From assembly GCA_030374765.1 (NCBI GenBank), contig JARGXX010000080.1, positions 930,001 through 994,000 of the forward strand: a DNA stretch of 64,000 bases. Direction: 5' to 3'. The notes below the pieces were generated by a model. It made no database searches and had not been told where the DNA came from. It worked only from the letters and a program-made list of their open reading frames with translations. Source of the stretch: Agarophyton chilense (Eukaryota; Rhodophyta; Florideophyceae; Gracilariales; Gracilariaceae). Made by a program: the position numbers and the translations under genes. Numbering within the stretch: position 1 is the stretch's first letter; each line of letters opens with the position of its first letter. This document shows positions 1-64,000 of this stretch, in pieces.

Positions 1-544
1 GCACGCAACCTCGAGTGGACTTGCAAGATGGCCAGATGTAGTCTGTGTTTGCTGAGGCTCGAACTCGGTACCTTGGCGGATTTCGGTTTCAGTTAGCTTT
101 GCTGGCTCTCTCCAGACTCAAAAACTTTGGTTTATTCCAATTAGGTTTCTGGCTTTTGCAGTGCGCGGCAAAATGATAGGACCAGCAACCTCAGGTACAG
201 TGCGTTTCAAAAACATATCCCTTTACAAAAACTGCGCCACTGTAGAGCACATTTCACAGCAAATGAAAACCACTCCTCTGACACATTCTGAACAGCTGCA
301 AATCATGGAATTAATAGAACAGGGTATGATTCCAGCAGATATAGCCCGAACACTCAAGCGCAGCCCAAAAATAATCAGCACCTTCATCAAAAACCCCGAT
401 TTATACGGAACAAAGTGTTCAACCGGCCATCCTACGTAACTATCCCCGGCCGGTAAGCATAGAATTAAACAAAAACTATTTCGTAACACTTCATCTTGCG
501 GAAAACTTGTCAAAAATTAAAAATTTTCTCTATCAATATCTACT

Positions 545-1045
545 ATAAATTGTTACACGCTAGCGCCTGCTTGACCCCCACACACACTCAAGGTCAGCCC
601 TAGATTGCTGACCGACACGCCAATCGATATCCCGATGCGACAGCGCCCGATGCACTCGCAAACAATAGGCCAGCGATGCACTGGCTCCGATTTATCGGAC
701 CTTCGCCGATGAGACGCCGCCTACAGTTTGCTCCTTCCTTTTAGAATAAATACCATCGCCCGCCATATACATTCGGCAGCCTCGAACGAAGGCAGTCAGT
801 ACATTACCAAACCATCTCTTGACATGCTAACGCGCACTTGAACCCTCAAATCTCTGAGGGTGTTGCCTTCCGCCTACCGCAGGCAAGGTCTTTGATTTTC
901 GCAGCCTCTGCGCTTTCGCTCGTACTCATTGCGGTCTCCGACGTCCGCAATTCTCTTCGACACATCCATTCAACTGAACGTTCTGGTGTACTATCCTTCG
1001 GAGTCGTGGCGTGCCACAAAAGCGTTAAATTAACCTTCAACATTT
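545..1045. other. Non-homologous segment interrupting the Tc1-like transposase
   Basis: The transposase homology stops near 540 and resumes near 1063. The segment between has a more GC-rich, different composition and no reading frame that continues the transposase. It contains a perfect inverted repeat (GGTCAGC at 592-598 with GCTGACC at 607-613) and a hairpin ACCCTCA/TGAGGGT at 842-848 and 855-861. The second hairpin resembles the CCCTC/GAGGG palindromes near the start of both retrotransposon LTR families in this window, so a solo LTR of another family is possible. I could not define matching ends or a target duplication. Confidence 0.45.
592..613. repeat. Perfect 7-bp inverted repeat
   Basis: GGTCAGC and its exact reverse complement GCTGACC are separated by eight bases. 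The repeat lies inside the segment that interrupts the transposase. Function unknown. Confidence 0.6.
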
Positions 1046-1711
1046 GTTCATTTACACAAATATGAGGAAAACAATTTTTTTAAAAAGATAATCACAAGAA
1101 GAATATTGTTGAACGGTATGCTCAAAAGGCTTATTGAAAAACGAAACGAAATAAATTTATCTTATTCGACGAAAAAAAGTTTACCCGTGATGGTTCAGGT
1201 TGCTTTAAATATTATTGGTATGATCTACAAAAAGGAAAGAAATTCTTTGTGATCAGGCATTCAAAATGTGCATCAGTAATGGTTTGGGCTGAAATGTCTA
1301 CGAAAGGAGAAACTGATATTGCTTTTGTTGAAACTACTATGAACTATAAGAAGTATGCAGAGGCTCTAGAAAACTGTTTTCTACCTTTTGCATAATTTAT
1401 GAACGGAGAAGAATTCATTTTTCAGCAAGATAATGCCCGTGTGCATAAGTCTAATTATATGAAACAGTGGTTTAATAATCTAAATATGTCGTTTATGGAA
1501 TGGCATGCGCGCTCTTCTGACCTCAATTCTATCGAAAACATTTATAGAATGTTGGCTCGAATGGTTTATGGGTTAGAAAGGCAATTTGATACAGTTTTTG
1601 ATTTAAAAAAATTGTATTAAAGATTTCTGGGAATCTTTTTACTGTAATGCTATCAATGCTTTTAAAGAATCAATTCCAAAGCGCTTTATAAGTGTTATAC
1701 ATGCTAAATGA

Positions 1712-2528
1712 GCAAAACCATACTACTGAACTCGCGTTAAAAAAAAGTATGCAATAATGGTTATGTTTTGAAAGAGCATTTTATCTTCTTCGAATTTTTT
1801 ACACTGATTTTTTTAGTTTTACTGTAGCAAAAACGTCGATTTTTGGAAATTTTGCGCGAGGGATATGATTTTGAAACAGACTTCATCATCAAAAGTACCA
1901 AATCTTGGTTAGACAGCTAAATTGAGTCGCATTGACATTTGAATTATTCACCATTTTCAATATTTAGAAGATCTGGACTTCTCCTAACTATTCTAGCTAA
2001 AACACGGCTCATATGATTAAAACTCTAACAGCAAAAATAGATTGGTGAGCTCTTTTCAGTTGAAAACCAAGTTCTGGACACCTGAGTTGGTCCGTTTCAC
2101 CTTCAAACGCTCTCCGGAGTATAACAATCGCAAACTCTGATCAAAATCTACAACCAGTAGCCCCTATACCATTCAAGCGCATTTCTGCCCCCTAACAAAG
2201 CGTTCTTTGCGATGAATATGCCAGAGCCTTAACAGTGCTTGAAACCACCACAAGATCGATCTCAAAATGTTCGCAAATACAAGTTGTGTAAAAATATTCT
2301 TTGCAGCGAGTACACCTCCGCAATATTAACGCTTCAAAGCGTCGAGGTCGAAAGACTCCTTTCACACTTCAAGAAAAAACAATCATCAAAAAATCACCCC
2401 TATGCTTTTCGCACCGGAGTACACCACTTTCTAGAGACTCCTTCAAGGGTCTTGCTCAAAATTGTGTTCCGTTCCTGCCACAAAAACGTAAGAAAAAATT
2501 CCATTCATTAATGATCGCCCAGATAATG
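1712..2528. other. Intergenic DNA between the transposase relic and element A
   Basis: AT-rich at first, then mixed. Only short open frames occur and none resembles a known protein. No RNA gene seen. It ends at the GATCT target site of element A. Confidence 0.5.
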
Positions 2529-2533
2529 GATCT
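2529..2533. repeat. Target site duplication, left copy, element A
   Basis: GATCT immediately precedes the left LTR and is repeated exactly after the right LTR at 14307-14311, as expected for a 5-bp staggered integrase cut. Confidence 0.9.
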
Positions 2534-3327
2534 TGAAGTGCAACCCTCGAGAGGGCCGTTTTCCAGGACTTGGTTGTTTTTCCGCCTCGGGCGATACTTG
2601 TGAGATCTATGAGTAATACCGCTACTAGCGGGCTGGCGTAGCCAGGTGTATACGCGTTGTACGCGAAGTGCACCGGCGGCCGTGCGCCGTGGCCCCGATT
2701 CGGGTGTGACTTACCCACGTGTACCACGGGTGGCCCAGGACAGGTTGGCACAGCATAGCTGGATATTTCTCTATTTATTTAGCTTTATTACACTAGGTTA
2801 GGGAGCTCTCTGCAGTAGTCTACACTATATAGTGCCAGGGCGATCTCGCTCTGACACTCAGTAAACCTCCCCAACCAGGGTTCTTGGCTCTAAGTCTTTT
2901 TCCGCTTTCGCGAGTCTTCCACACTCTACGGAGGTGAAGCCGCGTTACTAACGGTAGACTTATCCACCCTGCGTCAACAGGAGACTCACCGCTGTTAGCG
3001 TGTATATCTTTCATACCACTGCCGTGTTCTCGCCCCAGTATTGGGTTTGCTACATATTTCTTTTGGCTCTCGTGGCCCATGCCCCCGATCGCCCCCACTG
3101 GGTGGTCCCCCCTTTATCACTTGCCCACTCCCGTGGAATACAGCTCATACCTGGTCTGCTCCCTTCTAGCATCCCGCACTCTCCCCGCTTGGCGTGCCGG
3201 TGAACCTCGGCCTTACACCCCGACTTAGTCGTGTTCACTCCGGAGAGGCTCCGTCGCCGTGCTACCCTCCTTTGAGGAAGACTCGGACATCTTCGTGTGT
3301 TTCCGCCGCCCTTGGCGTTGCACTACA
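2534..3327 (+). repeat. Element A 5' LTR
   Basis: Begins TGAAG and ends CTACA (TG...CA ends) and is 794 nt, the same length as the copy at 13513-14306. A palindrome CCCTC-GA-GAGGG lies at 2544-2555, close to the start. An AT-rich stretch around 2770-2795 with TATTTAT-like sequence is a candidate promoter or polyadenylation region. The left and right copies differ mainly by G-to-A or C-to-T changes. Confidence 0.95.
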
Positions 3328-3330
3328 AAC

Positions 3331-3348
3331 TGGTCTCCCGACTTAGAA
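3331..3348 (+). other. Primer-binding site, element A
   Basis: Eighteen bases, TGGTCTCCCGACTTAGAA, start three bases after the LTR. They begin with the TGG that pairs with a tRNA CCA end. The identical 18 bases occupy the same position in element B (16471-16488), while the bases just beyond differ. I could not name the tRNA. Confidence 0.85.
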
Positions 3349-3487
3349 GGCTAAGCGGACCTGGTTTGGTTGTTTTTCACATTGCTGTGCTGTCTTCTCT
3401 CGTCGAGATTTGCTTTCCAATTTCTTGGTTTGGACCCACTTGGTGGACGCTTTTGTTGTTCTTTTCTTAGTGGTCAACGCTACAACC

Positions 3488-5617
3488 ATGTCACGACTAC
3501 CGACGGAAGCGGAACCCGCGATCACGCGGAGCCGTTCCGTCAATGACGTGGCGCCTGCGGACCCTGGAAGGGTTCCTCTGCCGTTACCTCAAGCCGCTCC
3601 GAAAGGCAAGAGTAAGGGGTCGAACTCCTCCAAGAACAACAAGCTACCGCCTAAGGCGTCGAAGAATGGACCCAATTCTGGTGCTGGACCGGCCCCTGCC
3701 GTGGATGACCCGGCTCCTGCCGACGAAAAGGCCCAGAAAAACGAGTTCCACATCGACATAAACTCAAGTGTGAGGCAGCAGATCCGCGTAATGCGGGAAG
3801 CGCACAATGCCTTCGTGGAAGAGTTCGAAGCCCTGCGTTCCAGGTGTGATGGCTCTTCTATGAAGGAAGTGGTTGACGACCTCCGCGTGTTGCGGGCGGA
3901 CGTCAACACCCTGTTGGAATGTTTTGGTGGTCCCGCCGCTTACGTGGAAGGTGTCGAGACCCGATTCAATCGTGTTAGCGCCCGTCTCCAGACGTTAGAG
4001 CAAACCATCTTGATGGAAGACGTCCCGGAGAAGCCAGTTGCTGTGTCGCACCAAGCGAAACACGAGAGGAAAAGGGACGATACCCGCCGTCGGCGTGGAA
4101 AGCGTGACAGCGATGACTCGGACTCGTCGAACTCCTCACGGTCGTCGCGTGGCTCTCACCATTCAAATGGGTCGGACTCGTCAGATTCGTCTTCTGACGA
4201 TGGCCATCGAAGGCGTTCATCCCGTTCTAAACGGTCGTCTGCCACCCAAGGTGTGATCCGCGCCCGCGAGAAGGGAAGGAAACACTCCGGGTTGAAGGAG
4301 CTGAAATGCACCAACCCCCTGTACAAGAAGTTGGTTTCTTACCGATACTATCGGCTAGAGAACTCCTCTTTGGATCGCACGCCTCGTGGCACGGGTAGAG
4401 TGAAGGATTGCATAAATCGTATGCAACTGTCCCTCAGGAACCAGAGCTTTTCTGGAGAAGACCCCAATTTGGTGTTGGATTTCCTTGCGAGGTTCGTCTC
4501 CGAAGCGGATATTCTCGGTATGACCGAAGGACAGGCGTTTATTGCACTCCCGTACTTTATGAAAGGCCTCGCCGAGGATCAATACAACTCTGTAAGAGGT
4601 TCGTCTAGAGCCTCCGAAGGAGGGGTAACCTGCTGACCAGAAGCAGTACAATACCTCTTGAGGTCCTACGCCACTAATCACGCGATTCAGTCGGCCATTC
4701 TCGCTCTTCGCGATACGCGCCAGAAGTCTGGAGAAACGGAAACCGAATTCTCGGTGCGCCTGAACAAGGCTTTCCACCGTAGTGGGAACGTACACTCCGC
4801 CGGAGAGCGCTGCACCATGTTCATCGATGGACTGAACCCCGCTATCCGAACACTCGTGGCCCGTTACCGGGAAGGCCGAAGGAAAACCACGTATCTGGAG
4901 TTGGTCCAACACGCGCAAGCGGAAGGTGACGCTTTAAGAGCTCGTGCCCCCGGACACAGGTCGCGAACCGCCAAGGCGTTGGTGATGGAAACGAAGTCGC
5001 CATCCCTATCGCTGATTGCGAGTGAGCGCCCCCAACAGGAGTACGACAACGTACACTTCGCCCGAAGCGATATCCATTCGGTCCCGACAACCGAACTACC
5101 GTATACGACGGACGACTCATATGACACGGCCCAGGATGGACCCCTGCTGTACGCAGACTCTCCCCGTGTTCACGGACCTCGCATCCCGTATTCAAACGGG
5201 GCGCTCCGACAGAGTCGCCCTGGATGAAAGGATACCCGCCAAGCGGTGAAGTTCACGGATGCTCGCTCCGGTTTGCAGCCCTCACGCCCGGGACTCATAT
5301 GCCACATATGCTACGAACACGGTCACATTTCACCGGACTGTATCCTCACCATGACGGAAGTAGCCCGAGTAATCGGTAATTATGAGGCGTTCACCCCAGT
5401 GGAAAAGCGGATTGTTCCGATGACGTCGTATCTTCGAGCGAAGATCGATTTTCCACGGAGTATTCCGGAGGCGAAACCGCGCAATGCGTTACTTTACCCT
5501 GCCGAGCAGGCTTCCGACCACCGCTCCGTTCCTTCAAACCCCGCCGCTGGCGCCCCATTGCTAGTGGTTCAGGATTCTGAGGCCCCGCCCCAGGCGGATG
5601 GGACTCAGGAAAACTGA
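3488..5617 (+). pseudogene. gag: Element A gag, with two in-frame stops
   Basis: Encodes the structural capsid/nucleocapsid precursor. I chose the ATG at 3488, which lies downstream of the primer site at the position matching the gag ATG of element B (16696). The middle holds a Ser/Asp/Arg-rich stretch and a conserved capsid region (LVLDFLARFV, ALPYFMKGLAEDQ). A CCHC zinc knuckle, CHICYEHGHISPDC, is at 5300-5341. In-frame TGA codons at 4634-4636 and 5225-5227 sit exactly where element B has Trp, so both look like TGG-to-TGA mutations. The frame otherwise runs uninterrupted to the TGA at 5615-5617, where pol continues in the -1 frame. Confidence 0.85.
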
Positions 5618-5642
5618 TTTCGGGAGTCTCCCCTTCGGGAGA
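5608..5642 (+). promoter_or_regulatory. Candidate -1 frameshift signal at the gag/pol junction, element A
   Basis: GGAAAAC at 5608-5614 (codons GAA AAC) is directly followed by the gag stop TGA. A slip of -1 on AAC would continue into pol as CTG ATT TCG GGA. A hairpin with stem TCTCCC/GGGAGA and loop CTTC lies at 5627-5642, twelve bases after AAC. Element B has the same layout. The heptamer is not a perfect X XXY YYZ, so reinitiation remains possible. Confidence 0.5.
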
Positions 5643-6588
5643 GGCGTCCCCAACAGTGAGGTTGACGACGCCCGAGGCGTCTCCGCCTCGCTCCCCGGTC
5701 ACAATCCTCACGAGGAAATAGGCCGTCTCAGACGTGGACTCTGAACACTTTGGTGTTCTACGTCGACCGTGGAAACGTGTTCTTAACCGCCGGTTCCCGG
5801 ATAGAGTCTTAGTAATGGCCAAGCGCAATTACAAGGTGTATGCCGACCTTGGCCTTTCTACCCAGTTTATGGTTCGAGTCCTTACTGTTTTGGACACAGG
5901 TGCTGGTCCGAATTTCATCGTGGAGTCGCTGCTGCCCCCGCCCTTGCGGTCTCAGATCCGCCTTGGCGTGGCGCCCGACGTCGCGGACGTGAATAACAAC
6001 CCGTTGTCAACGGTTGGAACCGTCGCTCTCGTCGTTCGCTTGGGCTCCTTCGTGGTGAAACTCGACTTTATTGTATGCCGGAAATTGGCTGCCCCCATCA
6101 TCTTGGGATGTGACTTCTGTGACAGATTCGTTGACGCCATAAGGCCCCGCTTAAAGCGTGTTGAGATGGAAGACGGCTCGTCGGTCCCGATTGTCCGTCG
6201 TCCGCTGCGGCGTGCCTCCAAGAAGCACGTACCGCTCCCTGCCGCGCAGGAATCTCCACCCGCTTCTCGGGAGTCTACCAAGCTCCGCGTGGCTGCGTCT
6301 GTCCGAATCCCGCCAGAGTCCCAAGTATGGGTGCGTGTCACTTCCCGTCAACACGGTTTACGAGTCATTCAGCCTCTCTTATCTCTGTACGATGGATATC
6401 AACTCGCCGTGGCGAATGGAGTCGCGCAGATTGTCCCAGACAAGCCGTTCACCGTGCTCGTTGCCAATCTGGGCTCAACCCCCCAGTCACTGGTGAAAAA
6501 CCAAGTTATTGGATCGGTAATGCCTCACCCCACCGCGATGGTCCCCACTAGGCTGACCGCTGCCGAAGTCCTCGGTCTCGTTCACTCT

Positions 6589-6602
6589 AAGGAGGGGGAG
6601 GA
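6589..6602 (+). other. Internal polypurine tract 1, element A
   Basis: AAGGAGGGGGAGGA repeats the core string of the 3' polypurine tract inside the pol frame (coding K-E-G-E-E). The same string is at the matching place in element B (19700-19713). Confidence 0.5.
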
Positions 6603-9600
6603 AGCTGCCGTCCAATCACCGAATGATTCGGAATTGCAACCTGCCGAAACAGAAAAGAAGCCCGTTCCGACGAGTTCCGACCGGGTAGACCCCGTGAAAG
6701 AACTCGAGGAACTCGACCTCGGTCATGTACCGGAGTCACACCGTGAAATTCTGCGTGAGATGTTACGGGAGTTTACCACAATGTGGGATGGCTCTCTTGG
6801 TCAGATAAATACAACGGAACACCGGATAGATTTATTGCCGAACACCCTACCGGTGGCTCAACACCCTTACAGGGCAGGCTCCAAGGCTCGAGAAGAGGAA
6901 CAGTTCCAAGTGGACAAAATGCTCCGAGCTGGAGTGATCGAACCGGTTCAGTGGCCGTGGGCATCCCCAGTGGTACTGGCTCCGAAACCCGATGGGTCCT
7001 GGCGCTTTTGCATCGACTACCGTCGCTTGAATGATGTTACCGTCAAGGACGTGTATCTGATCCGACGAATGGATGAGTACATCGACTCTCTCGGCACTGC
7101 TACCGTGTTCACGGCTTTGGACGCCAATTGGGTATATTGGCAGGTTCCCGTTAGGGAGGAGGACCAAGATAAGACTGCGTTTGTCTGTCACTCGGGACTC
7201 TACCGTTTCAAATGGATGCCTTTTGGTCTAACCAATGCTCCCGCTACCTTTCAGCGTGCTATCAACATTTTGTTGGCCCGCTTTAAGTGGCGTACTTGCC
7301 TCGTCTATTTGGACGATATCATTGTATTCTCAGACAATCTGGATGACCATCTCACCCAAGTCAGGGACATAATGACCACGCTACGTGAAGCTGGAATAAC
7401 CCTCAAACTGAGGAAATGTGTGTTCTTTACCGATACTGTGAAGTATCTCGGGCACATTATCCGTCCTGGACGTTTAATGATCGAGGAAGCTCGAGTGAGG
7501 TCCCTTCGCAAGACGAAAGAACCCGCTACCCAGACGGAACTGCGCTCCTTTCTAGGATTGGTCAACGCCTACCGACGGTTTATCCCTAACTCCGCTGACA
7601 TCGCGGCCCCCTTGAACGCGCTTCTGCGGAAAGGTCAACCACCTAAACTGGACCCCTTTACGTCCGCCCAGACGGATGTTTTTAACTCCCTTAGGGAGGC
7701 TATCACATCAGCACCGATTTTATCGTTACCGAAACCCGGACTACCGTTTTCCGTGGACACGGACTCTAGCGACTACCAGGTAGGCTGTGCGCTCTTTCAA
7801 ACTACTCTCGAAGGAGAAAGCAAACCCATTGGGTACTGGTCACGCTCGCTCAATGTCCACGAGCGGAACTACTCCGTGTCGGAGAAGGAGTGCCTCGCAG
7901 TTGTGTGGGCCCTCTCTACACTCCGCCCCTACCTCATGGGTGTGCACTTTACCGTTTACACGGATCACTCGTCCCTACGATGGCTCATGACCATCTCGGA
8001 GCCGTCAGGCCGCTTAATGCGTTGGAGACTCCGCCTCGCGGAATATGACTTTGAAGTGATCTATAAGAAGGGCACTCAGAACGCGCAAGCGGACGCGCTC
8101 TCGCGTTTACCCACGAATGGGGAAGCTCTAGCCGTCGATGACGAGGATATACCTTGCTTCGTCGTAGACGATGGAACACCGGGAAACCCGGATTGGTTAC
8201 ACGATAAATGGAACGAAAGCCCGGAATCAGACGATGATATTGACGCATTGCTCGTCTCGGACGATTCAAAGAAACCCCCGCCGGGTGATTTTGTGCCGAT
8301 ACCCCCGGAGGAGATGGTCAGAGAACAGCAGGGTGACCCCTTCTGTACGAAGATTCGCGCCTGGCTTAATGGCGGTGCACAACTCCCTTTCGAGGTGAAC
8401 GATCTTGGATACCTCGTCAGGACGGTTCAGTCATCACCACAAGTCGTGGTGCCGCATACTCTACAGTCTAGAGTTTTGCATCTATCGCACTATGCGAAAC
8501 TTGGTGGACACGCCGGTGGACGGAAACTCTACATCACTTTGCGAAGGAACTTCTACTGGCCCGCCCTGGCGGTGGATTGCTACGAAACGGTGCGGTTTTG
8601 TACCGAATGTGCTAAGAATCGGGTGAAACTTCGCAAGTACTCAACGAAGTTGAAACTATTCCCAGCACGGGCTCCTCTCGAGTTTGTCGCCATTGACATC
8701 CTCGGCGAGCTCCTCACCACACGACGTGGGCATAAGTTTTTACTCGTTATCACGGATCGTTTCTCAAAACTGGTTCGGACCGTACCTTTACGGAAGATAT
8801 CCGCTTTCACGGTTGCACAAGCATTTGTAACCCATTGGGTATTCGTCTACGGCCCGCCGGTTAATCTTCTATCCGATAACGGAAAACAGTTCGCATCGCG
8901 ATTCTTCGAGGACGTGTGCAGGATTCTTGACATCAAGAACCTGTTCACAACGACCTATCAACCCCAGTGTAATGGGTAAGTGGAGCAATTTAACCGAACG
9001 CTATTAGCGTCTCTCCGTTCTTACGTTGCCGACCACCCAAAGACATGGGATTTATATACCGACGCCTTGACGTTCGCGTACAATACGCAGGTACACCGTA
9101 CTACGGGCTTGACTGCATTCGAACTGGTCTTGTCCTGCCCTCCGCCCGCTGTCGCGTTAGAACCCCAGCCCACGCTGGATGCGTTCCCTTCCGTGAAGGA
9201 TTATCGCCACAGGTGGAAAGAGTGGCTTACGAAGCTGATCCCGGTCGCCCGAAGCTCGATGGCTCGTGCCCAAGCTGCTTACAAGCGTGATTTCGACTCT
9301 TGCGTACGCGGTAAGGCCGCGCCAATCAAAGCCGGTGACTTCGTGTTCGTCCGTAAGGAGTACTGGAACCCTGAAAAGGAAAAGAAGCACAAGCTTTCTT
9401 CCGTTGCGGACGGTCCTTACAAGGTCATTTCGGTGAAAGACGACACCATCGTGGTGGAAATTGTCGACGCTCATGAGCGGATCTCCCACGACCGCGTTGT
9501 AATCGCCCCTCCACCGACGTTGAAAGTAACCGAAATGGGTCAACAATCCCTCTCTGAGGATGATGGTGCTCGGCACACAACGGTGACTCAGCCCACTGCC

Positions 9601-9763
9601 GTGGTTTCCAAACCTTCTGCGTTACCACACCCTACCCGGGGACTCTCTGACTTGCCGATCTTATCGGACCAAGGCCAGAATGGCCTCTCTTCTCTCACGC
9701 CACGGCGCGGTGTCTACCCCCGCCCGTTGGGCGTTTCAACCACTTCCCATGCCGCTCCGTCTC

Positions 9764-9778
9764 AGGAGGGGGAGGAGG
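9764..9778 (+). other. Internal polypurine tract 2, element A
   Basis: AGGAGGGGGAGGAGG lies in the long linker of pol (Q-E-G-E-E). It matches 22859-22875 of element B in both sequence and relative position. Confidence 0.5.
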
Positions 9779-11662
9779 CTCATAACTCTCGTCGAGAGAC
9801 GGAAATCGCTTCGTCGCGTCATGACAACCGTGGTGCACGGACTCCTGGACACACCAGCAAGAAGAACGGTGACCCGGACGTCCCGTCTACCGACGTGCCA
9901 TCTCCACATCTGCGCGCTACAGCCGTTGCTGAACCCTCTATGGGAAGCGCCACCGCATCTGCGTCTGACCGCACTCCCCACGGGGACTCTACTCGACAGG
10001 ACGCACCACGTAGTGGAAACCCCCTCGCCAAAGCGAAACCGAAATCGTCGCAGAATGCTGTTCGCCCTCGCGATACTGGACCGGCTAGGCCGTCGAGCGT
10101 TGACCCGCAGCCCGTGGGTCACGGTTCGTCGACACCAGCTACGCTGGAAAACTTAGAGAACGCCCTCGCAGGCCCCTCTAGGCCGACTCGATCGGAAGTG
10201 GTCCCTCGTACTGTACGGCAGGGCACACCAGCTAAGCCGGGCAAGCACACCGTAGCAGACGGGAGATTAACACCCAGCACGCTTGATGCTGGTTCAGAAC
10301 CCGCGCGAAGTGGCGGACGCACTCCGAGTGTCTCGGTTGACCCCGACAGCGTTGTCGAAGGCGCACCGGTCACCCCGGAGAATGTGCCCGTCCAGGACGG
10401 AAGCACCTCGTCGCCGAGTGAAGTTGAACCCTCGAAAGGGATAGTTGAGGACGAACTCGCTCCCCGCAGAGGTTCCTCGCCGCGCACTTTGCCGCCCGTT
10501 GGTGAGGAAGGCACGGTTGACCCGGAGTTGCACGCCCGTCGCGGTACTGTGTCGCTTAAGCGAGCAGACATACCGGCAGCGCCGTTGCACACGCCCTCAC
10601 GTGAGGAGGCGGAACGCAGCACTGCGCGGAGTACTCCCAGCCATCAGCCGGACGTGTCACGTGACCAGACGACACCCGGCTCGGGAGATACGCCAATCAA
10701 CGCCCAAGGCGGCTCACCCGGCAAGGCACGACGGCCCGTGATGAAACCGCCTCCCGCTTCAAGTCCAGCACCGTCACGACGGATTTCACCCCGACGACTC
10801 GCGGAACGCGACCGCGAAACCCAGCCTTGGGATGAGTCCGCGTTCCCCCGAAGGGTAGCCTCTGCACGAGAACTCTCGGAAAGCATTTCGACCCAAAAAC
10901 TGGGAGAATTACCCAACGGGAAGGCCTCCGGCCGAAGCCGTCGAGCTGACGCTCTTCGTCATGACTCCTTGGCGGAAGCAACCCGCCAAGCGGCCAAGGC
11001 AACCCGGAACCCGGTTTGCTCCCCTACCCAGGGCATGGAAAGGCAACGCCAACCCATGGACCCCTCGGGGGAAGGGCACAGTAACCCACACGCACCTGCG
11101 AACGTACACCGGTTTGGTTCGGTGACGAGTACACCGCAAGGGCGGGAAGTCTACGAGAAGGAGTTCGTGGTCGACCACATAGTGCAGCACTCATACCATC
11201 CGGATGGTTATATTCAATACCTCGTCCGTTGGTACGGTTTAGGACCCGAATGGGATTCGGATGAGCCAATGGAACATCTCCCACGTTCGAAGGTGGTGTC
11301 ATATCACCGCAGAACGCGGGCGGGAATCCCGGCATCGGTTGTTAAAGCCCAGGTGGGATAACACCCACCTCGGTGGAAGAGAAAAGAGAAGTAGATTTGC
11401 TTGAGAACAGGTTAGTGAAGGAAGGTTTTTGGTTACACAAGTCACTTGGTTTTTATTCGAAGCTATCGATGGAATACCGAGCACTCGGGATACTACTCTA
11501 AGTCACAAGGGAAACTCCCCATCGGGATCGCGTGCCCCGTCACGGGTTCGGCTCACCGCCCCCGGGTTGGATACCTCTCTGGAGGCGGGTGATCAAGGCC
11601 TCGCGCATCGCGGCAACATCGCCACTCGCTGCGTTGGTCCCCAGCCCCACCTGTCGCAGGAA

Positions 11663-13243
11663 CTAGGAGATCACGGCCGCTTGACCCGCCGGAGTGGAGC
11701 TCGCATCGCCTGGGGCGGACGCCCCACCACTTGGGAGATTCACCGGTGGAACCGGATGTGGTCCAGCTACCACGTACTCCGACCCAGCCCCCGCGGGGTT
11801 ATCCAAACCTGCGTAAGGCGTGTCTGGCGTCCCCGCGTTAGAGGGACCTTCCGCTTCGGATCCCTCGACCTCCGCCTCGGCGTACGCTTCCCCGTCGTCG
11901 GGTTCGTTGTCCACCATTGGATCGTCGCCGTCGTAGACCTGGTAATATTCATCCGCGTCCACGAAACCGATGGGATGCCCCTCGGGGATATGGCGTGGTG
12001 CAAACCGGAGTTCGTTCGCTTCCTCCGCGGAGATTTCGTGCCCTTCCCAGGGGTCAAAGTATACGAAATCACCTCCCAAGGGAGTACGCCTTCCTGGTGA
12101 CAGGTCCTGACCCCGCCTACCCACGGTGCGCCCGCTTTGTTCAATCGGAACGGCGGTCCAGTCCAACTGGTCGATGTAATCGAGAAGACCCGCCACTTCC
12201 CCGGCGTTGGTTACTCCACCAAGTGGGATGCTCAGGTCCAGGCTGCGAATCGCGGACCTCAACCGGAACGGGAGGAACCACAGTCTGTACTGGTCATACA
12301 CCTCCCAGAGGAGGAACACCGCCGCGCGGACTGCCCATTCGGTAATCACCACGGACCACAGTCCGGACTCGGGATCCTCGATGAGGTACGAACCGTAATA
12401 CGTGATGACGGGTGGCAGCTCGATGTAACAGCCCCGGCAGGCCTCGAGGTTCGACCACAATGGTGGAATGAGGACATAGCGACCCCGTCGGTCGGCCACG
12501 CGAAGGCGTTCGATCTCCACGTTCTGATACGGGACCAAATACCCGAATCGGGATCGTGCTCGACGCTCGAAGCGGATCAGGGCGAGGAAGTTGGCCCGCG
12601 CAAGTCGACGCATGTAGCGGAATTCTGCCCGGATAATCGGTTGCGTCTAGCACATGGCTTCTTGCCGTGCTATCGGGATGCCCCTCCACGAGAGTGTTTC
12701 CAAACCCGCCAGGCGGTCGACGTAACCAATCTCACCTTGAGTGCGGTAAAGCCGAATGTCGGTGCCGAGACCATCGGGGATGGGATATTCGAAAGGAGCC
12801 CGGCGAAGCCGTTGATGGCCAAGAAGGACGAAGGCCGCATGAGCGGAAGCCGAGGTTTCCCTACCCCAGCGCGCCACAGCGTGGACCAGAACCGCTACGC
12901 GGCGTCGCCAATCCAACGAAGTTGTCGCCACGGCCGGAATATCGCCCGGAAGCATCCGGTTTCCATCGGTGAACATCGCTATGAGCGCTTCTTTTAACAC
13001 CGCAATGGGGTGGAACCACGGCGCAAGCCGGAGAACGGACGCATGATGCCCAGGATGGCGCCCGACAAGCATGTCGTATGGCGGCCACCCTCTCAGGGGG
13101 AGCATTCCGTACGGAGCAGCAGCCGCGTTCGCGATAGGAATCTGCGGCGCAGCCGATGACGCGCTTTGCGGAAGCAGAACGGACCGGAAGCCGGAGAAGT
13201 ACCCCGCAGGGAGACGGTTGGGTTGATTGTTTTGGTTGCTCAT
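11663..13243 (-). pseudogene. Element A antisense gene, broken by one stop
   Basis: A long frame on the strand opposite to gag-pol, between the pol stop and the 3' LTR. From the ATG at 13243 it would encode 526 codons with a single in-frame TAG at 12647-12649, where the homologous B protein has Trp. The protein is clearly related to the B antisense product (24401-26128). Shared stretches include GYFSGF, APWFHP, RSRFGYLVPY, VYFDPWEG and GHPIGF. The C-terminus is acidic (DGDDPMVDNEPDDGE) and low in complexity. I recognise no domain, signal peptide or clear membrane segment. Its stop lies 301 bases from the convergent pol stop. Confidence 0.7.
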
Positions 13244-13500
13244 CGGTGAGCAAAGAGGCCGGATGACCGGAAGAGGAGACCGGCGAAGCGGGAGACGATG
13301 CCGAGGAATCGGAGGACTGGCACGCAAGGATGCGGATTCGGTTGAGATGGAACGTTGAGAACGGTTGTTGCCAGGAGACTGGAGTCTTGCTGCACTGCGT
13401 TTCTTGGCACCGGATGAAGTGGATCCCAGCGAGCTGGTTGCACTCTTATGCATTCGTCTCGGCGCGTCGCCCACCATCGCGGATGTCGTACTCGCGCCTC

Positions 13501-13512
13501 AGGAGGGGGATA
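13501..13512 (+). other. 3' polypurine tract, element A
   Basis: AGGAGGGGGATA directly abuts the right LTR, the standard position for the plus-strand primer. Confidence 0.85.
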
Positions 13513-14306
13513 TGAAGTGCAACCCTCGTGAGGGCCGTTTTCTAGGACTTGGTTGTTTTTCAGCCTCCGGCGATACTTGTGAGATCTATGAGTAATACCG
13601 CTACTAGCGGGCTGGCGTAGCCAGGTGTATACGCGTTGTACGCGAAGTGCACCGGCGGCCGTGCGCCGTGGCCCCGATTCGGGTGTGACTTACCCACGTG
13701 TACCACGGGTGGCCCAGGACAGGTTGGCACAGCATAGCTGGATATTTCTCTATTTATTTAGCTTTATTACACTAGGTTAGGGAGCTCTCTGCAGTAGTCT
13801 ACACTATATAGTGCCAGGGCGATCTCGCTCTGACACTCAGTAAACCTCCCCAACCAGAGTTCTTGGCTCTAAGTCTTTTTCCGCTTTCGCGAGTCTTCCA
13901 CACTCTACGGAGGTGAAGCCGCGTTACTAACGGTAGACTTATCCACCCTGCGTCAACAGGAGACTCACCGCTGTTAGCGTGTATATCTTTCATACCACTG
14001 CCGTGTTCTCGCCCCAGTATTGGGTTTGCTACATATTTCTTTTGGCTCTCGTGGCCCATGCCCCCAATCGCCCCCACTGGGTGGTCCCCCCTTTATCACT
14101 TGCCCACTCCCGTAGAATACAGCTCATACCTGGTCTGCTCCCTTCTAGCATCCCGCACTCTCCCCGCTTGGCGTGCCGGTGAACCTCGGCCTTACACCCC
14201 GACTTAGTCGTGTTCACTCCGGAGAGGCTCCGTCGCCGTGCTACCCTCCTTTGAGGAAGACTCGGACATCTTCGTGTGTTTCCGCCGCCCTTGGCGTTGC
14301 ACTACA
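13513..14306 (+). repeat. Element A 3' LTR
   Basis: A 794-nt copy of 2534-3327 that starts TGAAG and ends CTACA. It is preceded by the polypurine tract and followed by the GATCT duplication. The palindrome near its start reads CCCTC-GT-GAGGG at 13523-13534. Confidence 0.95.
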
Positions 14307-14311
14307 GATCT
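14307..14311. repeat. Target site duplication, right copy, element A
   Basis: GATCT, identical to 2529-2533. Confidence 0.9.
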
Positions 14312-15546
14312 GTGCGAAATATTTTGCAAAGACACCAAAACGTGTTGTAGTATCCGCTCTAACGGAGAGAGCAGACACCTGCGACATCGTTCGGACTGCC
14401 GATGGGTCGCTTGCGCCGAAGTAAAAGAGGTGGTAGAGCTACTACACCAGCGAGCTGGAAGTGGGGTGTAAGGCCACTACTCGCCAGCGAGGGTGAACAG
14501 TGCAACTGTAAAACGTTGAGGGAACGTAGGTACCAGACGGCTCGAGAGTTGGTTGGGGGCTGACTATCTATTATAGCTCGTCCGGATCTCCGGTTGAGAA
14601 ATCCTAAGCGAGGAACAGAATAGTCATGATGCCCATGTTGTCTCCTTTCCTTGGAGTCGGCGCTCACCTCTGGTACACGATATACTGTGTGCCAGGGTGA
14701 GTGTCCAAATAATACGTAAATAATACCCAGTGGTCAGCCACTTAGCCAAACCACTGTATGGGTACGGTCCCTAATGGACGTCTAGCTACAAAGGGTAGTA
14801 AAACCTGCCACGTGGATCGCCACTACATGCGCCGTTGCAAGCCACTCCACTCGTGATACCACGTGTCCCAACACTGTACCCTGGCTCCTGGCATCCTACG
14901 CGGTGTGCCGTTTCATATCACAAGTTTGATGACATCACTCACTTATGAGTTCCAACCGCGATTTCGCGAAAAACCAACCCATCGGATTCCCCGACATAGT
15001 AGAATACTACAAGTGTCTCTGGAGAGCAAATCATAATCTCAGAAGCCGGGCCAACTCGCCATGTTTGCAACCAAGCTGGCTAATCGATACACTACGTTGA
15101 GACACGTATTTTACGAGTTCAGGATATAATCTCCCGAGCAAGCAAGTCTTTAACATTGACGACAGTGAATTTTTGACCAGGACTACAGCGCGATCTAGGG
15201 CTAAAGCTTTCTTAGACTCACGTGGACGGCGCAATTCTGTCTAGTTGGATGGGTCTACAACTTTCCGGGATGTTATCAATATTCTCAGAATGTTACCTAT
15301 ATGCTCGAGGTCTATGCCGACGGACAAACATGGTGCCCACTCGAGTTACTTCGCTGGAAGCAATCGAAGTACAGAAAACGAACCGATGTAATCATTGAAA
15401 CGCTTTCCATTTTTTTATTCCCATAATTGTGCTTCATCTATAGAGAAAAAAAGGAGTACAAACAGAAATATTCCACTCTTGGGGTCAGAAATTTGTAGAA
15501 AAAACAGAAACTCTTCGACGAAAAAACAGAAATATTAGCTTGCTTT
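14312..15546. other. DNA between elements A and B
   Basis: No credible gene. Around 14665-14705 a stretch with CGATATACTGTGTGCCAGGG loosely resembles the ACTATATAGTGCCAGGG part of the element A LTR, so this could be a degraded LTR of a related family. Near 15460-15535 the string ACAGAAATATT occurs twice in an AT-rich stretch. The right end meets the left LTR of element B. Confidence 0.4.
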
Positions 15547-16468
15547 TGTAGAGCAACGCCCAGTTAGGGGATACTTGAAGATGCAACTCATAGAATGAGG
15601 GTTGAACCCTCCGAGGGTTATGACTATGATCCCCTCTAAGGTGTGCTGAGGTGGCACTGTTTTCTGGTTAGAGTTCGCCTAGGAAGGGAAGATTCGGATG
15701 GCCCATGGTTGGATTGGCCCCGTGATACACGTGGCTTAATTTCGGCACCGATTTTCGGATATTTGTTAGAACGTTGGACTTTTGGGCCCTGACAGTGGGA
15801 TCTCCACGTGTATGGCCCTGAGCAGGTGTGCACCACGGTAATTAGTAGAGTTTAGTTAGTGGGCCCTACTTAGGGAGACGAGATCTGACAGTCCGAAGCT
15901 CGGAGTAAATGGGAACCAAGGTTGGTCTTCGATACCTTTAGAGGTTCTTCGTCGCCATCGTTTCGGCCTTACAACCCGGAACGGGCTCTGGTTAGCAACG
16001 CCTGCGTAGGGACACGACTCCACTTGGAGAGTGCCCACGTTTGGATTCCGTGCAACCACCCCCTTGGGACCGCTCAGACGACCTGCGTGCACGATACCCC
16101 GTGGGGGTTCTGCTTACTTGTTGCGTGCTTTTTGTGTTTCCTTTTGAGGACAGGTTTTCGCCCCTGTATTGGGTTTCTTTTGTTGTTTCGCCCCTTTTCG
16201 GGTTCTCGGGTCCGGTGCCTGTTAGTGCCCGACCCTCGCCCCGTTTTTCCTCTTCGCCGGATTTTCCCCTATTCTTTGGGATACCCATACCCATTACCGA
16301 CCCAACGGTTTCTACACCTCACCTCCGTCGGTACTGCCGGAATCCCCCGTGGGAGTTACACCCCACACTACGGGTGGACGGAGGGCTCTGTCTATGAGTC
16401 TGCCTCCCCCGGGGAGCAAGGCTTCGAACACCTTGAGAGCACTTCCCGTCGCCGGGTTTTGCTCCACA
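15547..16468 (+). repeat. Element B 5' LTR
   Basis: Starts TGTAG and ends CCACA (TG...CA), 922 nt, nearly identical to 26340-27262. The palindrome AACCCTC-C-GAGGGTT lies at 15605-15619, about 58 bases in. Long open frames seen here are repeated in both LTR copies and show no protein features. Confidence 0.95.
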
Positions 16469-16470
16469 AG

Positions 16471-16488
16471 TGGTCTCCCGACTTAGAA
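16471..16488 (+). other. Primer-binding site, element B
   Basis: TGGTCTCCCGACTTAGAA, two bases after the LTR, identical over 18 bases to the site of element A. Confidence 0.85.
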
Positions 16489-16695
16489 TCCGTTCTCGGA
16501 CTTTTGGGTTGGTCATCCACGTGTTGGAATATCTCTTGGAAGAGGAAGCACCGTCGTGAAGATTTGTTGTAGTGGTCCCCTTTGGAAAGGGTGGAATGGG
16601 TTTTTATTTTTGTTTTGTGTTACGTCATCCGTTCTCCGGGAATCTCGTGATCGAATTTCATCGTTACCCCAAATCGTCGGTGTCGTGTTTGCAGC

Positions 16696-18725
16696 ATGCC
16701 GCCGACTACCCGTGGTTCCAGTATTGGATCGAACCGTCAAGCGGATTCAGTGCCACCGGCCCCGCCTAGGTCGAGGAGCTCAATTCCCGAAGATCGGAAC
16801 GATTCCGGTATCGATCCGGACACTCGGAGAGCACCCTCAGTGGTTTCAGGTCCTCGAGAGGTCGTGGCTGTGAGCCCAGCTCCAGTGGTGGAGACCCCCT
16901 CAGCAGCACCCCGAAGTCGGGCCGACCCTGAATTACAGCGCCTGGAGACTCGAATCGATATCGCCAACGCGGCTCACGTCGAGCTCCTTCAGAAGGTTAC
17001 TACCCTCCGCCGCAAGGTGGAGGACGCCCAGGTGCGGGGAGTCGCCGATGATCTTCGTACCCTGAGGAGGGATGTGAACTCCCTTTTGGAAAGCTTTGGC
17101 ACCCCTGGGGTCTTTATCCAGGAGTACCGGAGCCTCGTGGAGGAACACCGCGGGCAAGCGGGACGCTTCTGAGCTCGGCTGGACACCCTCGAGGCCATTA
17201 TCCGTATGGACGGAGACACAGAAGCCTCGAAGGATAAACCCGACGTTTCGGAAGACGAAGAAAACCGCTCCGCTAAACGGGACCGCCGCAAGTCCAAGAA
17301 GAGGGTTCACCTCCAAGAGGATTTATCGGATTCTGATCCCAATCGCTCGTCATCGAGTTCGTCCTCCGAATCTTCGGATAGTGAAGATGGACGCCGATCA
17401 TCCCGGGCGACTCGGTCGAAGGCTACTTACACCTCTCAAGGGGCAATCCGTACCCGGAAGAAGGGTAGGAAACACCTTGGATTAAGGGAGCTGAAGCCGA
17501 CGAATCCTCTCTATCGGAAGCTGCTATCGTACCGCTATTACCGGTTGGATAACCCTTCGGGAGATCGAACATCCCACGGAACGGGTAAGGTCAAGGACTA
17601 CATCAAAAGGCTGAGCATTACCCTACAGAAGAGGGAGTTCACAGGAACAGACCCAATTCTGGTGCTCGATTTCCTTGCGAGGTTCGTCCAGGAGGATGAC
17701 ATCCTCGGTATGAGTGAAGCGCAAGCGTATCTTGCATTACCCTATTTCTTAAAGGGGATGGCTGAAGACCAGTTCAACTCCGTCCGTGGATCATCCCGAG
17801 CCTCGGAAGGGGGAGTCACGTGCTGGCCCGAAGCGGTGCAGTACCTCTTGAGGTCATACGCTACTGGAAATGCGATTCAGGAAGCAATCCTCGCATTAAG
17901 GGATACGCGGCAGAAGCCGATGGAAACCGAAACGGTGTATTCAACTCGCTTGAATAAAGCGTTTCACCGATGCGGGAATGTATTCCCCGCCTACGAGAGA
18001 TGCACCATGTTTGTGGATGGTTTGGACCCCTCGGTAAGGGCATTGGTTGCCCGACATCGGGAAGAGAAGCGCAAGCTGACCTACTTGGAACTGGTTCAGT
18101 ACGCCCAGGCTGAGGGGGATACTCTCCGTGCCCGGCAGAACCGAAAGAGTCGGCCGACACGTGCACTCCTCGCCGATGGAGGTAACTCGTCGTTGTCACT
18201 CGCAGGAGGCTCTGTCCCTGTGGGGGTCAATGATAGCATTCACTTCATGGGAAGTAACCCCGAATCTATGGGTACGTCTGAGTTGCCGTCGACATCCGCT
18301 CCGACTACGGATGAAGACCCTGCGCTCTATACCCAAGGACGGAGGGTGCCAGCCGCATCGCTACCTTTTGCGAATACCGCTGCTCGGTTCTCTCGCCCCG
18401 GATGGAGGGATACAGCACCACGTCGCGTGGATTCACGTCCACAACCGAACCCGGCAGAGCTGATTTGCTATTTGTGTTACCTCCGTGGTCACAAAGCACC
18501 AGACTGCACATTTCCCCTGCGGAGGGTTCGCGAATTATCGCTCAGTACGAGGCTCTGACCCCTGAGGAGAAAGCTCGAGTCCCGAGTAGGTCCTATGAGG
18601 AACAAAGGATACTCCGAGCTCACCTTGCTGACAGGGATACAGAACTTGTACCCGCGAACGGGGAACAACCGGTCCCCTTCGAGGCAGCTGCACCGAATTC
18701 GGTGGGGTCCGCTTCGAAAAACTAA
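16696..18725 (+). pseudogene. gag: Element B gag, one stop and one frameshift
   Basis: Homologue of the element A gag. It starts at the ATG 16696, has a coiled N-terminal half, a Ser-rich basic stretch, the capsid region (LVLDFLARFV, EGGVTCWPEAVQYLLRSYA) and a CCHC knuckle CYLCYLRGHKAPDC at 18466-18507. An in-frame TGA lies at 17170-17172. A one-base indel follows the knuckle near 18510-18540: the tail (IIAQYEALTPEEKARVPSRS), which matches that of A, is in another frame and ends at TAA 18723-18725. B keeps Trp at both positions where A has TGA, so each copy helps interpret the other. Confidence 0.85.
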
Positions 18726-18750
18726 ACTTGGGAGTCTCCCCTGCGGGAGG
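18716..18750 (+). promoter_or_regulatory. Candidate -1 frameshift signal at the gag/pol junction, element B
   Basis: GAAAAAC at 18716-18722 (codons AAA AAC) is followed at once by the gag stop TAA. A hairpin with stem TCTCCC/GGGAGG and loop CTGC occupies 18735-18750, twelve bases after AAC. Position, spacing and stem match element A (5608-5642), with a U-A pair changed to U-G. Confidence 0.5.
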
Positions 18751-19699
18751 GGCGTCTTCTAAGCCGGAGTTGAAGACGCCCGAGGCGCTCCAGCTTCGCT
18801 CCCCAGCTGTGACTATCCTTTCAAGGAGAACGGCTGACACCGACGTTAACTCGGGATACTTTAGTGTCCTCCGTCGCCCGTGGATACGGTCCCGTAATCT
18901 CCGTATTCCGGATCGAGTTATGGTAATGGCCAAGCGGAATTATAAAGTATTCGCCGACTTCGGCCTGTCCAACCAGTTTATGGTTCGTCAAATATCTGTC
19001 CTGGATACAGGAGCCGCTCCTAACTTAATTCATGTTGAATTGTTACCCCCGCTGCTCCGGGTTCAAGTTCGTACCGGTCCACGTTTGGATATCGCCGATG
19101 CGAACAACAACCCGCTACGGACACTGGGTACAATTTCCCTCATGGTGAGGTTAGGCTCCTATCTCGTTCAGCTAGAGTTTATTGTATGCAAGTCACTTGC
19201 AGCACCAGTCATAATGGGTTGTGACTTTTGCGATCGCTTCGTGGAAGCCATCCGTCCTCGGAATAGAACTGTGGAACTCGAAGACGGGTCTACGATCCCA
19301 ATCGTTCGTAAACCCTTACAGGGAGCAGCGCGAACACGCGTTCCTCTCCCTGTCGCGCAGGAATCTGTGAAGAAGGACCCGGTTTCTACACGGGTAAAGG
19401 TTGCGAAGTCAGTGGCTATCCCGCCAGAAACCCAGGTTTGGGTCACAGTTGTTACCAAGCAAATTGGTGGGCATGTGGTACAACCGAACCCGTCTCTGTA
19501 TACGCGGCGTCAACTCGCCCTTGCGAATGGGGTCGTCTCCGTGGAACCGGATAAACCTTTCAAGGTTTTGGTAGCCAACTTTGGAAAGACAACGCAGCAT
19601 TTGGTCAAACACCAGATCCTGGGTTCTGTTCTTCCACACCCGCATACGGTCGTACCTACAAATATCTCTATCGCAGAGGTCCTTGGTGTGGCGGAACCT

Positions 19700-19713
19700 A
19701 AGGAGGGGGAGGA
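19700..19713 (+). other. Internal polypurine tract 1, element B
   Basis: AAGGAGGGGGAGGA inside pol (K-E-G-E-E), at the same place as 6589-6602 of element A and matching the B 3' polypurine tract over 12 bases. Confidence 0.5.
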
Positions 19714-22700
19714 CACTGCCGAAATCGCGGAAGACGGTGAGCATACGACTGCAGCTCCACACGCTGAACGCTTTAAACCTCAGGAGGTTACGGCCCCTAT
19801 CACAGGAGCAGACCAGACGGATCCTGTTCAGGAATTGGAAAAATAAGATCTCAACCATGTACCCGCATCTTATCGGGAGAAGCTGAGGCACATACTTCGT
19901 GAATTTACCCCCATGTGGGATGGTTCCCTTGGAACTATTGGGATTACAGAACACCGCATCGACTTGTTACCGAACACTCTGCCTATTGCCCAACACCCTT
20001 ACAGGGCTGGACCGAAAGCTCGGGAAGAGGAGAAATCTCAGGTGGAGAAGATGCTTAAAGCGGGCGTAATTGAACCTGCCCAGTCCGCTTGGGCCTCACC
20101 AGTGGTGTTAGTTCCGAAACCGGATGGATCGTGGCGTTTCTGCATCGATTACAGACGCCTGAACGAGGTAACCATTAAGGATGTGTACCCGATCCCTCGG
20201 ATGGACGAATACATCGACTCCTTTAGGAGCGCTACTGTTTTCTCTACCCTCGACGCCAATTCGGGCTATTGGCAAGTCCCTATTAGGGAGGAAGATCGAG
20301 ACAAAACGGCTTTCGTGTGTCATCAAGGACTTTTCCGATTCCGGAGGATGCCTTTTGGGTTGACAAATGCCCCCACAACGTTTCAACGGGCGATAGACAT
20401 TCTGTTGGCTCCCTTCAAGTGGAGGACGTGTCTAGTGTATTTAGACGACATTATTGTCTTCTCCAACAACCTGGATGACCACCTCGAACACGTCAGGGAC
20501 GTAATGAAGATACTCCGCGACGCGGGAATCACCTTGAAACTCAAGAAGTGCGAGTTTTTCACCGATTCGGTTAAGTATCTGGGTCATATCATCCGTCCCG
20601 GACAGCTTTCAATCGATGAAGTACGAGTGAAATCCTTGAAGGAAGCAAAACACCCGAAAACTGAAACGGAGTTGCGATCCTTCTTAGGTCTGTGTAACGT
20701 GTATCGCCGATTCGTCCCGAACTTTGCGGATATTGCCACCCCCCTCAACAGGCTCCTGACGAAGGGACAACCAGTTGAACTGGTACCTTTTGGCGACGCG
20801 GAAGCGTCTGCCTTCACGGCACTGGTGAATGCCGTAACATCACCGCCAATCTTGGCTCTACCCAATCCTGGGCTCCCTTACGAAGTGGACACCGATGCTA
20901 GTGCAAACCAAGTAGGGTATGCACTGTTCCAATCCTCTGAGGATGGTGAACGTCACCGTATTGGGTACTGGTCACGTTCCCTGAATGTCCATGAAAGGAA
21001 CTACTCGGTCTCCTAGAAAGAATGTTTAGCCGTTGTGTGGGCCTTAGCTACACTTCGCCCCTATCTGATGGGTACTCGTTTCAAGGTCCATACGGACCAC
21101 GCATGCTTGCGTTGGCTCCTGGAAATGTCCGAACCCTCGGGCCGCCTTATGCGCTGGCGTCTCCGACTGTCGGAATTCGACTTTGAGATCCTGTACAAGA
21201 AAGGGAAGCTGAACACTCAGGCTGATTCACTATCCCGCTTGGGAACCACAGAGGAAACGGAACCCCACGAGGACGATGACATCCCATGTTTTATGGTATC
21301 GGACCTCGAGGGAGGAGCTCAACCGCTGACGGATGATGTTTGTGACGATATACTCGTCAACGAGAGTCTGGATTCGCCGACCGGCTCTTTTATACCTATC
21401 TCTCCAGAGGAGATGATACGCGAGCAACAGCTCGACCCATTCTGTACACGGATTCAGGCTCGCCTCAACGGAGGAATTCAGTTACCTTTCGAGGACGACG
21501 ATCAGGGTTACCTAATCAGGACCGTTGAACCTCGCCCGAGGATGGTGGTGCCGCACACCCTACAACAGAGGGTATTACACCTCACTCACTATGTGAAGGT
21601 TGGCGCCCACCCCAGGGGAAGAAAACTGTACCTCACGTTGAGAAGGGACTTTTACTGGGCGGCAATGGCATTCGCTTGTTATGCCGTCAGACGGGCCTGC
21701 GCCAATTGCGCCAAGAATGACGTCAAACTTCGGAAGCACTCTAAGAAGTTGACGCTGTTCCCGGCACGGGCTCCACTCGAATTCGTGGCCATAGACATCC
21801 TAGGGGAGTTTATCAGGACGCTTCGAGGTCATCGTTATCTGCTTGTCATTTCTGACAGATTCTCTAAGCTATCGAGAACTGTGCCGCTGAAGCGGATCAC
21901 CGCCGCTACCGTCGCGCAAGCGTTCGTGACCCATTGGGTGTTCGTATATAGACCGCCGGTGCAGTTGTTATCCGACAACGGAGGGCAATTCGCATCAAAG
22001 TTCTTTCAGGATGTATGTCGAATCCTTGATGTAAGGAATTTATTTGTTACTACGTATCACCCTCAGGGGAATGGCCAGGTGGAGAGGTTTAACGGAACGA
22101 TACTCAACGCTTTGAGATCGTATGTTGTGGATCACCCCAAAAATTGGGACTTGTACACAGACGCTATCACGTATGCATACAACACCCAGGTACATCGGGT
22201 TACATCTTTATCCCCATTCGAACTGGTACTGTCGAGGACACCGCCGCCGGTCGCAATCGAGGCTCAACCGACGCTGTCGACGTACCCGTCACCGGGATCG
22301 TACCGAGAAGCCTGGAAGGAGTAACTTACGAAGATGGTGCCGATAGCCCGGAAAGCAATGGACAAAGCTCAACGTGCCTACAAGAAGGACTTTGACAATC
22401 GGGTTCGCAAACCTCTACCTCAGGTGGAGCCCGACGACTTCGTCTTCCTTCGAAAGGAATACTGCAATCCTGAAAAGGAACGTAGGCACAAGCTTTCGCC
22501 AATTGTGGACGGACCCTATCGTGTGGTTTCTGTAGACCCGGACACGGTGGTATTGGATATCGCTAACCGCCACGAACGGATCTCCAGGGACCGCATCACA
22601 CGAGCGCCCAACCCAAATGTGGAAGTGGTGTCGGCACCAACGCCCTCCACAGGGGATGATTCAACGGAAGTTAACCCGTCAGGCGGAGATTCGAACACCC

Positions 22701-22858
22701 GCCCCGTTATACTTCCGCACCCGGAACGTGGTTTAACCGACCTACCGGAACCTTCGGATACTCCCGAACCTGGGCCCGCTCCCTCAAGGGCCCAGTCAAC
22801 GAACTCTTACAGAGTTACTCCCCCACCGGAGGTAATCAAGCCTCCTGGCTCTCCGCCT

Positions 22859-22875
22859 AAGGAGGGGGAGGAGGA
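22859..22875 (+). other. Internal polypurine tract 2, element B
   Basis: AAGGAGGGGGAGGAGGA in the pol linker, at the same place as 9764-9778 of element A. Confidence 0.5.
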
Positions 22876-24400
22876 CTTAGTTCCTTCGCAGGACGATGTT
22901 TCGGCGTCAGCCAGTCGCCCTAACAGGGAATCTAGTTCTCACTGTGAGACGGCGAGCCCGACCGAGCCGGCGACAGAGAAGTCACAACCCCAGCGTATGG
23001 CTAGCGACATCACCGCCGACCCAGCCGAGCACGACGTCAGAAAAGATGACGAAACCCCGCCTAGGGAGAGTCGTGTGGAGAACTCCGCACCCGGAACGCC
23101 TACAGAGCCGACGATCGTCCGCCGCCGCGGACGAGACACTGAGGTGTCGCACACTCAAACCCCGCTTTCTCGGGAACGAGCTGTGTCAGCGGACCCGCAC
23201 GGGGAAGATCTCGACGACGAGGTTGACCAAATTCGGCTCTCGGTTATGAAATGGAAATAGGAACTCCTATGGAGACACTGGAACCCTCAGGAATGGGAAA
23301 GAAATGAGTGAGACCCGTCGGGGACAGCTCAGGAGAGTGCTAGCGCTTGTCGAAAGCGCCACCTCACATCTGCATATGCAGATTTTCCCGCACAAGGAAC
23401 GGTCACCCCACACGGGGCGCCCGCGCATTTGTGTGGCACACGTCGAATGGCACCGAGCCAATCAAAAGGCTCTGACGACCAACCGTCGCGCAAACCGCCT
23501 CCGTCGCACGGCGCGTTGCACGGGAGCAACCTTCCTTCCCGTAGCTCGGGTTGACGCTGAAGTCTTACCCCTCCCTGAGATTGGAGACGCTACCGCGTCG
23601 CGGTTTCTCAATCGTCACGGAATCTAAGAACACCGTTGTTATCGGGAAGATCTCAGCTTTAAGAAGAACTCAAAAGTGGGCCGTTTTGACTCCGTAGACG
23701 GAAGTTATAACGTAGCCCACAGGCCACTCCGCGCCGTTTGGACGAAGTGCTGAGACCCGCTCGCAACACGGAAAAGAACCCACCGGGGTGTGTCTAGAAT
23801 CTACGTTGACACCCTCAAGGGAACTAGAGCGTTCCAAGATGGAAGAGAAACCCGAACAGGGAAAAGTGTACCCGCAGGAATTCGTTATCGGTCGCATTGT
23901 GCGTCACATCTACACCCCCGAGGGAGAAGTTCGCTACCAAGTCCGATGGTACGGATTCTCGCCTGATGAGGATACAGTGGAACCCATTGAGCACCTTCCG
24001 AGGTCTAAGGTTTTATCCTATCACCGACGCGCTCGGGTAACCTTGCCTCCAAATCTGGATCGTGCCCAAGTCGGGTAAGCCACCACGGGAACTGGTGTGG
24101 ATGGGACCTCGAAGTGAGGAAGATGTTGGACCTCTGAAGAGGAATTGAGGAGAGTATCCCGAAGAACACGTATTGAGAGGGAATGTCTACTGGCCCTCGG
24201 CCTACCGCCGTTAACCGGGGAACACAGCACCGGTTATCGGGACAGTTTATGATGAAAAAGGAAAAGAAGACTCACGAAGTGGAGAAGAAGATTAAGAAGA
24301 AGATTGGACCCTAGGAAGGAAGAAGAAAAGAAGTTATGCAAATATCAGAAGTTTACTACTGTCGCCAAGCTATGGACTCTACAATTGCCCGAAGGCGGAA

Positions 24401-26128
24401 CTACGGAAAGCCCGAGGAGGGACCTGCCTCGCCGTTGCGATTCTCACCCTGATGGTACGCCGAGGCGAAAGCCAACATCTGGCTCACATCCGTCATACCC
24501 GGGGGAATCGGAATGCCCGCGTTCACGAGGCCTTGTCGCACACTATCCGCTTGCGGAGTGGCAACAGGCGCCTGCGCAAGGGTGTTCACACCCCACCTGG
24601 GGGGAGCAGATGGACCGCCACCGGATGCATTCGCCGCCGCAGCTGAGGTCCCTCCCACTGGTTGGAAGGGTGCAGATGGCTCCACAGGGAGTACTCCACT
24701 AGGAGCTGGCATGTCGTTATCCAACGCTGGATCTTCTAGGTCTACTGGAGGCTCATACTCGTAATCGTCGGTATAAATGAACCCCTTCGGGTGTCCCACC
24801 GGCATCGGTCGAGGCGAGTCCATCAGCGCCCGTGCTTGCGCCACGCTGATGCGAACCCCTTCGAAGGGATTGTAATAGACCCAGTTACCGGAGCCCGGAT
24901 CGTACCGGCCAGGAGACTTGTCTCGCGTGGATCCTTCCCCTGCAGGCTGATTTTCCACTGGAACTCGATCCCATTGGGTGTTGTCGATCACGTCGAAGAT
25001 TGGATACAGGTCCTGCACGTTGCTGGCCGAACCCAACGCTGGGACAAGGTCGATCTGACGCATGATGGTCCGTAGCATCTGAGGAATATACCAGATACGG
25101 AAATGGTCATGAGCATCCCAGAGGAGGTGCGCCTCTACGCGGGCTGCCCACTCGGCTGCAACGAGGGCCCAGTATCCCGAGTTCGGTTCGTGCATCAAAC
25201 GAGACCCGATATAGTAGATGCACGGGGACAGTTCAGCAAAGCACCCTCGGGGGACCTCGACCTTACTCCACCAAGCTGGAAGGGGCACGAATCGCCCAAC
25301 CTTCGCCGTGTTACGGATACGCTCCAGTTCCACGTGAGGATACGGGACAAGGAACCCGAAACGGGAGCGCGAGCGGCGCTCGAAGCGCACGCGTCGATCG
25401 AACCCATACTGGGTAAACTGCCGTTGAAGGTACCTGAATTCAGCCCGAATGATGGGACGAATCCATTGGAGCATATCTTCTCGGAGAGGAAAACCCGGTC
25501 CGCGGAACTCGGCTTCGGGAAAGGCTGCCAGGTTATCCCCGTAGGAGACCTCACCGTACGTGCGGTAATAGGCGACATCGAACCCGTACTCCGGGGGAAC
25601 CAGATGGTCAAAGCGGGACCTCTCCAATTGCTGGTAGGCCAGAGCCGCCATCGCTGCGCGCGCCTTGTCCAGGGACTCCCCGCGACCGCGGTATAGATAC
25701 TGAGGCTCTATGGCTACCCGCGCCCTCCAATCGGGAGAACGTACAACCTCGACAGGTAGGCCACCCGGCAATAAGCCGTCCTCCACGTAGGAGTCGATGA
25801 GCTCATCGTCGCGAAACGCTGTCGGGTGGAACCACGGCGCGCGGGAATATATCACCGGATCGGTAAGGGGACTCCACCTTCGAAAAGATTCGTTTGAGAT
25901 CCAACCTCTGGAGTTTGCTACCAAGGGCATCGCATGAGCGGAGTTCCACGCTACCGCGTTAATGTCCAAATCCTCCGGAGGATGTCGGTTGCTCTCCGAG
26001 GCGGAAGGTTCGGTACCTGACGGAGCCGCATCAAAACCGGAGAAATATCCACCCTGCTGGGGAGCTTCGTTGTCCGCCGGCGTGGAGGCCGACGGCCCCG
26101 AGAGTGGGTTCATGACGTATGGGTTCAT
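24401..26128 (-). CDS. Element B antisense protein, 575 aa, unknown function
   Basis: An uninterrupted 575-codon frame on the strand opposite to gag-pol. It starts at ATG 26128, just inside the 3' end of the internal region, and stops 322 bases from the convergent pol stop. Homology to the antisense frame of element A spans most of its length. Conserved stretches are GYFSGF near residue 30, APWFHP near 95, RSRFGFLVPY near 260, a Trp-rich region (PAWWSK, GYWALVAAEWAARVEAHLLW) near 280-345, VYYNPFEG near 420, GHPKGF near 450 and a Pro/Ala-rich acidic C-terminus. I recognise no family. Gag-pol of the same copy has at least six lesions, yet this frame has none. Antisense genes at this position are known in some plant Ty3/gypsy (Tat-lineage) elements; any relation is untested. 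Confidence 0.7.
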   Translation of the reverse strand: MNPYVMNPLSGPSASTPADNEAPQQGGYFSGFDAAPSGTEPSASESNRHPPEDLDINAVAWNSAHAMPLVANSRGWISNESFRRWSPLTDPVIYSRAPWFHPTAFRDDELIDSYVEDGLLPGGLPVEVVRSPDWRARVAIEPQYLYRGRGESLDKARAAMAALAYQQLERSRFDHLVPPEYGFDVAYYRTYGEVSYGDNLAAFPEAEFRGPGFPLREDMLQWIRPIIRAEFRYLQRQFTQYGFDRRVRFERRSRSRFGFLVPYPHVELERIRNTAKVGRFVPLPAWWSKVEVPRGCFAELSPCIYYIGSRLMHEPNSGYWALVAAEWAARVEAHLLWDAHDHFRIWYIPQMLRTIMRQIDLVPALGSASNVQDLYPIFDVIDNTQWDRVPVENQPAGEGSTRDKSPGRYDPGSGNWVYYNPFEGVRISVAQARALMDSPRPMPVGHPKGFIYTDDYEYEPPVDLEDPALDNDMPAPSGVLPVEPSAPFQPVGGTSAAAANASGGGPSAPPRWGVNTLAQAPVATPQADSVRQGLVNAGIPIPPGMTDVSQMLAFASAYHQGENRNGEAGPSSGFP

Positions 26129-26269
26129 TCCATTGAGAGGGCTGGTTGAGACTGCTGTTGCGAGAAGTTGCTTATCGCCGAAAGTCGGAGGAGTAGAAAA
26201 AAAGTTGTACCGATGTGCCGGTTTTGTGGCGGTCCTCAGAAGTGGTGAAGGACCCCATTGGGAAAGAAG

Positions 26270-26277
26270 TATATATA
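26270..26277 (-). promoter_or_regulatory. TATA-like box upstream of the antisense gene
   Basis: TATATATA about 142 bases upstream of the antisense ATG, between the gene and the 3' LTR, so it could drive the antisense transcript. It is self-complementary, so direction is not fixed by the motif. I see no equivalent in element A. Confidence 0.35.
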
Positions 26278-26326
26278 GTGACCGGAAAGCGAGACACCCG
26301 CGGCTCGGAATGTTCTTCCTCGTCTT

Positions 26327-26339
26327 AAGGAGGGGGAGA
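26327..26339 (+). other. 3' polypurine tract, element B
   Basis: AAGGAGGGGGAGA directly precedes the right LTR. Confidence 0.85.
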
Positions 26340-27262
26340 TGTAGAGCAACGCCCAGTTAGGGGATACTTGAAGATGCAACTCATAGAATGAGGGTTGAAC
26401 CCTCCGAGGGTTATGACTATGATCCCCTCTAAGGTTTGCTGAGGTGGCACTGTTTTCTGGTTAGAGTTCGCCTAGGAAGGGAAGATTCGGATGGCCCATG
26501 GTTGGATTGGCCCCGTGATACACGTGGCTTAATTTCGGCACCGATTTTCGGATATTTGTTAGAACGTTGGACTTTTGGGCCCTGACAGTGGGATCTCCAC
26601 GTGTATGGCCCTGAGCAGGTGTGCACCACGGTAATTAGTAGAGTTTAGTTAGTGGGCCCTACTTAGGGAGACGAGATCTGACAGTCCGAAGCTCAGAGTA
26701 AATGGGAACCAAGGTTGGTCTTCGATACCTTTAGAGGTTCTTCGTCGCCATCGTTTCGGCCTTACAACCCGGAACGGGCTCTGGTTAGCAACGCCTGCGT
26801 AGAGACACGACTCCACTTGGAGAGTGCCCACGTTTGGGTTCCGTGCAACCACCCCCTTGGGACCGCTCAGACGACCTGCGTGCACGATACCCCGTGGGGG
26901 TTCTGCTTACTTGTTGCGTGCTTTTTGTGTTTCCTTTTGAGGACAGGTTTTCGCCCCTGTATTGGGTTTCTTTTGTTGTTTCGCCCCTTTTCTGGTTCTC
27001 GGGTCCGGTGCCTGTTAGTGCCCGACCCTCGCCCCGTTTTTCCTCTTCGCCGGATTTTCCCCCATTCTTTGGGATACCCATACCCATTACCGACCCAACG
27101 GTTTCTACACCTCACCTCCGTCGGTACTGCCGGAATCCCCCGTGGGAGTTACACCGCACACTACGGGTGGAACGGAGGGCTGTGTCTCGGAGTCTGCCTC
27201 CCCCAGGGAGCAAGGCTTCGAACACCTTGAGAGCACTTCCCGTCGCCAGGTTTTGCTCCACA
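26340..27262 (+). repeat. Element B 3' LTR
   Basis: A 923-nt copy of 15547-16468 with a one-base insertion and about a dozen substitutions. The palindrome is at 26398-26412. It ends CCACA and meets the coding sequence of relic C with no target duplication. Confidence 0.95.
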
Positions 27263-28850
27263 GCCTGTAGCGGAAGAAGACCAAGACAAAACCGCATTTG
27301 CGTGTCACGCCGGTCTCTACCGTTTCAAAAGGACGCCCTTTGGCTTAACGAATGCCCCGTCTACTTTCCAGCGTACTCTGGACATCTTGCTCTCAAGATA
27401 AGAGTGGAAGACTTGTTTAGTCTATTTGGACGATGTGATCATCTTTTCCCAGGATGTGGAAAGCCATTTACGGCATGTCGAGGAGGTCCTCAAAGCACTG
27501 CAGAGCGCAGGCATCACCTTGAAATTCAAGAAATGCGAATGGTTCGCTGGCACCGTCCAGTACTTAGGACATGTGATCAAGCCAGGACAGCTTGCCATCC
27601 AAGAGGCACAAACAGCGGCTCTCCGCGAAGTACAACCTCCGTCGACACAGAAGCAATTGCGTTCTTTCCTTGGCTTGTGCAACGTCTACCGACGATTCGT
27701 GCCGCGATACTCGCATATAGCGGCACTGCTCAACGCAAAGCTGCGTAAAGGACAACCAGTACAGCTGGAACACTTCAGACAAGCTTAAGTGGAAGCGTTC
27801 GACACGCTGAAGACAAAGATTATTACAGCCCCAGTCTTGGCGCTGCCCATCCCCAACCTGCCATACTCAGTGGATACCGACTCTTGCGAGTACAAAGTAG
27901 GGTGTGCCCTTTTTCAAACACACCCTGATGGTGAACGCAAACACATTGGTTACTGGTCAAGATCGCTGAACGCAGCTGAGAAGAAGTATTCAGTTTCAGA
28001 AAAGGAATGCCTTGCAGTCGTTTGGGCTCTAACCACATTGCGACCGTATCTCCAAGGAGAACGTTTTACCGTCAACAAGGATCATTCGTCTCTACAATGG
28101 TTACTGTCATTCACAGACCCGTCTTGTCGTCTCACAGGATGGCGCTGGCGCCTTTCTGAATTCGATTTCGAAGTGAAATATAAGAAGGGATTGGCCAATG
28201 TCCAAGCTGACGCGCTATCGCGACTCAAAACACTGGGCGAAACCCAAGGCGAAATCGATGAAGAGATACCTTGCTTCTACATGGAGACCCATTCACCATC
28301 TTTTGAAGAAGAGGAACAAGAGACCCTTGATGATTATTCGGATGCAGACCCGTTCCTTGCATTAGCAGACACTGACCCTTCAGCTCAACTCGAGCGAATC
28401 TCGTGCACTGAGCTCCTCAATGAGCAACACGCCGATACGTTTTGTGAGTCGTTACGCTCTCGTCTTAACGGGGGGGAGGAGCTCCCCTTTTCACTCGATT
28501 CACGAGGAATACTGTTAAGACATGTCGAAAAGCATGATCAAATCATGATTCCACACGTCTTGAAGAGTCGGGTACTCCATCTGGCTCACTACAGCAGGCT
28601 GTCTGGTCATCCAGGATGAAAGAAGTTGTTCATGACTCTAAGAAGAGATTTTTACTGGCCTACTTTGGCAATGGACTGCCATGCTACAGTGAGGTTGTGT
28701 ACAACATGTCACATTTGAGTGTATTGCAATTGATGTGCTGCACTGTATCGCGTCCTTTACATGCCGTGCAGAGCAGCAATTTGTGTCTGTATGAGGTCAT
28801 TTTGATGTCTTTAAATGGATTATTACATCTTCTGCTGTCTACAGAAGCGC
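27263..28850 (+). pseudogene. Relic C: truncated Ty3/gypsy pol fragment
   Basis: Begins in mid reverse transcriptase (PVAEEDQDKTAF) directly at the LTR of element B. It continues through YLDDVIIFS, RNase H (YSVDTDSCEYKVG, GYWSRSLN) and the integrase zinc finger, and fades near 28850. In-frame stops: TAA 27399-27401, TAA 27786-27788, TGA 28617-28619. After the finger (TTCH) about 20 codons are missing and the core resumes as ECIAIDVLH. It is a family distinct from A and B, and it has no LTR, gag or protease here. Confidence 0.88.
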
Positions 28851-31069
28851 GATGCTGAATAAATTCACTCGTTAGGACGAATTTCTTTCTGGGCTTTTTT
28901 TGATCTTTTGTACCGCACGCAAAACAGAGTGAAAATGAGAGGGCGGATTGGTCACTGAATATGTAGTGGTGTTCACTAACTCCTTCTGCAAGATTCATTA
29001 CGAGAGTGCGGATGTCCAACTTTCGTACAATTGTTGTTCTTTTGACACTTTTGAGAATGTAGGCGGTAGAAACTGCGCCGAAACAACGGCGGTCATGACA
29101 AGCAACAGAAGTTGCTAGACGTTGACCACTGTACAAAAAGAGCCGTTACAGAGCTGTGGGGGGAGGTTTTTTGGTTTCTTGAGAGGTTGTTTATGGGGCA
29201 ATTCCTTGTCATAACTTCCTAAATTGCACAATTTTTTGAGGTGGTGATGGACTGAAGATGGAGAGAGTGGGAGGTAGCGGTGGCGACTAGTTAGACTTGA
29301 ACTTTGTACCGCAGCGCCTGTCATTAGAGCCCATAACCTGTGACAACCACTAGGCTGCGAAAGTGTCCGGCCAGACACTAGACGAATGTGGACAGCTTAA
29401 CTACTAGGGAGCTTCCACAAAAAAACTCGACGAATAGTGGACGTCAAAACGCTTATTTCAAGAAATGTTTTAAGCTTCAATGGCTCATACCATGCGTGAA
29501 AATTCTCAAAATAAACTTTTTTTGTCGGCAGCAGAAAATTTGTTTAGCTTACCATTTTATTTTTTTGTTCCGTACGCTGACGGAGCTTTTAAGAAATTGG
29601 TATCTACTGTTTTTGATCTGCCAATTGTTTTTGTAATATCTCTGTGTATCAACATGTTTTAAAAATGAGCAAGAATGGTTCCTTTTTCTTCGGTGGTAAA
29701 GATTCCTCGAGGCATTTCTAATGCATACTCCACGATTTTGCACAGCGTTTTGGCTGTGTCTACCTTTTATCTATAGTCAATAGGGGGGGGGGGGGCGGGG
29801 GGGTTGCTACTGTTTGGAATTGAGGTTTAACGCGGAAAGAAGTGTTTCCGTTTTGGTCCTATAGTTTTGGAACCAAGAGAAACGTTTTGAGCATATCTCG
29901 AGAACTCAAGGGGTGTTTTAACAGGAGGGGTTCTTTCTATCGAATGTTTTAATTCTGTTTTCGGATCCTGGTACTCGACTCGTTCTGTTTGAATGTGGAA
30001 CACAAAAAGGTACATGGTCTTACAATTTTGAGGCACACTGAATATACGAAATCTTTCTATAGGAAAAGATTTCCTTTCGGTCGGTCAGACTTGGGCAAGC
30101 GTTGGCCGTTGTCGTTGCCTCTTCCTCCAATCGCCGCCATTCGTCGCCGTCTGGACACGGAAATAGCGCGAAGCACCGCTCACAACAACTAGCCTTTTAT
30201 TCCGACCCTGCCCACCTTTGCAACCGCTTTCTGTTTAGGGCGTTTTTTGCCTGCAGGCAACTATCGTTTTTTGGGGAGCAGGAGATCTTGTCCACTGGAA
30301 AGCTCCAGTGGACCGCCCAGGACGCAAGAAAGCAGTTTCTACCAAAATCGATTTTGACAAAAAAGTAATGTACATATACGCGTTATAAGAAGCAAATAAT
30401 GTCGTCATGACCACAGTGCGGGCAGTACATGATACAAGCAGAGCGCATTGTTGTGGTAGATATCCCTTTCTGCCAAAGATCTGTGGAATGAATAATTCAA
30501 GACATCAAGAGAAACTGGAGTCAGGACGGCGACAATACGCAGCGAATTTCAAGCGCTTGATTACACATCGCGCACCCAACGCTTCCTCAGCCAGAGGGCA
30601 GTGGCGGCAGGTCCGGAACAGTACTGATTTCATATACAGTATATATGTTATATGTAATATGTACGCCATCAAAGGAGTGATGAGATGTTGATCGCTACTT
30701 CGTTGAGAACATTTTGCGCTTCATATTAGCACGTTTTAGTAAATTCGTTTATGATGGAGGAAGACAAAGCATACGCAAACACAGATAACAGAGAAATCCT
30801 TAAATATTGTTCGACAGATTCTCGTCACAAGCCTAGAAAGATTCATACAGAGATGGAGAAGCATTGCCTTCTCCTCTTTCCAGATCAACATTCAGAGGCG
30901 CTATGAGGTTCTCGCGAACCTATCCAATCCCCCATCCCTGTGGTGGGGCAGCCACCGCACTCGAATTGGAAGGCAACACTGGAAACCTATGGGCTCCTGC
31001 ACAGAAGTATGTCCTTTTTGTCGAGAATCATTAACCAATATTGTCTATATTTGAGAACTAAATAGTTCA
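28851..31069. other. Gene-poor stretch between relic C and the AP-3 mu gene
   Basis: Only short open frames, none recognisable. It holds a near-pure G run at 29783-29803 and a weak tRNA-like pattern on the minus strand at about 29290-29360 (A-box-like CCTAGTGG, B-box-like GTTCAAGTC). I could not fold the latter into a tRNA. Short AT repeats occur near 30640-30660. Confidence 0.4.
29783..29803. repeat. G-rich homopolymer tract
   Basis: Thirteen G, one C, then seven G. It could form a G-quadruplex and is also a typical place for sequencing or assembly error. Confidence 0.85.
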
Positions 31070-32347
31070 CTACGTCCGAAACTCATAGCAACCCGCTTTT
31101 GTGACACATTTCAATCCCTTGTAGTACTTGTATCGTTCACCACCAATATCGAGACTATCAACCCGAACCCCACTTGCCGAGAATCCAGGTATTCTAAACG
31201 ATACTACCACCTGGGGATTCCGAACCTCCGCATTCAAGCTCACATTGCCTACAAGCGATGGTGTCTTCCCTCGCGCGACCACGCCGACATTCCAAGTGCA
31301 CATTCCGCTGGAAGAATCAAACTGAACTGTTCCGTAATTGGCGCTAAGAGATGCACCAGTAACACCGTCGCCAAACGGAATGCTCACGGACACATCAGTC
31401 ATTATGTTTTCGACATCAGATGACGACTTCGCCCCTGCAGCCGACATTACTTGGGCTAGCATCAGGCTTGGCTGCTTTGGGTCGCGATAGGGTACAGGAA
31501 AACGGGGTATGAGGCTAATCGATACGCTACCAGTTCCAGCTCTAACGTCAAAGTCGAAGCGAGAACCCACTTCAATGGGTAAAGTCACTCCGCGAGAATC
31601 CCTCACAGTATATCCCATAAGTTTAAATACACCATCTGGTGGAACAAACGAAAGCACGTTTGATTGCAGGTAACGTTCTCGACGTACTGCGTGATGAAAA
31701 CAAACATCATCGAACGGTGCTTGTGATCGAACAGTCATGGTTATATCAGGAGTTCCGGACAGCCTTGAATTAACCTGAACCACACCTGAGACCAATACAT
31801 GGGATAGACGACGGTGGGCGGCTTCAAATGTTGCGTCAATTGTTTCAATGACGTCCACAAATACTTCGTTTTGAGCATATGATACGTTTCCCCGTCGCCA
31901 TGAGAATAGTGATGGGGCATTGACAGGGGCTGCCGCTTCAGCTCCAAGCTGTTCAAACATGCGATTCAGCATGGAGGGAGGTGATATTAGCTCTTTTAAC
32001 ATATTTGATTCCAACGTGGCAGGGAAGCCATTGTCTAGCATTTCATCGAGAAGTTCGTACACAGTGACGAAGTTATCCTTGATGGCATGCTCGTTGAGCT
32101 CACCAAAATAATCCACAAGAGTCTCAGCCAGAGATGTAAGAAACTGCGACATGAAAAGCGGATTGGTATCAGTTAATGTTATTGCGATTAGAGTTAGGCC
32201 ATTCATATGCAGATTGATTTGAGCACCTTTAGCAGTCGATAAGAGCGGAAGAGATGTGGATAGATCGGTTCGCGGAAGCTTTCCACGATAGTGCTTCTCG
32301 ATCAAAACCTCGGAGGCCGAGTTCAAAATTAGAATGCTGTGGATCAT
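31070..32347 (-). CDS. AP3M: AP-3 adaptor complex mu subunit
   Basis: Medium subunit of the AP-3 adaptor, which sorts cargo from endosome or Golgi to lysosome/vacuole-like organelles and binds tyrosine-based signals through its C-terminal domain. 425 aa, the usual size, in one exon from ATG 32347. It opens with MIHSILILNSA as AP-3 mu proteins do. The longin-like N-terminal half contains FGELNE, IKDNFVTVYELLDEMLDNGFP and ESNMLKELISPP. The mu homology domain follows from about residue 165 (WRRGNVSYAQNEVFVDV, LSGTPDI, SFVPPDG) and it ends in YKYYKGLKCVTKAGCYEFRT. The conserved ends make this AP-3 rather than AP-1, AP-2 or AP-4. It is transcribed divergently from the DAP3 gene about 700 bases away. 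Confidence 0.95.
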   Translation of the reverse strand: MIHSILILNSASEVLIEKHYRGKLPRTDLSTSLPLLSTAKGAQINLHMNGLTLIAITLTDTNPLFMSQFLTSLAETLVDYFGELNEHAIKDNFVTVYELLDEMLDNGFPATLESNMLKELISPPSMLNRMFEQLGAEAAAPVNAPSLFSWRRGNVSYAQNEVFVDVIETIDATFEAAHRRLSHVLVSGVVQVNSRLSGTPDITMTVRSQAPFDDVCFHHAVRRERYLQSNVLSFVPPDGVFKLMGYTVRDSRGVTLPIEVGSRFDFDVRAGTGSVSISLIPRFPVPYRDPKQPSLMLAQVMSAAGAKSSSDVENIMTDVSVSIPFGDGVTGASLSANYGTVQFDSSSGMCTWNVGVVARGKTPSLVGNVSLNAEVRNPQVVVSFRIPGFSASGVRVDSLDIGGERYKYYKGLKCVTKAGCYEFRT

Positions 32348-33047
32348 TGTGAGTGAGGTTGTGTGCTCGCAGCCGAAAAGGCCTGGAAGCGGTTACCTCA
32401 AAAATGACCTGATGAAGAAACTAAAGGATTTCCACAGACAATTTGACTTGTCCCGAAGTGAGCACTGAACAATGATCCTGTGAAAAGCTATAAACGGAGG
32501 TGGAGCATAAAGCATTGTTAGAGTAGTGAAAGATTAGGTTAATCTTCTACATTTTGATGTAAAAGGTTAACCCTTCGGTATCGTACAACGTACTACGGTA
32601 ACCGTAGGGTGCTTCTGTAAGCTGCAAGTTGTAACTTTCGACCTGAAACCTTTGAAACATACATGACAGATGTTCTGCGTGGGAAAAAAGATTTCCATTG
32701 CAGAGCATGCGCATTGTAGTGTGGATCGATGCAAAACGTATTCTTCGTATTGACGCTCCTCACCTCGCCTTTTTCGCCATTCCTCAAAGGTCGGAACGAA
32801 GTATAACACGCACGCTCTTGCCGCCGACGTAAGGTCTCTGAACTTTTTCTCTACTTCCTTATAAAACGGAAGTTTTGAGGGGTTTTCTTCACCGTGTTCT
32901 GTTTCAAAAATCTGAACCCTACTACAATCTGCGAGGCAAACCCGGGCGCTCAGCTCTGCTGGGGATCACACCTGAGCATCAGCGCTTTCATTAGACGATC
33001 GCCGTTTCCGAGTAGAAAATTCGTGCCCTCGTCACATATCAGCCAAA
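32348..33047. other. Divergent promoter region, AP-3 mu / DAP3
   Basis: A 700-base intergenic region serving two divergent genes. It contains the palindrome CTACGGT-A-ACCGTAG at 32594-32608. No coding signal seen. Confidence 0.5.
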
Positions 33048-34199
33048 ATGATAAGAGGAGCAACGTGGAATCGATCAAATTATCTCTATCCAGTCACAAA
33101 ACGTTCTTTTGCATTGGCAACCCCAGCATCTGACCGCACTTTATCTTTGGAGCCTCTTGAATCCGCAGCGAGTTCTTCTCTTACGAAGACATTGATTCGT
33201 CCCACTTCTCAGTTGATGCGCGAGATTTTGTCCTCAGAAAAAAAGCCGTCTCTGATGTTTCTGGATGGACCCAAGGGAGTGGGTAAGTCAGCGCTTTTAT
33301 CACAAGCCGTCAAATTTGCTCGCGAGCACAACCATATCGTGCTTCATATTCCTTCCGCACAAGATTGGACTAATGGAGACGGGTTTTTCACGGCAAAATC
33401 ATTGGATAACATGGACTCTCACATAGACGGTCTGGCAGTCATTCGATTTTACGAAAGACCTTTCCAAACTCGAAGATTATTCGAAGACTTGCTCGGTGCA
33501 CACGCTCAAGTGCTGAACGAATTGCCTTGCCATGAAGATCTTTCCACTCCGCTAACGAAGCAATGCAAATCATTGCGAGAGCTCGTTCAATTCGGACTGG
33601 ATTTGCTAATCAATATCGATGCAGATTGGATAAATCACCCAATAGAGGCTGGCGACGTCTTACATCAGCTTCTGAAAGAGCTGGCCCGAATTACCGATCA
33701 CACAGTGGGCATAGTCATTGATGATTACCATGCTCTCGTGGGTCTTACATGCATGATTAATGAGCACAAGCTTCGCCTTCACGCGAATAGCATTCGTGTC
33801 GTCGCTCAACATTTGGGTCGCGATAGTATTGAAAACACAGCGAGAACTCTTCCAAACGGTTATGTCCTATTGGCTTCTGACACAAACGCTGCCATAGAGA
33901 ACTGGCGCAAATCGCGAGTCCGGTCGACGATCGATTTTCCACTTAGCGAGGACGTTAGCAATGACCCCAGCGGAAGATCCTGGTGGAAGTCATTTAGACA
34001 TCGTGTTCAGCAAGCGCCGAAACAAGAGTCTTTGTACATTCCAGTTCCGGAACTAACAAGTGGCGAATTGAAGGCTCTGTGCGCAACATTCGAGCAAGGA
34101 GGTTTAAAACGAGAGCAGGGCAGAGCGTTCACTGATAGGCTCACAGCCCTTGCTGGAGGCCGAGCTGATCAAATGCGTAAACTTTTCTTTGGCCGCTGA
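33048..34199 (+). CDS. DAP3: Mitochondrial small ribosomal subunit protein mS29 (DAP3)
   Basis: GTP-binding protein of the mitochondrial small ribosomal subunit, named DAP3 in animals. 383 aa from ATG 33048. The N-terminus (MIRGATWNRSNYLYPVTKRSF) is basic, with no acidic residues, as in a mitochondrial presequence. A P-loop GPKGVGKSALL lies near residue 75, followed by HIPSAQDWTNGDGFF and a hydrophobic Walker B-like strand ending in Asp-Asp (VGIVIDDYHAL). The C-terminal part (FPLSEDVSNDPSG, VPELTSGELKALCATFEQGG) fits the DAP3 family. It ends in TGA, only 49 bases from the stop of the convergent DHHC gene, so the transcripts probably overlap. Confidence 0.88.
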   Translation: MIRGATWNRSNYLYPVTKRSFALATPASDRTLSLEPLESAASSSLTKTLIRPTSQLMREILSSEKKPSLMFLDGPKGVGKSALLSQAVKFAREHNHIVLHIPSAQDWTNGDGFFTAKSLDNMDSHIDGLAVIRFYERPFQTRRLFEDLLGAHAQVLNELPCHEDLSTPLTKQCKSLRELVQFGLDLLINIDADWINHPIEAGDVLHQLLKELARITDHTVGIVIDDYHALVGLTCMINEHKLRLHANSIRVVAQHLGRDSIENTARTLPNGYVLLASDTNAAIENWRKSRVRSTIDFPLSEDVSNDPSGRSWWKSFRHRVQQAPKQESLYIPVPELTSGELKALCATFEQGGLKREQGRAFTDRLTALAGGRADQMRKLFFGR

Positions 34200-34248
34200 T
34201 TTGACGAACGCAAATTGGGATTTGAGGCTGAACACTCTCTCCCTTTCT

Positions 34249-35319
34249 TTACACAACGCTCTCAACATCTGATTGTCTTTCGTACGACAAGCCGTCGCCT
34301 TCAATGTACACACGCGTTGGAAACAACCAGCATACAGGCCGCGAACCACATACACTCTTGAAATTCTTCGCAATACCCATGTCATACTGGATGACATACG
34401 GAGCTCGCGCAGGGTCAGTGACTTCGTACATTTCAATCGTGGTCCTTCCCTTTGCTGCAAGATAAAAGTGCATGGCGACAAAAACACCAAGTGCAAAGCT
34501 GAACGCGCTAGTAGTTATATACCCTATCATTGCAATAGTCTTGACAGGTTCCGAAAGCTGGTCAGCAGCTGAAAAATATTGAGCTGAAAAACGCAACAAC
34601 ACAAGTCTTTCAGAAACGGAGGTCAGTTGACGGAAGTTGGATGCTGGGCTTGGAGGTATTGAAATGAGGCTGATGAATGTAGGAAATGCAACTATGGCTA
34701 CATTAAGACAGCCGAGAAACGCATAGGTTACAAATCCAATGAAAAACTTGTGGTTGTAAAACGATATGCAGTTGTTCACAAACACGCAGTGATGATCCAT
34801 GCGTAATATACAGCGTCTACAAACAGAGCAGTGGTGTGAACGATCAGGTTTGTATGCGCTACAGAAACGACAGTATCGAAGATGCCCTTCATAAGTTCGC
34901 TCTTTCATGAGATGTGCGTACGGAAATGTAGCTTCTGAGTCGTAATGAAGCAAATTTTCTCGTTCAACAACATTGCTTTTTCGCACGCGATATCTTTGAA
35001 ATGTGGGGGGCGGAGAAGCACACCATTGATCCGGGGGTGAGCCTGGGTCGACGAAGACCAGTAGTAAATAATTAATGACGACATTGATGAAAATGAAATG
35101 AAAAACGAGTAACAAAAAGGTAGACGGGATAGGGAAACGAGAATGTAGTGGAAGAAGTGCTCCTGGAACAGCGGTAATGTATGCCAATGCCTGTAAGGCT
35201 AAAACGAGGATGACGGGGAAGAAACCAGCGACGCGCAGCTTTGTACAGGGCGCGAGACGAACATTGGGGTAGAAGCGTTGAATAAACGAAGGAAAATCCT
35301 GACGCGTTTGTAAAGGCAT
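34249..35319 (-). CDS. DHHC-type protein S-acyltransferase (palmitoyltransferase)
   Basis: Membrane enzyme that transfers palmitate to cysteines of target proteins. 356 aa from the first ATG in frame at 35319; the frame itself extends a little further upstream without an ATG. Two hydrophobic segments precede the catalytic domain (FFPVILVLALQALAYITAV and FLLLVFHFIFINVVINYLLL) and two follow. The cysteine-rich domain reads CRFCSAYKPDRSHHCSVC then RRCILRMDHHCVFVNNC, with the DHHC signature intact, and a DPGSPP motif lies between the second membrane segment and that domain. The family has many members with different substrates, so I do not assign a subtype. Confidence 0.93.
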   Translation of the reverse strand: MPLQTRQDFPSFIQRFYPNVRLAPCTKLRVAGFFPVILVLALQALAYITAVPGALLPLHSRFPIPSTFLLLVFHFIFINVVINYLLLVFVDPGSPPDQWCASPPPTFQRYRVRKSNVVERENLLHYDSEATFPYAHLMKERTYEGHLRYCRFCSAYKPDRSHHCSVCRRCILRMDHHCVFVNNCISFYNHKFFIGFVTYAFLGCLNVAIVAFPTFISLISIPPSPASNFRQLTSVSERLVLLRFSAQYFSAADQLSEPVKTIAMIGYITTSAFSFALGVFVAMHFYLAAKGRTTIEMYEVTDPARAPYVIQYDMGIAKNFKSVCGSRPVCWLFPTRVYIEGDGLSYERQSDVESVV

Positions 35320-36283
35320 GGCTATGCAGGGATTCGAGAACAATCCGTTAGAGAACGAGTGGCGCAGTTGGACACCAGGGCTAAATCGGGCTCCCTTCCT
35401 CGGTATAGGGGCGATTCACGAATTGAACTAGGAAGAATGTTGAGCCCAGTTGAAAGGACGATGACCGGAAATGCGCTCTCGTCATCGACAGAGCCCCGCA
35501 CTCGAAGAATCTATTGAGTTGTCGGCTATAACTAGCTGGCAATCCTTAGCTGATGGTTGTCTCGATGTCTGGTATTGGGTGACCAGAGTAATGTGCACTC
35601 GGTGGCGGAGGAGGGGCCGCGCTATTCGAACCTCTGAACCCATGGAGGTGATGGTGGTGGTGTTCAGTGCCAGCAATGCTACGAACAATTGCCAAAACGT
35701 TCCCTTAATACATGGCAGTGATTCTATCTTGAGCTTACCTACAGACGTTTTATTAGGAATTCAAAACATTTCAAATCACTGTAGCAACCCCGCAGTGTCA
35801 GCAAGACAGCCTGCCATCTACAAGTTCGCACCAGCCATGTCGGCTTGTGACACCAAACTTCACATTTCACAAGAACGAAGGAATCGTTGCTGACAAGGGT
35901 ACCCAAGGCCTACAGTAGCCCTTACCCCATTAACCTCTTGTAGGATATTTACAAAGAGGAAGCCGATTGTGGGGAAATACTTGAAACATATTAATATATA
36001 TTTCTTCGAAATGCGAACTGATCTTTGATTCATCTCCTAAAAGCCTCCGGTTCACGATGTCGCCGCCGGTGAGCACAACACTCGAACCATTTCATGACTC
36101 GCCCCCCAGTACGAGACGAGAAACGCGTGTTTATCTTCCCCTCTGGAATTCTGGGAATATTCGAGACGCCGAACTTCTACATCGGTCTTAAGTACCAGAA
36201 GACTTAGCTTTCGCTGTCTCGGATTCCTACTTTTCGACTTCAAAAACTGAAAAGCGTTGTGCTTCGTGACCTGTTGTTCGAAA
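35320..36283. other. Intergenic DNA between the DHHC and NMD3 genes
   Basis: Divergent promoter region of about 960 bases. A 140-codon open frame (35471-35893, +) has no recognisable features. No RNA gene identified. Confidence 0.45.
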
Positions 36284-37894
36284 ATGGATTCTATGGACTT
36301 AGATTCATCGACGGCTCGTGTTTCTCGCACCCTTCCCACTATTTTATGTTGTCTTTGTGGAGTGCCCATCACGGCAAATCCGTCAAACATGTGCGTCAGT
36401 TGCATTCGCAGTCAAGTAGACATAACTGAGAGCATACCAAAGACTTCTAGTATTTACTATTGCAAAGGCTGTGCGAGGTATCTCCAACCCCCAAAGCACT
36501 GGATGGCTGCTGAACTCGAATCAAAGGAGTTGCTCACTCTCTGTATTAAACGCTTAAAAGGCCTGAATAAAGTGAAGCTCGTGGACGCCGGATTTCAATG
36601 GACGGAGCCACATTCGCGACGAATACGTGTTAGGCTACTTGTTCAAAAAGAAGTGTTCCATAATACAATACTACAACAGGAGTTTGTCGTTGAATTTGTG
36701 GTCGAATATCAGCAATGTGACATGTGCAAGCGCGATGCCGCCGATATCGATGAGTGGCAGGCTGTGGTGCAAGTGCGGCAAAAAGTTGTTCACAAGCGAA
36801 CGTTTCTATACTTGGAACAGTTGATCATCAAACACGGATCCCATGAAGATGCCGTTGGTATAAAGGCTCATCCGGATGGACTTGACTTTTACTTTCTTCA
36901 CAGGAGTCATGCAATGCGTTTCGTTTCTTTCTTAAATCACGTCGTTCCTGTTCGCACAAAACAAGCTGACCATCTTGTATCCCATGATGCAAATTCAAAT
37001 ACGTATAGGTACAAGTACACTTTTTCTGTGGAAATTCTTCCGCTGTGCAAGGATGATATCGTTTGTCTACCACCCAAGGTACATGTACTTCTGGGCGGTA
37101 TAGGACCTCTTGTGCTTGTCACAAAGGTCTCCACCACAATATCTTTAATCGACCCACTTACTCTCCAAACCGCTGAACTGTCTGCCCCGGTATACTGGAA
37201 GTATCAGTTTCCGGCCCTGATGAGCTTTAAGCAAGGTACCGAGTTTATTGTTCTAGACTCGGAGAAAACGAGAGAACGCAAAGGGAAGTGGTGCGTGGCA
37301 AATGCAACTGTGGCGCGTTCGATAGATTATGGAAAGAACGACAATCAGTACTATCTTTCTACTCATCTTGGGAACTTCTTGAACCCTGGAGATCTGGCCC
37401 TCGGATATGACCTTGGAAACGCTGTGTACAATGAATCCCTTCTGACCGGACACAAGCGGCTTGAAATGCCAGACTTTCTACTATTCAAGAAGACGTACAC
37501 CAAGAAGAATCGTTCTAAGCGCCGTGCATGGCGATTAAAGCGTTTAAATATGGAGCTCGACGACTCTTATGTTGAAACAGGTAACAGAAAGTCAAACCTT
37601 GATCCTATCGCTCGAATGGCCGCCGAACAAGAAGAATTCCTTCAAGACCTAGAGCAGGATCAGGAACTGCGGGCAAACATTAACATTTATAGAGATCACA
37701 CAAAACCCAGTCAAAAAGCATCTGAGATGGATGTGGACCTGGGTACCGCCGCACCTGTTCCTAGAAATAAGTCAGACGCCGGTCACGAGGGTGATGATGA
37801 AGACTATCCCGAGATACCTGTTGAGGAACTACTCGAAGGCCTCAATATTAACGATGGCCCAGATGAAACAAATCCTAATTCTACTCTATCATAG
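36284..37894 (+). CDS. NMD3: 60S ribosomal export protein NMD3
   Basis: Adaptor that binds the pre-60S ribosomal subunit and carries it out of the nucleus through the exportin CRM1. 536 aa. I chose ATG 36284; the frame extends 27 bases upstream but only from a TTG. The N-terminus has the family's zinc-binding cysteines (CCLCGVPI, MCVSCIRSQ, YYCKGCARYL, and later CDMCKRD). A long conserved body includes WQAVVQVRQKVVHKRTFLYL and YKYTFSVEILPLCKDD. The C-terminus is acidic with Leu-rich segments (EIPVEELLEGLNIN) in the place where NMD3 carries its nuclear export signal. Single exon. Confidence 0.95.
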   Translation: MDSMDLDSSTARVSRTLPTILCCLCGVPITANPSNMCVSCIRSQVDITESIPKTSSIYYCKGCARYLQPPKHWMAAELESKELLTLCIKRLKGLNKVKLVDAGFQWTEPHSRRIRVRLLVQKEVFHNTILQQEFVVEFVVEYQQCDMCKRDAADIDEWQAVVQVRQKVVHKRTFLYLEQLIIKHGSHEDAVGIKAHPDGLDFYFLHRSHAMRFVSFLNHVVPVRTKQADHLVSHDANSNTYRYKYTFSVEILPLCKDDIVCLPPKVHVLLGGIGPLVLVTKVSTTISLIDPLTLQTAELSAPVYWKYQFPALMSFKQGTEFIVLDSEKTRERKGKWCVANATVARSIDYGKNDNQYYLSTHLGNFLNPGDLALGYDLGNAVYNESLLTGHKRLEMPDFLLFKKTYTKKNRSKRRAWRLKRLNMELDDSYVETGNRKSNLDPIARMAAEQEEFLQDLEQDQELRANINIYRDHTKPSQKASEMDVDLGTAAPVPRNKSDAGHEGDDEDYPEIPVEELLEGLNINDGPDETNPNSTLS

Positions 37895-39747
37895 TGTCAG
37901 CAATTCTTAAGCTCCGTGAACAACATAGCGTATTTCTGCTTCAATCGGTATGAGTGTTGTTGTGTCGTCATGGGTGCCTCAACATCAGAAGTTCGCATGT
38001 TTGCTTTCATCAGAAGAACGTTCGACCGAAATCAAAGTGGTCTGATGCCAAAGTGTGTCAGAGAAAGCTGTAATAATTATTATTTTCAGTGCCCGAAGCA
38101 TATTGTAAGTGGCAATATGTACCGTTCAAGTTGTGTTCTTCGTTGTGCTCAACAGAGCTCTTCTTCGAGGAGGTGGGATATTTTCATGCCGAACGATTTC
38201 TAGATTAGTTCCGCAAGAGCACAGAACTGTTCCGTGAAACTACTACAGTTGGGATTGAAACCTACATAACAAATTTCTCCTTTTCCCTCAAGGATAGCGT
38301 GTATTCATTGTATTTTTATTGTGATCCTGACGTGCCCATTTATCGTCTCGGGAGGGGTTTTCTAAGGACCTCGAAGCCCTTTGACCCATCCACAATGCAA
38401 GAAACCCCCAGCTATGAACGTGTTATCCCAACTAAGCGAAATCGAAATTTGCTGTGCACTGGTGCCTTTTACTTGAGCAGATCAGCCAGAGCGACACAGA
38501 TTGTGGGGCGAGCCTTGTTCAACATCATGTTGGGTGAGGAAATCGTAGACCCAGGCCATATCTTAGGGGAAACAATATTCTGTCATCATGGGTGTCAAGA
38601 ATTTGTTCATTTACGGCCGAGATAGACGCGATCGAGTTTGACGCCGTCATTTTTTTGTTTTTCGAGAGATATGAGGGTTGCCTTTTGTAGTAGTTGGACA
38701 GGATGCGGAATAACCGACCAGGGGAAAAGAAATTCAAAGACGTATACGATTGTCATCGTATGCTCTGCATGAAGTCGAACATATGTGTTCTGTGTGAAAA
38801 AACGGCTTGTGCCCTATGGATATTCGTTGGGTACTGTTCTGCTGCAGTATGACTAGCAATGAGATTGTTTACAACCCAGTTTTAGCGTTCCTGGGATCAC
38901 TTTCCTTGGGGACGAAGATCGTGTAGAATTGAGTTCTGTGCGTAGTTTTACTAAAGTGTGTTGGCGAGAAAAATATCGAGAGTACTTAAAAAGTTATACG
39001 GGTGTTGGGGGCTTTTGCATCTGCCCATGAAGGAGAACCATATGTGTAGGCAACTTTTTCTAAAACTTTTCTTTCGGATGCATCTACTCAGAAGTAAGAC
39101 ATCTTTCTCAGAATTATAAAAAAGGAAATAAATATTCACTCGAACGCACGTCTCGCTTTGGAGTCCAAACCGAGACGCGGATGTTAATACTTCGCTCGTT
39201 GATCAACACTTTGGACCAGTTAGTAGTATGGAGTGGTACTTGTCGCCAGTGGTCGTGGCCGTAGTTGATGTTCGTTACAGCTCCATGAACGATTCCCTCC
39301 AATAATGACGTCGTTTCCGATCATCCTTTTCAAAGTCTACTTGCACCTTTTTTCGTATCTATTGATTATTCGCAGCCAGAAGATTCAACCTTACGTTCGT
39401 TGGCAGATGGAGCAGCTTATCCAAGCGTGGTAAGCTGCTATGAAAAGACAGTTCCGCTTTTCATGGGCGACACGCATGTTCTTATATCCATTGTGGAAGT
39501 GATCGGAGTTTTCGCGGTCAGTCTTAAATGCACGGTCATGATAACATGTTTTAACATTACTGCTTGAGTACAAAATTTATTCACAAAAAGTCTATATCGA
39601 GATTGAAACAATGGATTGCTGGTTATTCAGTGATACGAGAACCCAGTGCATTTTGACTTGGATATACACAAACGGACACCGCGTTTGCGGTTCAGTTTAG
39701 CTGCTCCAAGGAGTTGCAATATCGGTCCTTAAAGTCAGCCAGTTCTC
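37895..39747. other. Long intergenic stretch with no recognisable gene
   Basis: Nearly 1.9 kb, fairly AT-rich. The open frames (for example 38299-38625 on the + strand) lack an ATG or any protein-like features. No RNA gene or repeat array seen. Confidence 0.45.
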
Positions 39748-40170
39748 TCAGTTTTCTGCACGAATGAGTTCGAGTTTTTGCGCTTCTCGCACAGACACTT
39801 TCTGAGGAAGAGAAAAGCGCAAGTCGTCCAACTCTTTGACGGTTTTGATTTCCAGGCCCAAATCGAATTGTTTGAGGTGCCCCAACTCTTCCTCAAGTTT
39901 CCTGAATTCTCCACGAAGGACACTTCCGACCTTCAGAGTTTCCTCCTGCCACGCGGACATTCTTCCGGACCATTCCTTCTCCTTTTCGCGGAGCGCATGC
40001 TGTAAGTGTGACGTGATATCTTCAACTCGCTCCGTCAGTTCGGCTACCTGGGCGTCTTTTTCCTCAACCTCCTTTTGAAGACGTTCGCACTGAGCCTTTC
40101 GTTTTTCGTTGTTTCGGCGCGAGGACGAGGCCAATACAAGCAGACCAATATTCATAAGAAACTCAATCAT
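39748..40170 (-). CDS. Small coiled-coil protein with a hydrophobic N-terminus
   Basis: I do not recognise the family. From the ATG at 40170 it encodes 140 aa; the frame continues upstream but only from a GTG. The first residues (MIEFLMNIGLLVLASS) form a short hydrophobic segment that could anchor it in a membrane. About 100 residues follow with strong heptad character, rich in Glu, Lys, Gln and Leu (CERLQKEVEEKDAQVAEL, KLEEELGHLKQFDLGLEI). The layout loosely recalls the C-terminal end of OPA3-like mitochondrial proteins, but the match is too weak to name it. An unseen upstream exon is possible. Confidence 0.5.
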   Translation of the reverse strand: MIEFLMNIGLLVLASSSRRNNEKRKAQCERLQKEVEEKDAQVAELTERVEDITSHLQHALREKEKEWSGRMSAWQEETLKVGSVLRGEFRKLEEELGHLKQFDLGLEIKTVKELDDLRFSLPQKVSVREAQKLELIRAEN

Positions 40171-41304
40171 GATAGTGTCTTGTGTACTAACAGAATCCTG
40201 TGTTGTTGATGTGATGTGTTGTTGATACGATGCGCGCACGGAGATCTTTGCAATGGATACTCTGCGGGTATAGGATTATCGAAATCGGGATGTTCACAGT
40301 GTAGCTGGATGCTGATGGTGGATTTATCCAAATGACTAGGATGGGCAAATGTGAACTCAGTTTTATAGGACTACCTGATGTGAATTGGAATTGCTATCGC
40401 AAAGCTTGGCGACATATGGGATCACTTAATTCAGCAACGGCAGCCATTGAAGCATGGAGAATGGGCACGCATCCCTCGTCTCCCTGGAATGTGGACGCCA
40501 CATACGATTGCTCTGTGCCATGCAATTCCTGACTTCATTTGAAAGGTTCATTTCTGGAAATCTTTATGGTCGAAAAACAAATTTTGCATAGTGAACGTCA
40601 CCCGTGTCAAATCGCAAGCACACGCAGAAAGCGTTAAATCTAATTGAGATGGCAGAGAAGGGGGCGGGTGGTTGCCATCGTACTAACTGGAGAAGCGGTA
40701 AAGCATTCAGCAATTCCATTCCGTCTCATGCTTCGCTTACCACAAGTATGTGAGGCGGGCCACACACTCTTTCGACAACGGTGAACCCCTCAGAATACCT
40801 CATACAGTTGGCACTGCCACACAATGAGTGATGAGATGTCAAGTACATACAGGAGATACTTGGATCACATATGTTGCAGTAGGTGCCAGTACCGCACAGT
40901 AGCATAGAGCCAGAAAAACTATCTCCAAGACAATGGGAGGAAAGCGTTTATTTTAATCGGGTCAAGATACACAGCCAATCCTCCGCTCTGATTACACTAG
41001 TACATGTGCCTGTATCGACCGCCTTTCATGTGTTTTATCCTCGGGAACTGCGCCAAATACAGCTATTGATGCTCGATGTGTTCAATCGTAACGTGTGAGA
41101 GAACGAGTTGGACGAGGGGCAGAGGTTGGAGGACAAGGAAAGATCAATAGTGCACAATACTGAAAGTTTTGGAAATGCTTAAACCACCCTCAATGCTTAT
41201 CCAGACGAAGATGAAGGCTGTTAAGTGTGAATTACGAAAAAGTTGCGATATTTGGTCCTAGATCCAATTTCAGATATAAAGGGAAAAATAATTCACTACG
41301 TGCT
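40171..41304. other. Intergenic DNA, nothing recognised
   Basis: About 1.1 kb upstream of the coiled-coil gene and downstream of eIF3d. Small open frames only. Confidence 0.45.
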
Positions 41305-42915
41305 TTACATGAAAAGCCCCATCTGCTGGGGATTGTCTTGCTCTTGCTCTTGCTCTTCTTCCTCTTCTGATTCAAAGACGTCATCTGGTACCCTATACAA
41401 CCGAAGAAGTGGCTTGTTCGGATCTTTCATGAATACTCCTTTTTCTCCGTCTTTCAGATTCCTGTAGCACATATCGATGATACCTTTGAGTACGCCCCAC
41501 ATATTGTTCAGGTTAAACGCGATCTGACTGGCAAAGTCTTTCGGCCGATACATCTGCGTTCCAAGAATAACGTGACTGTCATTCTTGTTCATTCTTGCAC
41601 GAGACACAAAGCCGAATGCAATTTTGGAAGAGTTGGCCAATATTGCCTCTGTTGTCCATCTCGCCAATTTGGCTGCATTGTTCTTCACCTCGGTCGCAAG
41701 TACTGCCCCTCGCTGAGTATCTAATTTCCCTCGCCAGTCGGTAGACTGTCTGGAAGTTGGGTCGAAATATTCATTCAGTGCCCGAACAGTGATCGGAACG
41801 GGCCTACTTGTATCGGAGGAGGGAGAAAACACAGCGTCTAGATCACAGCGTGCAACGACCACAATGTCATCACCCATAGACCATTTGCGGTACTTGTAAG
41901 CCACATTCGCGGGCTTTCCTTCCACTTCATCTAGAAACGGGTTCTCTTCCGGATATTTGTAAACTCGTGCTTTGACAACGTTTTGAATGAAGTTTTCGTT
42001 GATACGCGTTGCTTCCTCACTGAGCTTTTGAAACGAATTGATTGCTTCTTCTCCTGATAGGCTCTTCTCATCCTTCGGAGGATCATGAGACGTTTCACTC
42101 ACGGTGATGAAGTCGGCCATTGAACCATCTCGCTTGTCAAAGAATAATTTACCACCAATTCTTTGCACGATGACATCCCAGCTCTGTACTGATCTTGGGG
42201 CTGCCATGAGGATTGCCAAAATTGAACTTGTTGCGAACACAGTTCCTTCTCCGCTGCCAGCAATTCGTCGAATAATGGAATCGTCCGTAGTTGTGACACG
42301 AGGATACTCCACGTCAACAATTCGCAAAGGCTTCGAGGTTTTCGCGGTGATGCGGTCAGCGCTCCGATCGTAGAATGGAATAGTTCCGCAAGTGACAATG
42401 TCTTGGCCTTCGTCTTGCATATTGTAGGACATCTTCGACAAGACAGTAGATGATATATCTTCCAGTACTTGCCAGTCGGAACCGACTTCAACGCTGGGCT
42501 CTCGTTGAATATTCCGGCGGTCCTCCCATCGCGGGCGATACCCACCTCTGCTGCCTCGCACATTGCTTTTTCCGCCACGTCCTCCTCTGCGATTGCCGTC
42601 TCGATCATGACCACTTCGATCACCGTAGCGACCGCCCCGTCCCCTAGTATTTCCGCGATATCCTCCACGACCTCTACCGTGTCCCTGACGCGGAATAATC
42701 TTGTTATCAACAACAGTGAAATCAAGAGACGAATCCTCGGTGTGGTCTCGGCCATATCTATTGCTATAAGCTGTCCAGTCCGCTGCGCGACCAAGTCGGT
42801 CCGACTTGGAAAATGGAGCGTATGGCATATCTTGAAATTTCTTCGGTGCTAGATCCATGGGGGGACCCCATCCATCTGGATTGTCATGTATCTCTGGTAG
42901 TTGGAAAGTCGCCAT
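41305..42915 (-). CDS. EIF3D: Translation initiation factor eIF3 subunit D
   Basis: Subunit of eIF3 that sits at the mRNA entry/exit region of the 40S subunit and in animals can bind the cap. I start at ATG 42915, where the protein begins MATFQLPEIHDNPDGWGPP, the usual eIF3d start; 536 aa. A basic Gly/Arg-rich stretch (GHGRGRGGYRGNTRGRGG onward) lies near residues 75-135. Conserved family segments follow: SSTVLSKMSYNMQDEGQDI, TIPFYDRSADRIT, ATSSILAILMAAPRSVQSWD and VQRIGGKLFFDKRDGS. Near the C-terminus are ARMNKNDSHVILGTQ and FASQIAFNLNNMWG, before an acidic tail. It starts about 660 bases downstream of the YbeY gene on the same strand. Confidence 0.96.
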   Translation of the reverse strand: MATFQLPEIHDNPDGWGPPMDLAPKKFQDMPYAPFSKSDRLGRAADWTAYSNRYGRDHTEDSSLDFTVVDNKIIPRQGHGRGRGGYRGNTRGRGGRYGDRSGHDRDGNRRGGRGGKSNVRGSRGGYRPRWEDRRNIQREPSVEVGSDWQVLEDISSTVLSKMSYNMQDEGQDIVTCGTIPFYDRSADRITAKTSKPLRIVDVEYPRVTTTDDSIIRRIAGSGEGTVFATSSILAILMAAPRSVQSWDVIVQRIGGKLFFDKRDGSMADFITVSETSHDPPKDEKSLSGEEAINSFQKLSEEATRINENFIQNVVKARVYKYPEENPFLDEVEGKPANVAYKYRKWSMGDDIVVVARCDLDAVFSPSSDTSRPVPITVRALNEYFDPTSRQSTDWRGKLDTQRGAVLATEVKNNAAKLARWTTEAILANSSKIAFGFVSRARMNKNDSHVILGTQMYRPKDFASQIAFNLNNMWGVLKGIIDMCYRNLKDGEKGVFMKDPNKPLLRLYRVPDDVFESEEEEEQEQEQDNPQQMGLFM

Positions 42916-43576
42916 TTCGACAAAACGGAAACCCCGACGTGTCGAATAACTTCGGCAACAATAATCCTGAAACTTCCACTCGCTTTTGCGATGGATAAAT
43001 TGTCCAGGGATCTGCACGGCTGAATTCGCTAAAAGAGACTACGGCTTCTGAAAGGTTGAATGGCCTGGGGTGTTCAGGCGGCTGAGTTGCACCCATTAAC
43101 GAGTTGGGTTACCGCCGTCGTTCGCAAGATCCATTTTGAGCGGCGGCCGATAAAAAAACTGGTATTTTTTGTTCCAACTCTTTTCTATGGATGATATTTT
43201 GCCCCAATCACATCTGTGAATTCATGACAGTAGTCTTCTTTTCCCAGCCGAAAGGGAAAAAACCTTCCTAGAAAAGTTTTCCTTTTAACAGTGCCAAAAC
43301 ATCTCGGGCTAGAGGAGTCTTTGGTAGATTACTGCATCCGATCAAGCGATGGGAAAGATGTCACGTAGACGCGTTCGTTAGCGGACTGCAAACAAGCGTA
43401 CCCTTCTCTTAATTAGCATTTATGCCCGCGCCATGTGTTGTGCACAGTGGCAAACGAAGACTTGAGCTCGGTTACTCGGTTTACGTAACGATTAAAAAAA
43501 AAGCCATAACAGCATCACACTTGAGCCGAAAAGGTGACGGACAGCCCCAAGCTAGAATGATAAACGGCGGATTAGT
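42916..43576. other. Intergenic DNA between eIF3d and YbeY
   Basis: Presumed promoter of eIF3d and 3' region of the YbeY gene. No other feature recognised. Confidence 0.45.
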
Positions 43577-44356
43577 TCAAGACTGTGCGATGTCTCTGTA
43601 CGTTGAGTCTTGTTGAACTGAGGAAATAAGACCCTCCCCTTGCCACCCAAGTTGTGTGAGGAACATATTCTCCATCTTCGCCATCTTTTCATCGTTCATG
43701 AAAACATAGAGCTGTGTCAGCATGCTGCCGTTAACAAAAAATCATGCAAAATCGTGTTTGAAGCAACTTACAACAAGCCAATCACCCTCTATGACACCTT
43801 CATGATCATAACCCATCAAGTGTAGCAACCCGTGCACCAGAAGCACACGAAGTTCATTTCTAACGTCATAATTTCTTTCATCTGCTTGTTTTACAGCTGT
43901 CTCGACGCTTATCACAATATCGCCGAGAACTACCTTGTCAGGATCGTTTTGGGGAAAAGACAGCACGTCTGTGGTTGTGTCAATCCCTCGCCAACGAGAA
44001 TTCAATTGAGATATCTCTTGATCATCACATAAAACCACACAAAGCTCAGTCGGAGCGTCACGAAGCGCTACTCGCACCAGACTCAGAGCATCATCCTGTA
44101 TCTCACGTTGTAGTTTCTCGGAAACGATAAATTCTTGCGTTTTTACGACGGTATCCACAAAGATCCAATCTACGTCCTTATTGGGTAGAGATGGGTGAGC
44201 AGTTTGAGCTGTTGGTATTAAACGACGTCTCGCAACTCTGGATTTAGCTGGAGCATGACACACATACTTTTTTTGCTTCAGAAAGGAAGCCCCTAATGCA
44301 TGCGTTCCAAGAACAAATGCAAATGTTTGGGGTTGCTCGCTCATGGTGAGCTGCAT
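43577..44356 (-). CDS. ybeY: YbeY-type endoribonuclease, two exons, probable organelle protein
   Basis: Metal-dependent endoribonuclease of the UPF0054 family. In bacteria it matures 16S rRNA, and in plants it acts in the chloroplast. Exon 1 is 43772-44356 and exon 2 is 43577-43711, joined across a 60-base intron, giving 239 aa. The zinc motif HGLLHLMGYDHE (HxxxHxxxxxH) ends exon 1. Exon 2 supplies the family's C-terminus, MENMFLTQLGWQGEGLI, which exon 1 alone lacks. The core also shows RGIDTTTDVLSFP and LGDIVIS. The first 60 or so residues are rich in Ser, Ala, Lys and Arg, as in an organelle transit peptide, but I cannot tell plastid from mitochondrion. An alternative ATG is 12 bases downstream. 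Confidence 0.88.
43712..43771 (-). other. Intron in the YbeY gene (60 nt)
   Basis: Starts GTAAGT and ends ACACAG. Removal keeps the frame (phase 0) and restores the conserved YbeY C-terminus. TTAAC and CTGAC near the 3' end are branch-point candidates. Confidence 0.85.
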
Positions 44357-45358
44357 CTCAACCAAGGAAGTTAAGCGAACAAATGCAATTTTGGCGGGCG
44401 AAGGTCACTATCGTACAAATTACTGTAATATATTTGGGATGACCAAATTCCGCGGTTTTTTTTAGTAGTGAGGATTACCGCCTCTTGTACGAAGGGTAGA
44501 TACCCTTCGCACATACGTCATTAAGTATAATCACTAAACTCTTGCGCGATGTTTCGAAAAGCCCATGTGTAGGAGTCGTACCGAAAACCCGAGTGCAGAT
44601 AACGGGGCACAAGACAGCGCAATTCGCAATCGGTCCGAAACCGTTGGAGAGACCGATTAAGTTGTTGAGGTTTTTTATGTAACCTCATCACTACTAGCCA
44701 GTTTTAGCCAATCACCATTAATGCAACAATGACGTGGACACCAAAGCAACTAGTGACGGTGTTGCACTGTGGTGTACAGAGCTGATGAATAATTGAAGAT
44801 GTGAAGAAATACCCAATTTGAAGTCCCGATTTGTAGTCACATCGCAACGAGTGTGATTCCCAAGGAGTTCTGAATGTCAATGGCCAAATCTCCTGCAACT
44901 TCACCTTCCTTGAGATTCAGAGTTTAAAGCTAGACAAAACCGGGCAATATTTTGCACGTGGGGCGTTTTCATTGGTCCCCAAGTAGAAAAGTTGGAATCT
45001 AAATTAGGAAAATAGGTGCACAGGTTTTGTCTTGCTAGATCCTCTGGATATGGTTCATGAACTGTCATGATGAAACAACCTACTGGCTGCATTCTATAGC
45101 TCACTCTACAAAGCTTTCGCGACGGTGGGTGTCAAATCATTACTCGACACCATTTTGGAGCCTAAACATAAGCTAAAACCGTACCCTTCATCTTGCGCAC
45201 CTTGGTCATTGTGATTACAGTCCAGAATTGAACGTGGGTCGACGATCACAGACTGTACCATTGCGTATTTATTGGTGCTTTAATTCATTCCGTCCATTCT
45301 TAAAAGTTCCCCATCCACCCCATTCGACGCGGTTTCATACTTCAATTTTCGCTTCAAA
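44357..45358. other. Divergent region between YbeY and RTF1
   Basis: About 1 kb containing the promoters of two divergent genes. It holds a perfect 9-bp-arm palindrome at 44490-44509. No coding signal. Confidence 0.5.
44490..44509. repeat. Perfect 20-bp interrupted palindrome
   Basis: CGAAGGGTA-GA-TACCCTTCG: nine-base arms and a two-base centre, about 135 bases upstream of the YbeY start. It could be a hairpin or a dyad binding site. Confidence 0.7.
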
Positions 45359-47326
45359 ATGGAAGATCTTGATGCTGAGCTTCTCGCTGTAACAGACGGG
45401 AAGAAGCGTTCCGAGAGGAAGAGCAGCCCCTCCGATTCAGACGGTGCAGAATTCGAAGGAATCGCTGACAGCGATGGGGCTGAAGATGATGATGCAGAGC
45501 TAGACCAAGATGAAGAGGATGACGACGACAACGAGTACGGCGTTGATGACGAGGATGTTGACGACTATTTATCCAAATCAAATTCAAAAAAGAGAGCTTC
45601 CCGCTCTATCGACAAGAGGAAAGCTACAAAGCCGAAGCAAAAAAAGCGCCGCACAAAATCTTCGGAGAAGAAGTCCACTTTGCGTGGGAAGACATCTGCA
45701 CGTGCGACGGAAGAGGAGAGGATTGATGATGATGTTCAATTCCAATATAGGTACGATGAGCAAGGCTATGGGAATGCCGCAGATCGCGAAAGATTACAGA
45801 AGATGAATGAAGTAGAGAGAGAACTGGAATTGGTGGCGCGAATCGAAGAAAGGAATAGAGAATATGACATATGGAAGAAGAAGCGAGAGATTATGGCACG
45901 AGAAGCAAATGACACAGTGGAAATTGGCAAACGAACATCGCGGAGCAGTGGGCGTACTAAACAATCCTCAAAATCAGATGCATTACAAGCTCTTGCTGAA
46001 GACAAAAGAAAGAAGTCATCACGAGTTGTGGATATGAACCTCAGTGATGCAGATAGCGAACCAGACCAGCTGCGGAGGCGGGAGAAAAAGAGAGAAATAA
46101 AAAAGGAAGTTGAAGAGCTGAAACCAGACAGGGAATTGATGCAGGAGAATGGCCCTGGTCTAACTTACTCGGATCTGGTAGATGTGCGAGCGCCGGGCGG
46201 ACGAGCTACTACTCCTTTGTTCATGAGGCGGGACAATCTGATTCGCTTATCACAGAAGCCCTTCTTTGAAAGAGTCGTGGTTGGTCTTTTTGCGAGAGTG
46301 AAAGCCCCAGGAAAAGAAGACGAATATTTGCTTTGTCGCATCGCCTCGGTGAAGAAAGGCTCGGTTTACAAATTGAATGAGGATCAAAAGACAAACTGGC
46401 TTCTGGTATTACAACACGGTCGCGATCAGAGATCGTTTCAGATCTTTCTCACATCTGGGTCTCACCCGACAGAATCGGAATTCGATAGATTTCGCTATGT
46501 TTGTGACAGAGACTTAATTGATTTTCCACGAAGGGATGAGATTGACAGACTAACGAAGCAATCTTTGGCGGCATTGCAGAATAGACTGACGCCAAGTGAA
46601 GAAGAAGAGAAGAACCACATTGCCAACATGGAAGTGGTATATCCTCATAGGGTAAATTGGACTTTGAAACGAACAGAAGCCAAAACTGCCTTGGACATAA
46701 AGCGGGAAGACCTTGAGAACGCTCGTGCGAGAAATGATGAGGACGCCGTAGCGCAACTTGAATCAGAGGTCGATGACATTGAGAAGCGATTAATACAAAT
46801 ACGACGATACGAAGACCAGTACGTGTTAAAGTCAACCATCAGGAACACTGATATATTCCAAAGCCTGGCAAAACGAAACATGCAACTAAATAGTGCCAAT
46901 GACACACTGGCTTCTCGACAAGCGCGTCAGAGTGGCCCCACAAAGGCAAACCCATTCGCTAGGGTAGACACAACTGGACAATCGTACTTCTCAATCAAGA
47001 GTGAAAAGAAACTTGTAGAAGGAAATCTTCCTGGTTCGAGCGCCAACTTCTTACCAGAAACTGACTGGCGTCGCTTTCTTTCGGTATGGAACCCCAACCC
47101 TAAGCGAAGAAGGATAAGCGAGAAACCCATTGATCCTTTATATAACGCTGAAATCCCGTGCTTGGACTTACTGGATCGAATGACGGATCAAGTATTAGAA
47201 AGCAGGGAGAAAAAACGACTTGCAGTTCCTCCTGGTGTTGATGCTGTTTATAAACGGCTAATGGACACAAAGCGATCCCCGCCAAAAAAAGCACGGATCA
47301 TCTCCTTCGAAGATTGGGTTCGATGA
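45359..47326 (+). CDS. RTF1: RNA polymerase-associated protein RTF1 (Paf1 complex, Plus3 domain)
   Basis: Nuclear elongation factor. In other eukaryotes RTF1 travels with RNA polymerase II and promotes histone H2B ubiquitination. 655 aa, single exon from ATG 45359. The N-terminal third is highly charged, first acidic (DDDAELDQDEEDDDDNEYG) and then basic and Ser-rich. The Plus3 domain spans about residues 280-400 and includes FMRRDNLIRLSQKPFFE, VVGLFARVK, DEYLLCRIASVKKGSVYKL and RYVCDRDLIDFP. A coiled coil (ENARARNDEDAVAQLESEVDDIEKRL) follows. The C-terminus, KARIISFEDWVR, is unremarkable. Convergent with the ABCA gene, with 234 bases between stop codons. Confidence 0.93.
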   Translation: MEDLDAELLAVTDGKKRSERKSSPSDSDGAEFEGIADSDGAEDDDAELDQDEEDDDDNEYGVDDEDVDDYLSKSNSKKRASRSIDKRKATKPKQKKRRTKSSEKKSTLRGKTSARATEEERIDDDVQFQYRYDEQGYGNAADRERLQKMNEVERELELVARIEERNREYDIWKKKREIMAREANDTVEIGKRTSRSSGRTKQSSKSDALQALAEDKRKKSSRVVDMNLSDADSEPDQLRRREKKREIKKEVEELKPDRELMQENGPGLTYSDLVDVRAPGGRATTPLFMRRDNLIRLSQKPFFERVVVGLFARVKAPGKEDEYLLCRIASVKKGSVYKLNEDQKTNWLLVLQHGRDQRSFQIFLTSGSHPTESEFDRFRYVCDRDLIDFPRRDEIDRLTKQSLAALQNRLTPSEEEEKNHIANMEVVYPHRVNWTLKRTEAKTALDIKREDLENARARNDEDAVAQLESEVDDIEKRLIQIRRYEDQYVLKSTIRNTDIFQSLAKRNMQLNSANDTLASRQARQSGPTKANPFARVDTTGQSYFSIKSEKKLVEGNLPGSSANFLPETDWRRFLSVWNPNPKRRRISEKPIDPLYNAEIPCLDLLDRMTDQVLESREKKRLAVPPGVDAVYKRLMDTKRSPPKKARIISFEDWVR

Positions 47327-47560
47327 GCATTAGTATTTTCCCCTCAGACGAAACATCATACCACATGCTATATTCGAACATGGCCATTTTTTCCCGCAGA
47401 ATTTTCATTGCACACAGTTTACTCGAGCTTCGATAACTAATATGTGACGTACGAAAGGTAGTAAGTAATCCCCTTCAAAGTTCGCAGCCGGATCATGTAC
47501 GGTTGAAATTGCAGTGCAATATGACGAACGAAGGCAAGTTTAGCGCATTATTATCCCACT

Positions 47561-50361
47561 TCAAACTTTGGATTCACTCACGTCAGTTCTTCTAGTTCTT
47601 TCCGTTACTCGTGAGAAAACATCTTCCAGTGTGGATTGGTTTATAGACCAATCTCTTACGCGCAGTTCTTTCTTTTTTTCAGCCATCATGGAAAAAATCC
47701 TTGCCGCTGCAAATGATTTCGGAAGGACATACTCAACACTTCCACCCAAAGAAGTTTCGACTACGGATCCAGGGGCAAGACTCTGAACAGCGTCGTGCAA
47801 CGCTGCAACCTTTGACTCTGGTAGTGAAACTGACAGGCGATGACCTCCTCCTAGCCTTAGTTTGAGATCCTCTGGTGTCCCAATGCACTTTAACCTTCCT
47901 CTAGACATAATTGCCACTCGTGTACTTAGCGCTTCAGCTTCTTCAAGTGAATGCGTGGTGAGTATTACTGCTTTGTCCTTCTTGATCCGCTGAATTGAGT
48001 TCCACAGCTTCTCACGGGCGAGAATGTCAAGACCTGTTGACGGTTCATCCAGAATAATGAACTTCGGGTTTCCAATCATTGCAATGCTCACGGACAGGCG
48101 ACGCTTCATCCCCCCACTGATGATCCGTACTTTTCTATTTCTCGCAAACGTTAGCTGGACCGATTCCATTGAATTTTCGACTTCCTGTTTCAGACGACTT
48201 CCTCTGAGGTTCTTGAGACGACCGTAAAAGAACAAATGCTCCTGCACAGTGAGTACATCCCATAAAATATCCTGCTGAGGAGCTACCCCCATGCTCTTGT
48301 GGATATTATGCAGTTCATTGATTATAGACTTCCCAAAAACTAAAGCGTTTCCAGATGTTGGCTCCAATTCTCCGATTAGAGTTCGAAAAGTCGACGTTTT
48401 GCCAGCTCCATTAGGCGCCATTATACTGAGAACATCGTTGTGCTTCACGACAAGCGATAGCCCTTGCACAGCTTTGACAGGGGGTTTGCCCGGATATGTC
48501 TTTGAGAGCTTATCAAGTACTACCCCATGAAACGGTTCGTGCTCAATATTCTGCACAATAGCATGTGCTTGGGCCTCTTCATTGAGAACGTCAGATCCTG
48601 ATTGGTTGAAGTCAACTTTTTCATCGACACATTCCGTTTTAACTTTCCTTTCAAACCCAAGGAAAAATAATGGATGAAGACGAGTCCCATGTTGAGAGGG
48701 AAGGACTTGGTCAAAGTAAAGCCCCAAAATGAAAAGCACGAAGAACTCAAAGGCTAAGAACAGGTACGATCTACAGAATATACCCCGATCTTGGCAAATC
48801 CCCAATGCTACGTCGCGGTAGGTTTCTGGTGCTATAGTCACACCTTGCCCTCCACTGTTTAGAGCCCCAGCAAAATATATGCTTCGAAGAAAAGCAAAAG
48901 ATGGTAAAAGCATAATCGCAGCCCATGTGCCTTCTGTGACCGCATCATCACCCATTCGGCGTCCGAGGTACGGACCACCGACGAGATTGACGACCAATAC
49001 AAAGAACCAGCCAAACGTTTGAGCAGTTTCTGGGCTTCCAAAGAAAGGGGCAAAAAAAATTGCATACGCGATAAGAACATTTCCCCTGATAATGTGAAAA
49101 AGCGAAGCAACCCCCAATAAGAAAGCTCTCAATACTAAGTTAGTTCAACAGAGAAATATAAGGAAAGATACAAGTTGTGGACGTACCATAAAAAGAAAAG
49201 TATGATATAAGAAAGGGGACTATTGTCGGTGTAGAACGATATCCCCGTGACCGCCCCCACAATCATGATCAAGCATTGAGAGAGAAGAAATTCAATCATT
49301 AGTCCAAGATATGTACCGATCCAATAATATCGTTTCCGAAGTCCCATGATTTCCATCATAGCTTTGAGTCTTGCAACACGCTCCTTAACAATAATATGCA
49401 TGTAACTGGGCAGGAGAAAGTGGCTGACCAGTCCGATGACGATGCTGAAAATCAACTTGATGAAGCCAAAATCGCTTTTGGTCGGGATGACAGGCATGCG
49501 GCGAAGAAATGCTACAGCGTAGTTGTTCGGAGAAACAGTTTTGAAAATGGCATTTTCAAGACTAACGATGCTCGACACGAGAGGACAAGACTCTGTACAA
49601 TTAAAACTTTCTGATTCATTGTAGTACACGGTTGCGGACACGCTTACCTTTTTCTCACCCGTTTGCTGAGCGTTCTCGAAGGTTATTGCATTCGTATAGG
49701 GAGCGAAAAACCTGCCCTTTAGCCAAGAATCGAAGAGAATACTCGAGAACTCTTCCCTTGAAGCCACAGGTATTGTTTCCATCTCATATTGTTCATCAAT
49801 CTCATCTTCAAGTTCAGTGTTTATGAATCGGTCGTACACAGGATTCCCTTTCCTGCCTTTAAAATACGAATGAAGAAAGACACCGTCATAACTTGTCTGG
49901 GAGTCGTAGAATTCGTTACCTGGGAGAGCGCCAGGAAAGATAAATGGCTCCAATGACAACCCCTGAAGTAAACCACTGTTGTTTGCCGGACGTTTTGTGC
50001 TCCGTGAGCCAACAAATGTATTAAATTGTTCTGGGACAAAGACCGGAACCTTGTACTTGGGTTCGAAAGAATTTGTTTCGCAGAGCTGCATAGCTAATGG
50101 AGAGTTTAACGCCTTCACTACCTCATCAAAACACCGACCTGGGTTTATAGGTCGCGCAACAAATGCACCTTGTGGATTTCGTTGAAAAGGAAAAGATACA
50201 ACCTCTGGCGCCTTGAGAACCTTCTGGAGAACTATCAAAAGCACCAGCAGAATAGGGGAGATGATGAAGTTGCAGCAGATGTTGAGCCGCTGGCGTCGTT
50301 CGTAATGCCAAGTTCGGAGCAAAAGACCGTTGATTTGATTGCGGAAGAGCGAACTAGACAT
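47561..50361 (-). CDS. ABC transporter, subfamily A, half-size (gene 1), two exons
   Basis: ATP-driven membrane transporter of the ABCA group, whose members move lipids or sterols. Exon 1 is 49187-50361 and exon 2 is 47561-49085; joining them across a 101-base intron gives 899 aa in one frame. The first transmembrane helix is near residues 20-40 and a large extracytoplasmic loop with Cys pairs follows. A helix cluster comes next (FIKLIFSIVIGLVSHFLLPS, LMIEFLLSQCLIMIVG, then the helix completed across the splice). The nucleotide-binding domain has Walker A APNGAGKTS near residue 615, signature ISGGMKRRLSV and Walker B FIILDEPSTGLD. Each of the two neighbouring genes encodes one membrane half and one ATPase, so they may pair. 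Divergent from gene 2. Confidence 0.92.
49086..49186 (-). other. Intron in ABCA gene 1 (101 nt)
   Basis: Starts GTACGT and ends ATTATCAG, with ACTAAC inside as a branch-point candidate. Removal joins the two frames through a Trp codon (phase 2), and the total exon length is divisible by three. The joined helix LFFLWGNVLIAYAIFF is what the family needs here. Confidence 0.88.
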
Positions 50362-51414
50362 AGCGGACAGTTGCGGAAGTACGGAAATGAAAAACGACAA
50401 GAAGTGATGGTTCTGTGGGGTCGGGGTCACATTCGTATTTGTAGTTCGGAGGGAAAAGATTCAAGAAATACCAGAGAAAGCGGAATGGTATTGCTAGATT
50501 GAAGTTTCCCGGCACCGCCAGCGCTTTCCCTAACTAAACCTGGTCAAATCACAACTGCTGCTGGAGAGAGAGTAGCTGCAATGAGGGTACAAATACTGTA
50601 CAGCAATGGGAGGAAATGATGCGGGTAGGATTGCTATCCTTTAGACTGTTGTCTATTTCGGAGGCAGCGTCGAAGCACAACATGTGCTTTTTCGTTGTCA
50701 AGACCAGAATCATTTATCGAGTGGAAAAGCTGTTTGTTTGCTTACGTTTGAAAACACTAATGGGTTATTGTCACACACAGGAACAGCATCTTCAGCTATT
50801 GGTTCCTACGCTCTGCCTAGTAGGCAGCACCGTACCCGAGATTGTTGCCGTGACCATACAGTACAGGTAGATTTTGCTGCAATGATGATATCCTTCGGTA
50901 ACCCCTACCTTTGGTTCCCTCTTGATTGGGTCTGCTCCGAGCCGCACGAACACTTTTTTGTGTTCTAGGTTAAAATAATACTGTTTTCCAAGCCCAACGT
51001 GAGGCCTGGGAGCGATGTAGAAAGATTTCAAATCCTTCGCACTGTAAAACGACTCCTCCTCTCTCTCTCTGGAGTGCACAGCTGCAGAGTTACCGGCGTT
51101 GCCCTTCGTAAGTCACGGACATGCCACACCATATCTCTACTACTGTATCTGATGACGCCCCCTCCAAACCATGTCGAAGACATGGTTTTCACTTTGACAT
51201 ACAGTATCTTGGAACAGCTTGACAGCCCCCGTCTTCGGTTGCACATTCATATCCAAAGTCCTCCTAGTGAGCTGAAGTGAGTGGATACCCATACTAGGCG
51301 GCTGTCCAGAGGTGGAGCTGATTGCAGTTTTCCAAAGCACAAACGGAACGACTCTGACGAAAACAAAGCCTTCTCTTTCGATACATTTTACATTCCGTCC
51401 CAAGGCCAACAGCA
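50362..51414. other. Shared upstream region of two head-to-head ABCA genes
   Basis: About 1.05 kb between divergent start codons, probably a bidirectional promoter. A CT-rich run lies near 51055-51072. Short open frames here are not protein-like. Confidence 0.5.
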
Positions 51415-54000
51415 ATGGGTTTTTGGGATGCAACGTATGTATTGACGAAGAAAAATTTTCTTCTCACCACACGTGATTTCTCAGCCCTGGTGGTGACACT
51501 TTCGAGCTCTTTCTTCGCCTTACTGGTCTTGTACTTCAGCCAAATTTCCATAAACAATGGGGAAGGCTTTGCTCCGGAACTCTTCGAGGACCGGAATCCA
51601 CAACCGCGAGCTATCGACCTCATTCCCCGTTGCGTACCATTCGAAACGGAAAGCTGTTTAACGATTGCTTGGGTTCCTGAAGGAAACAAGCGCGTAGAAC
51701 GGTTGGTGAACTTAATTGCACGTCGCAATTCCATTCCAAAAAGCGAAACAAAGGCGTTTGAAAATGAAGAATCATTGAATCAATTCCTCTTCAACAATCC
51801 TAACAGAACACAGGCAGCGTACATCTTTGACAACGATTCACTCAATGAGATTGAAAACGGAAATGTGCGCTTCATCGTACAATATAATGAATCTCTGCAG
51901 TTTGAATTCCCTCTATCAACGACCACTTTCCATTCGGAGGTAGTGCTCCCAGCTATGATTCATCAAATGAATACTGTGCTCATGCCAGAAGTTTCGCGTG
52001 GTACATTTGATATATCTTTAAAGGCTTCAAAGTTTCCTCATCCGAATATCGTTTCCCTCGACGGCGAAAACAATGCTGGTCTTGATGCGTTTGGGCTCTA
52101 TGGGGATTTCATGACGTTTTCAGTTTATTTTCTCAGTCTCATATTCTTTCTTTATAGGCTGGTATCAGAGAAACAGCGGGGTTTACGAGATGCGCTGAGA
52201 CTGGGGGGACAGCTTCAGTCGCAACATTTTATTTCATGGTGCTTGCCATATCTTTTACTCAATTTGACTCTCACCTTCTTGCTCATCACTTTTGGTCATG
52301 TTTTCCGCTTCAAATACTTTACCGTTAATTATTTCTGGACGTACTTTTTGACTTACTTCATCTTTTCGATTAGTCTCGTGGGTTGGACTATGTTGCTTGC
52401 CAGCTTGTTGAGGAAATCAGAATCCGTATCTGGTGTTGGCTTCTTTCTGTTTACGGTTGGGTACATCCTTGCCAGTGCCGGGAGCATCTTTTATAGCCTG
52501 GATGATAACGGCAAACCCCGAGTAAGGGAGGATGTACTGTTCTTTCGCCAACTGTTTGCTGTACTGCCAACTACCATGTTCTCAAAATCTATTTTTGACG
52601 GTAATATCCTTGCTCTTCAAGGAATTGCTCTCACTTTCCCTCAACTCAGCACATACACTCCAGTCTTTCCTATTCGTGAATGTTGGGTTTGGATGGCTGG
52701 CTCTGGCGCCGGGGCTCTAGTACTCGCCATATATCTGGACAACGTTGTGCCCTCTGGAAATGGGATACCGTTAAAGCCATACTACTTCTTACAGCCTACG
52801 TACTGGGGTCTCAAACGAGGAAAGAGAATAATTTTTGATCCAGATCAAGAGCAGAGTCAAAGTGATATCAATGAAACGGATGAAATAGACGAATCTGATT
52901 GTTTTTCTGAAAGCTACGATCCTGAAGCCGAAGACGTTGATGTGCGGCGGGAACGTGAAGCTATTGCTCGGGGACAACGAGATACTGCCGCTCTCGTGAT
53001 CAAGAACGTTTCGAAGAAATTCGGCAAACTCATCGCAGTTGATGATGTTTCTTTCAGCGTCAACAGAAATGCGGCCTTTGCACTGCTAGGATCCAACGGG
53101 GCAGGAAAATCAACATTGTTCAATATGCTAGTCACGGTTCTTAGCCCTTCGGCCGGAGATGCCTACATCTATGGTCACTCCGTTCGGGAAGATCCCGAGG
53201 CCGTCAGAAAAATGCTTGGGGTTTGTCCCCAATTTGACTTATTCTGGGAAAACCTAACAGGTGCGGAGCACATCGACATTTTTGCAGCTCTGAAGAATAT
53301 ATCAAAGAAGGGCAGAATTCAAGAGATATCCAAAAGACTTGCGGATGTTGATTTGACCGACGTTGCAAACCAACTAGTCGGATCATATTCTGGTGGGATG
53401 CAACGAAGATTAAGCGTTGCTTTGAGTCTCACAGGGGATCCTAAGATAGTTCTTTTGGATGAATGCACTTCAGGTGCGGACCCACATGTTCGCAAGGACC
53501 TGTGGAAAGCGATTGAGCGTGCAAAAGAAGGGCGCGTTGTCTTTCTTATTACACATTCAATTGCGGAAGCACAGAAAATTGCTGGGCATGATGCCATCGG
53601 TATCATGGCCAATGGAAAGCTTAAGGTACTTGGAAATGCCTTACATCTCAAGACAAAGTTTGGAGCTGGACATCAGCTAACGGTTGTATTACAATCGTCT
53701 TCTGAAGTGGAGAGGCTTTCACAATGTTTGACGGAAGTATGCCCGGAATCGACCTTAACGTCAAGCGACGTCAAAGAAAACGGCGGGGTCATAGCTAAGT
53801 TTGGGCTTCCCAGACATGCCACAGAGCGACAGATTGTGGATAGTGTTCATGTCCTTGAAGATAGAGCTGAAGAATTTCAGATTGTAGATTATTCTATCAA
53901 CTCAACAACGCTTGGGGAAGTCTTCACTTCAATTACAGCACTCAGTCAGGATGTTCACGAGGATGAAGAACTCGAGAGAAAGAAATGGGGCTGTTGTTAA
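51415..54000 (+). CDS. ABC transporter, subfamily A, half-size (gene 2)
   Basis: Paralogue of gene 1, in one exon, 861 aa from ATG 51415. An N-terminal helix (FSALVVTLSSSFFALLVLYF) is followed by a large loop with cysteines. A helix cluster comes at about residues 230-450 (FSVYFLSLIFFLYRL, YLLLNLTLTFLLITFGHVF, WTYFLTYFIFSISLVGWTML). The ATPase follows from about residue 530, with Walker A GSNGAGKST near 560, signature YSGGMQRRLSV and Walker B VLLDECTSGADP. The usual EPT after the Walker B Asp reads ECT here. Start codons of the two genes are about 1.05 kb apart. Whether they form a heterodimer is inference. Confidence 0.93.
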   Translation: MGFWDATYVLTKKNFLLTTRDFSALVVTLSSSFFALLVLYFSQISINNGEGFAPELFEDRNPQPRAIDLIPRCVPFETESCLTIAWVPEGNKRVERLVNLIARRNSIPKSETKAFENEESLNQFLFNNPNRTQAAYIFDNDSLNEIENGNVRFIVQYNESLQFEFPLSTTTFHSEVVLPAMIHQMNTVLMPEVSRGTFDISLKASKFPHPNIVSLDGENNAGLDAFGLYGDFMTFSVYFLSLIFFLYRLVSEKQRGLRDALRLGGQLQSQHFISWCLPYLLLNLTLTFLLITFGHVFRFKYFTVNYFWTYFLTYFIFSISLVGWTMLLASLLRKSESVSGVGFFLFTVGYILASAGSIFYSLDDNGKPRVREDVLFFRQLFAVLPTTMFSKSIFDGNILALQGIALTFPQLSTYTPVFPIRECWVWMAGSGAGALVLAIYLDNVVPSGNGIPLKPYYFLQPTYWGLKRGKRIIFDPDQEQSQSDINETDEIDESDCFSESYDPEAEDVDVRREREAIARGQRDTAALVIKNVSKKFGKLIAVDDVSFSVNRNAAFALLGSNGAGKSTLFNMLVTVLSPSAGDAYIYGHSVREDPEAVRKMLGVCPQFDLFWENLTGAEHIDIFAALKNISKKGRIQEISKRLADVDLTDVANQLVGSYSGGMQRRLSVALSLTGDPKIVLLDECTSGADPHVRKDLWKAIERAKEGRVVFLITHSIAEAQKIAGHDAIGIMANGKLKVLGNALHLKTKFGAGHQLTVVLQSSSEVERLSQCLTEVCPESTLTSSDVKENGGVIAKFGLPRHATERQIVDSVHVLEDRAEEFQIVDYSINSTTLGEVFTSITALSQDVHEDEELERKKWGCC

Positions 54001-55238
54001 TACAGGCAGAACCACAGACAGAGAAGAAGTTGTGGAACGAGTCGATTTGTATACGTCTCCAGAAAGGTACAGATACCACACGGGTCTTGCTCTTACACTT
54101 CTGAGATTGTGGGCGAAACATTAGAATTCCAGGAAGATTGATTCGAGATAAGGAATACGCTAGTACCAAACTCAAAAAAATGGCAGAACGTGATCAATCC
54201 TAAGCGCCGGGCGAGCTTTGAGCGTTACAGGCAGTTGCTTAATTGTTCCCAAAAGTCGCTTTTGTCCGCTGATGCGAAGTTGTTAGGATATATGGACAGG
54301 TCCCGAAAGCATAGACTTATCCAATAGGCTCGCCCTAATGTTCATGAAAATATTGTGCAGTTGCAGACCAAAGGTATTAAATGACCATGGTCACCGTCTT
54401 AGAAGATGTGTAAGGGAGACAGAATCATGAAGATTGTGTTCTTTCCTCCTCTTCGAGAGCGTGAGGGACTCGTACGGGATTGTATCGGAAATTGGTCTCA
54501 TGGAGTGCTGGCTTTCGGCGTGAGAGAACGGTTCATATACCTTTCTGCCAGACGCTGTAACGAAGCCAATGTACTTCAGAGAAAGTGCAGACGCCCTGTA
54601 AAAACGCAATTGCAACCCCTATTGTTTTTATTCAATCTGGTATTGTGTTTGTATGGGAACGAATCCATCCAACTAAATAGACAGTACCATTTAGGGAACT
54701 AGAGCCAAAAACTAGATGGAATCTTGATTCCTCTGAGCACATTTGTCCCTACATTTTTAAAACTCCCCTGAACAATTCGTTCGATCGATGGGGTACAAGA
54801 TGGCTTTCTTCGGGAAGGGTTCTGCTGTACCAAACTCTTCTGAAAACATTGAATTAGACGGCATATGTCGACACGTTTGTCACCATCGTAATCATATATA
54901 TTCGTGTATTCATCTGCAGATGAATGTGTGTGTATGTATGTATGCATGTATACATGTATTTTATATATCGGGCTCCATACAGAAGTTTTGGTCCGTTATC
55001 GAGCCTTCTACAGTGTGCTGAGAACCACCAACTTCTCGTATGGGTTTACGCGAATCAAGAAAATGGGTCAAGTGAGATCATTATTTAGTAAACGGTACAA
55101 GACACTGGTTTTCTTCGAAACACACACACACCCCGTGGTATAGATACAGATAAACACACTCTTTCGTTCTTCACTCCAGAACAACTTCAGAGCTCTTTAA
55201 GGCCATATTCACAACTAGCCGACTAGTCCGAAGCCCCA
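54001..55238. other. Intergenic DNA with a short tandem repeat
   Basis: About 1.2 kb without a recognisable gene. It contains TGTG/TATG-type repeats at 54923-54960 and a short CA run near 55122-55133. Confidence 0.5.
54923..54960. repeat. TATG/TG microsatellite
   Basis: Imperfect run of TGTG and TATG units (ATGTGTGTGTATGTATGTAT and onward). Confidence 0.7.
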
Positions 55239-56435
55239 TCACTCCATACTTTTTTTGTTAATCGAGTCATGGAACAAATCTTGAAACTCTTGGTGAAGCC
55301 TGGCCTCTGGGTCGGAATCGGCTTCGGCATGACAAATGTCTTTTCTCATACCTGAGAGGACCTCTGTAACTGATATGGTTTCTGTGCTCGGCTCAATGCA
55401 GTAGCAGACGCGGTATGAACCTACTGGAAGACGGCCAGTGCTACGTCGAACGTGACCATGTTCATCCAAGATTACATTTCTCGGTATCCGTCTCAAAGAC
55501 TCACGTATTAAGGATTGAATGTCTATCGCGCTTCGCTGGTTGATAAAATCAATACTCTCCAATACGTTAGAGTCATATTGCAGTGAATATGATGTTAAGA
55601 AATTTTCCTCAGAGATGGGGTCATAGTACAACGGCTCAAGTCGATCAAGATCATCGAGCCATCCTGATTGAGCGCCAAAAAAAGCTTCATTCGTCTCTTC
55701 ATACTCTTTCAAAGCAATTAAGGGAGTCTCATCCAAAACATCCACACCACTTACATGAATTTGCTTCAAGGTTTCATCGAAGCTCTCAACGACACTGAGC
55801 GACAGTCCTACAGGGGTTGGGCGATTTGGAGATCGCGTGGCAAAAAGACCCACCCGAAACCCCCCTTTTGCTCGTGGTGGTCTGACAAGTTGACGCCAAT
55901 GGGAAGCATTCCGATCAAACCAATAAATAATCCACAGTCGTTTTCCTGGCTTTAATGTTTGGAGCAAGCCCCATTCTTTCCAGACATCATCTCTAGCGTG
56001 AACGGCTTCGGTCAGAACAATAGTGGCACGCGATGTATTTCCGGTAAAGCTTTGCCTGGGAGCTTCGAATCGTTTCTGAAACGTGGTGTAGATCATTCCA
56101 CAAGGAGCGAGAGAATGTGTTGGAGAAGGCAGTGGGTGTGGCTGGTGAAAAACTGCAGTGGCATCCGCTTTTGTCCACAGTCGTTGTTTTGGTCTGGCGG
56201 ATTTTGTTCGTCGCGCTTCACTGGGCGAGTAATCAACCACTCCACCACGCATGCCAACAAGACCCCTTGCAGCGCTTAATAGATTGTTGTAGTTGGCGAC
56301 CTTGACTTCAGCGGCTTCTACTTGTCGGTTGAGTTGCTCTAGTTTTTGTCGAAGTTGAAGTAAATGAAGTTGTTGATATTGCTGTAGACGAAGCACAGCT
56401 TCATCACGAGGAGTCGAGCGAAGGGTTAGATCCAT
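55239..56435 (-). CDS. TRMO: tRNA (adenine37-N6)-methyltransferase, TRMO/TsaA family
   Basis: Methylates the N6 group of t6A at position 37 of certain tRNAs, next to the anticodon, using S-adenosylmethionine. 398 aa in one exon from ATG 56435. The N-terminus is a coiled coil (RLQQYQQLHLLQLRQKLEQL onward). The TsaA domain lies at about residues 105-240, with LWIIYWFDRN, VRPPRAKGGFRVGLFATRSP-NRPTPVGLS and VSGVDVLDETPLIALKEY. The Pro-Pro-Arg, Thr-Arg-Ser-Pro and Arg-Pro-x-Pro-x-Gly-Leu stretches are the family's binding residues. A C-terminal domain continues to SINKKSME. It lies 48 bases downstream of VMA21 on the same strand. Confidence 0.9.
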   Translation of the reverse strand: MDLTLRSTPRDEAVLRLQQYQQLHLLQLRQKLEQLNRQVEAAEVKVANYNNLLSAARGLVGMRGGVVDYSPSEARRTKSARPKQRLWTKADATAVFHQPHPLPSPTHSLAPCGMIYTTFQKRFEAPRQSFTGNTSRATIVLTEAVHARDDVWKEWGLLQTLKPGKRLWIIYWFDRNASHWRQLVRPPRAKGGFRVGLFATRSPNRPTPVGLSLSVVESFDETLKQIHVSGVDVLDETPLIALKEYEETNEAFFGAQSGWLDDLDRLEPLYYDPISEENFLTSYSLQYDSNVLESIDFINQRSAIDIQSLIRESLRRIPRNVILDEHGHVRRSTGRLPVGSYRVCYCIEPSTETISVTEVLSGMRKDICHAEADSDPEARLHQEFQDLFHDSINKKSME

Positions 56436-56483
56436 TGATAAAGTATGTATTGCTGCGGAAAAGTATCAAGAGGAAGATGCTGG

Positions 56484-56852
56484 TTATTCTGTCTTCTCCC
56501 TTGTCTGACTTGCTTGTAAATGCTGCTCCGACTGCTGGAGCTGTGATTGCTGTTGAGGTTGGGGACTGATCGACACGCTTTCCGCAGCCTGTGACGGTTC
56601 GGTGAGAGCAAGAAGTGCAAAGGTGGAGATGATGATGTTGACGGTGAGGACAGCCACCAAGCCGCCTAGAATGGGGGCGGAGAATAGTGCAGTGTCAGGG
56701 AGATGAAAATATGCGATGAGACGACGGACGAGAAAGAAAGCCAGTAGCGGGAAAAAAGCAAGCGCCGCTGCGAATCGAAAGAAGCGGGTGATGATGGGCT
56801 GATTAGTTGGTTCCTGCGTGATGGCTTGCAGGCCTTCCTGAATGGATGACAT
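56484..56852 (-). CDS. VMA21: V-ATPase assembly membrane protein VMA21
   Basis: Small ER membrane chaperone needed to assemble the V0 sector of the vacuolar proton pump. 122 aa from ATG 56852. It has two transmembrane segments in the family's spacing: FRFAAALAFFPLLAFFLVRR and, after a short loop, ILGGLVAVLTVNIIISTFALLAL. The Phe-Phe start, the Pro in the first helix and the Val-Asn in the second fit VMA21. The C-terminal tail is Gln/Ser-rich and lacks the dilysine ER signal of the yeast protein. Assigned on topology and short motifs, so some doubt remains. Confidence 0.7.
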   Translation of the reverse strand: MSSIQEGLQAITQEPTNQPIITRFFRFAAALAFFPLLAFFLVRRLIAYFHLPDTALFSAPILGGLVAVLTVNIIISTFALLALTEPSQAAESVSISPQPQQQSQLQQSEQHLQASQTREKTE

Positions 56853-57165
56853 GGCAAGCGAACGGTGACAGTGTTGGGAGACGGAGACGGCGGAGAATAC
56901 GAACGCGCAATCAAACAGAGCACTTGAGGTAGCGGAGCGGGGAGGCGTTCGAAAGTCACAACGATGGCGCGCATAGCATCTATCTACGAGCGCACACTCT
57001 GGGTGTTCTGCTTACAGCTTCGGGGACTGGGCAGTGTGTAATGCACCGAGGCCGGTTGAATCAACAAAGCAACAAAGCGTGGACGGGAAGCCTGTGTGCT
57101 TCACCTTCAAAGTGGTTGGCAAGTCACGACGCTGCCGTTCTTGTGCAGTGTCAGCGTCACAAAGC

Positions 57166-57582
57166 ATGGTTGCCGAAGAGGGCGTCGATCCCGAGACGCT
57201 GGGCCGCGCCACCTGGACGTTTCTGCACACGTTAGCGGCCTCGCATCCGTTTCGCCCCTCTCAGCAGCAGCAGCAGAGGGCGATTCGTTTCATCAACGAT
57301 TTCTCTCAACTCTACCCGTGTGAACCGTGCGCACAGTCGTTTCGAGCCATTATCGAGCAGCACCCGCCCGATGCGCGCACAGGCCCCGCTTTTGCACACT
57401 GGATGTGCGTGGTTCACAATGAGGTGAACAAAGAACTTGGAAAGAAGGTGTTTGACTGCTCTTCGGTAGCGGAACGATGGGGGGTTTGCGAGCAGTGTGT
57501 CTCGCACAAGGATGAGCTGCACCACTTCAAAAATGCTTTCAAAGGATTTCAAAACCAAGTGTCCAACAATAGGCGCCATTGA
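57166..57582 (+). CDS. ERV1: FAD-linked sulfhydryl oxidase, Erv1/ALR family
   Basis: Flavoenzyme that forms disulfides and passes electrons to cytochrome c or oxygen. In mitochondria it drives protein import into the intermembrane space. From ATG 57166 it is 138 aa. The FAD domain shows LGRATWTFLHTLAASHP, the active-site pair YPCEPC (Cys52, Cys55), HNEVNKELGKKVFDC with the structural Cys-x16-Cys, and a closing CEQC. The open frame continues upstream at least to 56977 without an ATG and encodes another pair, CRSC, which may be the shuttle cysteines. The true start may therefore lie in an upstream exon; an out-of-frame ATG at 56964 begins a short frame that could be that exon. Convergent with the RING gene, 75 bases apart. 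Confidence 0.88.
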   Translation: MVAEEGVDPETLGRATWTFLHTLAASHPFRPSQQQQQRAIRFINDFSQLYPCEPCAQSFRAIIEQHPPDARTGPAFAHWMCVVHNEVNKELGKKVFDCSSVAERWGVCEQCVSHKDELHHFKNAFKGFQNQVSNNRRH

Positions 57583-57657
57583 GATGTTGTAACATATACA
57601 TCCAGGTACAGTTTACATTGGTTACGAGTACAAGGCAGCCAAACCAAACAATGCATT

Positions 57658-58370
57658 CTATTGACGGTGATGAGAAGCTGAGGCATCGGTAGCTGCCCAG
57701 TTGAACGATGTATTCTCAATCGCTTCATCGTTCGAATGCCGTGATTGATAGGCAATAATAGTGGAAAGAGCTGTGCCTCGATGATTTATGGCCGCGATAA
57801 TGGCTTCTCGAAGGTCTTGTTTAGGCACACAGTTGAGGCGCGCGCAACACAGAGGACACTTAGGACCAGGCGTCCACGACACCACGCGGCCGGCTCTCGT
57901 TATGCCGAAGCGGGAGGGATTTAGATGTGCTTTTGTACAGTGCACTGCCCACGCTTCCAGACAATCTGAGCACAGTGCATGCCGACAGCCCAGCACGCGG
58001 ATGGGTTTATCAGCATCAGACGCAAACTCGCACAAACACACTGGGCCTATCTGTTGTGGTTAGTATTAAAGAGCAACAATGAAGAGACAAAAGACTAAGA
58101 AAAAGACTCACAGTCGGCGTTTATGATGTGTCCATGCGCGTGTTTGTGCGGGTGATACTTGCTTTTGGGAGCAATTTTATCGAGACGTCTGATGACGCGT
58201 TTTCTGACGCCGTCGGCATGGCCACGACGAAGAAGATAGACCAAACCGGAAAAAACGGCGGCGCCAGCCAACACGGCGGTTCGCACGCCGTTGGGTGCGG
58301 AGCTCACGGTGAAGCGCGGCGAGGCGCCGACGGCAAGCGAGAGACTGGCAGTCGACGTCGACGGCTGCAT
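57658..58370 (-). CDS. Membrane-anchored RING-finger protein, two exons
   Basis: Probable E3 ubiquitin ligase; no subtype assigned. Exon 1 (58112-58370) starts at ATG 58370 and carries one transmembrane segment (TAVLAGAAVFSGLVYLL) and a basic His-rich stretch. Exon 2 (57658-58040) carries the zinc finger: CLCEF, then GCRHALCSDC, then CPLCCARL. Joined length is 642 bases, 213 aa. The order Cys-His-Cys-Cys and the final CxxC fit a RING-HC, but the first pair reads Cys-x-Cys, one residue short of the usual CxxC, so the exact 3' splice site may differ from my choice. The C-terminal tail is Ser/Ala-rich. Confidence 0.6.
58041..58111 (-). other. Intron in the RING gene (71 nt)
   Basis: Starts GTGAGT, has a perfect TACTAAC branch sequence at 58059-58065 and ends GCCCAG. 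An earlier CAACAG would put the RING exon out of frame, so the second AG is used in this model. Confidence 0.7.
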
Positions 58371-58931
58371 ACTTTACTTGCGGCGGGCACGGGCACGAGC
58401 ACGAGCACAACGGCAGATTGACGAGTACAAAGCGGAGGTGGAAAAGGGGAAGAGCGGCGATTCTTGCAAATATTCTTCCACGCTGACGTGCTTGCTTGCG
58501 CGTCGCGCGTTCTGTTGCATTGGCGGCGTGCATTTCGATTGGCGCGTGCTGCACGCTCTGTGCAAATGGCTTGGCCAATGAACGCGGCGCGTCGCCCCAA
58601 CTGCCGTCGCGCCCGTTGGGCTCTGTTTGTTGAGCAGCTGTGGGCGCTTTCGTGTCGCTTCGTCGCGCTGCGCGCCACTCGTAGATACTTTACATACCGT
58701 CCTTGTCTGAAGCCAAACCGCCGCTGCACCTCCTTCCGGTGCGCTTTCGCGCTTTGCGCGAGCGAGCGAGCGACATGCGCGTCGCTATCGCTATCTCTAT
58801 CCCTATCTCTGTCGCTATCTCTGTCGCTATCTTGTTTCGCCTCTGTGCGCCCGCCCTGTCTCATCGTCACTTCTCCTCGCTTCTGCGCTGTGCATCCGCG
58901 CTGCCGCGCACACGCCCATCACTTGCGCGAT
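58371..58931. other. Divergent region with a hexanucleotide-type repeat
   Basis: Between the RING and BAR-like genes. Imperfect CTATCT/CTGTCG units run at 58781-58831. Open frames through here give only low-complexity Ser-Leu or Arg/Asp repeats and I do not count them as coding. Confidence 0.6.
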
Positions 58932-60284
58932 ATGCTTCACGAGCTCAAGCTCGCCTTCTCCACCAAGGGCGACAAGTTCCTGCTGGAGACTGACCAGCGT
59001 TTGCGCGAAGCTGACAGGATTCTCACAGAGCTGCGCAGATGGTTTCCTCAGCTTCAGGCCGCCTTCGAGGAAAATGAAAAGATTTGGGCCTCTTTGGCTT
59101 ACAACATTTGCACTATGGCCAAGACCGCGCAGCAGGTGTTTGCCGAAACTCATCCCATGCAGGCTCCGCTGGACCAGCTCTCAAATGCTGGACAGTGCCT
59201 CCTCAAACCCGCTGCTGGCGATGCACTCAACGATGAGCGCGCCAGAACAGTGTCTGAACTGCGTGCGTTTAATGATTGTATTCGACAGCTTCGTGCTACC
59301 CAGTTGCACTGCGTGTCTGCGTTGAAAAACAAACAGTATTATGCGTCAAAGCTCGAAACTATTCGCTCCACCGAGAGCGCCAGGAGACGAAAGTTTACTG
59401 ATAAGGACGCTGAAAGAAGGTTGAGAAATGAACAAAAGCTGACTGACTACTCAACCCAACTCGCATATCAAGCGGAGAAGCTTCAGATTGAGCTTCAGAA
59501 AGCATTGGACAAGAAGCAGTTGCTGTTGGAGATGGTCATGAACTCTTATGTTCGAGCGCAACATTTTTACTTTTCGTTGAACCCCATGCATACGGTTCTG
59601 CCGCTTTTAACAAAATCCGTTTCTCCACGCGCTCTGTACGAGTTATATGGATATTCAACAACTACGCGTCTGGCATCACTTGCGTTCCATGCTGACCAAT
59701 CGCAGGATGTGGAACAGCCCCCACGAGCTCCTAGTCCTGTGCTTCACAATTCCAAACCGTCAAGTGCTCCCAATTATCTTTTGCGTCAGACCTCGTTGGC
59801 AAAAACTCCGAGCCATGAGCCTTCAACGTCCGCCCCATTCAGCAAACGAAGTGTCCGTGTAACGGCTGATGTGCACGGACTAGTACATCGCGATCAGAAT
59901 ACTCTTTCACTGCGAGATACTGATGGTACGGAAAACAGAATCACAAACAGTCGCTGTGTGTATCGAGCCAATTCTTCGGTTGCCGATTTAGATCATAGTC
60001 GCCTGGAGGCATTAAAACTGGACGCTACTGATTGTATGGGCGAGAAATCAAAGAGTGAAAGTGACGAAGCAGGCGGAGCTTTTCTCACTGCTGCTGCAGT
60101 GAGAACTGCCTCTGCGCGAAACGATAGACTGAATCATTTGAGTTCACTGGGCATGGGTGCTGTCGGTACAATGCCCGAGGTTAATTTGGAAGACACTACT
60201 TCTCTGGATGTGCACATGAGTGCCAGAAGTAACAGTGTGCACGCAGAGAAGGATGCCCGTCTATATCCGGCACCTTCTCGTTGA
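58932..60284 (+). CDS. BAR-like coiled-coil protein, paralogue 1
   Basis: I take the start as ATG 58932, giving MLHELKLAFSTKGDKF and 450 aa. The frame is open much further upstream, but that part is low-complexity and unlike its paralogue. Residues 1-230 are helical and heptad-rich (LLETDQRLREADRILTELRR, DAERRLRNEQKLTDYSTQLA) and end in QHFYFSLNPMHTVLP. This pattern fits a BAR-type membrane-curving dimer of endocytosis or actin proteins. The C-terminal half is disordered and Ser-rich. The next gene (61627) encodes a relative with a matching start (MxHxLK) and matching end of the helical domain (QRHYFDANPLKSI). The BAR assignment is inference from shape, not from a signature motif. Confidence 0.65.
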   Translation: MLHELKLAFSTKGDKFLLETDQRLREADRILTELRRWFPQLQAAFEENEKIWASLAYNICTMAKTAQQVFAETHPMQAPLDQLSNAGQCLLKPAAGDALNDERARTVSELRAFNDCIRQLRATQLHCVSALKNKQYYASKLETIRSTESARRRKFTDKDAERRLRNEQKLTDYSTQLAYQAEKLQIELQKALDKKQLLLEMVMNSYVRAQHFYFSLNPMHTVLPLLTKSVSPRALYELYGYSTTTRLASLAFHADQSQDVEQPPRAPSPVLHNSKPSSAPNYLLRQTSLAKTPSHEPSTSAPFSKRSVRVTADVHGLVHRDQNTLSLRDTDGTENRITNSRCVYRANSSVADLDHSRLEALKLDATDCMGEKSKSESDEAGGAFLTAAAVRTASARNDRLNHLSSLGMGAVGTMPEVNLEDTTSLDVHMSARSNSVHAEKDARLYPAPSR

Positions 60285-61626
60285 ATGCTTCATAGCTTCC
60301 CGCTAGCTTTAGCGATGCTGAATCGGTCTGGTCCAATGTCGGGCTCTTGGTAAAAGTAGCACGATCCCGATGCATCTGCCTGATGTCCCATCGTATGATG
60401 GGTACCTTAGGTTGAATTTACTCCGATATTCGTATCATGAGAATCTCCTACCATCATTTTACTCTGTTGTACACCGTCACTAATAGTTAACTGTTTGTAA
60501 GCTAAAACTTACACGTTAAACCACACTAATTGTTCTTCACAGAGAATCGCCGTGTCCCGTCGCTACAGCTCTTAGCATACAAATATGTGATTGGGATCAA
60601 GTTCACGCCCTTCCCAAAAAGCTTTTTGTCAGAAGCTCAATTATGTCTGCAGGGTTGCTTGTTTTCGCCCCAAAAGCGTTTTTGTGAGAACCATAGATAT
60701 TCCGACAAATTGAGACGAATGGATCAAAGCGGTGATATGAAGGGAAACTGCAGTATACCGGGCCGTCGCAAAATGGGTGGCAAGTACGATTTAGGTCGAG
60801 AACGGCAAGTGGCTTGGGCCCGGAATCTCCCTTGAAGAACCGACCCCTCCGATACCGGGAGGACTGTGTTTTTTCTCTTCACCCGCCCAGGGCCCCGGGA
60901 CGCACTCGCTCCGGCGCAGCTTCGGCTGGGATCCGCCTACTTTTTCAGGAGCTGGTCGTTCTATTAATTACGAAAATTTATATCTTCGTAGAACGAGCAG
61001 TCCTTGGGCAGAAAGCCGAAGCAATTCGAGCCTCTAAAAACGGAGCTTCGAAATGGGAATCTTATAGAATACCTCAACACCTTATCGTCAGTCCGGAGTC
61101 ATATCTGATACGGCATATCTACAATGGGTTGCAGACTCTACCCGAAGTACTGTACCGTTCAAATGTGCTCTTGGACTGAAGACCACGTGTAAGCTACTGC
61201 ATGATAGTTACGAACCAAAACGTTGACAGCGAGACTCCTCTAGTGAGCTCCCATAATGTAATGGTCCAGCAATGAAAGGCACCATGCTGTCCCGTTTTCA
61301 CCGTTGTTGCTCCAGTCACAGCTCAACAAACAACACCCAAAACAGCACTAAAACGGATGGCACCCCCAATTCAAGTTGTCAAATCCGCTTCGAGAATGCC
61401 TACAACGGGTCGCCCTTGGATCACGTCACCATCTTCTCTCCTTTATTTACTTTCTCTGACTCTCAGCGAGCCTTGTCCGATATACTTCTAGGCGAGACTC
61501 GACCAATCTTTTCGGTTAGAGTTCACCGCCCCAGTAAGGTCCCCACCAGCCCTATTAGTGCTTGTTCTACAAACTTTATCAAAACTGGGTTGGTCCGGTT
61601 TTCTAGAGTGTGTAGGCATACACGCA
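60285..61626. other. Intergenic DNA between the two BAR-like genes
   Basis: About 1.3 kb. Three open frames of 101-140 codons (60530, 60814 and 61272, all +) show no protein family features, and the last overlaps the start of the next gene in another frame. Probably promoter and leader. Confidence 0.45.
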
Positions 61627-63177
61627 ATGATTCACGGTCTGAAGGTGTCTCTCGCAAAGGGCACCACCAAGAAGAAGATCATAAAGGGGGATGAATCACT
61701 TTCCGCCACGAAAAATACCCTCTACCAATGGCGCACGTCGGTCCAGTCTCTTTTGGCCTGTGTGGTTTCGAATGAGGAGGCATGGAACTCTATTTTCTCT
61801 ACTTATAACTCGTTTGAGACCATTGGATCGTCGATATATCCGGAGAAGGATTCTCCGGTTCGCATGCTCTTAGTGGACTTGCAAAGCGCTAAATCGCGTT
61901 TAGATACGCCTGAGTCCAGTGCGGTGGAATCCAACTTCAACGCCGTTCAACGCTTGGATATGTCGAAGAAAGAACTCAGCGCCCTTCTCGTGCGAATAGA
62001 TAATACCGAACATTTGCACGAAACACGTCTGGATGTAATCCGGCAGCATAAATATTACGATGCGAAGACACGCCAAATGCTTCAAAACGAATCCAAACGT
62101 CGAAACCCCGTTTCGCAGAAAGAATTGGAACGGCGCTCGCGCAACCAAACCAAAGTGCAAGAGTTGGCACAAGAAATGGCCAACATGAATAGAAACATAT
62201 ATGCTGAGATGGATGCTATTGAAGTGGAGCGACTCGCCGTTGCAGACCGTGCCCTATCTGCTATGCTTCTTTTACAACGACACTACTTTGATGCGAATCC
62301 ATTGAAAAGTATTATCGCCAAGGCTGATGAAATTGGTCTCGGTCACAGAGTTTTAATGCGTTCGGAACAGCGACCATGGATATCAACGGACAACGCTACT
62401 CTCCCGAACGTAGCTACCCCTCAGAGCCCTCTACCAAATTCTGCATATCCACCGTACAGCCCGAGTGCAGGAGGCGCAGCGTTTCCTCGAGTAGACACTG
62501 CCCCCACAGCACCACCACCAGATGATGGGTCGTCCGGATACGGTACTTCGTACTCACCGATGCCACAGCCCCCACCTCCGCCTCCACCTCCGCCTCCGCC
62601 TCCATCTTCGTCAAATGCATATGGATCCCCGCGTCATACGAATGGTCCAACGAGCTATGCTATGCCGGCCACTTCTCAAAGCGCATCACGGCCTCCAGTT
62701 CCTCTCGCTTCTACGCCCCAAACATCACATGGTTATAATGCGTATGTACAGGGTGCATCCCCTGTTACCAGTACAATCAATCCGAACGCTTATCGTCCAG
62801 AGACCTCTCCGACATCGAATCAAATGGGCTACACGTTCCATCCACCTCAACCCGCGGGTGCGCCTTCGAATCAAACGAATTATCATTCTTCTTCGTCTGC
62901 CACAGGCTATCATCACCCGCCGAGTTCGTATCCACCGACATCGTCACCTGTAGGATTTTCTGCACCAGCACCGCCGCCACCGCCGCCACCGCCGCCACCA
63001 CCAAGGTCTCCATCCACGAGTTATTCCGCCCCATATTCGGTACAAGCACGCACGGAAAATCAGCCGTCCCCCACTCCATCTCCACCACCCGCTCCACGTT
63101 TCGCGTACGAAACACCTGCAGGGGGGACTGAAACTTCTCAGAACGCTGCAGAAAAAAAAGGCCCAAATAGCTCTTGA
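61627..63177 (+). CDS. BAR-like coiled-coil protein with proline-rich tail, paralogue 2
   Basis: Start chosen at ATG 61627 (MIHGLKVSLAKGTTKKK), which lines up with the start of paralogue 1; 516 aa. The first 23 codons of the longer open frame have only a GTG. The helical domain covers about residues 20-245 (KSRLDTPESSAVESNFNAVQ, RSRNQTKVQELAQEMANMNR, AVADRALSAMLLLQRHYFDA). The second half is rich in Pro, Ser, Tyr and Gln, with two runs of 9-11 consecutive prolines near residues 320 and 455. Such runs bind SH3, WW or profilin, so a role linking membrane curvature to actin is plausible but unproven. Confidence 0.68.
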   Translation: MIHGLKVSLAKGTTKKKIIKGDESLSATKNTLYQWRTSVQSLLACVVSNEEAWNSIFSTYNSFETIGSSIYPEKDSPVRMLLVDLQSAKSRLDTPESSAVESNFNAVQRLDMSKKELSALLVRIDNTEHLHETRLDVIRQHKYYDAKTRQMLQNESKRRNPVSQKELERRSRNQTKVQELAQEMANMNRNIYAEMDAIEVERLAVADRALSAMLLLQRHYFDANPLKSIIAKADEIGLGHRVLMRSEQRPWISTDNATLPNVATPQSPLPNSAYPPYSPSAGGAAFPRVDTAPTAPPPDDGSSGYGTSYSPMPQPPPPPPPPPPPPSSSNAYGSPRHTNGPTSYAMPATSQSASRPPVPLASTPQTSHGYNAYVQGASPVTSTINPNAYRPETSPTSNQMGYTFHPPQPAGAPSNQTNYHSSSSATGYHHPPSSYPPTSSPVGFSAPAPPPPPPPPPPPRSPSTSYSAPYSVQARTENQPSPTPSPPPAPRFAYETPAGGTETSQNAAEKKGPNSS

Positions 63178-63470
63178 TTCTTCATATTGTCAACGCCATT
63201 TTACTTGACATTGAAATAAGAAAGAACTTTCGTCGTTGCTTCAGTAGCTCTAGTTTAAGACTATATCACGAGACTCATACTTTCGTAAGCAGTAGTACAT
63301 CCTGATTTCGCACAGCCCTAGGCATCTACTGGGCTTACATTCGACCAGCAGCGCAACAGAAGTCGAGGGCATTCCTTTGAATAAACAATTACATTCTGTT
63401 GTCTTTGTTCCCCCAAGAAAATTCCTTTTACTGAGTGCTCTGTCACGTAGTTAGCTGATCGTCTTCGTCT
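63178..63470. other. Short intergenic region, nothing recognised
   Basis: Lies between the stop of paralogue 2 and the stop of the convergent NDUFA5 gene. Confidence 0.5.
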
Positions 63471-63986
63471 TCAATCGATGACAGTTATGACAACCGGTTT
63501 TTCCCCATCCTTCATTTCCCATGGCTTCCATTCTATCATGCGAGGAATCAGTTGAAGCTCGTCTTCGGCTTGCTCGATAACCTCTTCAATCTGGCCCACA
63601 TTCAATGTTTTCTCAATCTTATTGATATCTTGATTTTCGCTTATAATTCCCATTCGATAGTTGGTTATCTTTTCAACGTTAGCTCTGTACTTTGCAGTTT
63701 CTGGAATCTCATTCACCGCATCAAGAGTTTGTTTGTAGAGCTTGACAAGTGTCTAACACATTACATTTTGGATAACCAATCGGGCAGTTTTCAACTCGGA
63801 TGACACTGTTAGGACTGGTGTTGATTTGAGATAAAGCGCCGAAGTATTGGCCATAGGTTGAAATTGAATGCTTACCGCTCGTGGATCGTCACCCGCAGAG
63901 AGACCAACAGGCCCGGGTTCCCGAATCTGGGACGCAAATCTTCGCAGTGAAGGCGTGGACGCTCGTATTGCCAGTGTTCGAAGCAT
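63471..63986 (-). CDS. NDUFA5: Mitochondrial complex I subunit NDUFA5 (B13), two exons
   Basis: Accessory subunit of NADH:ubiquinone oxidoreductase on the matrix side of the inner mitochondrial membrane. Exon 1 is 63876-63986 (37 codons) and exon 2 is 63471-63752; together 130 aa. The N-terminus, MLRTLAIRASTPSLRRFASQ, is a typical presequence with Arg, Ser and no acidic residues. The mature part matches the family: GPVGLSAGDDPRA then TLVKLYKQTLDAVNEIP, ETAKYRANVEKITNYRM, GQIEEVIEQAEDEL and MIEWKPWE. Exon 1 and exon 2 alone each look like unrelated short frames, and the splice explains both. Confidence 0.9.
63753..63875 (-). other. Intron in NDUFA5 (123 nt)
   Basis: Starts GTAAGC and ends TGTGTTAG, phase 0. 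Its removal joins GDDPRA to TLVKLYKQTL as in NDUFA5 proteins. A TCCTAAC sequence lies well upstream of the 3' end. Confidence 0.85.
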
Positions 63987-64000
63987 GATAAGGTTTACGG

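Follow-up and report, generated by a model that had tools for sequence, protein, structure and literature searches.

Does a long open reading frame that lies in reverse orientation between pol and the 3′ LTR of a retrotransposon encode a protein on which selection acts, and if so, what could such a protein do? The window (the whole stretch of DNA analysed here, 64 kb in length) raises this question twice. It contains two Ty3/Gypsy elements, A and then B, arranged head to tail, and an earlier note on its sequence had claimed that both encode homologous proteins at this same place on the opposite strand.

Two elements with homologous antisense frames

Element A is bounded by LTRs at 2534..3327 and 13513..14306 (99.1% identical), and element B by LTRs at 15547..16468 and 26340..27262 (98.6% identical), all on the forward strand. 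As the note had stated, the LTRs of the two elements are nearly unalike, with a best match of 23 bp (E 6e-5). The pol of A extends on the forward strand from the protease region to a chromodomain (5734..11361). In B, RT, RNase H, and integrase are split over several frames (19913..22324, forward strand), and pol closes with a chromodomain at 23839..24078 on the same strand (Pfam Chromo E 1.3e-7, 31.9 bits vs. a cut-off of 25.1). Forward-strand polypurine tracts, AGGAGGGGGATA in A (13501..13512) and AAGGAGGGGGAGA in B (26327..26339), directly precede the 3′ LTRs. The pol frame of A, which starts in the protease region, contains a single RNase H region, matched by the overlapping profiles PF17917 and PF17919, and then the integrase, with no second RNase H at E up to 1, and the next frame gives SH3 and Chromo matches only. 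In A, the integrase SH3-like region and the chromodomain are far apart, with several hundred residues of P-, S-, and R-rich linker between them (approximately 9440–11160). The flanks of B read GCTTT and GCCTG, which does not amount to a clear target-site duplication. A fragment of a third RT–integrase element (27249–28709), 59% and 48% identical to B, starts where the 3′ LTR of B ends.

The antisense gene of B (24401..26128, reverse strand) comprises 575 codons plus a stop and is fully open, as the earlier note had reported. The A gene (11543..13477, reverse strand) proved longer than the previously given length of about 526 codons, forming a frame of 645 codons. Instead of a single stop, its window copy carries two, at codons 277 and 605, the second of which corresponds to the end at 11663; other A copies are open over the whole length. 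The claimed homology holds: the two proteins are 38% identical over 475 aligned residues (E 1e-86), and the stretches GYFSGF, APWFHP, RSRFG-LVPY, and GHP-GF are all common to both. Both frames lie outside gag-pol, between the chromodomain and the polypurine tract and 3′ LTR.

A fixed position in five element families

The assembly (79.76 Mb, 135 contigs) contains 537 exact matches to the core motif W-x-R-P-x-x-R-A-E-F and none to its reversed control. With B as a query, at least 76 copies were scored, each at 93% identity or more, while the second half of A gave at least 126 scored copies, 84 of them at 90% or more and 42 at 54–62%. Ten of the latter 42 were sampled and fell into three further families, C, D, and E. 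Three more motif variants (families F, G, and H; L049–L051) are decayed copies and were for this reason excluded from the codon comparison, as were four of the ten copies fetched from C, D, and E, three with a frame cut short (L040, L041, and L048) and one with a longer alternative start (L047). Three A-type antisense copies, two of them scoring identically, lie on one strand within 20 kb (G000:C22:1511108-1529414), which suggests a local duplication.

The sampled copies of families A–E share the antisense gene at the same place and in the same opposite orientation. Its stop lies 180–390 nt past the end of pol, and its first ATG about 20–210 nt from the G-rich purine tract or LTR start. The tract reads as in A also in D, and variants of it are found in B, C, and E; past it follows the LTR in A and B, and sequence resembling the start of the A LTR in C, D, and E. 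In all five families the chromodomain is the last pol domain, exceeding the Pfam curated cut-off in B, C, and D and scoring under it in A (23.4 vs. 25.1 bits) and E (21.1 vs. 25.1).

The association also holds when elements are located by their RT. Among 22 B-type RT copies (contigs C1–C16), 15 are followed 3.1–4.6 kb downstream by the antisense gene in opposite orientation, three of these being positioned from rough hit midpoints. Five of the remaining seven were fetched and all carry it: three whole or nearly whole, one as far as the stretch reaches, and one with a large internal deletion. It is likewise present in five of six further copies found by RT. The antisense gene is thus present in nearly every B copy examined. 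The sixth copy (L061; G000:C95:1477354-1480354) has only an LTR piece at the place of the gene and is possibly deleted or non-autonomous. A family E copy (L054) has a single sense-strand frame of 797 residues that includes RT, RNase H, and the chromodomain; Pfam shows no integrase in between, and the copy is perhaps a non-autonomous, integrase-less form.

Selection on the antisense frame

The frame is free of stops in 47 of the 76 scored B copies. Its stop density (33 in 76 × 575 codons) is similar to that of RT (28 in 111 × 367 codons), both lists comprising best-scoring copies only; single copies are therefore not kept open after insertion. The antisense gene decays like the rest of the element once inserted, and selection acts on replicating lineages. 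The earlier note had pointed to the openness of the B copy in spite of its broken gag-pol. The copy is indeed open, but given this stop density it is nothing special, and the observation carries no weight. A domesticated host gene, which would be kept open in few copies, was rejected on account of the 537 motif matches and the RT-like stop density. This test covers the best-scoring candidates, so that a lone divergent host copy could escape it.

A frame of this length could also be a by-product of sense-strand codon bias or GC content, an explanation to which the base composition of the region (about 60% GC) lends some plausibility, as does the in-phase opposite (sense) frame, which has the fewest stops among the other frames. 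Across nine copies of five families, selected for an open antisense frame, however, each of the five other frames contains 3–28 stops, and the gene is not a shadow of sense coding. The sense strand is non-coding at this place, and both the homology and the excess of third-position differences follow the antisense frame. We give this explanation, which the note had listed (as codon bias) among its possible refutations, practically no credence.

Between families, the protein core is 40–65% identical, with pS of 0.60–0.77 and pN of 0.24–0.42. The corresponding dN/dS ratios, from the same nine copies selected for an open frame, are about 0.10–0.27 where estimable; dS was inestimable in 7 of 32 between-family pairs, and its near saturation makes the ratios rough. 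The least saturated pair, C and E, has a dN of 0.288, a dS of 1.29, and a ratio of 0.22, with differences of 0.26, 0.22, and 0.51 at the first, second, and third codon positions. A dN/dS near 1, which the note had named as evidence against a gene, was therefore not found between families, nor within them (0.57–0.70, all intervals below 1).

These substitution patterns also bear on the proposal that the functional product is the antisense RNA, through dsRNA or small-RNA feedback, with the open frame as a mere accident. Several LTR elements do have antisense promoters and transcripts, according to one report (PMC7264820). Against this stand a core protein that is kept while silent sites are saturated, the 84 invariant columns in an alignment of 11 sequences (the five families and two foreign proteins), and the existence of relatives as proteins in other sources, and we regard the proposal as very improbable.

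Within family B, the mean pairwise distance among 23 copies is 0.026 for the frame, compared with 0.053 and 0.051 for the two spacers, 0.054 for the linker at the end of pol, 0.031 for the chromodomain, and 0.033 for the LTR. As these copies had been chosen by antisense similarity, which depresses the divergence of the frame, the dip was re-measured on copies found by RT. Here the frame diverges by 0.034, the spacers by 0.058 and 0.064, and part of the LTR by 0.041 (of 11 copies fetched, 8 entered the frame value and 9 and 10 the two spacer values), with the chromodomain, at 0.029, slightly less diverged than the frame. L056, L059, and L061 were excluded from the frame counts, as too little of the frame is covered; L055–L059 had been fetched because the gene was absent from the hit lists, which biases this set against a reading of selection. 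The conserved core (24736..25846) is the least diverged part of the frame within the family.

Within-family pN/pS is 0.57 in the 23 B copies (bootstrap 0.45–0.75), 0.66 in the 8 RT-chosen B copies (0.48–0.90), and 0.70 in 10 A copies (0.53–0.93), and the substitutions are mostly private to a single copy and near neutral. One sense frame matches the antisense frame in this measure (0.517 vs. 0.575, and 0.665 vs. 0.664 in a second comparison), because its third positions are the same bases as the antisense third positions; this sense frame contains 12–28 stops. Within-family pN/pS is consequently not specific to the frame, and the argument rests on the between-family comparison together with the local dip in divergence. 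Taken together, these lead us to conclude, with high confidence, that the antisense frame codes for a protein under selection in a Ty3/Gypsy lineage with chromodomains.

A protein outside the curated families

In alignments, the protein begins with an N-terminal tail that varies between members. The W-, Y-, and R-rich core that follows is ~370 residues long (about residues 95–464 of the B protein; 24736..25846, reverse strand) and is joined by an acidic linker to a short C-terminal segment, in which L-x3-G is conserved (24401..24562 in B, reverse strand). The N-terminal tail is net basic in A, C, D, and E and not in B. Two start codons are conceivable in A, C, D, and E, an upstream ATG near the purine tract and an inner ATG nearer GYFSGF. 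Invariant stretches include APWF, YRT-GE, RP--RAEF, R-ER--R-R-G, GC--E, and EW, and 16 columns are still invariant once partial and distant relatives join the alignment.

Protein searches, each scoring the best 8000 candidates, found the relatives P0001–P0007, of which P0002 was found by one search and missed by another; P0008 (E 2.9e-5 over 30% of the query) may be a distant relative; it was included in alignment A3, but no argument depends on it. Two of these are hypothetical proteins of Gracilariopsis chorda, a red alga belonging to the Gracilariales: P0002 (BWQ96_10156) is 41% identical to B, and P0004 (BWQ96_03215) is 56% identical to the searched part of D. The best scored match of P0002 in the present genome is only 44% identical, so that the host is probably another species, and likely a related red alga.

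The earlier note knew of no family for the protein, and this still stands: as judged by profile comparison, it matches no curated library searched. None of 11 members matched a Pfam family at an E-value of 10 or less, and six further relatives gave none at E up to 1 save sub-threshold Ish1 and E3_binding matches in P0006. There was no match in NCBIfam or PHROGs, nor in the phage, plasmid, viral-contig, and prokaryote-genome searches, and comparison of single proteins and whole-protein profiles with PDB sequences gave no lead. No nucleic-acid-binding domain was found in the protein, and Gag was rejected as its source, as it shows no similarity to the Gag frame of B.

The C-terminal tails gave several isolated scores. 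Ish1, described in Pfam as a putative nuclear envelope organisation protein, scores below cut-off in the tails of P0006 (E 0.0029) and P0005 (E 0.28) and is not matched in the other eight, that of B included; it is at best a weak hint of a nuclear module. DUF6127 matches in two tails (E 0.024 and 0.028) are also below cut-off and were set aside. A profile of eleven tails (alignment A4) matches two leucine-rich-repeat chains in the PDB, 4r58 with E 2.3e-8 across 24 profile positions and 4r5c with E 0.00094, as well as three weaker chains. By its E-value, the 4r58 match is not due to chance, but it has no explanation so far; as the profile is short, the match spans no more than 24 of its positions, and the chains are repeat proteins, nothing is built on it.

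Comparison of A and B places the antisense gene among the fastest-evolving parts of the element, as accessory and surface genes often are. Its core is 43% identical, compared with 75% for RT, 66–68% for integrase, 58% for the protease region, 55% for the chromodomain, and 57–72% for gag. One could thus imagine a structural protein or one serving spread (envelope-, movement-, or capsid-like) that is encoded antisense merely by chance: surface proteins often diverge more than domains such as those named, and W, Y, and R abound in the core. The pol linker is similarly or more diverged (47% over 152 alignable residues, the remainder being unaligned). Against this reading, a simple hydropathy scale revealed no membrane-spanning stretch in ten proteins (top 19-residue mean 1.54, in a stretch that includes charged residues), none of the 11 members has a Pfam match even at E 10, and there is no similarity to the Gag frame of B. 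Antisense transcription would, moreover, separate the product from the sense genomic RNA. A structural role is therefore unlikely in our view.

Comparison with known antisense genes

Among known arrangements, the antisense aORF found in Ty3/Gypsy elements of the plant Tat lineage comes closest, and as far as anatomy shows the genes of A–E resemble it. The available text of two reports describes such frames (aORF-3R) in Grande (GENE23), RIRE2, and Retand, with a TRP28 domain in Retand, and suggests a regulatory role (PMC11963269, PMC7264820). Tat elements have a second, archaeal-type RNase H, chromodomains are found only in chromoviruses, and the most prominent conserved domains of extra ORFs, which were reported in 3372 Ty3/Gypsy elements, belong to the non-chromoviruses Ogre, Retand, and Athila, all according to the part of PMC6317226 available. 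The elements described here are distinct, as the earlier note had proposed. Pol ends in a chromodomain in A–E, the antisense proteins lack the Transposase_28 domain (PF04195; Pfam profile search) of Tat/Retand, and the pol of A has one RNase H as opposed to two; the host is probably a red alga and not a flowering plant.

By domain order, A–E look like chromoviruses, with RT, RNase H, integrase, and a pol-terminal chromodomain, as well as the polypurine tract and LTRs. They differ in the one conserved antisense protein common to all five families and, in A, in a chromodomain that follows a long linker. The chromodomain alone does not settle the class, since the available text of PMC12477816 states that chromodomain elements of Ectocarpus are not chromoviruses. 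Envelope-like genes, which follow pol in sense orientation and encode a membrane-spanning segment, differ from the present gene in both respects.

Among retroviruses, HTLV-1 HBZ is an antisense gene near the 3′ LTR. The present gene resembles it in this position and in a possible LTR-driven transcription, and differs in having no bZIP or other Pfam domain and a length of about 600 residues; no sequence relation between the two was found. HTLV antisense genes are also mentioned in the available text of PMC11963269 and PMC7264820. The suggestion of the earlier note that the present case may be undescribed holds for the libraries and open-licence literature searched, where no title or abstract opening mentions such a gene in antisense orientation for any element of red algae or with a chromodomain.

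Possible function of the antisense protein

We consider it probable that a Ty3/Gypsy lineage with chromodomains, likely of the Gracilariales, has conserved this frame as an accessory gene, which would have its own antisense mRNA and encode a soluble protein acting in trans. The mRNA would start from a promoter in the spacer between gene and LTR or within the 3′ LTR, and would be translated into a soluble protein of ~575–645 residues with a small C-terminal helical module. The protein might then act in trans on the nucleic acid or chromatin of the element itself, with transcription, RNA export, nuclear entry, and escape from silencing as candidate steps; such action has been proposed for the GENE23/TRP28 antisense proteins of plants and is known for those of retroviruses. 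A nuclear and regulatory role is proposed tentatively; we prefer it because the gene is antisense, its product lacks membrane segments and is dissimilar to Gag, and GENE23 and the antisense proteins of retroviruses offer an analogy. Hundreds of elements carry the conserved gene, much as some elements of plants and some human retroviruses carry unrelated antisense genes, and it is therefore likely to promote the spread of its elements.

Copy-number control would represent the opposite effect. Ty1 p22 is a self-limiting factor of this kind and derives from Gag. An antisense protein that interferes in trans with sense products could act as a similar brake, as its output could climb with copy number, and hundreds of copies are present in the genome. 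The antisense protein is unlike the Gag frame of B, however, and a pure brake would profit little from being carried by several families over a long time. We judge such a brake quite unlikely and retain the trans-acting accessory protein as our explanation.

A more far-reaching interpretation, which we offer as a possibility rather than an expectation, is that a red-algal chromodomain Ty3/Gypsy lineage gained its antisense gene independently of plant Tat elements and retroviruses, that this gene encodes a novel family and fold of possibly viral origin, and that its product acts in the nucleus to switch the element between expression and silencing. If true, LTR elements would have converged for a third time on an antisense regulatory gene in this position. 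Plant Tat elements and certain retroviruses are already known to have antisense genes between pol and the 3′ LTR. An unrelated conserved antisense protein in a chromodomain lineage, probably red-algal, suggests that the arrangement itself is favoured, and provides an independent system for studying the reason. Because one small genome contains hundreds of copies from at least five families, its selection, expression, and function are directly testable.

A candidate antisense promoter

The spacer between the antisense ATG of B and the 3′ LTR (26129..26339) is a candidate region for the antisense promoter. It contains the TATA-like box TATATATA at 26270–26277, about 145 nt upstream of the ATG, and a TATA(T/C)ATA sequence is kept here in 19 of 23 B copies within an otherwise fast-diverging spacer. 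The box is seen in B only and none was established in the other families, so that a start inside the LTR appears equally possible.

Comparison by eye of LTR 5′ ends (window positions 13513–13560 and 26340–26400; L039 and L042–L046) showed a short inverted repeat of the GCCCTC-N-GAGGG type just after the first bases of the LTR of A, C, D, and E, and a weaker form of it in B. This repeat is kept although the LTRs of A and B are otherwise unalike, and it could serve as a signal for either strand.
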